Source: a virus. From it: a DNA stretch of 52,196 nt. The DNA lies in the IMG/VR virus record IMGVR_UViG_3300047552_000351, positions 1 through 52,196 of that record; one strand, given 5' to 3'. The notes beneath the pieces are model-generated. The model did not search any database, was not told the origin of the DNA, and saw nothing but the letters and a program-made list of their open reading frames with translations. A program made the translations under genes and the position numbers. Positions 1 to 52,196 of the stretch are shown here, piece by piece (within the stretch, counting starts at the first letter, position 1; each line of letters starts with the position of its first letter).

Positions 1-161
1 CAGTTCGATTCTGTCAGCGCGCATCTGGTGACACGGTTCCACCCTTTTGGACCCGCACTGATAGCAGTGACCAAAGTGCAAATGGCGTAGCTATCGACGC
101 GCATAAGGTAACAGGTAGCCTGTGAAATTCCGGCACGGGTCCACCACAAACGGGGAAGACA
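1..161 (+). other. Left edge; possible 3' end of a truncated gene
   Basis: No complete gene fits here. Frame 1 is open from the first base to a TAG at 88-90, and frame 3 is open to a TGA at 123-125, so either could be the end of a gene cut by the window edge. The partial pentapeptide gene at the right edge stops exactly on a codon boundary and would continue into frame 1 if the ends were joined, but the frame 1 residues do not look like pentapeptide repeats. The coding frame cannot be chosen from this sequence. Confidence 0.3.
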
Positions 162-410
162 ATGACTCTTTTCGATGAATTCAAGAAAAAAGCGAACGAT
201 GCAGTATCAGACGCAGGCGAGATATTGCGAGCTACTGATTATCATCACGAATCTAAACACTTGCGATGGGGCCGTGCCTGCGACACTTCAGTAGACGCGG
301 TAAGGCGAGCAGAGTATGTAGCCCAGGCGGAACGGCTTGTGATACAAGAATGCAAGGAGGAAATTCTGAAGCTGGCTGCGAGACTCGCAATCGAGTCAAT
401 CGGGATTTAA
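162..410 (+). CDS. Small phage protein, unknown function (82 aa)
   Basis: An ATG opens an 82-residue charged, mostly helical reading frame. The purine-rich stretch GGGGAAG just upstream can serve as ribosome-binding site. The second half carries a VAQAERLVIQECKEEI stretch that resembles the ECAAI-type helix of the next two proteins. It is the first complete gene of the rightward accessory arm that ends with the integrase. No enzyme motif, signal peptide or membrane segment is visible. Function unknown. Confidence 0.6.
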   Translation: MTLFDEFKKKANDAVSDAGEILRATDYHHESKHLRWGRACDTSVDAVRRAEYVAQAERLVIQECKEEILKLAARLAIESIGI

Positions 411-444
411 GCCCCGGACGGGTCTACCAAATAGGAGGAATGAA

Positions 445-636
445 ATGACTTTTGATGAATGGTCTGCAATTAACGGTCTACAGCATTGGAACAGTGCTGC
501 GATCACAATGATGGAAGATGCATGGCGATCAGCCGACCGAGCTGCCCGCGAGGAATGCGCGGCTATCGTTGAGTCAATTGGAGATATTGAACCGGCATCA
601 TACGTTGCAGAAAAAATACGGGAGACGATGAAGTGA
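445..636 (+). CDS. Small phage protein, ECAAI/IRET type (63 aa)
   Basis: A strong GGAGG lies 6 nt before the ATG. The 63-residue product ends in a segment REECAAIV...AEKIRETMK that recurs in the next protein, so the two look like tandem relatives. Its end overlaps the GTG start of the downstream gene by 4 nt, which implies coupled translation. Proteins with this Cys-Ala-Ala helix are common in early regions of proteobacterial phages, but their role is unknown. Confidence 0.65.
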   Translation: MTFDEWSAINGLQHWNSAAITMMEDAWRSADRAAREECAAIVESIGDIEPASYVAEKIRETMK

Positions 637-896
637 ACATTGATATTTTTGCCGCTGAACTGAACGCTGCGATCCATCTAAGCTCTGCCGATGAACGGCT
701 AAGTGCCATACAGGCATTGTATGAAAGGACTCGGCGCGAAACAGCCAAGGAATGCGCGGCGATTTGCGATGATCGCGTAATAGAGTGCGAGATAATGATC
801 ACCTCCGAGTCTGACGAAGACGAAATAACCGAACTAAGATCACTTGCTTGGCAGTTTTCAGTATTGGCATCAAGGATACGGGAGACGATTAAATGA
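633..896 (+). CDS. Small phage protein, ECAAI/IRET type (87 aa)
   Basis: Begins with GTG overlapping the previous stop (GTGA) and ends in an ATGA overlap with the next gene, so it sits inside a translationally coupled operon. The 87-residue acidic protein repeats the KECAAIC...IRETIK pattern of its neighbour. The DNA encoding the two C-termini (around 617-636 and 877-896) is almost identical, which suggests local duplication. No catalytic motif is seen. Confidence 0.65.
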   Translation: MNIDIFAAELNAAIHLSSADERLSAIQALYERTRRETAKECAAICDDRVIECEIMITSESDEDEITELRSLAWQFSVLASRIRETIK

Positions 897-1225
897 ACCA
901 GATTGAGCGCGTTGCGCGTGCGATATGCACAGCCTGCGAAGAAAACCCAGATCACACGGGAGACGCTCGCGGTAACGCATTCCGCTGGCAAGACTACGCG
1001 GACGTAGCACAAGCCGCCATCGATGCGGTGGATAGATGGGAGCCGATTGAGAGTGCTCCACATGACACTGACGTGTTGCTGTATTGCCCTTTACGGCACG
1101 AGACGAACCCGGAACGTATAGAGATCGGAAAGGCAACGCGCGGTGAACGTACCAGCATAAAAAGCACCTATTCTTCTCACGCATGGGCAACACACTGTAT
1201 GCCATTGCCGGAGCCGCCAAAATGA
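893..1225 (+). CDS. DUF551-like phage protein (110 aa)
   Basis: The first half carries IERVARAICTAC, a helix seen at the start of many short phage proteins. The second half carries WEPIESAPHDTDVLLYCP, which matches the DUF551 signature (W-x-P-I-x-S-A-P then a hydrophobic strand). It starts in an ATGA overlap and ends in another with the Lar-like gene. DUF551 proteins are frequent phage accessory proteins of unknown function. Family recognition is from motif memory. Confidence 0.7.
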   Translation: MNQIERVARAICTACEENPDHTGDARGNAFRWQDYADVAQAAIDAVDRWEPIESAPHDTDVLLYCPLRHETNPERIEIGKATRGERTSIKSTYSSHAWATHCMPLPEPPK

Positions 1226-1434
1226 CAGAACCTAAACCATGCCCGTTCTGCGGGTCTACAAAAGTCGAGATCGTTGACGGTTCATCGTTTCGATGGGTTG
1301 CCGCCGAATGCTCCGAATGCGGCGCTCGTTCCGGGGAGGTCAGAATCCCATCGTATGCCAATGGAACGCCAGATGAACGAATTGCAAAGGCGACACAAGC
1401 CGCAATCGAAGAATGGAATACGAGGACAGTATGA
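1222..1434 (+). CDS. Lar-like restriction alleviation zinc protein (70 aa)
   Basis: The start at 1222 is chosen because it overlaps the preceding stop as ATGA. A longer frame from 1183 would bury that gene's end. The product opens with KPCPFCGS and continues with CSECG about 20 residues later, giving two CxxC knuckles of a small zinc ribbon. It ends with an A-x-x-x-W-N-T-R helix, the usual ending of Lar family proteins. Rac prophage Lar modulates type I restriction in favour of incoming DNA. Most phage homologues are assigned by similarity only, so anti-restriction activity here is inference. Confidence 0.75.
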   Translation: MTEPKPCPFCGSTKVEIVDGSSFRWVAAECSECGARSGEVRIPSYANGTPDERIAKATQAAIEEWNTRTV

Positions 1435-1619
1435 TTAGACTTGAGCCAGTTAAAATTGAAGCTTACGACGATGAGTTACAAGAACACGCGTTCACGGTCG
1501 AATGCTTCGACGATTGTGCTGCCATTGTTGCTCTTTTCCGTACATGTCACACGGTCGAATCGTGGGAAGAAATGGCAGCGGCGATTACAGAAGCGCTGAA
1601 ACGGCTGGAGCTGAAATGA
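1431..1619 (+). CDS. Small acidic phage protein (62 aa)
   Basis: The ATG at 1431 overlaps the Lar-like stop as ATGA and is preferred over an upstream in-frame ATG at 1413 that lies inside that gene. The product is short and acidic (AYDDELQEHAFTVECFDDC) with a C-terminal amphipathic helix. Its end overlaps the next start as ATGA. Function unknown. Its tight coupling with the excisionase-like gene suggests co-expression in the early arm. Confidence 0.6.
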   Translation: MIRLEPVKIEAYDDELQEHAFTVECFDDCAAIVALFRTCHTVESWEEMAAAITEALKRLELK

Positions 1620-1801
1620 TTGAACCACTGTGGACGATAGACGACGTGCGCCGATTCCTTGCCGTAGAGTCGCAGACTACAGCGTACAAGGTCGCGGCGC
1701 GGCCGGATGCGCCGAAGTCTGTGAGGATCACGCCAGGGGCACGTAGGTGGGTGCCTGACCATTGGCGAGAGTGGGCCATAAGGCGTGCGCGTAGCGAGTG
1801 A
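1616..1801 (+). CDS. Excisionase-like HTH protein (61 aa)
   Basis: A 61-residue basic protein with LWTIDDVRRFLAVESQTTAY at the start, which fits the first helices of an AlpA/MerR-type winged helix, and GARRWVPDHWREWAIRRA at the end. Its size, charge, fold pattern and place just before the integrase point to a recombination directionality factor. The start at 1616 is set by the ATGA overlap with the upstream gene. It could also be a small regulator. No experiment-linked homologue is recognised. Confidence 0.6.
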   Translation: MIEPLWTIDDVRRFLAVESQTTAYKVAARPDAPKSVRITPGARRWVPDHWREWAIRRARSE

Positions 1802-1802
1802 G

Positions 1803-2018
1803 TTACGCCAAAACCGCGCCACTATGCCGCCAATGGCGCGCAACCATTGGGTAGTCTGGTGCCTCGGGCCGGACACGGCACGATTTTGCACGATCCTACA
1901 CCAAGCTCCACAGTTGACCAAACGCCAGCAAAATGACGACACTACGCCCCGGCGAATTTACGCCAGACACCAAGCGGGGACAAAGTGGCGCACGAAAGTG
2001 CCGCCACGATTACGCCAG
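1803..2018 (+). promoter_or_regulatory. Excisionase-integrase gap with repeated TACGCCA motif
   Basis: The roughly 215-nt gap before the integrase holds TTACGCCA at 1803-1810, ACGCCAG at 1922-1928, TTACGCCAG at 1958-1966 and TTACGCCAG at 2010-2018, all on the same strand. Repeats of this kind next to an integrase gene are candidates for Int arm-type or Xis binding sites. The reading frame stays open upstream of the chosen integrase start, so part of this stretch could be coding if translation begins at an earlier start. No attachment core can be identified without the other genome-host junction. Confidence 0.4.
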
Positions 2019-2999
2019 ATGGCAACCATCTACAAGCGCGGCAAGCGATGGCGTGCTGAAGTGCGCCGGCTTGGTGTGTACCGCAGCAAATCATTCCCGC
2101 GGCGCCTGGACGCGCAAGCATGGGCGGCAGAACTTGAACGCGAAATCGAGATCGGCAACGGACAAGTCCGAGACCGGCGCACCCTCCGAGATGTCTGCGA
2201 GCAATACGCCCGCATTGTCTCGCCAGCAAAACGCGGGTGCCGCTGGGAACAAATCCGACTTGCGGCGATCTGCAGCGATCCTCTGGCGGATCTCGATGTT
2301 GGCGCACTTGGCCCGCGAGAGCTTGCTGGATGGCGCGACAGACGATTACATGCAGTATCGGCGGGAGCTGTGCTACGCGACATCACGCTACTGTCGGCTG
2401 TTTTCGAATACGCAAGGCGAGAACTTAGGTTAGTCGATGCGAACCCAATTCGCGACATGCGGAAGCCCCCGGCGCCTAAACCACGCACCAGACTCCCGAT
2501 AGATGACGAGGTGGATCGTATATGCTTGGCGCTTGCATATGACCCGGATGGTCCGGTCGTCACCAGACAAGCGCAAACTGCTGTTGCGTTTCTCCTGGCT
2601 ATCCAAACCGCAATGCGTGCGGGGGAGATTTGTGGTCTCACCTGGGATAGAGTCGATGAGGCGCGGCGCGTTGCTATACTCGAAACGACGAAAAACGGGC
2701 ACGCTCGGGAGGTGCCTTTGTCGGCAGAAGCGATACGCCTGCTAGGCCAGTTACGCGGCATTGATCCTGTGCGCTGTTTCACGCTGACCAGCGGCACACG
2801 CGACACGCTGTTCCGTCGCGCCCGCGATGCGTGCGGAATTGTCGGCTTGACCTTCCACGACTCCAGGGCTCTTGCGCTCACAAGGCTTTCGAAGATCCTC
2901 GACCCGTACCAGCTCGCCAGGGTTGCGGGGCACCGTAGCCTTGACCAGATTATGACGTACTACCGGGAGAGCGCGGAGGATATAGCGAAGAAACTTTAA
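2019..2999 (+). CDS. int: Tyrosine-family site-specific integrase (326 aa)
   Basis: Catalyses integration and excision of the phage genome. From the ATG at 2019 the protein opens with ATIYKRGKRWRAEV, a typical arm-binding N-terminus. A SAM-like core-binding region follows at about 55-150 and the catalytic domain at 155-326. The active-site set is visible: Arg200 (TAMRAGE), Lys225 (TTKNGH), His280-x-x-Arg283 (FHDSR), His305 (AGHRS) and nucleophile Tyr314 or 315. Longer frames begin upstream, but the extra residues look unlike any integrase. It meets the leftward PhoH-like gene tail to tail with overlapping stop codons (2996-2999) and no visible terminator. Confidence 0.93.
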   Translation: MATIYKRGKRWRAEVRRLGVYRSKSFPRRLDAQAWAAELEREIEIGNGQVRDRRTLRDVCEQYARIVSPAKRGCRWEQIRLAAICSDPLADLDVGALGPRELAGWRDRRLHAVSAGAVLRDITLLSAVFEYARRELRLVDANPIRDMRKPPAPKPRTRLPIDDEVDRICLALAYDPDGPVVTRQAQTAVAFLLAIQTAMRAGEICGLTWDRVDEARRVAILETTKNGHAREVPLSAEAIRLLGQLRGIDPVRCFTLTSGTRDTLFRRARDACGIVGLTFHDSRALALTRLSKILDPYQLARVAGHRSLDQIMTYYRESAEDIAKKL

Positions 3000-3709
3000 G
3001 GTGCGAACACCCCAGACGGTCTATAAGACACCGAGTCAAACGCCACAAGAACATGGCGCACAAAGTCGCTGCGCACGATATCATCGTTAGTATATTCAAC
3101 ATGGCATACCCCTGGAATGCAGCGAGTCAAGTGGATTGCTTCGCGCAGTCCGCTGTCACGAGTCATAGACTGTTGCGTGTCTCCGGCTAGAAATATCTTA
3201 GTGTCTTGTCCAATTCTAGTTAATAGCATCTTCAGCTCTTGAAGCGTAGCGTTTTCGAACTCGTCAGCGAGAACGATTGAGTTATCAAAACTCATGCCTT
3301 GCATATACTGCAGTGGCACAGCTTGGATTCGTTCTGACTTTAGTAGGTATTCGTAATACGTTTTTCCGAGCGAGAAATAAAACCCCTTAAGGAATGGCCA
3401 CAACCATGGGGCGAACTTTTCAGACATATCTCCTTTTAGAAATCCTAATTTACTTGCTCCAGCCTCAACGGTTGGTCGCGTCACTACAAGTGTCTCTATT
3501 TCACGATCTCGCAGCTTTGCGGCTGCATACGCCGCCATGAGAAACGATTTTCCAGTCCCAGCCGGTCCTGTAGCAAACACGCATGTTTGCGATTTAAGCG
3601 CTGCTAAATGCGATCCTTGCGCCTTGTTTAGTGGCTTGAGTATTTTTCCGCATGGAACTGCGTGTTCAGTTTCTTTTTCATCATCATGAACTGCGCGGCG
3701 CTTTGCCAT
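2996..3709 (-). CDS. PhoH-like ATPase (237 aa)
   Basis: A P-loop ATPase of the PhoH family. Walker A is GPAGTGKS at residues 48-55, Walker B is SIVLADEFENA, and the sensor-like stretch FLAGDTQQ follows, as in PhoH and PhoH2 proteins and many phage homologues. PhoH is a cytosolic ATPase related to the superfamily 1 helicase core. Its role in phages is unsettled, with RNA metabolism and phosphate stress both proposed. Here it is the last gene of the late leftward operon, directly after tail-tip genes, instead of among early genes. Its stop codon overlaps the integrase stop. Confidence 0.88.
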   Translation of the reverse strand: MAKRRAVHDDEKETEHAVPCGKILKPLNKAQGSHLAALKSQTCVFATGPAGTGKSFLMAAYAAAKLRDREIETLVVTRPTVEAGASKLGFLKGDMSEKFAPWLWPFLKGFYFSLGKTYYEYLLKSERIQAVPLQYMQGMSFDNSIVLADEFENATLQELKMLLTRIGQDTKIFLAGDTQQSMTRDSGLREAIHLTRCIPGVCHVEYTNDDIVRSDFVRHVLVAFDSVSYRPSGVFAP

Positions 3710-3710
3710 G

Positions 3711-4079
3711 TCACCATCCAGATTGTAAGTTGATAAGCTGCGGGTTTTCTGATTCGTTGATCTCGTCTTTTAGCTCAAAACTCCTACCATAAATAGCCTG
3801 TTGGTGCGCGAGCATGGAAGCTGCAAGACCGCTAATCGATGATTGGCTATGTGAGACGCTTACGTTATCTGCAGTGCGCCATGTAATTGTTTCTGGTGAG
3901 ATTCCAGCGGCAATCGCAGACACTACTGCGGTTATGTTAGCAACGCTAACGTCGTCTGTGTCGTACGTATGCCCGTCGTATTCTACCCCGCTTTTAAGCT
4001 TGTCTCTGCGTATGTCATTAACGAGAGAGCATAGCAACGGTCGAAGCTTATCAATTGGTACTGACGCCCTATACTGCAT
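3711..4079 (-). CDS. DUF4376-like tail-associated protein (122 aa)
   Basis: The C-terminal part carries ITWRTADNVSVSHS followed by SGLAASMLAHQQAIYG and a charged helix ending in LKDEI. This is the pattern of DUF4376 domains found at the ends of phage tail-tip or tail-fibre-assembly proteins. The N-terminal region is helical. It starts inside the end of the preceding gene (11-nt overlap). Together with the upstream protein it may be the two halves of what is one tail accessory polypeptide in other phages. A role in tail-fibre assembly is inferred from position. Confidence 0.6.
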   Translation of the reverse strand: MQYRASVPIDKLRPLLCSLVNDIRRDKLKSGVEYDGHTYDTDDVSVANITAVVSAIAAGISPETITWRTADNVSVSHSQSSISGLAASMLAHQQAIYGRSFELKDEINESENPQLINLQSGW

Positions 4080-4470
4080 GTATTACGGCCTCATAGTCAA
4101 CGAATGGAAAACTAATTACTTTTACGTAGTAAGTACCAGGAACAGATGCGAAAAACTCTAGTTGTCCGTCGAATACTGCGACAGTTTCTTCTCCGATGGT
4201 TTCATTATACACAGTAACTATGCTAGGGACTGGCATGTCTGAAAACGTAGCAGCATCAGAGCCAGATGATAATATAGTCGTTTTGTCTAGCGTAGTTTCT
4301 TGTAGTGGGCGTTCTTTTGGTTCGTCGTTATCGAAGTACCACGACCTACTGTTATACTCAGTATCGCATATTCCCATTTGCGGCCTTGTATTTAGCGAAA
4401 CGAAATCATCGTCCGAATTTGCGATGTACTTTAGTATCTCCCCGCTTGCTTTATCGTAAACAGTTTTCAT
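4069..4470 (-). CDS. Tail-tip accessory protein (133 aa)
   Basis: Opens with KTVYDKASGEILKYI, a start seen in short proteins next to phage tail-fibre genes, and closes with a beta-sandwich-like stretch PGTYYVKVISFPFVDYEAVI. No catalytic motif is seen. It overlaps the upstream receptor-binding-like gene by 4 nt and the downstream DUF4376-like gene by 11 nt, so the three are probably translated together. Its role is inferred from neighbours. Confidence 0.5.
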   Translation of the reverse strand: MKTVYDKASGEILKYIANSDDDFVSLNTRPQMGICDTEYNSRSWYFDNDEPKERPLQETTLDKTTILSSGSDAATFSDMPVPSIVTVYNETIGEETVAVFDGQLEFFASVPGTYYVKVISFPFVDYEAVIHAV

Positions 4471-5894
4471 CGCTTCAATTCGAACACTGCGATAGAGTAA
4501 TCAACTGATTTTGTTGTTTGTGGATATGAGTAATGTCCGCAGTATAACTGATACGTGACTGCTCCACCACCTGGAGACGGGTCATAAAACGCAGTCGTCA
4601 TTCCCGGCTTGATGCTGAAGCCAGATGGAGGCGTGTAAGTATTATTTGATTGCGCCTGGCCAACTCCACCTTTCGCTAAAGTTATACCAAACCACTGAGG
4701 AAGCAATACACCGCTCCCAGAATCTACCCAATACGAAAAAAAATCATTAAATGCCACTGTGCCAATAACAAAGATAGGGCCTCTGTATGAACTTGCTGGA
4801 ACTGTTATTGTTCCTATTTGCGTCTGTGTTCCACTAGTGTTCGCAACGTTAACGGTTGCCTTCACAGCGTTTGAGTAAGTAACAGAGTTTGCAATGATTG
4901 GCCCTGTCGAAATCGTGTCATTTCCAAACCGTAGAGCTGATATTGTTCCGGCCTGAAGGTTTGAAGCGTCTAGGTTCCCCCTAACAGTGACGTTTCGAAA
5001 CTCCGCTGACCCGGCGCCATCAATTGACCACCCAGACGACCCTGCTACGTAGTTTGAAGACTTAATAATCGACCCACTACCACCCAATATGATTGTTTCG
5101 CCGGTAATTGTGCCGCTCTTAAGCTTTTCGACCACAAGCGTTGCGTCTTCAACCTGCGATCCGTCGATGGCAGAATCAACACCAGAGTATTCGCTCGGAT
5201 CTGTGCCAGATCCGATCTGAGCTTCCAGCATGTTCGAGTCGACAAGAACATCAGCGCCAGACGCGGCAAGCTTTATGCCTAGTGTTCCGGTTGCGCTTGA
5301 GTCTCCGCGCAGATCAAACACGCCAGATACGCGCGTAAATTGCCCGGCTACGCCACTTGTTGCGACAGGAACTAGGTATGTATTGGTTGCAGTGTAGAGT
5401 TGCAGATAGCACGTTCTGACGACTGACGTTGGAGTCGCCAGGTAGGCTGACACTATCCACCTACTGTTTGGAGTCAGCTTGACGTTCTTGTCTGTTGTCT
5501 TGCTTGCCGAGTACCACACTTCGGCGTTAGATGTTGCTGCGATGATGCGAAGGCAGGATGCACCATGGAAACCGCTTGGATATTGCGCCACGGTCGCAGA
5601 GACCGTAGACAGTGGCGGCAACCCATCTTCTTCGAAGGATTGATATCGCGCTGGAGCGATGTTGACACCTGACCCAGACAAGCCGGGAGGGCCAACATCA
5701 TCTGGATAAGACGTGGTAGGCTGCAGACTCGGATGCCACGTAGATGTCTGACCATAGGTATCGAGTTCGCGCCACCAATTGACGCGATTCGTAACCGTGT
5801 CAGTCGGCTGTGCTGTAATTGCCGTATATCCGGCGCCTGGATTGCTTGCAAACTCGCACAGGAATCCTGTCGAATTTTGTCGGTACAATGCCAT
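4467..5894 (-). CDS. Tail-tip receptor-binding-like protein (475 aa)
   Basis: A beta-rich, Ser/Thr/Gly-rich protein. Residues of about 90-230 look like a carbohydrate-binding jelly roll (SWYxSAS-type strands and a DSNMLEAQIGSGTDPSEYS stretch typical of phage CBM-like domains). Residues of about 265-320 carry GWSIDGAGSAEFRNVTVRG, a signature of the distal region of gpJ-type tail-tip proteins. The C-terminal 150 residues form another beta domain that may contact the host. It lies at the distal end of the tail module, where host-specificity proteins normally sit. Receptor binding is inference. Confidence 0.65.
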   Translation of the reverse strand: MALYRQNSTGFLCEFASNPGAGYTAITAQPTDTVTNRVNWWRELDTYGQTSTWHPSLQPTTSYPDDVGPPGLSGSGVNIAPARYQSFEEDGLPPLSTVSATVAQYPSGFHGASCLRIIAATSNAEVWYSASKTTDKNVKLTPNSRWIVSAYLATPTSVVRTCYLQLYTATNTYLVPVATSGVAGQFTRVSGVFDLRGDSSATGTLGIKLAASGADVLVDSNMLEAQIGSGTDPSEYSGVDSAIDGSQVEDATLVVEKLKSGTITGETIILGGSGSIIKSSNYVAGSSGWSIDGAGSAEFRNVTVRGNLDASNLQAGTISALRFGNDTISTGPIIANSVTYSNAVKATVNVANTSGTQTQIGTITVPASSYRGPIFVIGTVAFNDFFSYWVDSGSGVLLPQWFGITLAKGGVGQAQSNNTYTPPSGFSIKPGMTTAFYDPSPGGGAVTYQLYCGHYSYPQTTKSVDYSIAVFELKR

Positions 5895-6646
5895 TACAAA
5901 AGCTCCGTAAACACGAGCGATACGCCGTTTACGTTTAGGTATGGATTGCTCAATTGGTCAAGCTGTTTAAACCGCGCTAGGTATTGACGGAACGCGCGGT
6001 AGTTGGTGTCTGCATCGTCGTAAATCAAATACACTTCTTGGCTTATATCGTGCGATCTTAACATTGGAAGAAGCGTCAGCAACGACTCGTTATCTGACAG
6101 CCACGAAAACTTAAGGGTAGTTACTCGCCTGTTTGGCAACTCTTCTACGTATTCAGGTCCACCAAGAGCGCGCGCAATTGTAGAACTTGATTCTATCTGG
6201 TATTGAGTCCCCCAATCCGCGTGCGTCGTAAACTGGATTCTGCGGCCAATAAACACTCGCCCGATTTCAACATATGAAAGCGTTGCGTCGGTAACAGTGA
6301 TTCGCCAGTATCGGTACGTTTGATCGCTGAATGATTTCGCAATGTCCGCCGAACCATACGATGCGATACTTCCAGACGAATAGCCAATGCTCGTGTAGTT
6401 AGAAACTGCGGACCCTTCAATCAGCATCGTAGCTGATGTAGATACATTTGTAGCAATAACAGCTACACACCCAATTGACATTGGCGATCCAAGGTCAATC
6501 TGAATCGTCGCGGTTGTTGTCGTGCTTCGCGATTTTTCAAAAAGATATTTTGATTTTATATTAGCCAGAGGATACGATGCATTCCAAGACCCTCCGCTAA
6601 GAGTGACATTATCAATTTGATTATATGCGCCAATTGCTAGAGTCAT
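5894..6646 (-). CDS. Tail-tip protein with discoidin-like fold (250 aa)
   Basis: Residues of about 15-135 read like a galactose-binding (F5/8 type C) sandwich: LANIKSKYLFEKSRS, a central beta core, then YRYWRITVTDATLSYVEIGRVF. The C-terminal half (TLKFSWLSDNE...FRQYLARF) is a second mixed domain. It overlaps the next gene by 1 nt and follows the hub-like protein by 4 nt. By position it is a distal tail or baseplate component. The family name is not certain. Confidence 0.6.
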   Translation of the reverse strand: MTLAIGAYNQIDNVTLSGGSWNASYPLANIKSKYLFEKSRSTTTTATIQIDLGSPMSIGCVAVIATNVSTSATMLIEGSAVSNYTSIGYSSGSIASYGSADIAKSFSDQTYRYWRITVTDATLSYVEIGRVFIGRRIQFTTHADWGTQYQIESSSTIARALGGPEYVEELPNRRVTTLKFSWLSDNESLLTLLPMLRSHDISQEVYLIYDDADTNYRAFRQYLARFKQLDQLSNPYLNVNGVSLVFTELL

Positions 6647-6650
6647 TGGA

Positions 6651-8993
6651 TCACCCGAATAATATAAGATCCATTATACCGCGCTGATAGTCGATATAAA
6701 TGCCAGTTACAACGAAGTATTTTTGATTGTAGTTTAGACGTGTGCTTGTAATCTCAACGATTGATCCGATATCGACTTGGCCAGCATATTTAATTGCTCC
6801 ACCTATTGAAACAGACACGATGTCCCGACGTACTCCGAAAACCGAAACCCGACGCGCCGATTCTGCGTACGCTTGAGATATCGAAGCAAACAATGATTGA
6901 TCGTTGGTTTTTTCCTCAGCCAATAGCCGAGTCGTCTTGATAGCTGAACTAGCGTATGTCTGCGCCCTCGAAGCCTCCGAAAACCACGCAGCCTTATCAT
7001 CTGTCACAACTCCTGCTAGTGTTTTTTTGTCTTGTACCGCGTAATTGATATCCGCAGCCGTTGTAATTTGCCAGATTGGGTACTCCGCATCTGGTCTCTT
7101 TTCAATGTTAATGATATGGTTATCGTTGAATACGGCTGACGGCGTAGCTGGAGGATCGTCTATCCGTGCGATTCTGAATCTATTAAGATTATCGAAACCC
7201 CACCACGCGCCGACAGTTGAGCAAATTCTATCGATAACGCTTGCAATAGTTTCCTCTTGGCTGACTATAACACCAAGCGGCGCAGCGCACTTTTGATCTA
7301 ACGTCGTGAAGTCGGACTCTACCCAATCAACGTTGGCGGCATACCCTTGCTCAGTTAGGATTCGCTTGATAATGCCTGATGCGCTGCAATCAGTATGGTC
7401 CCAATCCTCAGCAACGCACGCGCTGACCGTGCCGTACGGACTGCTGCCAAGTCTGAAAAATGTACCTTCCGATCCAGAGTAGCACTTAAAGTACCCAGCA
7501 CCAGGACCCTGGCCAGCGGCTTGTAAATTGGTCGCGTTGGTATAATCTGGCGTCGATCTGAAGTATTGCGCACCAGCATCGAACACGTTAAGTACCGCGC
7601 CCGTAATTGGCTTGTCTGACACTTGGTAGATTAGGTGTGACGTGTTGACAAGTACCGGAGACATCAGCGATATTCGCCCATAAATTCTCGGCTTTGACTG
7701 CCCTTTGATATCGTCTGGCGTTCCTTCGATCCCTAATGGAAGCGCATTAGTGCCTGCATATTTTGCAGTCGAAAGCGACTTGTCGAGCGTGTTGGCGCGG
7801 TCTTTTAGTCGCACAGAGACCCGTTGCCGTTCGAACGACACGGAGTCAATGGTAGCTTTTAGGACTGTCGTAAAAAGTCCATATGAGTCTGTTCTGTCGC
7901 CATACTTAAGCGTAAGCGTGCGACCGTCGTAATAATCATCGGCAAGGTACGCAAGCGCACCGTCAGTGTTTATAAGCGTCAACTCGCCTAGCGATACCTG
8001 CTGACGACCTCCAACAACTACGCCCCCGGCATCGCGTCGGAATGTGGCAGGATTCTCGATCCTGGGCGCGTAAAACGTCCCGCTGTTGTCGTACCCTCGC
8101 CCGCTAGAAAACCGATGCGTCACAACACTAGACGTGCCCGGATCGTAGGCTTCGATTTCAGCCAGGAATATGTAGCGCGCAAGTTCTGTTCCAGGTGTCA
8201 CTGGTATCGTGACCGTTCCCGATGCTGTAGCAACTGCTGATGCTGCTCCGGCAAGCTGTACTGATGTCGTAAGCGCTCCGGTCGCAGTCGCAACTGCAGA
8301 TGCTGACCCAGCTACGAAAATTGGCTGCGAAATAACAGTACCGCTTGCGGCCGCAACTCCGGACGCTGCGCCAGCCATAGTTATTGACGTTGTAAGAGAT
8401 GCTGATGCGGTAGTCACTGCGGTTGCGTTTGACGCTGCCGTAATCGATGTGGTCAGCCCGCCAGTAGCAGTGGCAACGGCAGATGGTGATGCATTAAGGA
8501 CAATCAGAGGAGTGTAGTAGACGGTAACGCTGACCGCATCTACCTGTGCGTATCCCCCTGCCGACAAGTTGGCCGAAAACAGAACTCCGAAATCGTTAGA
8601 ATTGACTTGTGCGCCTGTTATTTCTTGGCCCCATGTGTCTGACGATCCGCCATATGTCTTTACGGTATCGGTCGTCGGCCAGTTAGTACCCGTGTCGGCC
8701 TTATCGTCTTCCGACAACGAGCCAGGGCTTCCGAGCTTGATCCTGACGGATGAATCAACGATAGTTCCGGATACACGATTTCGCTCTACGTTGACCTCCA
8801 CGCCGTCAACACGCACGTCAGTTGGCAGACTAAATCCGTACGTGTCTGTTAGACAGTAATTAGTGTCTCCAGACGTTACGCAGTAGGTACGTTGGTCGTT
8901 TGAAGTTAGAACATTAGAAACTAACTGCCACGCATTTGCACCATACTGCGTGTCATTCGCAGCGGCAGACGGCGAGTTAGTGACTGATGCCAT
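6651..8993 (-). CDS. Large tail hub/baseplate protein with Ala-Thr repeats (780 aa)
   Basis: Three parts are visible. Residues 1-165 form a beta domain ending in VDAVSVTVYYTP. Residues 168-265 form five imperfect repeats of about 20 residues (consensus SAVATATGxLTTSI). Residues 270-780 resemble the hub domains of siphovirus tail-tip proteins, with the stretches RQQVSLGELTLINTDG, IASVIDRICSTVGAWW and a C-terminal beta barrel. Its place between the tape measure region and the receptor-binding-like protein fits a baseplate hub that opens the tail tube at infection. Exact family uncertain. Confidence 0.65.
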   Translation of the reverse strand: MASVTNSPSAAANDTQYGANAWQLVSNVLTSNDQRTYCVTSGDTNYCLTDTYGFSLPTDVRVDGVEVNVERNRVSGTIVDSSVRIKLGSPGSLSEDDKADTGTNWPTTDTVKTYGGSSDTWGQEITGAQVNSNDFGVLFSANLSAGGYAQVDAVSVTVYYTPLIVLNASPSAVATATGGLTTSITAASNATAVTTASASLTTSITMAGAASGVAAASGTVISQPIFVAGSASAVATATGALTTSVQLAGAASAVATASGTVTIPVTPGTELARYIFLAEIEAYDPGTSSVVTHRFSSGRGYDNSGTFYAPRIENPATFRRDAGGVVVGGRQQVSLGELTLINTDGALAYLADDYYDGRTLTLKYGDRTDSYGLFTTVLKATIDSVSFERQRVSVRLKDRANTLDKSLSTAKYAGTNALPLGIEGTPDDIKGQSKPRIYGRISLMSPVLVNTSHLIYQVSDKPITGAVLNVFDAGAQYFRSTPDYTNATNLQAAGQGPGAGYFKCYSGSEGTFFRLGSSPYGTVSACVAEDWDHTDCSASGIIKRILTEQGYAANVDWVESDFTTLDQKCAAPLGVIVSQEETIASVIDRICSTVGAWWGFDNLNRFRIARIDDPPATPSAVFNDNHIINIEKRPDAEYPIWQITTAADINYAVQDKKTLAGVVTDDKAAWFSEASRAQTYASSAIKTTRLLAEEKTNDQSLFASISQAYAESARRVSVFGVRRDIVSVSIGGAIKYAGQVDIGSIVEITSTRLNYNQKYFVVTGIYIDYQRGIMDLILFG
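8199..8492 (-). repeat. Five imperfect Ala/Thr-rich repeats within the tail hub gene
   Basis: About 60-nt coding repeats encode residues 168-265 of the 780-aa tail protein. Units of roughly 19-22 residues alternate an SAVATATG strand with an LTTSI strand. The copies have diverged, and the third (ISQPIFVAG) most. They probably form a repetitive beta-stalk that sets spacing in the tail tip. Confidence 0.75.
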
Positions 8994-8995
8994 TA

Positions 8996-9430
8996 CTAGT
9001 TATCAATCTGAATGGTCAGCGCACCGGCTTGGAACATTGGCGCTGGGTCTCCGTTGTTAACGGTTTTGGATGCGGTTAGCGCGGCCCATACAAGCAGATT
9101 GCCTGACGTTGACGCGTCGAACAGACCAAAGTGTGTTACGGTTCCCCAATTCGCGGTAGGGGTAGGAAAAGTAATGGATGCTGCGTTCGAAACAGTCCCG
9201 CCAGTTCCGCTACTGTTCCCGGTTGTTGTTCCGTGCGTTCCGTTCCATGACGCATCTGCCTTTGTTACTGAAACACGCGCATATGATCCACCGCTAACTT
9301 CAGTGCCACCGCCCGTGTCGCTTGGAGCAGCAGTAAATAGGCCAACGTACATAGTGCCTGGCGTATACGCCGTTGCGCGGAACAGATGATCTGCTAATTT
9401 ATTTTCAAGGTAATTAGTAAAACTAGCCAT
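8996..9430 (-). CDS. Small tail fibre-like structural protein (144 aa)
   Basis: Opens with ASFTNYLENKLADHLFRA and continues TMYVGLFTAAPSD, the hallmark of a widespread family of short phage tail/fibre structural proteins. The rest is a Gly/Thr-rich beta domain ending FQAGALTIQID. It sits between the tape measure gene and the tail hub gene with only 2 nt to the latter. The family is reliably phage-structural, but its place in the virion is not known to me. Confidence 0.7.
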   Translation of the reverse strand: MASFTNYLENKLADHLFRATAYTPGTMYVGLFTAAPSDTGGGTEVSGGSYARVSVTKADASWNGTHGTTTGNSSGTGGTVSNAASITFPTPTANWGTVTHFGLFDASTSGNLLVWAALTASKTVNNGDPAPMFQAGALTIQIDN

Positions 9431-9458
9431 GCCTTAATTCTCCAAAAGTAAAATTATA

Positions 9459-12400
9459 CTATGCTGAAAGCCTAGCATTTCGCTCAATCGTTGATAATCT
9501 ATCGTCCATACGCTCTAGAGATTGCACCATTCTTGGGTATGCCATTGCGTTACTATTGACGATTGCCTGCAGTTCTGTTTTAAGTTCGCCAATCGCTTTA
9601 GTTATCTTCTCGTCATCCTCACTGGTCATGATCCGCTTACTATTATTTGCATCGATGACTTGTGCTGGCTTTGCGAAATTAACGAGTTCCGGTCCCTTCT
9701 CTCCTACAAGCGCCAACCCGGCGCCGAGATAACCGCCAGATGCTGCTGCAGGAACGACATCGACGCCCATGTTTGCGGCCATCTTGTTAAGCTGCCGCAA
9801 CTGTGCTCGGTTCAATATGTTCAGGCCTTTGACTTCATCAATCAGAGTTGCCATCTGATTAACGGCCCGAGTTCGCTCGTATGCAAGCAGTTCGTTAAGC
9901 CGTTCGAGTTTTGCTATCGTCCGATCACGCAGCGTCTTGAGTGCTAGATTCTTTTCAGGGTCTGACAAGTCTTCGATGGCTTTTTGCGCCTTCGCCTGAG
10001 CCTTCGAAACTTTCTTGTCGTACAAGTCGTTGATATCCTGGCGTTGATTGTCGAACTGCTTAGAAATCCGCGTTAATTTGTTGTCGAGTGTGTCGTTGAC
10101 TGAATCAATACGAGATTGGAATGACTCGCGAAGTCGATCCATTTCGTCAGACTGTGCGCGTGATAATGCTCGGCTTTCAACCTGGAACGTGCGTTCCAGC
10201 GCCTTCATATCAGCGCTTTGCTGTTCCTTTAGTTGGTCGATCTTGCTTTGTACCGATACCTCGTTTGTCTGTGTATTTCCAAGCGCTTCGAGTTCTTTCT
10301 GGATGCGCTCGAACTCGGTAGCGTATGCCGTCGATCCGCCGAAGTATTGACGCAACAGGTTAAGCAATACATCTGCCTGACCGCTTACCTTTCCAGCTGC
10401 TTCAGCGTCACCACCTTTCGCAAGAGCAACCAACGTTGCATACTGTTGGCGGGCTTCCTTGATCTTGTCTTCCGGAGACAAACTCGACAGCGCGCCGGTC
10501 TTAAGTCCTTCGGCGTACTGCTTGATCTGAGCAAACGCGGATTTGAGTTGGTTCGCTATGTTTAGCTGATCCTGAAGCGCTTCCATTTCCGCATTCTGGG
10601 TTTTCTGTAGCGCGTCACGGCGTGCAGACTGCTGATCCTCAAGCGACCATGTGGCCTCTTGTTGGCGGTCCTCTAGCTGCCGCTCCGCACCCTTTAGGGC
10701 AGCCTGTATCGCGTCAATGCGTGCCTCTGCGGCGTCCCTAGCGGCGTTAGTGCGTGCTTCCTCTGCGCGGTCTACTGCGGCAAGCTTTCGATCACGCCTG
10801 ACGTTGATCGTTTCAATATCAGATTCCAACTGCTTGTTGATCGCGTTGGTTTTCCGCTGGATGCCCTTTTGTATTCTCTCAACTTGTTGATCATATACTG
10901 ACATGATGTTGTTAATCATGTCAGTAATGAGTTCTACGCCCTTTTGCGGATCATTAACGCCAGATTTGCGGTATTCCCTATATGCGTCAGTGGATGCTTG
11001 CAACTGCTGTTTGGCAAATTGTAACGGAGCGTTCCCTCCCTTTAGGTCGGCAATCTTGGAAGCGATGGTATTCTGCAGGTCTTCAATACCCCGGATCATA
11101 TCGTTCCAGAAATCGCGCAGCGAACTAAGCAGCACCTCGCCCTCTTGTCGGAGTATGCGCTTTCGTTCATCCGTCAGCGCTTTAAGCTTTTCGCCAAGTT
11201 GCGCAGAATCTATGTCTGCGCTGTTCTTGGCCATCTGGTCGATAATGCCTTGAATCTGCGTGTTGATGCTGTCGATTTCTTTCTGTTTTGCCGAGAGGTC
11301 GCCGCGCAGTATATCGGCCTGGGCGTTAAGATCTCCAAGTTGTTGACGCCACGACGCTACGTATTGTGCAGCCTTCGGCACGCCTTCCCAGCGCGCGATA
11401 AGGTCTTGATACTTGCTGATTTCTGAAAGCGTCGTATTCAGGAATCCAAGATTGGTATTTATCTCGGACTGCCGGATACTGCGATAAGCAGTTAACTTAT
11501 CGACATCGGCTTGCAGTGGGTCATTGACTGCTTTTTTGGCAAGAGCGGCACGGTTTGCAAAGTCTGATTCTACTTGCCCTAGCTTTGCGTCTAATATGTC
11601 TTTGAAATCATCGACAATTGTCTGAAGCTGTTCAGCATACGTCCCAAGCGGATTGATATAGTTTTTATACTTCTTTTCGAGTTCGTCGGCTGCGTCGGCT
11701 GCATCTGCGAATGCTCCAGACAACGCGACAACACGCGCAAACAGTTTTTGACCTTCTTCGGTAGTCGTGTCGATGGATAACGCGAGTTCGCGGAACCCTT
11801 CTTTGCTCGTCGGAAGTACTAGCCCGAGTTCTCCAAACTGTCGAGATATAGTGACCAGCGAGTTAGCATACTGCTCGCCAGCACTGAAGAAATTGGAGTT
11901 GAAATCCTCCATTGCGTTGCGTAGATTAGCAACTCCGCCAACAGCTTCAGTCATTGCTCTGGTAAGCGCATTCGCCTCAATGCCCATACCCGTGAACAGG
12001 TCACGCACCGCAACAAGGTCTTGATATACGGCAACGAGGTCGTCCAAGCTTCCTACAGCGTCTTCCATGAACTTGCCAACGCTAGACCCTGCCTCGCGCA
12101 TGATGATCGACTGGCGAACGATTTCTGCGCCTACGTCTTCGGCTTGACGGTTAACTACATCCTTGTACGACACTGCTGCAATGTTGAGTTGTTCTAGCGC
12201 GCCTTTTGCCTGGTTAATGCCAGATGCAACGCGAGTTAGAGTCTCGAACATTCCTTCGCCAACACGATTAAATGACTCTAGCTCGTCAATGTTTAAGGCT
12301 TTCGCCATGCGATCCGCAATCGCGCTAAACTGAGCAGAAAGGGCTTCCTGTAGTTCCTTTCCGGTTAGTTTCTTTCCGTCAGTGCCTTTCAGGCTTTGAG

Positions 12401-15400
12401 GATCAATGGAAACTGTGAACTCGGCAAGGCGCTTTTGGAATTCCATGCTCGAAATGCCGAATGCTTTTGCGCCCTCCTGTACCGCATCAGCGAGTGATCG
12501 GATCACCTTAGTGAATGCATCCTCTGTTTCCTGAGCAACTTGGCCTAGATACGTTTTTGTCTTAGACGATAGCGTCATACCGAATAGCTTAGTGGTCGTC
12601 GTGACATCGGTATAACTCTTTAGTTCTAACCCGCTTTTCAATACTTCGCTTAGCAGTTGCGGGTTAAGCGTCCCAATACCGAAGTCTGTTATTTTAGAAC
12701 GTGTATTCATGAACAACGTAGGCTCGCCAAACAATCCCTTATTGTTGTTGACCCATTTAACGTTTTGTCCAGTAAGAGCAGTCAGTGCGTTGACATTTAC
12801 GAGTAGGCTAGTAGTAGCGCCCTTAAGCGACGCGTCGATATTCTCTAACGCTTTCGTCATCTTGGCGCTATAGTCAAGATCCGCGCTGCTATTGTTCTTC
12901 AGTATTTCGAGACTATTCGAAATGCTTTGACTCTTGGCTGCTTCGTCGCCCGTAACGGTGCCAGTATTGACCGCAGTCGTTTTACCAACCGCGCCTTGCT
13001 TGCCAGGATTACCACCTCCCATGCCTACGCCAAACCCAAGCGCTGCCATTGTTGCCGCCATAGCGGCCATGCGTATCCAGGCAGAATAAGGTTCTCCGTT
13101 TGCTTGATTAGCAACGCCTACTGCTGCCGCAGCTTGTCCTTGCATCTGCTTTTGCGCTACGTCTTGTCCGGTAAACGTCCATCCAGCAACAGCCATCTGG
13201 ATATAGTTCGAAAGCGTCAACGCTAACTCGATCATGCGGAACGCTTTAGTAGCAGCCTGCATCGCGTTATAACCGCTCGTTCCTTCCTCGAAGAACGATC
13301 CAGCGGCTTGCGTTAGGTTGCCGTATTGGTGAATCTGCGCGCTTAACTGGTTCGACTGCTCGCGCTGAATAGCCGTCATCTTTTCAGCGTCTGGCATCGT
13401 CTTGTCGCTTTGTATCGACTTGATGCGCTGCTCGGACTGGTACATCGTCTCGTTATACTGAGCCAATCCTGCCACGACTTGACCAATAGCCGCGCCAGTC
13501 TTACCAAACGCTTCCGCCATTCCTTGCGCGCTCTGCTGAGCTTGGCGGACCATAGTTTGATAGTATTGGCCCATGCGGAGCACTTCGTCCTTTACCGCTT
13601 TTTCGGAGTCCGCTTGTTCCTTCTTGGCGGCGTTTAGTGCTTCGATTTCCGCCAGTTTCTTTTTTGCGGTCGCCTCTACTGCGTCCGCCTCTTCGTTGCT
13701 AAGCCCAACCAAAACCTCGCGCAAACGCTGTTCCTCGGACAGCAAGTTGTTTTGATCCTGCAACGCTGCAATCTGGTCGTCCAATGATTGGAGATAGTCG
13801 GCAATCGCCTGCGCGCTTCGTACCTTTCCGTCAGTTTCTTGCTGCTGCGCAGACGCGATGTCGCTCGCAAGTTGCGACGCCTTAGTGCCTGATTGGATCT
13901 CAAGTTGTGCGCGTTGTGCGCTAAGTTGTGCTAGATTCGCCTCGGCTTGCTCGCGCTGACTGGTCAGTTGTAAATGCTGTTGCTCAGTTAGTTTGTACTG
14001 GTTTTCTGCGGCAATGATTGCGTTAATGTTGGCCAGCTTTACGCGAGCGTACGTTTCTTCGTTGGAAACCTTAGAAAGTTGCAAGCGCAGCAATTCCTGC
14101 TGCATCGCCTTTTCTTGCTCTGCGGCTTGCGTCAAATAAGCGACTTTATTAGCACCTGTGGCTTGACTAGATTCGCGCGAAACGGTCGCGTCGAATTCCT
14201 GGATGCGCGCTTTTTGTTTCTCTATTTGAGTATCGATCTCAGCATTGCGCTTATCCATCGCGGCTTTAGTCTTCGCTTCCATTGTGTCAAGTTCAGCGCT
14301 GAATGTCTCAAATTGGGATCGCGTTAACTGCTCCTGCTGCTTTGGCGATAGCGTGTCTGCTAGTAGCCCATTCGGGTACTTTGCTTTAAGATCGCGAGCG
14401 GCCTTGTCGTATGCTGCTAGATAGTCCTTAACCCATCCTGCACCAGTGCCGTATTTTGCTAGATTGCCTTCCCCGCCATTGTATGCGGCAAGTACTCTAA
14501 CAAGGTCTCCATCATACTTCTTATACAGTCGCGCAAGTTCTTCGACTCCGATTCTGATATTTTCCATTGCATTGTTGATATTCCCTTTATTGCCGAAGTA
14601 TTTCGGCATCAACTGCATAACGCCAGTCGCGCCTTTGTCTGATACTGCCCCCTGGTTAAAGTTAGATTCGAGTTTAGCGACAGTCACCGCAAGCTGTTCA
14701 GGTATGCCAGCCTTTCTAGCCGCCTGCGCAATTGCTGCGATGGTATCCTCTGCCTTCTTTCCGACGTTTTCTATCTTATAGCCAACGTCTCCAAAGCCTT
14801 TAGACATCTCTGTTGTTTGCGCAGTGACTTGCTTTTCTTGTGCAATCATCTGTTGGAGAAGTTTGTCGGCTTCGTCAAACTGCTTTTGTGCGAAGTCGAT
14901 ATCCCCTATTCCAGCGCCTCTAGCCTTAAGCGTTACTAACTTGGTTCCAAGTTCATTAACCAGTTGCGCTTGTTCCTTTAGCGTATTCGTGCTGCCAGTC
15001 GATCGCCATCGGTCAAAATACGACGCAAGCGAGTTCATACCGTCAGCAAGCGTTTTGACCATTCCGGATGCCGTCGCAACCTCCGCCATGAATGCCTGCA
15101 AGCTTGTCGTTAATCGCTGGAATGATTGCCCAAACGTTGACGGCAATGCGCGCGCCTGTTCGTCAAACGATTGGCGCATTTTTACCATTGCGTCCGCTAT
15201 TGTGTCAGCGGTTAGCTTTCCCTCTGTTGCGAGGCTTTTAAGCTGGCCTATAGGCACTCCGATTGCCTTGGCAAGTTCTGCCATCAGCGTTGGCGCATTC
15301 TCCATTAGGCTTCTAAACTCTTCGCCTTGGAGTTTGCCTGACGCCATAGCCTGCGAGAATTGAAGGATTGCGCTTTGCGCCTCTTGAGTAGAAGACCCAG

Positions 15401-15866
15401 AAATGCGCAGCGCTTGTGCCATTGTCTTGACAATCGCGAGCATGTCAGCCGCGCTTCGTCCTGTTCCTTCGAACGCACGCGCCATGCGCGTATACAGCGC
15501 TACGTTAGACTCTAGGTCGCTTGCTGTTTCTTGGCTGATTCTGAACAGTTCACGATAGACGCCAGCAAACTGCGTTGCGCTATTCGACACAAGACGCAGA
15601 CGGCCTTCTAGTAACTGGAATCGGTCGGCAGCTTCAATGGCAGCGCGTGTTGCAGCGATTGCCGTCCCTACCGTCACATACGCAGCAGCCGTAGCCGCAG
15701 CAGTTCGGCCAAGAGAAGAAAGCGAACGCTCTTGATTGGAAGCGGAAGAGGATGAGTTTTTTAGAGACCGATCAAGCTTGTTGACTTGATTGTCTAAATT
15801 GGCAATCTCAGCGGACGCATTCTTGCCATCCGCCGAGATTTTAATCGTAAGTCCTAAATCTGCCAT
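9459..15866 (-). CDS. Tape measure protein with lytic transglycosylase domain (2135 aa)
   Basis: The longest gene in the window. Residues of about 75-270 match the conserved tape-measure N-terminus (QLLEGRLRLVSNSA, RSLMENAPTLMAELA, KLTADTIADAM). Residues of about 375-490 form a soluble lytic transglycosylase domain with catalytic Glu400 (AKLESNFN), GATGVMQLMP at 412-421 and AYNGGEG at 461-467. Long heptad-rich coiled coils follow, with a Gly-rich hydrophobic patch near the middle. The protein sets tail length and is injected. The peptidoglycan-cutting domain would help the DNA cross the cell wall. It follows the tail chaperone, as is usual. Confidence 0.95.
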   Translation of the reverse strand: MADLGLTIKISADGKNASAEIANLDNQVNKLDRSLKNSSSSASNQERSLSSLGRTAAATAAAYVTVGTAIAATRAAIEAADRFQLLEGRLRLVSNSATQFAGVYRELFRISQETASDLESNVALYTRMARAFEGTGRSAADMLAIVKTMAQALRISGSSTQEAQSAILQFSQAMASGKLQGEEFRSLMENAPTLMAELAKAIGVPIGQLKSLATEGKLTADTIADAMVKMRQSFDEQARALPSTFGQSFQRLTTSLQAFMAEVATASGMVKTLADGMNSLASYFDRWRSTGSTNTLKEQAQLVNELGTKLVTLKARGAGIGDIDFAQKQFDEADKLLQQMIAQEKQVTAQTTEMSKGFGDVGYKIENVGKKAEDTIAAIAQAARKAGIPEQLAVTVAKLESNFNQGAVSDKGATGVMQLMPKYFGNKGNINNAMENIRIGVEELARLYKKYDGDLVRVLAAYNGGEGNLAKYGTGAGWVKDYLAAYDKAARDLKAKYPNGLLADTLSPKQQEQLTRSQFETFSAELDTMEAKTKAAMDKRNAEIDTQIEKQKARIQEFDATVSRESSQATGANKVAYLTQAAEQEKAMQQELLRLQLSKVSNEETYARVKLANINAIIAAENQYKLTEQQHLQLTSQREQAEANLAQLSAQRAQLEIQSGTKASQLASDIASAQQQETDGKVRSAQAIADYLQSLDDQIAALQDQNNLLSEEQRLREVLVGLSNEEADAVEATAKKKLAEIEALNAAKKEQADSEKAVKDEVLRMGQYYQTMVRQAQQSAQGMAEAFGKTGAAIGQVVAGLAQYNETMYQSEQRIKSIQSDKTMPDAEKMTAIQREQSNQLSAQIHQYGNLTQAAGSFFEEGTSGYNAMQAATKAFRMIELALTLSNYIQMAVAGWTFTGQDVAQKQMQGQAAAAVGVANQANGEPYSAWIRMAAMAATMAALGFGVGMGGGNPGKQGAVGKTTAVNTGTVTGDEAAKSQSISNSLEILKNNSSADLDYSAKMTKALENIDASLKGATTSLLVNVNALTALTGQNVKWVNNNKGLFGEPTLFMNTRSKITDFGIGTLNPQLLSEVLKSGLELKSYTDVTTTTKLFGMTLSSKTKTYLGQVAQETEDAFTKVIRSLADAVQEGAKAFGISSMEFQKRLAEFTVSIDPQSLKGTDGKKLTGKELQEALSAQFSAIADRMAKALNIDELESFNRVGEGMFETLTRVASGINQAKGALEQLNIAAVSYKDVVNRQAEDVGAEIVRQSIIMREAGSSVGKFMEDAVGSLDDLVAVYQDLVAVRDLFTGMGIEANALTRAMTEAVGGVANLRNAMEDFNSNFFSAGEQYANSLVTISRQFGELGLVLPTSKEGFRELALSIDTTTEEGQKLFARVVALSGAFADAADAADELEKKYKNYINPLGTYAEQLQTIVDDFKDILDAKLGQVESDFANRAALAKKAVNDPLQADVDKLTAYRSIRQSEINTNLGFLNTTLSEISKYQDLIARWEGVPKAAQYVASWRQQLGDLNAQADILRGDLSAKQKEIDSINTQIQGIIDQMAKNSADIDSAQLGEKLKALTDERKRILRQEGEVLLSSLRDFWNDMIRGIEDLQNTIASKIADLKGGNAPLQFAKQQLQASTDAYREYRKSGVNDPQKGVELITDMINNIMSVYDQQVERIQKGIQRKTNAINKQLESDIETINVRRDRKLAAVDRAEEARTNAARDAAEARIDAIQAALKGAERQLEDRQQEATWSLEDQQSARRDALQKTQNAEMEALQDQLNIANQLKSAFAQIKQYAEGLKTGALSSLSPEDKIKEARQQYATLVALAKGGDAEAAGKVSGQADVLLNLLRQYFGGSTAYATEFERIQKELEALGNTQTNEVSVQSKIDQLKEQQSADMKALERTFQVESRALSRAQSDEMDRLRESFQSRIDSVNDTLDNKLTRISKQFDNQRQDINDLYDKKVSKAQAKAQKAIEDLSDPEKNLALKTLRDRTIAKLERLNELLAYERTRAVNQMATLIDEVKGLNILNRAQLRQLNKMAANMGVDVVPAAASGGYLGAGLALVGEKGPELVNFAKPAQVIDANNSKRIMTSEDDEKITKAIGELKTELQAIVNSNAMAYPRMVQSLERMDDRLSTIERNARLSA

Positions 15867-15878
15867 CGCGCGCGTACC

Positions 15879-16621
15879 TTATTTTGGTTTGTTCAATATC
15901 GGGAGCGCTGCCATTTCCATTATCTGCAAGTCCCGAAATATCTCATTCGCTCGCCTCGCGCGATGTCCAAAACTGCGAATTACTATATCAACGTCTGTAT
16001 ACCTTAGCCCGTGGTAAAGAATGGTGCCGCTCATCGCTGGAATTTCACGACGCCAGCATGTGCAGCAGGATAGGAAAACTAGAACAGAATCCCAATTCTC
16101 ATCGAATACTTCAAAGTGAATAGACTCGTCTTCTCCTTGCGTTTCTTCAACAATACCGAATATTCGCAATGATTCGGCCCCGTCGTCGTCATCTTCAACA
16201 CTCGCGCTACTTAGTTTTGGCTGTGCCCAATACCTAGCAGCGCCCTCTAGTTTTTTACTCGCGCGCCTCCCGATAGCGTCGCTTCAAAGAATGCGGACGT
16301 GATCTTTGATGCCGCGTTTGGGAATTGATCCAATAGCGCAAATACAGCATCACGAACAAATGGGACAGGTTTACCATCTTCGTCGCTAATATGCCTCCAA
16401 TCTTTTGCAATGTTCATGACGTAATCAACATCAGCTTCCAGCGTGTCGCCGGAATCGCTGCGGTTCTTTGATTCGTCAAACATGCGGTTAACTTCAGATC
16501 GCGAAAACCGATTAAACAACATTTCAAAACTGAACGTTCTTGACCCTCCGGTCTCAGTTACTACAGGAATCTCTACCTTATACCAGAACGGTTTATCTTG
16601 TTTGGCTAGAACGAAACTCAT
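15879..16621 (-). CDS. Tail assembly chaperone, frameshift-extended form (gpGT-like)
   Basis: A -1 ribosomal shift at A AAA AAC (16256-16250 on the minus strand) would let ribosomes bypass the TAG ending the short form and join the downstream frame without any stop. The extension includes FDENWDSVLVFLSCCTCWR and GLRYTDVDIVIRSFG, a DUF1799-like domain typical of the T part of G-T chaperones. The downstream frame has no ATG near its start, only a TTG at 16169, which fits translation by frameshift. In lambda, gpG and gpGT fold the tape measure and recruit tail tube subunits. This pair lies immediately before the tape measure gene. Confidence 0.85.
16204..16256 (-). promoter_or_regulatory. Programmed -1 frameshift signal (slippery site plus stem-loop)
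   Basis: Minus-strand reading gives GTA AAA AAC TAG, in which A AAA AAC is a canonical -1 slippery heptamer. Six nucleotides after it, GCGCTGCT (16243-16236) can pair with AGTAGCGC (16211-16204) in an 8-bp stem with one G-U pair. TTGG and CCAA can pair inside the loop. Slippery site, spacing and stem match the signals used for tail chaperone frameshifting in lambda-like phages. Confidence 0.85.
16247..16621 (-). CDS. Tail assembly chaperone, short form (gpG-like, 124 aa)
   Basis: The unshifted product ends at the TAG directly after the slippery heptamer. It opens with a beta-rich part (FWYKVEIPVVTETGGSRTFSFEMLFNRFS) and continues as an acidic helical domain with DWRHISDEDGKPVPF, a pattern shared by phage tail chaperones that bind the tape measure during tail assembly. 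It lies between the tail tube gene and the tape measure gene. An intrinsic terminator upstream (16641-16676) may lower its expression relative to the tube protein. Confidence 0.85.
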   Translation of the reverse strand: MSFVLAKQDKPFWYKVEIPVVTETGGSRTFSFEMLFNRFSRSEVNRMFDESKNRSDSGDTLEADVDYVMNIAKDWRHISDEDGKPVPFVRDAVFALLDQFPNAASKITSAFFEATLSGGARVKN

Positions 16622-16640
16622 AAGTTACTCGTGATTAGTT

Positions 16641-16676
16641 AAAAAGAAAGCGGCACAGTTATTTTACCATGCCGCT
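16641..16676 (-). terminator. Intrinsic terminator between tail tube and tail chaperone genes
   Basis: On the minus strand AGCGGCA and TGCCGCT form a perfect 7-bp stem around a 14-nt loop, followed by TTCTTTTT. It lies in the 82-nt gap after the tail tube gene. It probably acts as a partial terminator that lets coat and tube proteins be made in excess over the downstream tail genes. Confidence 0.75.
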
Positions 16677-16703
16677 AAACATTACCACACAAAGCGAAAC
16701 TTA

Positions 16704-17876
16704 TTAACTAACAGTAAGCACGACTTCATCGTTGCCGCTATTCGGGAGCGCGATCAAGTCGGCATCCATCATGACAACACCATCAGAGTCAGAGTATTTC
16801 GGATTCTGCATCTGACCCTTCGGCAGAACAATCGTCGTGATATTGCCAGCGGTCGAACCGTTACGAACAGCAACAACGCCAGTGGTATTGCCTTGGACCG
16901 TACCGAAAACGTCCAATTCTGCCACTAGCGGCATTTCGAAGGAAATTGACCCCTTCGGAGCGCGGCCAGTGAATACAACACCAGACGTACCAATCAACTG
17001 GCGGAACTTGATATCGTTCGCCATATCCATCATGAACTTAGACAACTGCAGACCAGACGCGCCACCCGTCAGTGCCTTACCAAAGAAGTAACCGCTCGTA
17101 TTCGACGTGATAACCGCAGGCGGAATCTGCCAAGCGGTAAGCGTCGTGGAAGCAACTGCGGCGTCCGTTACGGCGTTATACACGCCGGTAAACGTGAACT
17201 TCATGGAAGGACGTGCGCCAGACGAAAGCTCAAGAGATACCGTACCACGGCACCCGGTGAGCTTATGCAGCACACCGCCACGATAGAAGTAAATCGTACA
17301 AGACGGCGGGGAATCCGTGAGCGGCTTGTACTGGTTATGCGCTTCGATGCTGTATGCGCTTGTATTGTCAGGTGCAAGCGCCATACCAGCAACAGTTGCA
17401 ACGCGCGTGCTGCCAACGTATCCGGTGATTATGCCTGATCCGAAGTTAGTTCCAGCCGTACGCGTAATCTTCGAACCAACATAATATCCGTCAACAGATG
17501 ACGCACCAACAGCAAGCGTGATCGTGGTGGACGATCCAGCAGTAGCAGTGCCGGTTACAGCCGCTGCTACATTAGTAGCAGCAAAACCACATGAAAGCAA
17601 AGCAGCTTCCCACGGGGGTGCGGTACCAGCGGCAGACGAACCTGCCAAGTCGATAGTAAAAGAACACTGCGCATTCTGCGCGACGATAATCGACGGACTC
17701 GAACCGTAGTACGGACGAATATAGTCAAGCGATACCGTCTGAATTTGCAGCGGGTCAATGGACAGCTCCGAAACCAAAAGCGCATTAGATGCACCTGTTG
17801 GCGTCGGGTCCGTCCCTTCAGTAACTTCCTGCTTGAGCAGGATCGCGGCTTTCCGCGTATACAATCTAGTAGACAT
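16704..17876 (-). CDS. Major tail tube protein (390 aa)
   Basis: Opens with STRLYTRKAAILLKQEVTEGTDPTPT, the usual beginning of a large class of siphovirus tail tube proteins. It continues with beta-rich segments such as PPWEAALLSCGF and KLTGCRGTVSLELSSGARPSMKFTFTG (shortened here to its pattern). It is long for the family, and an Ala/Thr-rich insert near residues 105-170 may be an exposed Ig-like domain. The place between coat protein and tail chaperone supports the call. The subunits stack as hexameric rings to form the tail tube. Confidence 0.82.
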   Translation of the reverse strand: MSTRLYTRKAAILLKQEVTEGTDPTPTGASNALLVSELSIDPLQIQTVSLDYIRPYYGSSPSIIVAQNAQCSFTIDLAGSSAAGTAPPWEAALLSCGFAATNVAAAVTGTATAGSSTTITLAVGASSVDGYYVGSKITRTAGTNFGSGIITGYVGSTRVATVAGMALAPDNTSAYSIEAHNQYKPLTDSPPSCTIYFYRGGVLHKLTGCRGTVSLELSSGARPSMKFTFTGVYNAVTDAAVASTTLTAWQIPPAVITSNTSGYFFGKALTGGASGLQLSKFMMDMANDIKFRQLIGTSGVVFTGRAPKGSISFEMPLVAELDVFGTVQGNTTGVVAVRNGSTAGNITTIVLPKGQMQNPKYSDSDGVVMMDADLIALPNSGNDEVVLTVS

Positions 17877-17879
17877 TTG

Positions 17880-18044
17880 CTAAACCTCGCTAAACTTTTT
17901 GGACGCAGGTCTGCCGCGTTTCTTTTCTGCGCGCGGCTCTTCGCTTTCGGCAACGGCTATTTCTTCGATTGGCTGAGCCGGTTCACTAGTAACCGGCTTT
18001 CGCCATTCGGGAATCGGCACGTTTATAAATGAGATCATTCCCAT
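17880..18044 (-). CDS. Small protein with AT-hook-like tail (54 aa)
   Basis: A short gene fills the gap between coat and tail tube genes. The product starts MGMISFINVPIPEW, has a Pro/Glu-rich middle and ends KKRGRPASKKFSEV. The RGRP core resembles an AT-hook, a minor-groove DNA-binding motif. Similar Lys/Arg-rich short proteins occur near head-tail joining genes of other phages. A second ATG two codons in is an equally good start. Function unknown. Confidence 0.6.
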   Translation of the reverse strand: MGMISFINVPIPEWRKPVTSEPAQPIEEIAVAESEEPRAEKKRGRPASKKFSEV

Positions 18045-18064
18045 TGTTTTGCGTGCTATACCGT

Positions 18065-19036
18065 TTATGCCAATTTGTGCTTGAAAGCGATTGCGCGAAT
18101 AGCCTTGTTTTCGTAAACGCGCGACCAGTTCGTTCCAGTTGCAAGTTCAGCCAAGGTCGGATGCCCGCTTGATGCGTCGCCAGTCGAGATTTCAGCCGTG
18201 CCAACCCACTTAACGCCGCGCATATGGAGCACGAAGTGCCGACGGTTAATCAACACGTCATAACCTGCCAAGCTGTTGCGGTCGTTCTCTACCGGATACT
18301 TCGGCATGCCTTCTGCATAGGCGATTGCGCCAGGGCCAAACATATACGTCGTATAAGTGCCGCTCGATACAGGCAGCGAGTCGTCAGTAATGACGCGCTT
18401 ACCCTGGTACGTTGAGAACGTAGCGCCGTCTGCGCCCTTTTCGGTATCCAGCAAATCATCCTTATACAGCTTGGTATACGTAGCCGAGTGCATCGCAACC
18501 GCAGACAGTCCGCCTGCCGCATCGCCCAACTTGAAAGCCGCGTCTGCAAACGTGTTCTTATCGATAACCGCTGCGTCACCGCTGTTGCCGCTGATGTCGT
18601 GGACGTTGCCGCTCATGGAAGCAGCAGCAAATGCGCCTTTGATAACGTTCAGCAATCGTTTCTGCATCTGGCGCGACCACCATTCGGCAACCAAATCACC
18701 AATAGCGCGCATCGGGTCTGCGCCTGCCAGTGCGTATGCCAAGTCATTCGAGCCGAAAGCTTTACCAAGAGCCTGCACAACGCTAACGTCCTGGCTGGTG
18801 CCAATCGCATTAACGGTCAGCGACTTTTGGTCGGACAACTCTTCGGCATCGCCGGTCAGGTCGTTGAAGAAGGGCATGTTGACGGTTTCGCCGCCTGCCC
18901 GCGTGCCTGGAATAACGCGGCCATCAGATGCAACAATGCCGCTCTGCCAAAAAGCGGAAAGTTCGGTCGAACGCTGTACTACGTAAGGTTGGAAAATCTC
19001 CGGTACAATGATATCGGAAATGCGTGTTTCTGCCAT
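18065..19036 (-). CDS. Major capsid protein, HK97-type fold (323 aa)
   Basis: Forms the icosahedral shell. It opens with ISDIIVPEIFQPYVVQRSTE and has the loop GTRAGGETVNMPFFNDL, then QALGKAFGSNDLAYALAGADP and an IGDLVAEWWSRQMQKRLLNVI helix, as in a widespread coat protein family with scaffold-dependent assembly. A late stretch GYDVLINRRHFVLHMRGVKW fits the axial domain. The scaffold-like gene sits 19 nt upstream and no protease gene is seen, so the pathway is probably a separate-scaffold one with no delta domain. Confidence 0.88.
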   Translation of the reverse strand: MAETRISDIIVPEIFQPYVVQRSTELSAFWQSGIVASDGRVIPGTRAGGETVNMPFFNDLTGDAEELSDQKSLTVNAIGTSQDVSVVQALGKAFGSNDLAYALAGADPMRAIGDLVAEWWSRQMQKRLLNVIKGAFAAASMSGNVHDISGNSGDAAVIDKNTFADAAFKLGDAAGGLSAVAMHSATYTKLYKDDLLDTEKGADGATFSTYQGKRVITDDSLPVSSGTYTTYMFGPGAIAYAEGMPKYPVENDRNSLAGYDVLINRRHFVLHMRGVKWVGTAEISTGDASSGHPTLAELATGTNWSRVYENKAIRAIAFKHKLA

Positions 19037-19055
19037 TTTAGTAACTCCTCAATAA

Positions 19056-19751
19056 TCAACTGGAGGCTGCAGCAGCCCTTAGCTGTTCAGCCAGTTGTGG
19101 GTTGTCTTTCATCAAGCGACCCTGCTCCGTCAAATTCAACGAATTTTTCGCAAACGGATTCGCCTGTCTATAAGCATTTGCCCCGCTCGGGTTATACCCG
19201 GAGCCGCCCGCTCCAGTCGATTTAAGAAGTGCTGGTTTTTCCTGCGCAAAGAGTTTCACACCCTCTTCGATTGAAATCGCACCCTTTTCAGTTTCATAGT
19301 AAGGCTCATCGTCAGCCCAACTAATCCGCGATTTAATCGCCATTTCGACGACATCGCGGTCTACCCATTCGTGTGACGACAGCGCTTTAGTAAGTGCCGA
19401 AGTCTGTAAAGAGTCCCTATACTTTTTAGTAATGGTATCTAGCGATGACCCTTTCTCCGCGAGTTCTCTTTCCATTCGTTTGAGTCGCGCTTCGAACGCT
19501 TTCGTCGCTTCCGCCTGTCCTCTGAAGTCTGGGAGGTTTTCGAGTTCTTCTTCCTCGCTAATACCAAGCCTGTCGAATAATTGTTCACGCAGCGCCCTTA
19601 ATCGTTCAACTTCTGACTTAAGACCCTTTCGTCCGTTGATTGACTCGTTCCGAGCGCTATCGCGCTGGCCCACTAAGTCTTTAATGTACTGTTCCAATCC
19701 TTCGAAATCGTCGCCAAGCTTCTCTTTTAGTGCCTCAAGTTCAAAAGCCAT
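19056..19751 (-). CDS. Capsid scaffolding-like protein (231 aa)
   Basis: The first 110 residues are strongly charged coiled coil (EALKEKLGDDFEGLEQYIKD and LKRMERELAEKG), as in gp20-type scaffolds. The last 60 residues are loose and Gly/Asn-rich and end in a short helix (LMKDNPQLAEQLRAAAAS) that may touch the coat protein. It sits directly upstream of the coat gene. Assignment rests on architecture and position, not on a catalytic motif. Confidence 0.75.
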   Translation of the reverse strand: MAFELEALKEKLGDDFEGLEQYIKDLVGQRDSARNESINGRKGLKSEVERLRALREQLFDRLGISEEEELENLPDFRGQAEATKAFEARLKRMERELAEKGSSLDTITKKYRDSLQTSALTKALSSHEWVDRDVVEMAIKSRISWADDEPYYETEKGAISIEEGVKLFAQEKPALLKSTGAGGSGYNPSGANAYRQANPFAKNSLNLTEQGRLMKDNPQLAEQLRAAAASS

Positions 19752-19781
19752 ATTAGCCTCACGCTATAGTTAAAAATGAAG

Positions 19782-20156
19782 TTATGCTGAAACCTCAAAT
19801 TTCGCACACATAACCTTGTAATCGTCTAAAACATCTTCATCGAAAATCGTTTCTGTCCACTGCGCTGCGTACTTTGTTGACGTTTCCAGCTTATCTACTA
19901 TCGTTTCTTCCAACGAGCACAAGTCTTCGTATACATCCTCTAATCCGTTATCTGATTCAGCCGCAGCCATTCCGAAAAATACGTATGCCATCAGCTTCTT
20001 TCGCGTCAACGCGGCCGCATGTGTTGCGCTTTGCGGTACTACACGAATCATCGGGTAGTCAGCCGGACTTAAGCCACTTTCAATTCCTATCTTGCATGTC
20101 GTGACGCCTGCAATCGTTGCAAGATCGTCGCGCATGTTGTCCAGTATGCTAAACAA
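19782..20156 (-). CDS. Head-tail joining/tail terminator-like protein (124 aa)
   Basis: A small mixed alpha/beta protein with SPADYPMIRVVPQ in the middle and an acidic end (FDEDVLDDYKVMCAKFEV). Its size, and a place next to gp10-like and connector-like genes, fit a tail terminator or minor tail joining protein, which caps the tube and binds the connector. Sequence alone does not separate these roles. Confidence 0.5.
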   Translation of the reverse strand: MFSILDNMRDDLATIAGVTTCKIGIESGLSPADYPMIRVVPQSATHAAALTRKKLMAYVFFGMAAAESDNGLEDVYEDLCSLEETIVDKLETSTKYAAQWTETIFDEDVLDDYKVMCAKFEVSA

Positions 20157-20157
20157 A

Positions 20158-20472
20158 TTAGGCGCGCTCTATCGGTATAGAGAAGATTGGCAACGTCACC
20201 GTAGGATCTGCCAACTGCTGCGCCCTCTTAGCCATTGGCAATGCCTCTTTCCATTCGTCGCGATACTGTTTAAGCTTTGCCGAGAATGTATCATCTGACT
20301 TTCCGCCAAGTTCTAAGCATGCAAGAATGTACGCACGCAATATCTCTAGCTTGTCTGTCCATTCGTCTGGAAACTCGCCATAATCCGCAACATCAGCAGC
20401 CGCGCGCGTTTCTATATCTTCTGTAATGCGCGTCTTTAGATAAGCGTCGTTATACGTGTGCGTTAGTGCCAT
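20158..20472 (-). CDS. Head-tail connector-like protein (104 aa)
   Basis: A helical protein with LKTRITEDIETRAAADVADYGEF and a second helical part (RAYILACLELGGKSDDTF, then KLKQYRDEWKEAL), the helical-bundle pattern of gp6-type adaptor proteins that sit under the portal. It is one nucleotide from the terminator-like gene. Assignment rests on pattern and neighbours. Confidence 0.5.
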   Translation of the reverse strand: MALTHTYNDAYLKTRITEDIETRAAADVADYGEFPDEWTDKLEILRAYILACLELGGKSDDTFSAKLKQYRDEWKEALPMAKRAQQLADPTVTLPIFSIPIERA

Positions 20473-20481
20473 ATACTTCCT

Positions 20482-20964
20482 TTATTCTGCTACGCTATTA
20501 TACCATGATTTATTAGCTTGCATTTTGAGTATAATTGATTCGAATAATAGTTTCGCCTTTTGCGCTGATCTGACTAAGTACGGATCGGCTTTAGTACCTG
20601 GATGCTTAACGAACTTCGCGAATATAAACCCAACACCAGACGCCCAACGCAATGAGCGTCTGTTTTTCGGTCTAATCTCGTGCGGTCTTGTCCCGTACAG
20701 CACATACCTCGCATAGTCTGCAATCTTCGGATCGTGCCCAACTTCCCACGAATCATTAGATGCCTTGCGCTTGTATAGCGACTGCCATAACCTTCGAGTC
20801 GGATTAGCACGCCCAGGCTTTGGAACTTCGTGTGGCGCAACGCCTTTTTCTACATCCTCGTACACTGCCTGTGCGAGTTTCGCAAGCGCTACATTTTGTA
20901 GGCGCGGCACCATCGAACGGAACACCGCGCGCACCTCTTCATCGCCTGTGAGTTCAATCCTCAC
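20482..20964 (-). CDS. HK97 gp10-like head-tail protein (160 aa)
   Basis: The GTG at 20964 overlaps the stop of the upstream gene as GTGA and gives the usual N-terminus (VRIELTGDEEVRAVF). A longer frame would read into the end of that gene. The stretch YARYVLYGTRPHEIRPK and the later FVKHPGTKADPYLVRSA are the hallmark of the HK97 gp10/neck family, in which a Gly-Thr-xx-His loop precedes the C-terminal helix. These proteins act at the head-tail junction. Normally the gene follows the coat gene, but here it precedes scaffold and coat. Confidence 0.85.
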   Translation of the reverse strand: MRIELTGDEEVRAVFRSMVPRLQNVALAKLAQAVYEDVEKGVAPHEVPKPGRANPTRRLWQSLYKRKASNDSWEVGHDPKIADYARYVLYGTRPHEIRPKNRRSLRWASGVGFIFAKFVKHPGTKADPYLVRSAQKAKLLFESIILKMQANKSWYNSVAE

Positions 20965-23900
20965 ATTCTGCCCCGTTTTCGTTTTCCGGTTGTAACTGAG
21001 AAGTCTACCTGTTTGTCGGCAGATACATTGCCGTACGCATCCTGACAAGCTACCCATCTGTGATAAACGCCACCATCTTTTACAGCGATTGACGTGCTGT
21101 GCGATGTCGATCCGGTAGAACTAAACGCTGATTTAGCGGCAAACGATACGCCAGACTGTGACGCATATTTGCATGTTGATGCCTCATTCGTTGTCGCTGA
21201 AATCGTTGCTGACGTTGTACCGCGAGGAAGCAGAACGTCAGGCTCGGTTATCGTAACCACTGGAGGCGTTATGTCCGCGCTATTTGTAGTTGCTCCAAAA
21301 TAAGACGAATAAGACGAGTTGTTACCTGCTGCGTCATATGCAAGCACACGATAACGGTACGCCGTAGCTGGCGACAATCCAGTATCGCTATATGTAGTTC
21401 CGGCTTGGTTAACAAGCAATGCGAACGATGTACACGATACTCCAGCACACCTATCAACTCGGTATCCTGTCACGCCTACAGCATCAGTTGACGCATTCCA
21501 CGATATGTTAATCTGGGAATCACTAACTGCCGTTGCGGATACGCCAATCGGGATAGTTGGAGGAGTTGAATCTATTCCAACTGTAGTTGCTTCGAATATA
21601 GCAGAATAAGCAGAATTATTGCCTGCTGCATCAGTCGCGCGCACTCTATACCGATAAGTCGTACCAGAGGAAAGACCGGTATTGTTATATGTCGTTCCCG
21701 CCTGCGTAACTAGCGCCGCGAATGACGAGCACGCTGCTCCAGTACAGCGCTCTACGCTATACGTTGAAACGCCAACATTGTCAGTGCTAGCAGTCCAAGA
21801 TAAGTTAATCTGCGACGTGCTTACAGCTGTAGCGGTTGGCGCGGTTGGTGTGCTTGGCGCTGTTCCGTCAAGCGTCGTTACTGTGGATACAGTCGAATAA
21901 GACGATGCGTTCCCGATTGCATCCTTTGCACGAACCGCATAGCGGTATTCTGTAACATCTGACAACCCAGTATTGCTATAAGAGTTAGTTGTCGGAGTTC
22001 CTACAACCGTTGTAGGCGTACACCATGCACCTGTACACCGCGCTACGTCGTAACCAGTGACGCCAACCGTATCACTCGATGCAGTCCACGTTAGATTGGC
22101 CTGAGATCCACCAACAGGCGAACCGGATAGCCCGCTCGGAACGCTTGGCGCGTTGTTGTCTACAGTCACCGATACTGCGCTAGACGTAGTGCTATTGGTT
22201 GCGTTATCTCGCGACGTTGCAGTTAGCGAGTGCGCGCCATCGCTACCAGTCGTCGTGTTCCACGTAACGCTATATGGCGAAGTTGTGTCTTCGCTTCCAA
22301 GGTTTGAGCCGTCAAGTTTGAACTGGACCCCAACAACCCCAACGTTATCAGTAGCGGTAGCAGATACAGCAACGCTTGAACCTTGTACTGACGATCCGTT
22401 GGTTGGTGCTGTAATGGTTGCAGTTGGGGGAGTCGTGTCTGTCGAATCTAGCCCGGTCGGACAGTAATACGATCCGGTTGTTGATCCTGACAGCGTTACA
22501 GCAACGAAGTTGTTAAGCGTGGAAACAGTAGATTGGTCGGATCGGAATGCGTAGTTGCTCGCAACCTGCGTTTCTGCCCCGCCATTGTCTGATATGTATA
22601 CGCTGTAAGTCTTGGCTGCCACGTTGACGACCATTCGTACGTCGTATTGGTGATTAGCGCTGTATGCGTACGTCCCGCTGTATGCTGCGCCGTTGCGAAC
22701 ATCTACAACGCCAGCGGACGAAAAGCGAACAGTGGTTGCGTAGCTCGTATATGCCGACCATGCGCCGTTAGTGTGGCCAAGCGTAAGATCGTGAGTCGTC
22801 GCAACTGGAATAACCGAAAATCGATAGGTAAACGTCCCCGTCTGCGCGGACATAGCAGTCGTCGCGGTACTCGCTGGCTGCAATGCACAAATCGACGCGA
22901 TGTAATCCGCAACAACCGTACAGTTTGCAGTGATTGCATTTGTGGTGTACGTAGTGCCAGATAACGACCCGCCACACGTGCCGCTAGCAAGCGCCGTATA
23001 TCCTCCGCTTGGCGTAATGCTAAACGTCGTCGTATTACCCTCTGTAATGCTTTGTGCGCTGCTTGGGTTTATTACGCCGCCATTATGGTTCAGTCGTTCG
23101 CTTGGAGTTGCTGTGTAAGTTGCTGGGGCGCTTGTCGTTGCTTGGGCAATAGACGAGTAGCTTGACGTATTGCCTACGCCATCCTTTGACCGCACGTCGT
23201 AACGGTAAACCGTGGAAGCAGTTAACCCCGTATTGCTGTATGTCGTGCCTGTTCCTACAGTGCTTGCAATAATCGTGGACGGAGTACAACCTGCACCAGA
23301 ACATCGCCTGATGTCATATCCCGTCACAGCAACGTCATCAGTGGATGCAGTCCACGATAAGTTGACTTGAGTTGCGCCGGTTGCGAGCGCGGTAAGTCCT
23401 GTCGGAGTAGTTGGAGGCGCAGTATCTACTGGAGCCGAAATGCGCGCGCCAACGTCAAGCCCATCGGATGCGGCCGCTTTGCCAGGCGATCCGACCGCTA
23501 GAGCGTAACCGCCGTAAGTGGTCGGGTTAGATCCGCCAACGAAAACAGGAATCCCGTTAAAGTTAGTTCCGGTCGCTCCGCTTCGGAGCATGTTCTTATT
23601 GTTTACGGATGCGGTCGATCCGTTTTCAAAAGAGAGAAATACGGCAATGTTGTCGTAAATCTGAGTTCCGCTACCAGGCGTATCCTTTGTGTCTAAAGTG
23701 ATGCCCCCGCAATTGATGTTATAAAAGCACCCCTCGGCCACGGTATGATAAACAACAGTGTTATGCCTAACAATTGAATTTGTGTCTTTGTATAGCTCGA
23801 TTCCCCATGGGCGGCTAATGACATCGATTACGTTGTCCTCGATAAGGTTCCCACTAGTACCATCGAACGCGCCGATTACCTGCGTTTCGCCTTGTATTGT

Positions 23901-24527
23901 CTGCTTAAAGTAGTTACCTCGAACTACTGCATTTGATCCGCCATAGAACTGAATGTTGTCAGTGTGATTGCCGCTACCATCGTCAATGATGTTTAGAAAC
24001 GTATTGTTTAGTACGTTTGCAACTGCGGTCCCTCCTAGCCGAACGCCATCCGATCCGCACCCTTCCAGTAGCGAGTTTTGTATCGTTCCCGGCCCCTCAA
24101 ACAACACACGCCACGACGATTGATTGCCACAGATATTCTTATGGTTGTTTCCATCAAGCAATATGCCTGCGCCTGTCCCTAAAACCTCCATTGCCCCATT
24201 AAATGTAGAGTTTTTAATTGTAATGTTTGACGCCGTTCCAGTCGTCTGCCCGTTAACGCCAGACATGCCGTCAATTGTGAATCCTGTATCACCGGAACCA
24301 AAATCGACAGCCATATTGCACGTCGCCCCGGAATTACACTGGATCGTAACGGCTTTGTTGGTGCCAGTAAACGTGCCGTAATTGCCTGCCGCTAGACATA
24401 TCGTCTGTCCCGTGGTAGCAGCTGCGAGTTCGGTAGAAAACGTCGATGTCGTCGCATTACGGTCGCAAGCTGCGTTTGCTTGCGCAGCAATCAATAACAT
24501 GATAAGACCAAATAGTAAATGCATCAC
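20961..24527 (-). CDS. Secreted beta-helix/FnIII adhesin-like protein (1188 aa)
   Basis: The N-terminus MMHLLFGLIMLLIAAQANA is a clear Sec signal peptide with an ANA cleavage site. Residues of about 20-345 form a right-handed parallel beta-helix with repeated N-rich turns (IKNSTF, IQNSLLEG, VLNNTF, VRGNYF, VRHNTV). Fibronectin type III-like modules lie at about 365-460 and three more at about 800-1085. An Ig-like module (TPPTATITAPTNGSSV) lies near 715-800 and a last beta domain ends in KRKRGRM. Each FnIII module has a Cys-x4-Cys pair (RCSGAGC, RCTGAWC, RCTGAAC, RCAGVSC), which fits an oxidising compartment. It sits inside the capsid operon. A Sec signal on a virion protein is odd, so a lysogenic secreted product is possible. 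Confidence 0.75.
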   Translation of the reverse strand: MMHLLFGLIMLLIAAQANAACDRNATTSTFSTELAAATTGQTICLAAGNYGTFTGTNKAVTIQCNSGATCNMAVDFGSGDTGFTIDGMSGVNGQTTGTASNITIKNSTFNGAMEVLGTGAGILLDGNNHKNICGNQSSWRVLFEGPGTIQNSLLEGCGSDGVRLGGTAVANVLNNTFLNIIDDGSGNHTDNIQFYGGSNAVVRGNYFKQTIQGETQVIGAFDGTSGNLIEDNVIDVISRPWGIELYKDTNSIVRHNTVVYHTVAEGCFYNINCGGITLDTKDTPGSGTQIYDNIAVFLSFENGSTASVNNKNMLRSGATGTNFNGIPVFVGGSNPTTYGGYALAVGSPGKAAASDGLDVGARISAPVDTAPPTTPTGLTALATGATQVNLSWTASTDDVAVTGYDIRRCSGAGCTPSTIIASTVGTGTTYSNTGLTASTVYRYDVRSKDGVGNTSSYSSIAQATTSAPATYTATPSERLNHNGGVINPSSAQSITEGNTTTFSITPSGGYTALASGTCGGSLSGTTYTTNAITANCTVVADYIASICALQPASTATTAMSAQTGTFTYRFSVIPVATTHDLTLGHTNGAWSAYTSYATTVRFSSAGVVDVRNGAAYSGTYAYSANHQYDVRMVVNVAAKTYSVYISDNGGAETQVASNYAFRSDQSTVSTLNNFVAVTLSGSTTGSYYCPTGLDSTDTTPPTATITAPTNGSSVQGSSVAVSATATDNVGVVGVQFKLDGSNLGSEDTTSPYSVTWNTTTGSDGAHSLTATSRDNATNSTTSSAVSVTVDNNAPSVPSGLSGSPVGGSQANLTWTASSDTVGVTGYDVARCTGAWCTPTTVVGTPTTNSYSNTGLSDVTEYRYAVRAKDAIGNASSYSTVSTVTTLDGTAPSTPTAPTATAVSTSQINLSWTASTDNVGVSTYSVERCTGAACSSFAALVTQAGTTYNNTGLSSGTTYRYRVRATDAAGNNSAYSAIFEATTVGIDSTPPTIPIGVSATAVSDSQINISWNASTDAVGVTGYRVDRCAGVSCTSFALLVNQAGTTYSDTGLSPATAYRYRVLAYDAAGNNSSYSSYFGATTNSADITPPVVTITEPDVLLPRGTTSATISATTNEASTCKYASQSGVSFAAKSAFSSTGSTSHSTSIAVKDGGVYHRWVACQDAYGNVSADKQVDFSVTTGKRKRGRM

Positions 24528-25240
24528 GCCCCCTTGAATGCTGCCGTTATGGCTAGGTATTGATCTGCCGTGTTAGTCGTTGAGAAGTTTCCGCCAGGGT
24601 ATGAGCCGGTAGAAGAAACTATCTTGTCAAACATGAATGGCGTTGTCCCATTAAGCCGCTTGTTAAAGCTATTGGCCGCTGTATGCGTCTTGTTCCCGTC
24701 CCAATCAATACCAGCGCAAACGATTAGTGAGTTTGCGTTTGCGGTTGTGATATTCTGAGTTGTTCGGCTAGTTGACGATGTCGCAAGCGCCGTACACGTC
24801 GCGTCATTACATGCCGCAGTGTCGAATGCGCTAGACGCTGCAATACCGCTATAGCATGCCGCTGCTACGCCAACGAAGTTAATGGCATTATTTGCTGTTG
24901 ACGTATCTATAACAAACGTTGCAGCCGAATTAGCTGAACAGTTTGATTTATACAACAACCTGATTCTGTACTTTTCGCCTGCAACATAACTAGAATGTGC
25001 TAGCGTTAATGCCTGGCCCCCGATTGACTCAGCATCCGGCAACGTCTCATCGAACGAGTAATAAGCGACAAGCACAACAACGAAATCACCCGACGCAATA
25101 TTGAGCGTTCCGGTTGTTGTAAACGTTGTTGCAGACGCGTCTGGGAAGTTTTCTACAAACGAGTTTTTGTATGTAATTGCTCCACCGCCACCGCCGCCAG
25201 ACTCCTTTTTAAGGTTGAACCCAAACGGTTGTACTATCAT
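24524..25240 (-). CDS. Beta-rich fibre-like protein (238 aa)
   Basis: A short N-terminal piece ([13 protein letters not shown]) is followed by a six-Gly linker and then a beta-sandwich-like domain with FPDASATTFTTTGTLNIASGD and Ser/Thr/Ala-rich strands. A short anchor, Gly linker and globular head together resemble fibre tips or decoration proteins. It overlaps both neighbours by 4 nt. No family is recognised with certainty. Its role in the fibre block is inferred. Confidence 0.5.
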   Translation of the reverse strand: MIVQPFGFNLKKESGGGGGGAITYKNSFVENFPDASATTFTTTGTLNIASGDFVVVLVAYYSFDETLPDAESIGGQALTLAHSSYVAGEKYRIRLLYKSNCSANSAATFVIDTSTANNAINFVGVAAACYSGIAASSAFDTAACNDATCTALATSSTSRTTQNITTANANSLIVCAGIDWDGNKTHTAANSFNKRLNGTTPFMFDKIVSSTGSYPGGNFSTTNTADQYLAITAAFKGA

Positions 25241-26151
25241 GCAAACGTCACCTTATCAGCTGCTGCAGTTTTGACGGCATGGATAACGGTTGCAGACTCT
25301 ACAAATACCGTCATCACATCCCCTGTTGCCATTGCGGCAGAAACGGTGCCATTAAAAGTCACGGTATGCGCGCCGCCTGCGATAATTACGCAGTTAAATC
25401 CAGCAGTCGTAGGTACGGTCACGTTTCCGCTCGTTTTTATGATGCACCCGCTATGCGATGTCGTCGTAAGAGTCCCGGTAACGCTGGTCACAACACGGTT
25501 AAGGCATCGCCCGATTTCCTGGCCTCCCCCGTCAATAGTTCCGCTTAAATACGTTGCTGCCAGGGTTTTGTTAGAAAGAGTTTGCGTTCCGCTTACTGTT
25601 GCTACAGTAACGCCCTCGACTGCAATAACACCAGCACCAACGCGTGAAATAGTTGTATCAGACGCATGTCCTAGTTCGATAGTGCCAGTACTAAATGCTG
25701 CAGACGTAGAAGCCGCTATTCCGGAAATCGGGAGATTAGTACAGTTCGTCAAAGTGCCTGACGAAGGAGTTCCTAAAGCCCCGCCAGATACAACTGCGGT
25801 TCCTGCCGGAAGGGTTGCGTCGCCGGAAAGTGTTAGCGTGCGGCTTGCATCGCCGGTTGTGATCGTCAAAGTGCGAGCTGCAGTCAGGTCGCTACCTGCC
25901 GCTATCGTCAACGGATGGGTTGCGTTCGTGTCCGCGATCTTAAGCCCCGTATTCGGGAACGTAAGCCCCGTTGACAGCGTGCTGCCGTCCGCTACTCCTG
26001 CTCCTGTTGCAGAAATAGCAATACCGCCTGCCGTTGACCCATCGCCGCGATAAAATTTCTTTGTGTCCGTAGTCCAGACAAATTCTCCGTCTGCTGGAGT
26101 ACCTGCCGCTCGCGTTGCGTCTGTAACTGCTGAAAACTTGATATTAGCCAA
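25237..26151 (-). CDS. Phage fibre protein (304 aa)
   Basis: The TTG at 26151 has GGAGG upstream at good spacing and gives the typical fibre N-terminus [21 protein letters not shown], followed by [15 protein letters not shown]. An earlier TTG at 26169 lies inside the previous gene. The body is a Ser/Thr-rich beta-repeat region that includes [19 protein letters not shown], a motif common in trimeric phage fibres, and a C-terminal beta head. The stretch [18 protein letters not shown] is nearly repeated in the collagen-like protein upstream, so the two genes share ancestry. Confidence 0.7.
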
Positions 26152-28921
26152 CGGTAGTACCCTCCACAAAATAGCAACCCATAGTACCGCCTATTGTAGT
26201 CGCCTCGGTTATAACTAAGCCTGCTGCAACGCCAGATGATCCGGTTGCGTTAATCGTCGTGCCGCTGATCGAAAGGTTAGTTCCTAACGACAGCCATGCC
26301 CATGCGTTTGCGCTATCATCCCAAAACGCTATTCTGTCAGCGTTCGGATCTGTAAGTGATGCAATCGATGCTAGATTACTATTATATGCCTGCACATCTG
26401 ATCCAATCGCGACGCCCAAAGTCGTGCGCATTGCAGACGTTGACGCGTCGTCAAGAACAGTAGCCGCAGCAGTGCTTATGCTTACATCGCCTCCGCTTAA
26501 ATCTAGAGTTCTATCGGCGTCGCCTGTACGTATCGTCAGGATACGGTTAGCAGTGATGTTGCTACCTGGCTTAATCGCCAAAACATGCGACCCGTCAGTA
26601 TCCTTAACCTGCAATCCAGCGTTAGGAAAAGTCAGGCCGCTTGCAAGCGTCGAGCCGTCAGCTATTCCTCCGCTTCCGCCATCAGACGATATTGTTGTGC
26701 CGCTTATAGTGATCCCTGTCCCTGGAGTTAGCCATGTAACAGAACCCGCAGAATCGTCCCAAAACATAATTGCATCCGTATTCGGGTCTGCGAGACTTGC
26801 CCCAGTTCCTCCGTCAGTTAGTGCTAGGTCCTGCCCACTCCAGTTCGCACCGTTCACAGTTGATGCGGTTGCTAAACTCCCAAGACCAATGGCGGTACGA
26901 ATTGCCGTATTATCTGCAGCTCCAATAACCGCACGCCCTGCTGAAGTGCATGGTATTTCCTCGACAACACCAGCTCCAGCAGTAGATCTGCCCAGAACGC
27001 GGTTAGTTGCGGATACATCCTGTATCTTTGCATAGGTTACTGCCTTATCATTAAGCTTTGCAGTCGTTGCTGCATTATCATTAAGCGTCCAAACAGTGCC
27101 AGTGCCAGAAACGGTAACGCTTCCCTTATCTCCGTCAGATATAGCCTGCGTTTCCAATGGAGCATTATTGCTTACATACCAGTTAGTGCCTCCATTAGGC
27201 GTATCAAGCCACATTATTGTTGGGGTGCCGTCGGTATATGTATACTGAGGCGAAATAAGCGTTACGCTTGACGGCCAATCGATTGCGTCGATAGTGTGCG
27301 TGCCGTCAGACGTTGCGATGATTGTTGCGCGAACCGCTCCAGATGGAACGTTAGTAAAACTAATTCCGTTCGCTACGATGTCAGCATTAAGAGGCACGAC
27401 AAAGCAAACATCGTTTTTGCTTGCAAAGTCGAGAGTCAGGGTATTGCTAACAATACTGACATTTGAAGACACTAACGAACCTGCGGCTCCCGCCGCACCC
27501 TGCGGCCCAGTGCTTCCGGTTGCTCCGGTCGCACCAGTATCTCCCTTATCGCCTTTTGCGCCTACAATGCTAACGCCAGATGGCCAAGCTCCTGTAGCCT
27601 TTGGACCGAATATCGTTTTAGACGCAGTATTGATGTAGAAATCGCCGTTGTTTCCAACGCCTGAAGTTGGATCACTAGTACCTGAAAGTAGGGTATTTCC
27701 GTTAGCACCCGCAACACCCTGAACACCCTGTGTTCCTTGCGGACCCGTCGCTCCTACTAGTGACTTAGGAGCCCCCCAATCGCCAGCGGTTTTTGGTCCG
27801 TATAGTTGTGACGTGTCGGTCTTATAGTACAGATCTCCATTAACGCCAGTACCGGTTGACGGAGCTACAGTACCGCTAAGAATCGTGTTTCCGTTAGTCC
27901 CTGCCGGTCCTGTTGCGCCAGTAGCCCCTGTTGCGCCCTGAAGTGATACGCCGGTCGGCCACGATCCTGCTGCCTTTGGGCCGAATATGGTCTTGCTGGA
28001 CGTGTTGTAATAGAAATCACCATTCGCACCAGTACCGCTAGTCGGGTTTACGGTGCCTGAAAGAATGGTATTACCGTTAGATCCTGCTGGTCCTTGTGGG
28101 CCTGTTGGTCCGGTAGCCCCTGCTGGTCCAGTTGCACCCGTAGCGCCTGCCGGACCTTGCAGACCTGTTGCGCCAGTTGCTCCAGTCGATCCGGTCGCAC
28201 CAGTGGGTCCGACCAACGACGTGCCCGACGGCCAAACGCCTGCGGCTTTCGGTCCGAATAGCGTTTTGCTAGTAGTGTTAATGTAAAAGTTTCCATTAAC
28301 ACCTGTTCCGCTGCTTGGATCTGTGGTGCCGTAAAGCACGGTATTGCCTGCCGCACCCGCTGCACCTGCGGCACCCTGCGGGCCTTGCGGGCCTTGCGGT
28401 CCAGTGGCGCCAGTCGGACCCTGTGCGCCGGTACTTCCGGCTGGACCTTGCGGACCCTGCGGACCAGTCGGACCGGCTGGACCCTGCGCGCCCTGGAGTC
28501 CCTGCGGACCTCTAATTGGTCCTGTATTCTGCCATCCTGACCCATTCCATACGTATCCATTGCCGTCTGCAGTGACGACGTACAAATCGCCTACTGTATT
28601 GCCAGACGACGGAAGCGCAACGGCGGTCGCTACACTGCCTTTTAGCGTAATCGACGTCCCTGCTGGTCCTTCTGGACCGGCATCTCCCTGCGGACCTTCT
28701 GGGCCGGTCGGGCCGGTCGGGCCGCGTATAGTACCGATGTCTACCCACGCACTTCCAGTCCACGTATAGCCGTGCCCGTTCGCGTCAACAACATACGTAT
28801 CGCCGGCGGTTAGTCCTGAAGATGGGAGTGACGCATAATCAGCCGCAGTCCCTTTTATTAGGATTGAAGCGGTGCCAGCTTGATCAACTTTCCCGGTAAA
28901 CGGGTTTAGAACGTAACTCAT
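26144..28921 (-). CDS. Collagen-like trimeric fibre protein (925 aa)
   Basis: Opens with [15 protein letters not shown], a common anchor of phage fibre proteins. Several Gly-X-Y tracts follow ([26 protein letters not shown] and others). They are broken by four to five copies of a spacer of about 45 residues with GNTxLSGTxxPTSGxG, [17 protein letters not shown] and WPxGxSLxG. The C-terminal 400 residues form beta domains with [15 protein letters not shown] and [14 protein letters not shown]. Such Gly-X-Y tracts fold as collagen triple helices in phage fibres. It lies in the block between portal and head-completion genes, so a head- or neck-attached fibre is as likely as a tail fibre. Confidence 0.82.
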
Positions 28922-29181
28922 AGCACCGTCACCGCTCGGCTAGTCGGTCGGCCCTCTTCGTCGTATGCGATGGTCATGGTGGCAACCGTATCGCCAGACG
29001 ATCCGCCTTGCTTATAGGTAATCGTCGTCAGATTTGATCCTGTGTATCCATACGACTCGTAGTCGTGGTGAGGGATGCTTAGGTCTGCCGACGTTTCTAC
29101 TCGTAGGCAACCCAACTCGGTAAGCTGTAATGGTTTAGTCGATGCGTTGCTATCGAGTACAAACGTTCTTGACCTAATCAT
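28918..29181 (-). CDS. Small beta-rich fibre-block protein (87 aa)
   Basis: Overlaps the collagen-like gene by 4 nt. The product has [16 protein letters not shown] and [20 protein letters not shown], two short beta-hairpin regions, and no signal peptide. Proteins of this type accompany fibre genes in other phages, possibly as attachment collars. Function unknown. Confidence 0.5.
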
Positions 29182-29209
29182 TCGTATACTCCAATAATCT
29201 ATTTAGTAA

Positions 29210-29563
29210 TTATAACTTAGTTAATCCGAGTGCGTTTAATACTTCATTTGTATGTTGCTGTGGGTCCGCACCCTCACGACAGCTCACGACCATGCGAGAA
29301 AGGGCCAGCATCGCTTCTTCCATCGTTAGGCCCGCCGCTTCCCAATCACCCTCGGGCGGCTGACCGCTAGACAGCCCATTAACCCATCCATCAAACACTT
29401 CGTTGCACCATGCGTGACAGTACAAGTGCGTGATGTCCGTGCCGTTACTCGATGCTGGAAGCGTGAAGTTGTTAAGCCCGTGACCGATTGCGACGCTCAC
29501 TTTGTCAGCGTTTTCGAGTTGGTCGGCTGGGGTAATCAGAACTGCGGAGTATGTGTAGCTCAT
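29210..29563 (-). CDS. Fibre-block protein, unknown function (117 aa)
   Basis: A soluble protein whose first half is strand-rich (SYTYSAVLITPADQLENADKVSVA, then HGLNNFTLPASSNG) and whose second half is helical (GLTMEEAMLALSRMVVSCREG). It overlaps the 822-aa fibre-like gene by 4 nt. No family recognised. Its place inside the fibre block suggests an assembly or attachment role. Confidence 0.5.
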   Translation of the reverse strand: MSYTYSAVLITPADQLENADKVSVAIGHGLNNFTLPASSNGTDITHLYCHAWCNEVFDGWVNGLSSGQPPEGDWEAAGLTMEEAMLALSRMVVSCREGADPQQHTNEVLNALGLTKL

Positions 29564-32028
29564 GTGATGATTACCTCGCGGACGGATATGTTATCAATTA
29601 GGTAATTATTCCCAGATGCGTATGCAACAGTCTTAAAAGCTATAGTGTTACTAACTGCTGTGATTATTATCTGATTTGTTCCGCTGCGTAGCGTAACCGT
29701 ATTATTAGTGTTTAATGCAATGAAAAACGTGCCTGGTGAAGCTATTAAATCTCGAATATCGTATGAGATAATGTAAGTCTTCCCTGATACCGCGCCTATG
29801 TTTTGGTTTATTTCGGATGATCCTGATCCTGTTCCAGTAAATAGTATTCCTCCACCACTTGCTGCCGCAGCCCCTACTAATGTCCACCCCGTCGTTCCGC
29901 TACTGAAATTTCCATTCGTCACCAAATCCGGCCCAAGCTGATAAGTCCTGCCGCGCTTACCGTCGAGATACTTGATAATCTTCGCGTCGTTTGCAGACGG
30001 CGCTTTCAGCACGACCCGCCCGTAATCGTACTTCGGTGTCGTGTAGTTAGTTGCGCCCGAAAGGATCAGATTGGAATCTTTCGTGGTGTAGTCGCCTGAT
30101 GCGGTGTAGATGACGCCTGTTGACGTGAGGTTTGTTGCCCAAGTCACCGGCAGGTTGTCATCACTCAAATCCCTTTCTAGATACCACTTCCCATTCCCGT
30201 CGAGCCGCAGCGTCGGGCGTGCTGCGTCGGAGGGCGCGGTGGCGTGGTAGCCGGGGATTTCTTTTGCACTTACATTATCGTATACATGAGTGTGCGTATA
30301 CGCTGGCCCATAGAAGTTTAGCCATGTCGTGCTTGATGCTGCGCGCACGATATACCGCGACGTTCCGTTGTTTATTGTCTGATCAGGTAGCACATCTGTT
30401 CCACCTGCCGTTGTGCCCATGTTAAAACCGGAGGCCGCTAAGGTATATCCGGTGACATTAAAAGAAACGCCGTAACAACGCCCTGCGACCGTCTGGAACG
30501 AAACACGCATTCTAGCGGTCCCAGAAGACGTTCGTGCTAATACGCCCGTGCCATCAGAGGATGTAAACGTTGCTGGTGCCGTGCTTGCATCCGTCCAGCC
30601 GGTCGTTCCATTACTGAAGTCGCCATTCGTCACCAACTCTGGTCCCAGCGCCAGACCTTCACTCTGATCCAGCATCACCCGAACCGGATCATCCGGCCCA
30701 TACGTCGCCACAGACCCTGCTGCGTCGGAGTACATGCTGATCGGGTAGCCTGCGGCGAGGGCGAGTGCGGTGTAGGTTGCGGCCCAGGAGGTGCCGACTT
30801 CCTGGTACGGAGTGGCTAAAGCTGCTCCAAGTACAGGTGATGAAAACGTAACATTAGCCGTATCGTTACTTGCTGTACCGACACCAAACCTAAACACTGT
30901 AGAAGTCGAATTCGTAGTAATCGCAATCCCTAAAACATGCGTCCCCGTAATTACAGTAGAGGCTGATGATACTGATCCGTCTAAATAATAGTTAGCGACG
31001 GCCCCGCCTGCTGATGTGTAATAAATTAAATTGTTTAGTACAGGAGAGCCACTGTTAACAGTGACGGTTATGTAAAAATAATAAGTGTATCCGGCTGCCG
31101 TTGTTACTGCTTGATTAGCAAAATGTCTAGCAGCTGTTGCGCTATATGTAATAGCCCCTGATCCTGGTATTTCGGTCGTCCCGCCGCTGCTGCCATACGG
31201 CCAGGATGTCGGCGCGGTTCCCGGAGTACCCGCGACTGCTCCTGAAAACGTCGTATTGAGCAGCATATTCCGCCGCAACCACGGTACATTCTTCTGTGCT
31301 GCCCAGGCGTACTGTTCGGTCGTCCAGTCGGTGACGCGCTGGTAGGATTGGTCGGTTGTGGAGGCGAGAGCGTGCATAGGAAAGCACACATAAATCCCTT
31401 TTGTGCCGTCACTTGTTGACGAAGTTGAGTTCCAAACCCACAACACTATGTAATACGTTGTGGCTGTTGGCACGTTAAAACTTAGTTTTACCTGATAGTA
31501 TCCAGTCGCGCCTATTGCTGTTATGGTTTGCGTGGCGCTCGTAGTAGATGTGATTTCCGAGCCGTTACTGATATTTATCAGTCCACTTGAATAACTCACA
31601 CTACCAGCAGACGATGACGTGCCTATCCTAATTTGTACCCCGTTATATTCTCCCGACTTTAGATTAAAATATAAGTTGTGAGACCCAGCGGAAAAGGATT
31701 GCGAGTAAGACAAAACGTACCCGTTAGCGTAGTAATAGTTCCCGGCCCCCGCGCCACCAGATGTAAGCGCGACTCCGTTAGGGACTGCTAACTTAAACGC
31801 TTTAGTTCCTGAAACGCTATCTGTTTGACCAGACGTAATAGTTAAGTCGCTAGTATGTGCATTCCACGCAGCGTTCGACAAATCCTCCGTATACGTCAGC
31901 AGATTCCTTCGCGGCAAGAAATCCGCAGCGCCCCAGATTGCGGACGGGTCTTGGATCAGGGCGCAGTTGGAATCCTTGACCAGCGTCTTGAGGCTGAATG
32001 GGGGCTTTACTCTTCGAAATAGTGCCAT
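29560..32028 (-). CDS. Multidomain carbohydrate-binding fibre-like protein (822 aa)
   Basis: Begins with a virion-attachment-like region (ALFRRVKPPFSLKTLVKD, then RRNLLTYTEDLSNAAW). That stretch is typical of phage proteins with concanavalin/CBM-type modules. Two later modules near residues 475 and 715 share LGPxLVTNGxFSxGTTGWT, the signature of CBM4/9-like jelly rolls. All domains are beta-rich with many aromatic residues. By pattern it binds glycans. It lies directly after the 201-aa conserved protein in the block behind the portal. Confidence 0.65.
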   Translation of the reverse strand: MALFRRVKPPFSLKTLVKDSNCALIQDPSAIWGAADFLPRRNLLTYTEDLSNAAWNAHTSDLTITSGQTDSVSGTKAFKLAVPNGVALTSGGAGAGNYYYANGYVLSYSQSFSAGSHNLYFNLKSGEYNGVQIRIGTSSSAGSVSYSSGLINISNGSEITSTTSATQTITAIGATGYYQVKLSFNVPTATTYYIVLWVWNSTSSTSDGTKGIYVCFPMHALASTTDQSYQRVTDWTTEQYAWAAQKNVPWLRRNMLLNTTFSGAVAGTPGTAPTSWPYGSSGGTTEIPGSGAITYSATAARHFANQAVTTAAGYTYYFYITVTVNSGSPVLNNLIYYTSAGGAVANYYLDGSVSSASTVITGTHVLGIAITTNSTSTVFRFGVGTASNDTANVTFSSPVLGAALATPYQEVGTSWAATYTALALAAGYPISMYSDAAGSVATYGPDDPVRVMLDQSEGLALGPELVTNGDFSNGTTGWTDASTAPATFTSSDGTGVLARTSSGTARMRVSFQTVAGRCYGVSFNVTGYTLAASGFNMGTTAGGTDVLPDQTINNGTSRYIVRAASSTTWLNFYGPAYTHTHVYDNVSAKEIPGYHATAPSDAARPTLRLDGNGKWYLERDLSDDNLPVTWATNLTSTGVIYTASGDYTTKDSNLILSGATNYTTPKYDYGRVVLKAPSANDAKIIKYLDGKRGRTYQLGPDLVTNGNFSSGTTGWTLVGAAAASGGGILFTGTGSGSSEINQNIGAVSGKTYIISYDIRDLIASPGTFFIALNTNNTVTLRSGTNQIIITAVSNTIAFKTVAYASGNNYLIDNISVREVIIT

Positions 32029-32039
32029 TGCCGTTAGTC

Positions 32040-32645
32040 CTAGTTATTCTCAGCCATCAGCGCAACCCAGATGTTGTGGTTCGCAGTTGGCACAGCTCCG
32101 GTAGCAGTAAGTTCGAGGATTCCATACAGGTTGCGGCTATCCGACGCACACTTAAACGCAAGCGGCAAATCGACCCATAGCGACGCGGAACTATCCGACC
32201 CTGTACCCTCGGTAGTAGTCGCAGGGAAATCGATAAATCCGATTCGTTTGTCGCGGTTAGCGTAAAGCAAAGCAAACGGAGAGTTATCTGCTATCGCAGT
32301 CGGAGCCGTGTGATAGAGGTGCAGGCGGAACGTAGCGCCAAGCATAGCCGTTGCGCTATCTATAAAGATCCGGCCTTTTACGATGTTCCCGCTTCCGCCA
32401 TTGACGCGGGCTATATTCGTAAATGTCAGCACAGTTGGCGTAGACGTGCTGTCAGAAACAACATCTTTCGCGGTATACGCCGTGTTGTTGTTAGGACGCG
32501 CAAAAGTCGCGCTTACTTCGGAAACAGAAAGCCCAACAGTGCCAACAATCGATCCATCTGAATTGACCTGGATCTCGGTTACTGTTCCACCAGATGTTAC
32601 GCCAGCGATTCGCCGGATTCGGTCTGCTTTTGTACGATCAACCAT
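32040..32645 (-). CDS. Conserved phage structural protein (201 aa)
   Basis: A strand-rich protein with SATFARPNNNTAYTAKDVVSD, FTNIARVNGGSGNIVKG and FIDFPATTTEGTGSD, a pattern I associate with a widespread uncharacterised phage protein of this length. It begins inside the portal stop (8-nt overlap). Its place next to the portal and at the head of the fibre block would fit a capsid-decoration or fibre-base protein. Function is not established. Confidence 0.55.
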   Translation of the reverse strand: MVDRTKADRIRRIAGVTSGGTVTEIQVNSDGSIVGTVGLSVSEVSATFARPNNNTAYTAKDVVSDSTSTPTVLTFTNIARVNGGSGNIVKGRIFIDSATAMLGATFRLHLYHTAPTAIADNSPFALLYANRDKRIGFIDFPATTTEGTGSDSSASLWVDLPLAFKCASDSRNLYGILELTATGAVPTANHNIWVALMAENN

Positions 32646-34017
32646 TTTGATTTACCCCGTTAGTTTGGCCGTCGTCCGGCGTTTGTGGCTCTTTCGCATT
32701 GTCGATTGCGTCGATCATGTCGTTGAGTATCGCGTCATCTGAGTTGCTATACTGAAGACCGACAATCGTTTTCTGCTGCTGTTTAATAACTTCTGGGGGC
32801 ATTCCAGAAAGCTGCATCTGTTGGAGGATTGATAGTTCTGTCGATATGTCAGACAGTTCGAAAGACTTCGACCATTCGATCTTGGGCTGATTAGCAACTC
32901 CCAACCATCGGCACACTACGTCCCATGCCCTGCGCTCTAAGTCTTCCATACGCCTTGCGTAAGAAGTTAGCGCTCCGTTCAACTCTTGGAATCGAATAGT
33001 CAACGCAACGCCAGACTCTGCTGCCGTAGGCTCCTCAACGGTCATAGCTATTCGCTTTATGTTGTCCTCAATATTCTGCATTACCTCGCCGTACACCTGT
33101 GCTGGTCCGCTGTCAGGTGCAATAAACGATGGATCGGTGCCTTGGTAAATAAGCATGTTGTGAGTACCAATCGCCTCGGCCACGCTCGCAGCGTCGAATC
33201 CCTGCTGCTCTGGCGGTACTTGGTATGTCAGAAGGCTAAATGTCTGCGATCTTAGGATTTCGTCACGTTCGCTGGCACAATTGAAATATCGACGCGACAG
33301 GTCCGCGATCTGGGAGAAATCACCGTAATACGGAAAGTCGCCAGATTCGGTAAACAGTAATACAGGATTGACTCCAATGGAATACGCCCCTTCGGACAGT
33401 ATGGAGCCAGCCCCGCCGAGCGCACCAGGCCTCTGAATCCACCACTGGTCCTTTGTCCACACGCGCCATATTGGTTCATTGTTTTCGTCATAGTCTGATA
33501 TAGCCACAATATCTAAACGCCCCTGATCGTCTAGCTTGTATTCCATAATTCGTTCTGGTGCAATCATTACGAAGTACGGAACGCTACGGCTTGTCATCTG
33601 TTCGCCTAACGTGTACGGCACCTGTTTCGGCATATCAACCAACAGCAGCATCGATCCGCGCGCTTTGGCCTCGACGCTGAACTGCTGCCAGAATACGTCC
33701 ACGTCATTACCGCGCCAGTCGCAATCGTCCACAACTTTTTGCAGCAGCGGATTATTGATTTCACGCATAGGCGGCTTTTTTGAAAGGTATCCACTAAACC
33801 TCAAACACGCCGGACGCAAGAACGCACGATGCCACGAAACCTGATTACGCCTTGCGAATTTCTCAACAGATTCACGCGGATACCTCACCAGATAAGACGA
33901 GCCATTCAGTACCGGGCTTGATCCATCAGCATTCGTTACAACTTTTGGCGCAAACCCGCCGCACGAATACAATTCGTCTGCGATGAACTTATACCGTGAC
34001 GTGTCTAGAATCTGCAT
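32638..34017 (-). CDS. Portal protein (459 aa)
   Basis: The dodecameric ring through which DNA enters and leaves the head. The protein has the portal pattern: an N-terminal arm (SYLVRYPRESVEKFARR), the wing region (MIAPERIMEYKLDDQGRLDIV and WRVWTKDQWW), a helical stem and a helical crown with EPTAAESGVALTIRFQELNGAL and ARRMEDLERRAWDVV. It abuts the large terminase gene without a gap. No protease or head-morphogenesis domain is fused. The Mu gpF-like partner lies on the other strand at 36892-38121. Confidence 0.87.
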   Translation of the reverse strand: MQILDTSRYKFIADELYSCGGFAPKVVTNADGSSPVLNGSSYLVRYPRESVEKFARRNQVSWHRAFLRPACLRFSGYLSKKPPMREINNPLLQKVVDDCDWRGNDVDVFWQQFSVEAKARGSMLLLVDMPKQVPYTLGEQMTSRSVPYFVMIAPERIMEYKLDDQGRLDIVAISDYDENNEPIWRVWTKDQWWIQRPGALGGAGSILSEGAYSIGVNPVLLFTESGDFPYYGDFSQIADLSRRYFNCASERDEILRSQTFSLLTYQVPPEQQGFDAASVAEAIGTHNMLIYQGTDPSFIAPDSGPAQVYGEVMQNIEDNIKRIAMTVEEPTAAESGVALTIRFQELNGALTSYARRMEDLERRAWDVVCRWLGVANQPKIEWSKSFELSDISTELSILQQMQLSGMPPEVIKQQQKTIVGLQYSNSDDAILNDMIDAIDNAKEPQTPDDGQTNGVNQNG

Positions 34018-35253
34018 CTATAGCGCGCTCGCATTGAATGTTAATTTGCCGCTATACGATGGTTTAATATAACCATCTAGCGCGTATCGGATAGCGTCCA
34101 TGCAATGATTATTCTTGTCTATTATATCACTCAAAATCTCTCCTGTTTTCGAGTCAGTTTTGTACGAGTACAATCGCGCCTCTTCTGCTGTATGCTTGCA
34201 CCGCTCATGAATAACGATTTTATCGAACGAACGCAGAAACGCTATACCGTCTTCAACGCTACCTGACCACTTGCGCGCTGCGGCTATATTGAATCCGCGC
34301 CTTCGCATGAATGAGATTGTTTCAGGTCTAGCTGAATCCGCCTTGATTGGCCATCGTTCAATTTCTGGAACGCGCATAAACATTGACGGCAAGTCCTCAA
34401 GTTCGACGCCAATACCCCATGCTTCGCGATCTATAAACAAGCATCTATCCTTGATGTAACAGCGCACAACTGCGCTTGGGTCTTGACTAAAGCCCCAATC
34501 TGCGCCGATGAATATGCGCCCCGCATCGCTTGGCGTGTCAAACTGATCTATGATGTACTTGCCTTTAAGCACCTGAGCATCGGTATGCTTTCGGCACTCG
34601 CCTAACCATACGTGAGCGTATGAGTCTGGATCGGTGCGCTGCATCCATGCTCGCTCTGTTTCTAGCGATGTCTCGCTAAACCATGGATTCTCATCGTAGT
34701 TTACTTTGCGCACGACTGACCCAGGGGGAGGATCAAGAGCAAGTGTATAGATTGGGTCCGTTTCCTGGTCTGGGTTAAACGTTGCCCAGATTTCAGCGTT
34801 CTTTTTGCGAATCGTTGGCGTTAGCGTCTGAAGGCTGCGAGACGATACTGTTTGTGCTTCTTCCAGCCAGCATATATCTACGCCTTCCAGTGATTTAAGG
34901 GCGCTGGCATCATTAGACATGCCACGCAAGCCCTTAAACATGATCTCTGCGCCAGCACGGCTGTAGATGCGCTGCGACTGCACGTCGAACACAGACGAAA
35001 GGCCCAAAACCTTTATCTGGTCGCTTAAGAGCGTATAAACGGAGTCATTGATACTGTTCTGTAGCTCACGCGCACAAAGCGCCCTTACGGGCCTTACAGA
35101 GGACCTTACTACCAGCATTCGAGCGAATGTATATGACTTGCCGCTACCTCTCCCGCCGTAGGCTATCTTGTATCGCGTGCCTGGACGTGACGGTAGGAAT
35201 TCAAGCGCCCATGGCGCGAATATAGAATCACCAGCCGAGTTTTTCGATGTCAA
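34018..35253 (-). CDS. Terminase large subunit (411 aa)
   Basis: The motor that packages DNA. Walker A is GGRGSGKS at residues 33-40, and Walker B with catalytic Glu is VDICWLEEA. The coupling region is IWATFNPDQETDPIY. The C-terminal nuclease domain has Asp residues in IGADWGFSQDP, in KADSARPE and in the final NNHCMDAIRYAL. This is the Terminase_3/PBSX type, often linked to headful packaging. It starts with TTG, because an in-frame TAA lies shortly upstream, and it overlaps the small terminase gene by 26 nt. Confidence 0.93.
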   Translation of the reverse strand: MTSKNSAGDSIFAPWALEFLPSRPGTRYKIAYGGRGSGKSYTFARMLVVRSSVRPVRALCARELQNSINDSVYTLLSDQIKVLGLSSVFDVQSQRIYSRAGAEIMFKGLRGMSNDASALKSLEGVDICWLEEAQTVSSRSLQTLTPTIRKKNAEIWATFNPDQETDPIYTLALDPPPGSVVRKVNYDENPWFSETSLETERAWMQRTDPDSYAHVWLGECRKHTDAQVLKGKYIIDQFDTPSDAGRIFIGADWGFSQDPSAVVRCYIKDRCLFIDREAWGIGVELEDLPSMFMRVPEIERWPIKADSARPETISFMRRRGFNIAAARKWSGSVEDGIAFLRSFDKIVIHERCKHTAEEARLYSYKTDSKTGEILSDIIDKNNHCMDAIRYALDGYIKPSYSGKLTFNASAL

Positions 35254-35653
35254 TCGGATCGCCGTTTATGTTGAGCTGGACCGGCCCACCACCCGGACCA
35301 GACACTTCGACTTGATCGATAAACGCGCGCGTTGACTTGCCTAGCAGCTCTGCCGCCTTGAGCCTGTCGCGCATCGATGTCGGGCGGTCGCCGTCCATTT
35401 CCTCGCCGTTTGCAACGCGAGTCCAGAACTCGCGCAGTTCTGCGACGGTCATAATCGTGCGCTTTTCCTGCTTCGCATTAAGCATCTCAAGCTGTTCTTT
35501 CACATAGGGTAATTTTAGGAGGTCGGTTGCCGTTGTATGGGCAGACTTTGGCGAATAGCCAGCATCGATAGCTGACTGGCGAGCGTTCATAGTTTCGAAG
35601 TATCGGAGCGCGAACTTTCTGTATCGTTGGCGCGCGCCTTTAGTATCTGACAT
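35228..35653 (-). CDS. Terminase small subunit (141 aa)
   Basis: Recognises phage DNA for packaging. The N-terminal half is a helix-turn-helix (RKFALRYFETMNARQSAIDAGYSPKSAH) of the Terminase_2 family. The middle (MTVAELREFWTRVANGE) is the oligomerisation core and the acidic C-terminus would bind the large subunit. It ends in a 1-nt overlap with the upstream coiled-coil gene and is followed directly by the large subunit. Confidence 0.88.
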   Translation of the reverse strand: MSDTKGARQRYRKFALRYFETMNARQSAIDAGYSPKSAHTTATDLLKLPYVKEQLEMLNAKQEKRTIMTVAELREFWTRVANGEEMDGDRPTSMRDRLKAAELLGKSTRAFIDQVEVSGPGGGPVQLNINGDPIDIEKLGW

Positions 35654-35988
35654 TAGAAATGCTTTATAAAGCCTACGTTTTCCAGAAGGGTTAAAATGCC
35701 AATGATCGTACCGATTGCGATTGAAGATCCTTTAACCATAGTTTGAACGCGGGTAATCTTCTCCATGATACGCTGCTCCTTTTCGCTGTCCCTATCAACG
35801 TGCTTTGATAGTGCGCTCATCCACTTTTCATGGGTAGAATCAAGCTTATACGCTATCGTCTCAAAGCCACGATCTAGCCTATCAGATAGCAACGCGACCT
35901 GTGCGCCTAGATTTGACACATCGCGCTCCGTTCTATCTGTTTTTGCTTCCAAGACCGCTAACCGTGTTGGGATACTATCATCGCTCAT
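35653..35988 (-). CDS. Coiled-coil protein with C-terminal membrane anchor (111 aa)
   Basis: Residues 1-80 are a charged heptad-rich coil (TRLAVLEAKTDRTERDVSNLGAQ). Residues of about 88-105 form one membrane segment (SIAIGTIIGILTLLENVGF). This layout is that of XhlA-type lysis accessory proteins, which anchor at the inner membrane and assist holins. It is the first gene of the long late leftward operon, facing the holin-like gene across a short promoter region. Confidence 0.65.
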   Translation of the reverse strand: MSDDSIPTRLAVLEAKTDRTERDVSNLGAQVALLSDRLDRGFETIAYKLDSTHEKWMSALSKHVDRDSEKEQRIMEKITRVQTMVKGSSIAIGTIIGILTLLENVGFIKHF

Positions 35989-36071
35989 TGCCGCGCCTTA
36001 TGTTATAGAATAGACCAATTGACCGGAAAGCCCCCAACACCGCCGGATAAACCTATAGATAGTATAACACA

Positions 36072-36080
36072 TGATATAAT
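36072..36080 (+). promoter_or_regulatory. Extended -10 promoter in the divergent intergenic region
   Basis: The 119-nt gap between the leftward late operon and the rightward holin cassette carries TGATATAAT, a perfect extended -10 element (TG-n-TATAAT). There is no good -35, which is acceptable for extended -10 promoters. The start site would lie about 20 nt before the first gene. The gap must also hold the promoter of the leftward operon. AGTATA at 36061-36066 (TATACT on the minus strand) is a weaker candidate. Confidence 0.6.
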
Positions 36081-36107
36081 GGTACCGAATAACTATGGAG
36101 AAATCCG

Positions 36108-36395
36108 ATGGGCGTTTATAACAAATTCAACGCAGCGTTGGAGGCGTTGCAGGCTGGAAAGGAATTAGCTAAAGCCGAAACGTGGGCAAATCGTGCCAAT
36201 CTAGTTGCGTTGCTTACTGTTCTAATCACATCATGCATCGGATTGGCGCGTGAGTTTGGGTACGACCTACACGTGACTGGCGTCGATATCGCACAGGTTG
36301 CGTTAGGATTTGCGACTGTTGGACAAATCGTATCTTCACTAATCCATACTGCGGCGAACGAAAAGGCGCAGTTAGTTCCCAAGAAACGAAAATGA
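36108..36395 (+). CDS. Holin-like small membrane protein (95 aa)
   Basis: A GGAG lies 8 nt before the ATG. Two hydrophobic segments are visible, one at about 30-47 (ANLVALLTVLITSCIGLA) and one at about 57-80 (VDIAQVALGFATVGQIVSSLI), with a basic C-terminus (VPKKRK). Size, topology and charged tail fit a two-segment holin that permeabilises the inner membrane and frees the endolysin, which is encoded on the other strand at 39246-39797. Holins share no sequence motif, so this is inference. Confidence 0.6.
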   Translation: MGVYNKFNAALEALQAGKELAKAETWANRANLVALLTVLITSCIGLAREFGYDLHVTGVDIAQVALGFATVGQIVSSLIHTAANEKAQLVPKKRK

Positions 36396-36547
36396 CAACC
36401 GTTGACGATTATGTAGAGTCGATGCCGGATTACGACAACTTCGACTTTATGTATCGAAAGCTATACAAAGTATTGGAAGACGAGAAGAAAAAAACAGAGT
36501 CAATCGAACTTATTAAACTTCGAGGTAACAAATGCAAAACGCGATAG
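36392..36547 (+). CDS. Small charged phage protein (51 aa)
   Basis: Starts in an ATGA overlap with the holin-like gene. The product is MTTVDDYVESMPDYDNFDF followed by a Lys/Glu-rich helix that ends GNKCKTR. It overlaps the next gene by 16 nt, with that gene's GAGGT ribosome-binding site inside it. No family is recognised. It is supported by overlap, reading direction and lack of competing frames. Confidence 0.5.
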   Translation: MTTVDDYVESMPDYDNFDFMYRKLYKVLEDEKKKTESIELIKLRGNKCKTR

Positions 36548-36771
36548 TAGTTGCGGCTATTCAGATGGTCGCCCGTCTTATTCTTGGTTCCGACGTATTC
36601 GGTCGCATCCTTATGACTGTCGAGCGATGGGCTCAGAAGAAGATCGAAGGCGCAGAGAAGCGCGCTGGCGTACTGGATGAACTGGAAGTCATCGGACTGA
36701 AGCTGGCCGAGTCTGCCGCACGTCTTGGTGTAGAGTTGGCTGTTCAAGTAGTCAAGCGCAAGGCCGAATGA
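36532..36771 (+). CDS. Small helical phage protein (79 aa)
   Basis: A GAGGT site precedes the ATG. The product is almost entirely helical: a hydrophobic first part (AIVVAAIQMVARLILGSDVFG) and an amphipathic Lys/Glu-rich second part (RWAQKKIEGAEKRAG, then LKLAESAARLGVEL). It may be membrane-associated and sits in the holin cassette, but no family is recognised. Confidence 0.55.
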   Translation: MQNAIVVAAIQMVARLILGSDVFGRILMTVERWAQKKIEGAEKRAGVLDELEVIGLKLAESAARLGVELAVQVVKRKAE

Positions 36772-36772
36772 T

Positions 36773-36895
36773 GTGAACGAAAAGCCGCATGGCGAGACTT
36801 GGAAGTCAAGACTATTTCCAGTTCTCGCCTTTGTGGTTTGGTATATCGTATGGGCACTCATCATGCCAGTCACCGTATATTATTTTAGGCTATGA
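36773..36895 (+). CDS. Tiny single-span membrane protein (40 aa)
   Basis: A GTG right after the preceding stop opens a 40-residue frame ending in an ATGA overlap with the Mu gpF-like gene. After a polar start (NEKPHGETWKSR) comes one membrane segment (LFPVLAFVVWYIVWALIMPV) and a short end YYFRL. Membrane span, tight overlap and position support a real gene, perhaps a lysis accessory or superinfection protein. Confidence 0.5.
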   Translation: MNEKPHGETWKSRLFPVLAFVVWYIVWALIMPVTVYYFRL

Positions 36896-38121
36896 TTCAC
36901 CCCGATGTAGAACAAGAAGTTCTCGCCCGCTACTCACTACAAATACGACAAGCCGCGTTCGCTGCATACGACCGGATCATTCAGGCTATTATTTCTGGTC
37001 AAGACGCACGCGGAGCGATATCTAACGAACTAATAAACGCTGCGATTTCAAAGTCTACTGGAGAATTCGAACGTGACTTCTACGAATCGTTCTCGTCTGC
37101 ACTGAGCGAAGTTCTTTCGCGCTCAATTGGATCTGAGCAAGTCAATAATCTTGCTGTTGGTGAAACCACGCTAAGCAACTCGCTGTACCACAGCCTATAC
37201 GAAGTCCAGGCTACGACCAAGGCGGCGCTGCAACTGCATGTTGCTGGAGTCATGCAAGCGCGTGGTTTAGCTCTGGCGCTGTACAGTGGTTATGGTATCG
37301 AAGCGCAGGAAGGACGAGATCCGATACTCAGTATCGTAGGAAAGATGGGTGGCTTTCGCGCACCTGGCAACCCGTCGTATATGGCTGGCCCGTGGGGACA
37401 CTTGAACGATGAGCAATTGCTAACACGAGTCCGTTCTGTACTCCGCACCAATCATCCACGACGCGAATTCATGGCACTGCATGAGATCATGCGAGATCCG
37501 TTCGCCAAAGCAAACTTGGAACGCATCTACAAATCAATCCAGGCCGGCGGACTCAAGACACCCGCACTACGAGCGGCATACTTACAGCGCATTACCGCAT
37601 GGGCAACGCATGATGCTGGGCGCGTTCGAGACAACGCAGTGCGTGTAGCGTACGAGGAAAAGTGCCGTTACTTCGCAAATCGGATTGGACTAACTGAGCT
37701 TCACAAATCATATAGCGAAGCATTGGCGCGTGACTACTCGGATGATGAATCAATCAAGTATGTTCAGGTTCGAGCGGCTCCGGGCCATGTCATAGACGTG
37801 TGCGATATCCACCTACAGGCTAACCCAACAGGTCTTGGAAAGGGAATCTATCTTAAAGGCAAGTGCCCTGTTCCCCCCTACCATCCGCACTGTTTTTGTA
37901 AGATGCTTAACCGCGAAGATGTCGAACTCGACAAGCCAGGACAACGCTCGTCATCGCGCGATTTCCTGAACTCTCTGGACGAAAAAGAAGCGGCCCGCGT
38001 TGTAGGTAGTCGTGCAAAGCTTGCACGAGTCCAATCAGGCGAGCCGATAATGGAGGTATTGAACGAAGGAAAGCCGGATGCTTATAAGACGAAGACTATC
38101 AAGCAACTCATTGAATCTTAA
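36892..38121 (+). CDS. Mu gpF-like minor head protein (409 aa)
   Basis: The C-terminal half carries the Phage_Mu_F pattern: LHKSYSEALARDYS, then VRAAPGHVIDVCDIHLQANP and the Cys/His set KGKCPVPPYHPHCFCKM. The N-terminal half is helical. Such proteins bind the portal and may be ejected or aid head assembly, and their genes normally lie directly after the portal gene. Here the gene is on the other strand, at the end of a rightward lysis-type cassette. It overlaps the leftward secreted-protein gene by 14 nt tail to tail. Confidence 0.82.
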   Translation: MIHPDVEQEVLARYSLQIRQAAFAAYDRIIQAIISGQDARGAISNELINAAISKSTGEFERDFYESFSSALSEVLSRSIGSEQVNNLAVGETTLSNSLYHSLYEVQATTKAALQLHVAGVMQARGLALALYSGYGIEAQEGRDPILSIVGKMGGFRAPGNPSYMAGPWGHLNDEQLLTRVRSVLRTNHPRREFMALHEIMRDPFAKANLERIYKSIQAGGLKTPALRAAYLQRITAWATHDAGRVRDNAVRVAYEEKCRYFANRIGLTELHKSYSEALARDYSDDESIKYVQVRAAPGHVIDVCDIHLQANPTGLGKGIYLKGKCPVPPYHPHCFCKMLNREDVELDKPGQRSSSRDFLNSLDEKEAARVVGSRAKLARVQSGEPIMEVLNEGKPDAYKTKTIKQLIES

Positions 38122-38635
38122 ACCGTACTTTAGGCAACTCTGCGCAACTTACTGGTGCAAAGTTGAACAGCCCAACACCATCGTTTCCGCGAGGCACTTT
38201 CTTACCGTCAATAGTTGGCTGATACATCTTGTTGTCGTTAGCCGTTTCAACCTGCCCAACGCTTCCATCTGTCGGCAAGGTAATATGCCGCATAATGTTG
38301 TAATACGGTTGCGGAGGATCGATCCACGGTTGCGTGAACTGGCGAAGAATGCCGGTGATTGAAATCACGCGATTGTATCCAATCGTCAGCTCCGTTCCTG
38401 TCATTGGTGCAATGTCACCAATTGGATTATAGACGTACCCGTTAACCTGTCGAATCGACTCCGACCCAGGTATGCGCGTGAAAATCAGCGCATAGTATCG
38501 CCCGCTATACTCGTGAACCGAAGTCTCGCCGTCTTTATAGTGTGTGAAGCACTCCAGTTCTGACTGGTCGTTAGCCTCGAATCCTGAAGCCGTGCTAGTC
38601 GCCAGAAGAATAAACAAAACCCATAATGCGTTCAT
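38108..38635 (-). CDS. Secreted protein, unknown function (175 aa)
   Basis: The N-terminus MNALWVLFILLATSTASGF is a typical Sec signal peptide. The mature part is strand-rich with aromatic residues (YSGRYYALIFTRIPG, YNRVISITGIL, then PPQPYYNIM) and two Cys residues (near ECFTHY and SCAEL) that could pair. It lies at the distal end of the leftward operon that begins upstream of 47769. A periplasmic moron or lysis accessory role is possible. No family recognised. Confidence 0.55.
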   Translation of the reverse strand: MNALWVLFILLATSTASGFEANDQSELECFTHYKDGETSVHEYSGRYYALIFTRIPGSESIRQVNGYVYNPIGDIAPMTGTELTIGYNRVISITGILRQFTQPWIDPPQPYYNIMRHITLPTDGSVGQVETANDNKMYQPTIDGKKVPRGNDGVGLFNFAPVSCAELPKVRFKIQ

Positions 38636-38639
38636 TTCA

Positions 38640-38855
38640 TCACCTATTTGCTAATCGTCCGAGAAGCTCTGCAACTCGACGTTTTACGTCGTTTGCCACA
38701 TCTTCGGGTGCCATCCCGAAATCGTCTGCTATTCGCCTGATGTGCTTGTATGTACCAAGAACCTTCAAAAGGTTGTTACCCCTTAACACTCCTTGCGCAA
38801 CGATGCGCTTTATTCGTGTTTCGTAACTTTCCTGTTGTTCTTCCCATCTAGCCAT
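38640..38855 (-). CDS. Small basic helical protein, HTH-like (71 aa)
   Basis: The ATG at 38855 is chosen because it overlaps the preceding stop by 8 nt and gives ARWEEQQESYETRIKR at the start. An earlier TTG exists. The middle (LLKVLGTYKHIRRIADDFGMAPEDVANDVKRRVAEL) alternates helices and a turn like a small DNA-binding fold, but no family is certain. Confidence 0.5.
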   Translation of the reverse strand: MARWEEQQESYETRIKRIVAQGVLRGNNLLKVLGTYKHIRRIADDFGMAPEDVANDVKRRVAELLGRLANR

Positions 38856-38964
38856 AGATAAGCGGCCCAAGGAGTCCAACAGCGATGATCACTGAAACGA
38901 TCCAGAACACGCACAGCGTTGCAATCAGCTTCAACCCGTCCTTTTCTCTAGCTGTCAGTTTCAT
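38848..38964 (-). CDS. Tiny membrane protein (38 aa)
   Basis: A 38-codon frame: MKLTAREKDG, then a single membrane segment (LKLIATLCVFWIVSVIIAVG) and LLGPLIYG. It overlaps the genes on both sides (8 and 17 nt). Its size and topology are like small phage membrane modulators. Supported by overlap pattern and hydrophobicity only. Confidence 0.45.
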   Translation of the reverse strand: MKLTAREKDGLKLIATLCVFWIVSVIIAVGLLGPLIYG

Positions 38965-39046
38965 CACATGCTCCGAGTTCTTCTATTAGTTCGTCAACTT
39001 CCTGCTGCGACAGGAATTCAAGTTCGTACACGTTTTCGTCGTCCAT
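38948..39046 (-). CDS. Tiny acidic protein (32 aa)
   Basis: The 32-residue frame MDDENVYELEFLSQQEVDEL continues as an acidic helix. A GAGG lies 10 nt before the ATG. It starts 1 nt after the stop of the upstream 44-aa frame and overlaps the next by 17 nt. The acidity is like small phage inhibitor proteins, but nothing proves expression. Confidence 0.4.
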   Translation of the reverse strand: MDDENVYELEFLSQQEVDELIEELGACDETDS

Positions 39047-39047
39047 C

Positions 39048-39182
39048 TTAGTACGTCCTCACTTCGTAATAGTTCGCATGCGCAACCCATAAGACATCAG
39101 TTTCGAACCCTTCACGCTCAAGCTCTGCTGCCTTGTCTTGCGCTTCGCCAAGCGTACCGAATACGTAAGTTGTTGCGTCCAC
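39048..39182 (-). CDS. Small phage protein, GTG start (44 aa)
   Basis: AGGAG sits about 8 nt before the GTG at 39182. The product VDATTYVFGTLGEAQDKAAE, continuing through a Glu-rich helix to WVAHANYYEVRTY, reads like a compact alpha/beta protein. An overlapping longer frame (39059-39265) has no ribosome site and an Arg/Lys/Gln-rich shadow composition, so this one is preferred. Confidence 0.5.
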   Translation of the reverse strand: MDATTYVFGTLGEAQDKAAELEREGFETDVLWVAHANYYEVRTY

Positions 39183-39245
39183 TGAATTTCTCCTGAAGTA
39201 CGGCTATAGTATTTCAGAAGTTGCGCAAGATGTACAATAAAAATT

Positions 39246-39797
39246 TTATGCTGGACGGTGCGCAACTAATGGCACGTTCTTATGAATCCACTGAAGCCAC
39301 TTGATCGCAAGAGCGGCTATCTTGGCGGCCCGATCAGTTCCATTTATGCACCTGCGCGCGTTGTTCCAGTCCGTATGTCCTGGCCGGATGTAGTCGCTGA
39401 TTTTTTTGCCAGTGAAATGCCCGTCTTTGAACCCTTTAACCAATATATCTACGGACGTATCCCATTCAAGCGCAAGATCTGGATCTTGAGTCAATGGAAC
39501 TCCAAGCAAGCGCTCGAACTTCGCATAATTCTCCTTCCATGTGATCTGAACAAGTCCGCGCCCGTACCATGGGTAATAGCGAAGCCTTCGTTTACGCCAC
39601 CATTCCGGCAACCAATACGCCTCGCGCACTGGCTCAAACGTCCCATTCGTTTCATGTTCTACGGTAGCAACCGTGTATGCGCACTGCTCGTCTGTGAAGC
39701 CTTCACCACGGCATGCCTCGATGATGTCTTTAACTCGTTCGATTTTATCCACTGCAATAATCCCCCGTATTGCAAACGCCAACAGATACGCAGACAC
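39246..39797 (-). CDS. GH19-like endolysin (183 aa)
   Basis: Cleaves peptidoglycan at lysis. It has VEHETNGTFEP with the candidate catalytic Glu at 47 or 49, and YGRGLVQITWKENYAKFERLLG near residue 78-99 (the G-R-G-x-x-Q-x-T motif of chitinase-like lysozymes), then DPDLALEWDTSVDILVKG. The first 16 residues are moderately hydrophobic (AYLLAFAIRGIIAV) but contain an Arg, so a signal-anchor is doubtful. It is read away from the holin-like gene on the other strand. Confidence 0.82.
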   Translation of the reverse strand: MSAYLLAFAIRGIIAVDKIERVKDIIEACRGEGFTDEQCAYTVATVEHETNGTFEPVREAYWLPEWWRKRRLRYYPWYGRGLVQITWKENYAKFERLLGVPLTQDPDLALEWDTSVDILVKGFKDGHFTGKKISDYIRPGHTDWNNARRCINGTDRAAKIAALAIKWLQWIHKNVPLVAHRPA

Positions 39798-40015
39798 TAG
39801 TCATGTCCGTCATCTGCAACTTCAAATCCATTTACAATGCTTGCAGCTTTAGAAAGACCGGTTGCAATCCCTGGAGGCGAGCACGGACCTATGAACGTTG
39901 ACATCTTGTCATAGATGGATTGACTTGCGGCGACTAACGCCGCATTCCACGCGCGCCTCTCTGCGTCCTCGTCTACTAACTTAAACTCGTTTTTATAATC
40001 TTGAAACGTCACCAT
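39797..40015 (-). CDS. Small phage protein (72 aa)
   Basis: Joined to both neighbours by 1-nt stop/start overlaps. A helical protein: VTFQDYKNEFKLVDEDAERRAWNAAL, then GPCSPPGIATGLSKAASIV. No enzyme or membrane motif. It sits between the Ntn hydrolase and the endolysin, so it is co-expressed with both. Function unknown. Confidence 0.5.
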   Translation of the reverse strand: MVTFQDYKNEFKLVDEDAERRAWNAALVAASQSIYDKMSTFIGPCSPPGIATGLSKAASIVNGFEVADDGHD

Positions 40016-40581
40016 TAGACCTCCAGCTTTCGCGCGATGAACTGCGCTGATTGTTGTTTATAGGTTTTGTGTGCTACACCACGACCGCACAGCTTAAGCG
40101 CCCGCTCTAGTGCGACCTGCATCCATGTGAACTCTTCCGGCTCGTCTTCCACTTCGTCCAGTAGCTCTATTCGGAACGCGTCTACGCCTAAACCTGTGTT
40201 AACGTCGAACTTACTAGCCACCATAACCGCATCGACTGCTGTGCCTCCGAGGTGCATGGTCGCAATGGCGAAGTCACGTCCGCATCCAATCGCGTGCGGC
40301 TTTGATGGATCGAGTGGCAGCATTTGCATACCACCTTGCAGCAAGTACGGAAGCCCATCAAAGTCGATCAAAATAGCTGAAAACTCTTCAAGGTTTCCAG
40401 GCTCAGCGCCTTCGCCATTGAGCCACGAAACAACGTCGTACGCGTCATTAAACGACCCTGCGAAGGCAAGCATTCGGCCGTCTTGAAGCGTAAATATCTT
40501 GCGGGCTTCTATTGGCATCCCTTGGTCGTTTGCAAGTCGATCCGCTGCGAGTATCTTTCCGTCCCACGCTACGGTGGTCAT
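40015..40581 (-). CDS. HslV/proteasome-like Ntn hydrolase (188 aa)
   Basis: The protein begins Met-Thr-Thr-Val-Ala-Trp. Removing Met exposes a Thr nucleophile, as in HslV and proteasome beta subunits. The catalytic partners appear in order: Asp14 (ILAADRLA) and Lys28 (EARKIFTL). The beta-strand core is also there (GRMLAFAGSFNDAYDVV, FSAILIDFDGLPYLLQGG, HAIGCGRDFAIATMHLGG). Phages of several groups carry such stand-alone T1-type peptidases. Substrates are unknown, and HslU-type ATPases are not encoded here. It could work with the host unfoldase or alone. ATGA overlap with the upstream gene. Confidence 0.75.
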   Translation of the reverse strand: MTTVAWDGKILAADRLANDQGMPIEARKIFTLQDGRMLAFAGSFNDAYDVVSWLNGEGAEPGNLEEFSAILIDFDGLPYLLQGGMQMLPLDPSKPHAIGCGRDFAIATMHLGGTAVDAVMVASKFDVNTGLGVDAFRIELLDEVEDEPEEFTWMQVALERALKLCGRGVAHKTYKQQSAQFIARKLEV

Positions 40582-40757
40582 ATGTATGACTCCTTTTCCA
40601 TGTGTCCTATGCGTGACTCATGGTCAACGATAACTTTTCCCATCTCTTCTATGATGTAAATGCTCATATACTTAGCTTCGTTGTACACCCAGACACACGT
40701 CAGAAAGTTTATGACTAGAAGGAGCATTGCTGTGACGAACACCATACGAGCACTCAT
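40578..40757 (-). CDS. Small single-span membrane protein (59 aa)
   Basis: The ATG at 40757 overlaps the stop of the previous gene as ATGA and is preferred over a longer frame from 40829. One membrane segment (MVFVTAMLLLVINFLTCVWVY) is followed by a charged helix (EEMGKVIVDHESRIGHMEKE). The layout resembles an inner-membrane spanin or a small holin partner, but the soluble part is short. Unknown. Confidence 0.5.
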   Translation of the reverse strand: MSARMVFVTAMLLLVINFLTCVWVYNEAKYMSIYIIEEMGKVIVDHESRIGHMEKESYI

Positions 40758-40960
40758 GGCTCTTGGAACCTTTGCACGATATGGCGACGAACACGACGCA
40801 ACATCAAAGAGTTCCCAACGTGTAGCCATTTTGTATCATCCTCTTTTGCGCGCTTGGACAGAAGCATTTCATCTTCTTCCATCTCGTCAACAAGGTGCAG
40901 GACTTCGCCTAGCATATCCTGGCGACAGCCACGGCATGCGCAGTCTGATAATGTACTCAT
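40754..40960 (-). CDS. Small Cys-containing protein (68 aa)
   Basis: ATGA overlap with the preceding gene sets the start. The N-terminus SDCACRGCRQDM clusters three Cys within six residues and could bind metal. Acidic and basic helices follow (DEMEEDEMLL, LMLRRVRRHIVQRF). No family recognised. Confidence 0.5.
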   Translation of the reverse strand: MSTLSDCACRGCRQDMLGEVLHLVDEMEEDEMLLSKRAKEDDTKWLHVGNSLMLRRVRRHIVQRFQEP

Positions 40961-41250
40961 TTCAGCACCTTTCTGAATCCGTAATCTAGGACGAAATCAA
41001 ACAACCACCACGGTTTCTTGCGCACTTCAACAACGCATGTGTGCAGTGGGCCGATATTAACCAAGTACGCGTCGCCTTCGCACTTTCCGGTAAATACCCA
41101 CCGCATTGCAATACCTGTTGAATTTGGCGGAAGTTCTATTACGTTGACTCCAAGTACGCGAGCCAAGTTATCAATCTCTCCGGTCGTGTTCGGATCGTTG
41201 ACGAAACGCGCGTACTGTTGATCTGTTAATGGATACCTGAAGATAGTCAT
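40957..41250 (-). CDS. Hypothetical phage protein (97 aa)
   Basis: GAGGTGAAA directly precedes the ATG at 41250. A longer frame reaching 41352 lacks this and overlaps the lipoprotein gene. The alpha/beta product (TIFRYPLTDQQYARFVNDP, GIAMRWVFTGKCEGDAYLV, WWLFDFVLDYG) has no known motif. It is translationally coupled to the next gene by ATGA. Confidence 0.55.
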   Translation of the reverse strand: MTIFRYPLTDQQYARFVNDPNTTGEIDNLARVLGVNVIELPPNSTGIAMRWVFTGKCEGDAYLVNIGPLHTCVVEVRKKPWWLFDFVLDYGFRKVLK

Positions 41251-41257
41251 TTTCACC

Positions 41258-41635
41258 TCAATTAAGCGGCACATGGCCACGGTTGCGCATACAGTTAGTG
41301 TATACCGTGCGATACACGTCACCACTTCGAAACACGCCTGAGACACCACCAAGTGCTGATCCTATTGCTGACCCTGGGACGCTTGCGATGCCGAGCCCTG
41401 CTATTCCGCCAACGATCGCACCGCCTGCGAGTCCGTAAGCGATCTCATCGGCTCCGATGCCTGCGTATGCCGCAGCGATGATTCTGCACTGATCCAGATC
41501 TTTGCGGATCGATCCGGGCTTCGCATCTGTCATGTGGTCTAGTGCTGGCTCGAATCCTGACAGCTGCGCAAGTCCGCTACACCCTGCGCACAGTGTACCA
41601 CACATTGCGATACTTAAAACCCAAAAAGATCGCAT
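41258..41635 (-). CDS. Glycine-zipper lipoprotein-like protein (125 aa)
   Basis: The N-terminus RSFWVLSIAMCGTLCAGCSG is a lipoprotein-type signal whose lipobox (CAGC) is not ideal. Residues of about 60-100 form a glycine zipper (GLAGGAIVGGIAGLG, GSAIGSALGGVSGVF) that can insert in or bind a membrane, as in small outer-membrane glycine-zipper lipoproteins. It overlaps the preceding gene by 22 nt. It could be a moron affecting the envelope or a lysis factor. Confidence 0.6.
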   Translation of the reverse strand: MRSFWVLSIAMCGTLCAGCSGLAQLSGFEPALDHMTDAKPGSIRKDLDQCRIIAAAYAGIGADEIAYGLAGGAIVGGIAGLGIASVPGSAIGSALGGVSGVFRSGDVYRTVYTNCMRNRGHVPLN

Positions 41636-41946
41636 TGGGAGTTGATTGGCTTTAAGTTATTTGCAATTCTAGCCATGTCAACTATACGAATTTGCTCTGA
41701 CCATTCTATTGTTTGGAATCCTAGGGAGTGCATTTGAAGGTCGTTTTTAAGGATAGCAATTGCAATTTGTTTGTAGCTTGGCGCTCTGCCTGACGCAGAT
41801 ACTTTTTTTGGTACTTCGTCCGGTATATCGCTAGAATAGCACCGCTTGCGCCATGTGTTGACGTATTGACTTACCCTCTCGCTTGCGCAGTTCCCAGGAC
41901 TGAATTGCTCTTTCCGCCTCTGCATTTGCCAGTAACCGCTGCTCAT
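41614..41946 (-). CDS. Stand-alone IbrA C-terminal (DUF3440-like) domain protein (110 aa)
   Basis: From about residue 25 it reads VSQYVNTWRKRCYSSDIPDE, then APSYKQIAIAILKNDLQMHSLGF. This matches the C-terminal DUF3440-like domain of IbrA/PAPS-reductase-like proteins, and parallels TSWKRFAITILKNDHTCKYLGL in the IbrA-like protein at 43151-44479. It lacks the PP-loop. The start is 41946 or 41925, giving a long overlap with the preceding gene. No later start codon keeps the whole domain. It may be a split-off or duplicated partner domain. Confidence 0.6.
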   Translation of the reverse strand: MSSGYWQMQRRKEQFSPGNCASERVSQYVNTWRKRCYSSDIPDEVPKKVSASGRAPSYKQIAIAILKNDLQMHSLGFQTIEWSEQIRIVDMARIANNLKPINSQCDLFGF

Positions 41947-42247
41947 CTGTAAGGAATCCCCATGCTTGTCGTGTTATATCTTCTGGACATCTAATTGCCA
42001 ATGCGCAAGCCGCATGACCTACCCACGCTTTCCTGTTCATCTGGTAATCAGTCAATGCGTTGTCGCAACTGTTAGGCCATTCGTAAATTACCCTCATCAT
42101 ATAAGATCCATACAATACATGATCTCCGGTAAATTTAATTGCTTTTTCAAGCATTTGTTTTCTGTTGTCTACATCCCCCCACATGTTGTGCCTAATCTCT
42201 TCCCACTCGTCGATGCTAACCCAAACCCTCTGAAGGTTCCTCATCAA
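41831..42247 (-). CDS. Conserved IbrAB-associated phage protein (138 aa)
   Basis: A helical, Trp-rich protein: VWVSIDEWEEIRHNMWGD, then YMMRVIYEWPNSCDNALTD, NRKAWVGHAACALAIRCPED and TDEQRLLANAEAERAI. I recognise it as a family that accompanies IbrA/IbrB-like pairs in phages, from memory and not from a search. It overlaps the cupin-ParB gene by 32 nt. Role unknown; a partner of the IbrAB pair is likely from synteny. Confidence 0.6.
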   Translation of the reverse strand: MMRNLQRVWVSIDEWEEIRHNMWGDVDNRKQMLEKAIKFTGDHVLYGSYMMRVIYEWPNSCDNALTDYQMNRKAWVGHAACALAIRCPEDITRQAWGFLTDEQRLLANAEAERAIQSWELRKREGKSIRQHMAQAVLF

Positions 42248-43154
42248 GTTGGTCCTCTACGTTGTCCATATTCTCGACATCCCAAGACTTGGAAAAGTCT
42301 TTGCCTAAGAAAAGAGAAGCCAAACCAGTTATCTGTTTCAGTCGTAGTAGTTCATCTGGGCTCATTCCAATGTGTTTGCATATCCATGCGTCGCCTTTCC
42401 CCATTTCGACAAGTTCGGCAACAATCACAGACATCAGTTCGACGTTGTGCGTTCCACGCGCTCTGTTGTGCCTGATTGTTGACGCCATTCTGTCGTGGAC
42501 TTCTTTTTGAAGCACAACAACAGGCAACATTCCGTTTTCACGCTCTACAAGCGCCTTATTGTTCTTAAGGGTAAGGTATCGGTGAAATCCGTCTACAACG
42601 ACATACATATCACGATCTGGATCGTACACAGTGACGACTGGCTGCGTGTACCCATCCTCCATGATGGATGTTTCTAATAGAGCCATTTCTGGAGGAGCGA
42701 CGCGGTTCGGGTTGTAGTCGTTTGCGGTCACCTTTTCAATTGGAACCGGCCTGACGAAGTAAACCGGAGACTTCCACGGTGCTGCGTATGATCCGTCTTC
42801 CTGATGCAATTCCTTCCCAGACAACGGAGGGTTGAATACGCAAATTAGCACAGTTTCAACGTACGCAGTAAATACATGCGCGTCGTGCTGGTCTAACACG
42901 TACGTCGTATCTGGCTCAATTTCGAATGTTTCTCCTGTTGATTCGTTAAGTATTTCGCCGTGCCCGCTAACACAAAAGCAAGACTCCAGATGGTTCTTAT
43001 AGTGCCATCTCCACGAACCAGGATTAACCACTGTTTTAGTAAGAGTGTAACCCATTCCATCAGATTCGAGCAATATCCTATTGCTAACAAACCCCCCTTT
43101 TTGGCATTCTACAACTCGGTCTTTTTGAAGTTCTGAAACTTTTACAACTTTCAT
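42216..43154 (-). CDS. EctC-like cupin fused to ParB/sulfiredoxin (IbrB-like) domain (312 aa)
   Basis: Residues 1-125 match ectoine synthase in order and spacing: DGMGYTLTKTVVNPGS, WHYKNHLESCFCVSGHGE, TYVLDQHDAHVFTAYVETV and ICVFNPPLSGKELHQEDGSY. The EctC metal ligands Glu57, Tyr85 and His93 are all present at those numbers. Residues of about 135-230 are a ParB/Srx domain (ANDYNPNRVAPPEMALLETS, DGYTQPVVTVYDPD, VVDGFHRYLTL, RHNRARGTHN). A short HTH-like end follows (DAWICKHIGMSPDELLRLKQ). The second half matches IbrB-like phage proteins. It is coupled to the IbrA-like gene by ATGA. No ectA or ectB is present, so ectoine synthesis is unlikely. Fusion of ligand-binding cupin and nucleic-acid-associated domain is the notable point. 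Confidence 0.8.
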   Translation of the reverse strand: MKVVKVSELQKDRVVECQKGGFVSNRILLESDGMGYTLTKTVVNPGSWRWHYKNHLESCFCVSGHGEILNESTGETFEIEPDTTYVLDQHDAHVFTAYVETVLICVFNPPLSGKELHQEDGSYAAPWKSPVYFVRPVPIEKVTANDYNPNRVAPPEMALLETSIMEDGYTQPVVTVYDPDRDMYVVVDGFHRYLTLKNNKALVERENGMLPVVVLQKEVHDRMASTIRHNRARGTHNVELMSVIVAELVEMGKGDAWICKHIGMSPDELLRLKQITGLASLFLGKDFSKSWDVENMDNVEDQLDEEPSEGLG

Positions 43155-44479
43155 TTGTGCGGTCTAAGGATAGATGAGTACTTGCGTTGGATAGCGCGTT
43201 GACGCTTTTGCTGCTCTTGAGTCTGAGACAGTCCCAAGTATTTACACGTATGGTCGTTCTTTAGGATTGTGATTGCAAATCGTTTCCAGCTTGTCACCAT
43301 GCTGTTATGGAACGGAAGAGAATCAAGGTGATCTGGCGGGACTTTAATAACAACTCGTCTGAGTTCGTTTCCTCCGTGCGGAGTTACGCCATTAAAGTGA
43401 AACCGTGTTCCTGTTTTGTATAGTTCTGCAATTACATTTTCAGGCAATCCGCGCCCCACCCTACCCCAGAACATTATCGATTGGATGAAGCGCGATTTAA
43501 AATTTACCGCTGACTGCCTTGGAAGAGTTGCAAGTAAGAATTTTACAAAGCTTTTCCATGTATGTCCTTTTGGTAGCGTAAACGACGAGTAGTTGAGCTG
43601 CTTTCCGTAAGTTGCGATAAAGTTAGCGCCTCCGACTCTAGCGCACAGCCTTGCCCAGATTGGCGCATCTATCACCCGGTACATACCGAGGCTTGACTTT
43701 GATTCAGACATAAAAGGACTGGCAACTCGCATTTTCTTGATTGGGACGCCAGCCATATAGAACACGTCGTACAGTTTGTTATAGTCCCATCCGAACTTAG
43801 CGTTTGCTGTCCATATGTCTTCAGTCTTCCAATCGTATATTGGGTAGCAGTTGTAGGTATGGTCCGTGTTTTTCTTTGTCCACATCGCACCTTTCATCGT
43901 TTCCTTTTGCTGATTCATGATCGCTCTGAAACGGTTCAATGATTCAGCCGTACGGATTCCTATTAGGTTCGCACAGGATACATCTTGACTGTACCATTCC
44001 GCGAACATGTCCCAGAACTCATCGTAGTTCATGCCTGGTATAAACTTTTCACCGAAAGGATGATTAGACATGTTGACGATGTAGTCGTCTTCAGGCATTG
44101 GGCGAATCCACCGATGCTCATCGTCAATTCCCCAGCACTGCCACGCTATTTCATAGCTTGACACAGTGCATGGGAGAGTGATAGGCATGCAGCACCAATA
44201 GATGTCTAGGTACTGCCTGTTGTCTTTTAGTATTCGGTGCATGAACTCATACGAGTGCGTGTAGTTCGCCTCGTTGTCGAGAATCTGCACACCTATTTTT
44301 TTGTTTATGTTGTTAGCTTTTACGTAATCAAGGACAAGGTTAAGAAGAACGCCACTATCTTTTCCGCCAGAAAAAGACACGTAGACGCGCTCGAAGTTTT
44401 CAAAAATGAACTTTAGTCGTTCTTGGGAAGCGTCATAAACGGACGTTTCGTTGAACGACCGATAAGCTGAATTGCTCAC
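43151..44479 (-). CDS. IbrA-like PAPS reductase-family protein (442 aa)
   Basis: A PP-loop (N-type ATP pyrophosphatase) protein with SGGKDS at residues 37-42 in RVYVSFSGGKDSGVLLNL, followed by VQILDNEANYTHSYEFMHRIL. The C-terminal DUF3440-like domain holds VTSWKRFAITILKNDHTCKYLGL. The layout is that of IbrA and related DndC-like sulfotransferase relatives, which adenylate a substrate before sulfur or other transfer. E. coli IbrA/IbrB are prophage-borne activators of immunoglobulin-binding proteins, but their chemistry is unresolved. GTG start with GAGAGG upstream. A perfect palindrome precedes the gene. Confidence 0.82.
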   Translation of the reverse strand: MSNSAYRSFNETSVYDASQERLKFIFENFERVYVSFSGGKDSGVLLNLVLDYVKANNINKKIGVQILDNEANYTHSYEFMHRILKDNRQYLDIYWCCMPITLPCTVSSYEIAWQCWGIDDEHRWIRPMPEDDYIVNMSNHPFGEKFIPGMNYDEFWDMFAEWYSQDVSCANLIGIRTAESLNRFRAIMNQQKETMKGAMWTKKNTDHTYNCYPIYDWKTEDIWTANAKFGWDYNKLYDVFYMAGVPIKKMRVASPFMSESKSSLGMYRVIDAPIWARLCARVGGANFIATYGKQLNYSSFTLPKGHTWKSFVKFLLATLPRQSAVNFKSRFIQSIMFWGRVGRGLPENVIAELYKTGTRFHFNGVTPHGGNELRRVVIKVPPDHLDSLPFHNSMVTSWKRFAITILKNDHTCKYLGLSQTQEQQKRQRAIQRKYSSILRPHK

Positions 44480-44506
44480 AAAGACCTCTCGTCTAAAATG
44501 AAGCTA

Positions 44507-44523
44507 CACAGTACCATACTGTG
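44507..44523. promoter_or_regulatory. Perfect palindrome upstream of the IbrA-like gene
   Basis: CACAGTA, CCA, TACTGTG: 7-bp arms around a 3-nt centre in the 53-nt gap between the phosphoesterase stop and the IbrA-like GTG. There is no T tract on either side, so a protein-binding operator fits better than a terminator. It would control the IbrA/cupin-ParB sub-operon separately from the upstream genes. Confidence 0.55.
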
Positions 44524-44532
44524 CGAGACTTT

Positions 44533-45405
44533 TCAAGCGTATTTACGGCGCAGGAAGTCCAGGCTAACGACGCACTCATCGAACTGACCGTTATGCACTT
44601 CGTTTAGAACGAAGATCCCGCGAAAGTGGTTGTTAGCTTGAGGGCCCAGATAATCCTCGTCGTGCAGGTAGCACGATCCAGCTATGATCCCGGTTAGCTG
44701 GCCCCCATCTGCTTTTGTCGCGTAGGCGATAGCTTTTCCTTGTTGGTGCCCTGCTATGCAGCTCTGATGCTTCTTAGTCAAAAGCGTTGCGGCGCTTGTG
44801 ATTGGACGCCCCATAACGCCAGAAACGAAGTAATGACTAAAGCAAATCCCGTCTAGTTCGACAACCTGCAAGAATTCGTAAGTTGTCCATCCTGCGGCAT
44901 CGTATCCAAGGTCATCTAGGCATAGCAAACCATCAAGTTCTGGCTGAAGTTCTGTTGCACGGCATATTCTGTGTTCATGGTTTCCGTACAAGATATTGCG
45001 TGACTCTACGCCAGCGCCAATGCACGCAAACCCGAGACGCTTTGCAACGTCAGACGCGATCTTAATATCTTTCTTGTACCTCCTGCCTTCGAACGACTTT
45101 TTGCCCTTATCATATGACGACAGGCTTGGCATGTCCGCCAGATCTCCAAGTTGGACGACGGCGTATGGCTTCTTTTCCTTGATATATCGACATATCCAAT
45201 CGATGTGTCGCAGGTCTACTCCTTCTTTAACCTGTAGGTCTGGAATGATGATGTACCGCTTAAACAGATGAGAACTGAAGTTCTCGCATGGTGCTGGCTT
45301 CAGCCTACGCGCAACGCCTCGCCTATCAATCCCAAACCTGCGAGCGACTGCACCATAAGACCCTAGTTCGGAATAGGCGTCTTCTAGGTCAGATAATTTA
45401 ATCAT
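44533..45405 (-). CDS. Calcineurin-like metallophosphoesterase with N-terminal HTH (290 aa)
   Basis: Residues 1-38 resemble a homeodomain-like HTH (ELGSYGAVARRFGIDRRGVARRL). The phosphoesterase core then shows its metal-binding motifs in order: IIPDLQVKEG with Asp, VVQLGDLADMPS with GD, YGNHEHRI with GNHE, and later GHQQGKA with a C-terminal His. Phage proteins with this layout occur in early or middle regions and may act on nucleic acids. It overlaps the upstream gene by 8 nt. Confidence 0.8.
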   Translation of the reverse strand: MIKLSDLEDAYSELGSYGAVARRFGIDRRGVARRLKPAPCENFSSHLFKRYIIIPDLQVKEGVDLRHIDWICRYIKEKKPYAVVQLGDLADMPSLSSYDKGKKSFEGRRYKKDIKIASDVAKRLGFACIGAGVESRNILYGNHEHRICRATELQPELDGLLCLDDLGYDAAGWTTYEFLQVVELDGICFSHYFVSGVMGRPITSAATLLTKKHQSCIAGHQQGKAIAYATKADGGQLTGIIAGSCYLHDEDYLGPQANNHFRGIFVLNEVHNGQFDECVVSLDFLRRKYA

Positions 45406-45625
45406 CTGTTATGTGTTCGTAATTATTTGCAACTCGCCTAATCTTGCAATCGAAAATTTCTATTGCGTCATTTTCTTTTCTACCAATGACGAGAGAATCT
45501 CCAGACATTTCAAATATCACATGATGTATTGCTGGCGAATCAGAAAGATCGATAAAAATATCCTTCGCCCACCTTTCGCGCGTTGATCTCTTCATCTTCA
45601 ATCCTAGCCACTTTCTAAACTCCAT
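45398..45625 (-). CDS. Small hypothetical protein (75 aa)
   Basis: The ATG at 45625 overlaps the end of the preceding gene by 11 nt and is preferred to a longer frame. The product opens MEFRKWLGLKMKRSTRERW and continues with strands (IHHVIFEMSGDSLVIGRKE). No family is recognised. Confidence 0.5.
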   Translation of the reverse strand: MEFRKWLGLKMKRSTRERWAKDIFIDLSDSPAIHHVIFEMSGDSLVIGRKENDAIEIFDCKIRRVANNYEHITDD

Positions 45626-45893
45626 AATCTTCTCCGGCACACTCTGCAGCCAACGCGCAATACGCAACGTCGTCAAGGTAATCGTCTGCTTTATATGCGC
45701 CTCCAGCGCTTCGCGCTTTTTTTAGGATAGACATAAATTCCCATCCTTCGGTCGTCGTGAGGTTGTGTCCAAACAGGGCGTTAAACGCCATGACTGTGGC
45801 ACGCATAGACCTTTCTCCGCCTTCTCTGTCGCGCTCTTTTGCGCGGTCGTCGATGGTGTGGTATGCGTCGATTAGTATTTCTTGAGCGTTCAT
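45615..45893 (-). CDS. DUF6378-like protein (92 aa)
   Basis: The set IDDRAKERDREGGERSMRATVMAFNALFG, TTEGWEFMSILKKARSAGGAY and ADDYLDDVAYCALAAEC is the DUF6378 pattern, here given in parts. The family looks like a small all-alpha relative of MazG-type nucleotide pyrophosphohydrolases, with acidic helices that could hold metal. That function is inference. ATGA overlap with the upstream 51-aa gene. Confidence 0.7.
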   Translation of the reverse strand: MNAQEILIDAYHTIDDRAKERDREGGERSMRATVMAFNALFGHNLTTTEGWEFMSILKKARSAGGAYKADDYLDDVAYCALAAECAGEDYGV

Positions 45894-46045
45894 TTATGCT
45901 GCACCACTTCAGTCTCAGAACGTGGGTATCCAAGATCAAGGACAACGTAATTCATAACGTCCTCGTGGCTCATCTCGATTGGCAATAGTTCATCCTCGAC
46001 AAACTCACCAGAAACGTAGAACGACCATTTGCGGAATTTACTCAT
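45890..46045 (-). CDS. Small phage protein (51 aa)
   Basis: A 51-residue frame overlapping the genes on both sides (8 nt upstream, 4 nt ATGA downstream). The product MSKFRKWSFYVSGEFVEDEL continues through MSHEDVMNYVVLDLGYPRSE. It reads like a small alpha/beta protein. Supported by the overlap pattern, since no similar protein is recognised. Confidence 0.55.
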   Translation of the reverse strand: MSKFRKWSFYVSGEFVEDELLPIEMSHEDVMNYVVLDLGYPRSETEVVQHK

Positions 46046-46232
46046 CTTTAAATTCCATCATCTGCAGTTCATCCATTAGCGCTCTATGCTGTTCCTCTAT
46101 CGCCTGCTGTGATTCGACGTAATGGACAATGCGCAGCGCGAACACCATCCAACCCATAGTGGCCAGCACAAACAGGATCATGACGACAAACGCGCGAGCG
46201 ATTGACTCGTCGCGTTCATAGTTTGGTTTCAT
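46038..46232 (-). CDS. Small single-span membrane protein (64 aa)
   Basis: The ATG at 46232 is chosen since it overlaps the upstream stop as ATGA. A longer frame from 46274 would cover most of that gene's end. After KPNYERDESIARAF comes one membrane segment (VVMILFVLATMGWMVFALRIV) and an acidic helical tail. No family recognised. Confidence 0.5.
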   Translation of the reverse strand: MKPNYERDESIARAFVVMILFVLATMGWMVFALRIVHYVESQQAIEEQHRALMDELQMMEFKDE

Positions 46233-46393
46233 CTCCGCGTCCCCATCACGTTCGAGCATTCCATGGATGCCCACTTATCGATGCATTTGTGTCTTTGGTG
46301 AATACGGTAAAACGTATTCCCAAGACAGAACGCGACCAACACGACCACGACGACGAACAAGGCATAAACGTCATTGTGATTTTCTTTCTTCAC
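46229..46393 (-). CDS. Small single-span membrane protein, GTG start (54 aa)
   Basis: GTG overlaps the RusA-like stop as GTGA and the frame ends in an ATGA overlap, so both ends are fixed by coupling. The product KKENHNDVYALFVVVVVLVA crosses the membrane once, and then carries a short Cys/His-containing tail (RIHQRHKCIDKWASMECS). Confidence 0.55.
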   Translation of the reverse strand: MKKENHNDVYALFVVVVVLVAFCLGNTFYRIHQRHKCIDKWASMECSNVMGTRR

Positions 46394-46755
46394 TGTAGAT
46401 CCTCAATTCTCAAACAAACGGAACCTGCTTTATGCGGGTCTGGGTAGATTGACCAGTCAACATACAAACGTTTCACCTGGCTGTCGTCTTTCCAGACTCC
46501 TGCGTGCGTTAGCGCATCGAAAACACACTTAAGATAATTATCGATGTCACGCACCCTCCTATCTGGCGGTATGTAATGAACGTCTACCTGTAGATACTGT
46601 TGTTTATCACAGTATCGCCCGCGAAACTCTTTAGCCAGCATAACAGCATCCTTGCGGTACTCGCGACCACGCTCGGACAGGATAGTGCGGCCGTTTACAG
46701 CCCTCCAATAGCTATTAACGCTTGGAGGAAACGGAAGATGAATGACCGTACTCAA
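46390..46755 (-). CDS. RusA-like Holliday junction resolvase (121 aa)
   Basis: Cuts recombination or replication junctions before packaging. The start LPFPPSVNSYWRAVNGR and the metal-binding stretch RRVRDIDNYLKCVFDALTHAGVWKDDSQV, here split as RVRDIDNYLK, VFDALTHAG and WKDDSQV, are the RusA hallmarks with three key Asp residues. The TTG at 46755 overlaps the preceding stop (TTGA). A GTG at 46791 would add 12 residues. Confidence 0.85.
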   Translation of the reverse strand: MSTVIHLPFPPSVNSYWRAVNGRTILSERGREYRKDAVMLAKEFRGRYCDKQQYLQVDVHYIPPDRRVRDIDNYLKCVFDALTHAGVWKDDSQVKRLYVDWSIYPDPHKAGSVCLRIEDLQ

Positions 46756-46991
46756 TTCGCAAACCCGCGATTTGCTGGCTGGACGTTCCACTCGTCAGCA
46801 ATTCGAAGGTATGCGTAATTAAGGACCATCAGAGCTGCTGTAATACGATCCTTGTCATAAATCAACTGGTCTCCGTTCACCATTTCTGGATGATTGATTG
46901 ACTGCCATACCCGTTCAATCAGTTCCATGGTAGTCATATCAGCGAGTTGCGCTGCTATTTTTTCGGCTTGTTCTGTTTGTTCAACTGACAT
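46752..46991 (-). CDS. Small helical phage protein (79 aa)
   Basis: The ATG at 46991 overlaps the upstream stop (TGATG) and gives SVEQTEQAEKIAAQLADMT. Helices follow (MELIERVWQSINHPEM, DRITAALMVLNYAYLRIADEW). No family recognised. A longer frame to 47102 would begin inside the preceding gene. Confidence 0.5.
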   Translation of the reverse strand: MSVEQTEQAEKIAAQLADMTTMELIERVWQSINHPEMVNGDQLIYDKDRITAALMVLNYAYLRIADEWNVQPANRGFAN

Positions 46992-47436
46992 CAAAGTGCT
47001 TCCCATAACAATTTTTGACCTTGCAATAGACTTTTTGTGTCTATTCTTGGACGTGATTTTGTATTCCAATTGCCTCCACCTGCAAAACCTATTAATCTCC
47101 ATCCCGCACCCCTTAGGCTTGCCCCGCCTTCGTCAGGTAATGTGTAAGTTATCAGTCGTTTATACCCTAAATTCTTTGCAACTCTCCATGCTGCTCCATA
47201 CAACATTGAACATGCGTTTTTGTGCCGTCCGTGCAGACTCTATTAACTTCAAGAGTCCATCCGTCATCGTTACCCCTAGCAACAGGCCTTCCAATTATCG
47301 CAACTCCTCGCACTATCGAGTTTTCATCACTAACAGCCAAGCAGAACTTGCACCCAGGGACTGGAGCGTGATGCCTATGCTTAGTTTCAACAAAAGCATT
47401 TGCCTCGTCTAGGTTTATTGGCGTTATTTCGAGCAT
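46991..47436 (-). pseudogene. XF1762-like gene split by a single-base frameshift
   Basis: The first frame (47436-47167) reads LEITPINLDEANAFVETKHRHH and GRPVARGNDDGWTLEVNRVCTDGTK, then goes out of phase. The second frame (from about 47210 to 46991) carries on as CSMLYGAAWRVAKNLGYKRL and AGWRLIGFAGGGNW. Together they form one XF1762-family protein of about 150 residues. The break lies at a run of five A (47217-47221), where six would restore one frame. It may be a mutation, a sequencing error or, less likely, a programmed shift, as the run is not a good slippery heptamer. Confidence 0.75.
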
Positions 47437-47469
47437 GTTTAATGTGTCGTTTTGTCCAGTCTACCACAC

Positions 47470-47769
47470 TCAGCAGCCGTGATTATGACTGTCGATGTCG
47501 ATTGCTTCCACTTGTGCGCGGTACTCTAACAGGAACATCGCACGATCCCACAATGGCAGAATCGCCTCTATGATACGAAGCAATCTAGCCTTTTCCTGAT
47601 CCACGTCGTAAGACTCGATGCAGCTCGCCCACTTCAGATAGTCCGTTGCTGCTTCGATCAGATGAGCGACTAGCCATTCTGAAGGATGCTCATCGTCGTA
47701 TTCGTGGATCGGATCGTGCTGAGCAAGCGCGCCAACCAGGTCGTCTAGTGCTTTGTGAGTTGTTGCCAC
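47470..47769 (-). CDS. Hypothetical protein, first gene of the leftward operon (99 aa)
   Basis: GTG start with AGGA upstream. An acidic helical protein (EHPSEWLVAHLIEAATDYLKW, then LLRIIEAILPLWDRAMFLLEY) with no catalytic motif. It is the promoter-proximal gene behind the -35/-10 pair at 47860-47890. Function unknown. Confidence 0.6.
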   Translation of the reverse strand: MATTHKALDDLVGALAQHDPIHEYDDEHPSEWLVAHLIEAATDYLKWASCIESYDVDQEKARLLRIIEAILPLWDRAMFLLEYRAQVEAIDIDSHNHGC

Positions 47770-48240
47770 TGTCTTTGTCCTATTTCTAAATCGTTTCTAC
47801 GTTGTTATACACGCCACTACGTATTGCCACTTTATGCGCCCTCTGTTTAAGTTGCGCGTAGTGTAGCACACAGTACGGCAGAGATGTCAAGCAAAACGAT
47901 GCGAAAAAATTGAAAATTTTGCTAGTAAATTCATAATTCACTATCATTAAATTGTTGTGATAGTACAACAAAATTGCGACATGAGGCTTTCTCAGCTCCC
48001 TATTAAAGAAAAAATGGTGATAACTAATAAAGTGAGAAAGAACACACTCTATTTTCTCATTATATTATATTATTAGTATTATATTGTTCGGTGTGTGGTG
48101 AGAATAAGCAAACGCTAATATACGAAATGCACTAATATGGTGCATGTTTTGTATTAACAAAATGATGAAAAGTTCAATGCCGTAAACGCTGCGCTTTATC
48201 ACGTTTTGAACCTTTAACAACATCGCATGTCTAAGCGCGC
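47770..48240. other. AT-rich non-coding region with paired TTTCTCA/TGAGAAA motifs
   Basis: The only gap longer than 300 nt. It is much richer in A and T than the surroundings. TTTCTCA occurs at 47988-47994 and 48053-48059, and its inverse at 48033-48039 and (one mismatch) 48099-48105. This makes two inverted pairs with nearly equal spacing (45 and 46 nt). A short palindrome-like GCACTAATATGGTGC lies at 48129-48143. Short frames here (47786-47971, 48065-48268) have poor composition and no ribosome sites. It may be an origin or control region. Confidence 0.55.
47860..47890 (-). promoter_or_regulatory. Candidate sigma-70 promoter of the leftward operon
   Basis: On the minus strand TTGACA (47890-47885) is a perfect -35 and TACACT (47865-47860) a good -10 with TG at the extended position. 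The 19-nt spacer is longer than the ideal 17. The start site would fall about 85 nt before the first gene, at 47769. Confidence 0.6.
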
Positions 48241-48266
48241 AAAAAAAAGCCGCCCGAAGGCGGCTC
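48241..48266 (-). terminator. Intrinsic terminator after the primase-helicase gene
   Basis: On the minus strand GCCGCC, TTCG, GGCGGC is a perfect 6-bp GC stem closed by a stable UUCG loop and followed by eight T. It sits 15 nt after the stop codon of the replication gene. This separates the replication transcript from the next leftward operon. Confidence 0.93.
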
Positions 48267-48281
48267 AATTACGGAGACAAT

Positions 48282-50345
48282 CTAATCACCAGGGCCAATG
48301 GCCCAAGATCCGAACATTCCGCGCGGCTGATGAATTTCTCCAGCCTTGCGCAGTTCTGTCAGCCTTCTTGCCGCAGTTGGATCAGATACAGCGAATTCGA
48401 GCTTTATGGCGTTTTTGATGTCGTTTCCTGACATTGTACCAGCACCAAGAAGATTCAAAACGAAGTCCTTCATTTCTGTCGCCGTGTCTCGTACGTCTTT
48501 CTGTCCTCCTCCGTTGCCGTTCCCTGGCAAACCATCCGCTTCGTCTGCAAAGTCCTGAGCCCGCCCATGATCGACCGACAGAACGTCGATTCTTGATGTT
48601 GCAACTTCGACCAGAGTTTCATCCTCGCCGTTCCAGTGCCGTGATAGGACAGAATGCCCGACAATGCGGTACTTGAAACACGTTGACCCAACCGGGTAGT
48701 TGTTGAACTTGCGAGTGAACATTCTAAACGTTTGGTCAGTTGGCTCGCTGTTCTTCTCTTCCATGCACACCAACACGCCGCGACTCATGTTACCAATTGC
48801 TCCGGCCCCAGCGATCCGCTCTAGCGGATCTTGCCCTTGCGAGCCCTTCTTGAAGTGAGACACGAACAGAATCGCCATGTGGATCTGCTCTGCAATGTGA
48901 ACCAATGGCACAAGTCGCTCGCGGACCTCGCTATTTTTATGAGAGTCAACACCGCTCAACGCTTCCGAAACGTTGTCGATAATAAGCAGCTTCGGGCGCA
49001 GCTCGTTGCACGCCGAAACAAGTGTTTTCATATCCTTACCTGGAATGAACTGCTTGCGCCGGTCATCCTGCATGACTGCCGTGATGATGCGTATGCGGTC
49101 CAGGTCCGCGCCAAACGCGATCAATCGAGGAACGATAACCTCTTCGTAGTTATCCTCTGACGAGTACAGGATAACGTCACCAGGTTCATCCATTTCGTGC
49201 CCGTCTGGAAACCCGCCTCCACGAGAAACGCACGCAGCGATGAAGAATGACCATGTGGACTTACCAGTCCCGGCCATGCCGGCTAGGATTGTCATCGCCC
49301 TCAACTGGATACGGCCAGGCCATAGCCAATCAGTGTTCCTGATCCTAACGTTGGAAGCCTTGATCGTTTCGAGTCCGCAGATAACCTCGCGCTTGTCAGG
49401 GTCCACCAAGTCTATGATGCTGGCATCGTCTGCGCACGACAGGTCCATACTGTCAAGGTCAAACTCGTCGGCTTTCTTCTTCGACTCCTTTGCTATATGA
49501 AAAACTGATTCGTAGCTGATACCAGCTCCAGGCTTGAAATCGTTCTGCCACTTCCATCGTGTTTCACCTGGCCGGTACTTCGAAGACTGCCGCGACCAAC
49601 CATCCCATAGCACGAACCCGACGTCGCCAAGCTCACGCAGTGCCATGCCGACTCTAACCCACGTATCCCGGTCGTCAGCGTCACAGTCTCGCAACGCTTC
49701 GCGAAGTTCTGATTGCAACACCGCATCGGCATACCGGAGACCTCCAATTGGCGCGTCTGATTGCTTACGCTCGATGGCGAGATCCCTGATCCAATCCGGC
49801 AATGGTCCTGGCGCGTTGCCATCGGTCGGATCGCTGGACGCCTCCCACTCGTACTGTCCGCCGCTCTTATGGTTGCTTGGCTCCAGCAAGACATACTTAT
49901 TTAATAGCATGTCCACGCCAGGTCCGAGCGTGCCTGGTATCCCGTCCGCCGATTCTGGCCTTAAGAAAAAGAAATGCTGGCCGCCCCCACCGCTGTATTG
50001 GTGAACGTCTGTCTGGAACTTTCCGCGCTCTGTCTCCAGACGTTCCAGTGTTTCGTTGCCTCCATTCCTAGGATCGATGTCAACGCACGCAAGACCGGAC
50101 AGCGCTAGGTTGCATCCTATGTTGGCTTCCGGGTACGACGCCCACCATTCCTCAATGAGGTCAACGTCGGTCGTCGCATCGCCCATGCCTTTTGGCGCTT
50201 CGCTCCCGATTGGATGTTTGCCAGGAGACGAGCAGCTAGCGCGTCCGCACGCGCATTGCCCCGCTTCGTTGACCCACCACACAGGGAACACATGCCATCC
50301 TAGCTCTGCGTAAGCCTTTGCAGCTTCTAGCTTTTTCGATATCAT
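48282..50345 (-). CDS. Bifunctional primase-polymerase / RepA-like helicase (687 aa)
   Basis: The replication protein. Residues 1-190 form an archaeo-eukaryotic-type primase-polymerase domain, with WHVFPVWWVN, the Cys cluster CACGRASC (zinc-like insert), the catalytic Asp pair at 89 and 91 (ACVDIDPRNGG) and His124 (GGGQHFFF). Residues of about 212-290 are a PriCT-like linker domain (DRDTWVRVGMALRELG, WDGWSRQSSKY). Residues of about 345-570 form an AAA_25/RepA-like ATPase with Walker A GMAGTGKS at 356-363 and KLLIIDNVSEAL as Walker B. A C-terminal HTH (GNDIKNAI, DPTAARRLTELRKAGEI) ends it. It is transcribed away from the repressor, next to a DnaA box. Confidence 0.9.
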   Translation of the reverse strand: MISKKLEAAKAYAELGWHVFPVWWVNEAGQCACGRASCSSPGKHPIGSEAPKGMGDATTDVDLIEEWWASYPEANIGCNLALSGLACVDIDPRNGGNETLERLETERGKFQTDVHQYSGGGGQHFFFLRPESADGIPGTLGPGVDMLLNKYVLLEPSNHKSGGQYEWEASSDPTDGNAPGPLPDWIRDLAIERKQSDAPIGGLRYADAVLQSELREALRDCDADDRDTWVRVGMALRELGDVGFVLWDGWSRQSSKYRPGETRWKWQNDFKPGAGISYESVFHIAKESKKKADEFDLDSMDLSCADDASIIDLVDPDKREVICGLETIKASNVRIRNTDWLWPGRIQLRAMTILAGMAGTGKSTWSFFIAACVSRGGGFPDGHEMDEPGDVILYSSEDNYEEVIVPRLIAFGADLDRIRIITAVMQDDRRKQFIPGKDMKTLVSACNELRPKLLIIDNVSEALSGVDSHKNSEVRERLVPLVHIAEQIHMAILFVSHFKKGSQGQDPLERIAGAGAIGNMSRGVLVCMEEKNSEPTDQTFRMFTRKFNNYPVGSTCFKYRIVGHSVLSRHWNGEDETLVEVATSRIDVLSVDHGRAQDFADEADGLPGNGNGGGQKDVRDTATEMKDFVLNLLGAGTMSGNDIKNAIKLEFAVSDPTAARRLTELRKAGEIHQPRGMFGSWAIGPGD

Positions 50346-50354
50346 AAGAACAAC

Positions 50355-50363
50355 TTATCCACA
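50355..50363 (+). promoter_or_regulatory. Consensus DnaA box
   Basis: TTATCCACA is an exact R1-type DnaA box, 10 nt before the start codon of the primase-helicase and just before the repressor promoter. One box does not make an origin, but beside a replication gene it suggests host DnaA takes part in initiation or in control of this gene. Confidence 0.6.
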
Positions 50364-50368
50364 GATTA

Positions 50369-50397
50369 TTGACAGGTAAAGCAAATAGGACTAATTT
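50369..50397 (+). promoter_or_regulatory. Sigma-70 promoter for the repressor gene
   Basis: TTGACA at 50369-50374, a 17-nt spacer, and TAATTT at 50392-50397. Transcription would begin near 50404, about 40 nt before the repressor start codon. The -10 lies within the palindrome at 50388-50402, so binding there would block it. Confidence 0.75.
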
Positions 50398-50402
50398 AGT
50401 CC
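50388..50402. promoter_or_regulatory. Operator-like palindrome over the repressor promoter
   Basis: GGACTAA, T, TTAGTCC: perfect 7-bp arms around one central base, overlapping the -10 of the repressor promoter. Size and symmetry suit an XRE-type dimer. A likely site for autoregulation by the repressor encoded next to it and for control of the divergent replication gene. Confidence 0.7.
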
Positions 50403-50406
50403 ACAA

Positions 50407-50418
50407 CGCAACATTGCG
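50407..50418. promoter_or_regulatory. Second palindrome in the repressor-primase control region
   Basis: CGCAA, CA, TTGCG: perfect 5-bp arms around two bases just after the predicted start site. The sequence differs from the first palindrome, so it may bind another protein or be part of the leader. Confidence 0.4.
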
Positions 50419-50443
50419 CGATTAGCCCAAACGGTGGCACAAT

Positions 50444-51067
50444 ATGAATACGCAAACTGCGATTTTGTATCACAAAGAGACGCCTAAGTCCATTAAAGTA
50501 TCGCACGCCATGACAACAACTAAACGGGACCGATACGAAGGATTCGCGCCTACTGAGTTCGGCAACCGCGTCAAGCGGCTGCGCAGGATCAAGGGAATGA
50601 CCCTGGAAGAACTCGGCAAAAAGTGCGGCGTCAAAAAAACGACCGTCAGCCAGTGGGAAACCGGACGCATCAAAGCACCAGAAGGAGGAACGGTTATTGA
50701 CCTAGCCAACGCGCTAGGCGTAAGCCCGGAGTGGCTGATCTACGGACGCGAGGATTACACTGGCAGCGTCGTTCCGAAGCACGCGGTATTGCCGGAACCG
50801 ACTGGCCCATCGGAAGAGTACGCACGCGATCTATTTAATAAGCTTGACGGCCTACCAATGCGTCAGCGCGTTCCTATCCTGGCCGCGCTTCAGCAGATGC
50901 TAGACAATGCACAACGCGTAGATGATGTCAAGGAACTACATCACGGCAATGGAGTGGCACGAGTTATAGACTCGCCACAGATTCGAAGCGACTCAATCAC
51001 ATCAACTTTTTCAGGGCCATTTAGAAGGAAGACCGACAGCAATGATGAATCGGGTAGTGGCGTTTAA
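50444..51067 (+). CDS. XRE-family phage repressor (207 aa)
   Basis: Residues of about 38-95 form an HTH_3 domain: FGNRVKRLRRIKGMTLEELG, CGVKKTTVSQWETGR and IDLANALGVSPEWLIYG. The second half (residues 100-207) is helical with DLFNKLDGLPMRQRVPILAAL, followed by a loose tail. No S24 self-cleavage domain is visible, so induction may not use RecA-driven cleavage. It is read divergently from the replication gene across a 98-nt region holding promoter and palindromes. An internal ATG at 50510 is a possible second start. Confidence 0.85.
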   Translation: MNTQTAILYHKETPKSIKVSHAMTTTKRDRYEGFAPTEFGNRVKRLRRIKGMTLEELGKKCGVKKTTVSQWETGRIKAPEGGTVIDLANALGVSPEWLIYGREDYTGSVVPKHAVLPEPTGPSEEYARDLFNKLDGLPMRQRVPILAALQQMLDNAQRVDDVKELHHGNGVARVIDSPQIRSDSITSTFSGPFRRKTDSNDESGSGV

Positions 51068-51293
51068 CCGTACGTGGGCACATGAAAACGACGAAGCAAT
51101 AGCGGAGCTTACCGAGCTGCACAACTCTGGCGACATCCTTGGCCTGGCGTACATCGCAATCGGGCGGAACGGGATTCACACCGTCAGGGCAAGCGGTCAA
51201 GCGGTAACGCACCCGGAGATTGTGATTGGCCTCGCTATGCGGATGATGTGGGCGCTGATTGCAGATAAGGAATGCACTTGCCGCAATCGATAA
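51042..51293 (+). CDS. Small phage protein downstream of the repressor (83 aa)
   Basis: Starts inside the end of the repressor gene (26-nt overlap), with GGAAG upstream. The product (FNRTWAHENDEAIAELTELH, then AYIAIGRNGIHTVRASG) is a compact alpha/beta protein that ends in CTCRNR. A terminator follows its stop. The family is common in phages, as far as I recall, but its role is unknown. Confidence 0.6.
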   Translation: MMNRVVAFNRTWAHENDEAIAELTELHNSGDILGLAYIAIGRNGIHTVRASGQAVTHPEIVIGLAMRMMWALIADKECTCRNR

Positions 51294-51298
51294 GCAAA

Positions 51299-51335
51299 AA
51301 GCGCCAGGTTCCCATGTCTGGCGCTTAAACTTTTA
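51299..51335 (+). terminator. Intrinsic terminator after the repressor operon
   Basis: AAGCGCCAG (51299-51307) and CTGGCGCTT (51318-51326) form a perfect 9-bp stem with a 10-nt loop. The following AAACTTTTAT is only a weak T tract, while five A precede the stem, so it may work in both directions. Confidence 0.75.
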
Positions 51336-51421
51336 TGATTCTGGTATTGCAAAGTTTCGCGCGTAGTGGGACACTATACCCACGCTGAAGGATTGGCCTG
51401 AAGCGGGAACTGGAGAAAAAC

Positions 51422-51730
51422 ATGAACAGAACTACTACAATCCTACTCGCCGCGCTACTAGCAGGATGCAGCGTATCACGCGGTACGAACTTCGAATGGC
51501 GGGATGCGAACAGCATTCGCAATGGCATGACGCGAGAACAAGTGATAGGCATCATTGGCGAGCCTAACAGCGCGGCTGGCGACGGATCGTACCTGATCTG
51601 GTCGTATGGAAGCGCCAACATGATTACTGGCTCGAATCAGTCCAAGGCTGTTAAGTTCTCATTCGATGAGAACGGAAAGACGTATGGTATCAAAGGAAAC
51701 GAATTAAAGTACCTAGTTGACCAAGAGTGA
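51422..51730 (+). CDS. BamE/SmpA-like small lipoprotein (102 aa)
   Basis: NRTTTILLAALLAGCSVSRG is a classical lipoprotein signal with lipobox LAGC, so Cys16 would be lipidated. The mature part reads NSIRNGMTREQVIGIIGEPNS, YLIWSYG and KAVKFSFDENGKTYGI, the SmpA/OmlA-like fold (alpha-alpha-beta-beta). Such lipoproteins are frequent phage morons. An outer-membrane role such as superinfection exclusion is inference. GGAG precedes the ATG. Confidence 0.78.
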   Translation: MNRTTTILLAALLAGCSVSRGTNFEWRDANSIRNGMTREQVIGIIGEPNSAAGDGSYLIWSYGSANMITGSNQSKAVKFSFDENGKTYGIKGNELKYLVDQE

Positions 51731-51924
51731 TAGCCATGCATTACAACATCTGTTCCGGCCCAGGCGAATTCCACGTTGTAACGCGAGAGCCAGCACGTAA
51801 CACACGCGACATCTTAGAAATCGAGAACCACAGACGGTCTCGCAGGATCGACGCGCTCGAACTGTTGGCCTGCGGGTTGCGTGTGCGATATGATTCAACA
51901 CTTAGCGCATTTGAGGAAGTTTAA
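51727..51924 (+). CDS. Small hypothetical protein (65 aa)
   Basis: The GTG at 51727 overlaps the lipoprotein stop as GTGA. An ATG at 51736 is the other choice. The Arg/Glu-rich product ([20 protein letters not shown], then [17 protein letters not shown]) is soluble. It ends in a TAATG overlap with the pentapeptide gene. No family recognised. Confidence 0.5.
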
Positions 51925-52196
51925 TGGACATTAAAAATGTTTTGCGATTGCATAAGTTATGGCTTAATGGCGATAGTTTTGGTAATCGTGCCGACTTGCG
52001 CGATGCCAACTTGAGCGGTGCCGACTTGCGCGATGCCAACTTGAGCGGTGCCGACTTGCGCGATGCCGACTTGCGCGACGCCAACTTGAGCGGTGCCAAC
52101 TTGAGCGGTGCCAACTTGAGCGGTGCCAACTTGAGCGGTGCCAACTTGAGAGGTGCCGACTTGCGCGATGCCAACTTGAGCGGTGCCGACTTGCGC
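51924..52196 (+). CDS. Pentapeptide-repeat protein, 3' end missing (91 aa seen)
   Basis: The ATG overlaps the preceding stop (TAATG). After [20 protein letters not shown] come 14 units of A(D/N)L(R/S)(D/G), the last one cut by the window edge. Such repeats fold as a right-handed quadrilateral beta-helix, which in MfpA and Qnr proteins mimics DNA and binds gyrase. Phage copies with this opening are common but their target is unknown. Protein length cannot be judged, because the gene runs off the window. Confidence 0.85.
51990..52196 (+). repeat. 15-nt tandem repeat encoding pentapeptides
   Basis: Thirteen complete 15-nt units and a partial one alternate between two nearly invariant forms, GCCGACTTGCGCGAT and GCCAACTTGAGCGGT, with one hybrid unit. 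The codons hardly vary, which implies recent expansion or gene conversion and is enough to stop a short-read assembly here. Confidence 0.9.

Follow-up and report, generated by a model that had tools for sequence, protein, structure and literature searches.

What does an ectoine-synthase-like cupin do when it is fused to an IbrB-type ParB/Srx domain and encoded directly behind IbrA in a phage? IbrA/IbrB pairs are common in phages and plasmids and, beyond one E. coli transcription phenotype, our search found no function for them. The DNA analysed here (the window: positions 1 to 52,196 of IMG/VR virus record IMGVR_UViG_3300047552_000351) is a temperate phage carrying an integrase, a repressor, a terminase and a portal. 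The fusion is one intact ORF of 312 aa on the minus strand (42216-43154), and its start overlaps the end of IbrA, ATG with stop, by four bases. No tRNA genes were found in the window, and no Rfam RNA elements near the locus, which has the following features:

43151..44479, minus strand: IbrA homologue of 442 aa, combining a PP-loop (SGGKDS) ATP-pyrophosphatase of PAPS-reductase type with DUF3440
42780..43154, minus strand: residues 1-125 of the fusion, the ectoine-synthase-like cupin (Pfam Ectoine_synth, 1.8e-39; Foldseek 5bxx_B, target-normalised TM 0.95)
42216..42767, minus strand: residues ~130-312 of the fusion, an IbrB-type ParB/Srx domain followed by a helical, HTH-like C-terminal part (phrog_2159, 7e-78)
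41831..42244, minus strand: P138, all-helical with no known fold (ORF to 42247; probable ATG at 42244; from AlphaFold2 and cassette linkage)
41614..41946, minus strand: copy of IbrA's C-terminal DUF3440 tail as a separate gene (matching Pfam DUF3440 at profile positions 124-175, E 4e-5)

The cupin is an EctC relative without the substrate-positioning tryptophan

The first-pass annotation had read residues 1-125 as ectoine-synthase-like (EctC-like), and both sequence and structure comparisons agreed: the residues matched Pfam Ectoine_synth over profile positions 1-125 of 127, the fusion scored 137.2 bits against the NCBIfam ectoine synthase model PRK13290 (cut-off 128), and in the PDB these residues matched EctC (5bxx, E 8e-25). 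The AlphaFold2 model of this half (pLDDT mostly 87-98) kept the EctC fold, with an rmsd of 1.1 to S. alaskensis EctC (5bxx_B).

In P. lautus EctC the iron ligands are Glu57, Tyr84 and His92, and the substrate residues are Trp21, Arg25, Asn38, Thr40, Tyr52 and Glu57 (PMC6344544). We compared these positions across 94 distinct phage cupins (76 fused and 18 split; one split copy was truncated, leaving 93 complete). The iron ligands, which the window protein keeps as Glu57, Tyr85 and His93 just as the first reading had it, were invariant (94/94), as were Glu114 and His116 (94/94), while Ser23, Arg25, Thr40 and Tyr52 were invariant across intact copies. The C-terminal lid residues were kept too, and so was Phe106 in all fused copies. 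Metal-site and lid residues stayed invariant even though the phage cupins drop to 46% identity with the window cupin, and the cupin is under strong purifying selection (pN 0.12-0.22, with synonymous differences near saturation).

Such invariance bears on whether the cupin serves the complex without catalysis, as a structural or dimerisation module. EctC forms dimers, as do other cupins, and repeated fusion and fission with IbrB (see below) would be compatible with a scaffold; on the other hand, an unchanging metal site and lid at 46% identity are unexpected for one. Judged from conservation, the invariant metal-site residues favour catalysis, or chemistry on a bound ligand, rather than a structural function, and a mere scaffold seems quite unlikely.

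The departure from EctC lies in the roof of the substrate site, which is changed while the iron site and lid are complete. Conservation of Trp21 extends over 437 cluster-encoded and 145 orphan EctCs, and the W21A variant has 9.7% activity left (PMC6344544). This position was Phe in 93/93 complete distinct phage cupins (Phe22 in the window protein), and Trp was found at either known position in none of the 94 distinct copies (one truncated); by comparison, Trp was kept in 33/34 high-scoring genomic EctCs and in 14/15 low-scoring (orphan-type) matches. Position 38 was mostly Thr in the phage cupins, against His/Asn in EctC and Cys in orphans. The first-pass reading stood for the domain assignment, the metal site and the IbrAB context, but its motif-by-motif likeness to true EctC broke down at Trp21. 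Its remark that other ectoine genes are lacking was borne out: EctA (TIGR02406) was absent from the window record and from the 23 other cassette phage records (24/24). As Trp has become Phe in the phage copies and EctA is absent, we take the phage cupin for a relative of EctC adapted to a different ligand rather than for an ectoine gene.

That conclusion leaves little room for a retained or captured ectoine synthase, i.e., an auxiliary metabolic gene whose product would make ectoine from host N-gamma-acetyl-diaminobutyrate during infection. The profile score above the NCBIfam cut-off and the retention of most active-site residues speak for it, but the loss of the substrate-positioning Trp, the absence of EctA and the locking of the cupin into an IbrAB cassette, without known osmoprotection role, make it highly unlikely. 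An ordinary ectoine or osmolyte auxiliary gene was therefore rejected as the main reading.

The phage cupins thus share with EctC (PF06339; 5bxx, 5onm) the fold, the iron ligands, Arg25, Ser23, Thr40 and Tyr52, but are linked to IbrAB rather than ectAB, most copies being fused to ParB. They branch closer to orphan EctCs than to bona fide EctC. The orphans (PMC5924519, PMC6344544) are likewise EctC-like, lie outside ectABC and are unsettled in function; they differ in having Trp (at a shifted position), Cys38 and Ser104 where the phage cupins have Phe, mostly Thr and mostly Cys, and only the latter sit with IbrA, IbrB and P138. With this diagnostic Trp-to-Phe change and fixed partners, the phage cupins bear on the role of EctC-like proteins outside ectoine operons.

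The partners are an IbrB-type ParB/Srx domain and a PP-loop enzyme

Residues ~130-305 of the fusion matched the ParB-like family phrog_2159. In the alignment, the VVDGFHRY and RHNRARGTH stretches named in the first reading's IbrB-like domain were present and strongly conserved, the IbrB motifs overall being strikingly so (NDYNPN.VAPPEM, DGYTQP, DGFHR and RHNRARG.H), and the HTH-like tail was conserved as well. Profile matches in the PDB were ParB (4umk, 7e-5) and Noc (7ol9, 4e-4), with weak ones to SbnI (0.02) and SerK (0.5); the AlphaFold2 model of the ParB half, unlike that of the cupin half, was of low to moderate confidence. Two familiar roles were rejected. A chromosome-partition ParB (CTPase) would carry GERR, which in ParB and Noc aligns with DGFHR in IbrB, and the neighbour is IbrA, not ParA. 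In sulfiredoxin the catalytic Cys sits in a GCHR motif, and this position was Phe or Tyr in all aligned IbrBs (DGFHR/DGYHR).

The adjoining protein matched PAPS_reduct (1e-9), DUF3440 (2e-52) and phrog_2302 (9e-110), and at least 95% of its 46 non-redundant homologues kept the PP-loop residues. The locus is thus of the IbrAB type, as proposed earlier: a ParB/Srx-type IbrB beside a PP-loop DUF3440 IbrA. With its PP-loop intact, IbrA very probably activates a substrate by adenylation. Across the 46 IbrAs no Cys column exceeded 78%, i.e., no family-wide conserved cysteine was present, and a reductase or DndC-like sulfur step is therefore unsupported: PAPS reductase was rejected, the domain match being present and the conserved reductase cysteine not, and so was DndC-type sulfur transfer, for which the DndC match was also weak and partial. 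In the IbrAs of the cupin clade, however, C92, C99 and C274 (L001 numbering) were fixed (17/17), whereas C99 and C274 occurred in only 4/29 and 2/29 outside it; these cysteines are a possible clade-specific metal or thiol site. A PDB sequence search gave no useful relatives of IbrA beyond generic PP-loop proteins.

DNA-modification systems offer an analogy. DpdB acts with DpdA, and DndB belongs to a phosphorothioation operon that encodes DndC (PMC12839542, PMC11662687). In both (7-deazaguanine in DNA and DNA phosphorothioation, respectively), a ParB-superfamily protein lies beside a nucleic-acid-modifying enzyme, much as IbrB lies beside IbrA, and DndC, like IbrA, is PAPS-reductase-like. Given the weak IbrA-DndC similarity and the lack of family-wide cysteines this remains an analogy only, and no desulfurase, DndD/E or TGT was recognised in the cassette.

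It is also where a defence role comes in, with the cassette acting in defence, superinfection exclusion or anti-defence and the cupin as sensor or effector. An accessory position in temperate and other phages would suit such a role, and Dnd, Dpd and BREX defence loci commonly encode ParB-fold and PP-loop proteins (PMC12839542, PMC11662687). However, PADLOC had no match for the fusion, and no nuclease or toxin was recognised in the cassette. We therefore consider a defence role improbable; a known defence system was rejected, since PADLOC on the four cassette proteins gave only weak DndC/BrxP domain matches, those of IbrA.

P138 completes a conserved phage cassette

Judged from gene neighbourhoods, the fusion is part of a conserved cassette, newly recognised here, of IbrA, cupin(-)IbrB, P138 and the IbrA tail. 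It occurs in many environmental phages, with the cupin fused or split and in several gene orders. Each pattern scan kept the best 80 loci, so that counts are lower bounds biased to near relatives, and many loci are overlapping windows of the same contigs. One scan of viral metagenomes gave at least 148 related loci and a cupin-only scan at least 209. Among ~300 loci, IbrB, IbrA and P138 occurred together in 293, 246 of which had the cupin too (overlapping windows included); removal of identical IbrB sequences left 122 loci, with the cupin in 78. A chance or assembly fusion was rejected, the 76 distinct fused copies being spread across many contigs.

The first-pass annotation recognised IbrAB but missed the third protein, P138, and with it the four-gene cassette. 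When genes around the loci of the first scan were clustered, this protein of ~140 aa was present in 82/83, and it accompanies IbrA/IbrB in essentially every phage locus whose contig extends far enough; P138 loci without IbrA or IbrB were short contigs or had partial or broken ORFs. Its AlphaFold2 model is all-helical (pLDDT 95.1) and found no fold match in the PDB (best E 2.3), nor did the PDB hold useful sequence relatives. P138 had no match in plasmids and occurred in 0/399 genomes of one bacterial phylum (positive control 3/3). On this pattern of co-occurrence P138 is an obligate partner in the cassette. Moreover, it lies beside cupin-less IbrAB, for example in Microcystis phage Mwe-JY13 and Pseudomonas phage Amjad_SA; it is therefore the cupin that is an addition to an IbrA-IbrB-P138 core, and many phage IbrAB systems probably have in P138 a component missed until now. 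A confidently predicted fold without PDB match and strict IbrAB linkage make it a new and directly testable component.

The tail gene (motif PDE.P...PSYK.IA.AILKND) falls just short of the curated cut-off for DUF3440. It comes after P138 in cupin cassettes, those of the phages Gaia and Nebkiss included, and accompanies P138 also in a sister group (L265, L276, L279, L303 and L311).

The cupin travels with IbrA

The cupin lay directly behind IbrA (within 100 bp, mostly with a four-base ATGA overlap) in 247/249 scored loci (overlapping windows included). Some cassettes are cyclically permuted, with the ParB gene elsewhere, and there too the cupin stays behind IbrA. Fused and split forms of cupin and IbrB have interchanged at least three times. 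Distances of cupin, IbrA, IbrB and P138 were correlated pairwise (r 0.71-0.94, all p 0.001; 0.93 for cupin and IbrA), as expected of co-inherited parts. In the IbrA tree (supports from FastTree) the cupin cassettes fell within one clade, 25/26 members of which have the cupin (support 0.90). In the ParB tree, for which an arbitrary non-cupin sequence served as root, the cupin loci were not set apart from eight non-cupin loci, so a single origin of cupin cassettes rests on the IbrA tree.

Two loci depart from the common arrangement. The exception in the IbrA cupin clade, L162 (IMGVR_UViG_3300049489_000692), has a Prx6-type peroxiredoxin gene (3739-4488) between IbrA and IbrB, in the cupin slot. 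In L172 (IMGVR_UViG_3300037247_000402), a 499-aa protein carries a MycE-like macrolide O-methyltransferase domain (3905-4477) between cupin and ParB; this domain is of the MycE small-molecule O-methyltransferase type (PDB 3ssm, E 6e-30), and a gap of 853 bp separates IbrA from the gene of the cupin-methyltransferase-ParB protein.

These arrangements bear on the main rival to a chemical role, namely that the cupin senses a metabolite (a small amide, an amino acid or a metal-ligand pair) and switches the ParB/HTH part of IbrB, which with IbrA would activate phage or prophage transcription. One-component regulators are typically built in this way, with a DNA-linked domain fused on, and the HTH-like tail of IbrB is conserved. 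Furthermore, phage annotations present IbrAB as co-activating prophage genes, and IbrAB of E. coli ECOR-9 is reported to activate expression of the prophage eib gene (Sandt 2002, cited in PMC7649339). Several observations sit poorly with sensing: i) the 18 distinct free-standing cupins can be separated from ParB by other genes, yet lie beside IbrA; ii) the catalytic metal ligands and lid residues are all kept; iii) in one copy a methyltransferase domain separates the cupin from ParB. That the cupin is linked to IbrA and not to ParB, that its metal site is invariant and that a methyltransferase was inserted in one copy all favour chemistry over sensing, though not strongly, and we hold the sensor role to be somewhat doubtful.

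Relatives in isolates and in E. coli

The fusion itself, presented as novel by the first-pass annotation, is real and common in viral metagenomes, but GenBank already uses the name "ectoine synthase/ParB multidomain protein" for gp104 of Mycobacterium phage Gaia and for its counterpart in Pseudoalteromonas phage XCL1123, and Nebkiss carries the same fusion under another name. A literature search on the fusion, YbdNM and IbrAB found context and no paper that gives the fusion a function, nor did it find any published IbrAB phenotype besides eib activation in E. coli.

In the isolate collection the cupin occurred only in Gaia, XCL1123 and Nebkiss. A fifth record, MT835761, was rejected as a further cupin phage; this record (L372, MT835761.1), filed as "Bacteriophage sp." and derived from human faeces, reads as a piece of actinobacterial ectBC, with ectB beside a normal Trp-bearing ectC, and is probably not phage DNA. 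Gaia and XCL1123 have the same protein family and the same cassette as the window, including P138 and the tail gene; unlike in the window, cupin and ParB are two genes in XCL1123, and Gaia and Nebkiss have an extra gene between cupin-IbrB and P138 (L083, 6890-7264; L373, 3890-4264). It is annotated as a GIY-YIG endonuclease in Nebkiss and is possibly a homing insertion.

IbrA/IbrB of E. coli ECOR-9, YbdN/YbdM of K-12 and the pairs of many phages share with the window a PP-loop/DUF3440 protein and a ParB/Srx protein of the same subfamily. The window cassette differs in the added cupin, the obligate P138, the separate tail gene and the clade-specific IbrA cysteines.

A proposed tailoring role for the cupin

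Taken as one subunit of a four-part phage system, the fusion may work as follows. IbrB and P138 would bring IbrA to a nucleic acid (DNA likelier than RNA) or to a nucleotide-bound substrate; IbrA would make or transfer an activated group; the cupin would act on a small amide or amine group handled by IbrA, through metal-dependent chemistry of the EctC type (amine-amide cyclodehydration or the reverse reaction); and the phage would be helped by a resulting chemical mark or by a change in transcription. Our favoured reading, adopted tentatively, thus makes the cupin a metal-dependent tailoring enzyme of EctC type whose step is coupled to the ATP-dependent chemistry of IbrA.

Several lines of evidence are consistent with such a tailoring step: i) the cupin keeps its place behind IbrA, even in permuted cassettes; ii) cupin and IbrA distances are closely correlated, and the cupin belongs to a single IbrA clade with three fixed cysteines; iii) the cupin tolerates few amino-acid changes while its synonymous sites are near saturation; iv) enzymes that modify bases or the backbone are known to have ParB-fold partners (DpdB and DndB; PMC12839542, PMC11662687); v) the methyltransferase domain in one cassette's fusion protein is as expected of a tailoring enzyme. 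Other observations pull the opposite way. Activation of eib by E. coli IbrAB, as far as PMC7649339 recounts it, fits regulation equally. Most IbrAB and many IbrAB-P138 cassettes are without the cupin, so the core function is independent of it. The peroxiredoxin in the cupin slot of L162 is hard to reconcile with a cyclase step that is fixed, the model of the ParB half is weak, and DndC-like sulfur chemistry is unsupported.

We further considered that the PP-loop enzyme puts or activates an amino-acid-like group on a nucleic acid and that the iron cupin closes it into a ring (a cyclic amidine), guided by the ParB/Srx protein and by P138 as a helical adaptor of new fold. This we regard as unlikely; if true, it would add a chemistry to those known for modifying nucleic acids and put the ectoine synthase fold to a new use. 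For the tailoring step in general, a metal enzyme of the cupin clade's own, with a recognisable active site, offers a handle on the chemistry of the whole complex.

Outside the cassette, an HslV-like peptidase family protein (phrog_1040) is encoded close by at 40015-40581 (minus strand), and the end of the window (51902-52195) holds a short degenerate coding repeat of KSAPLKLA units.
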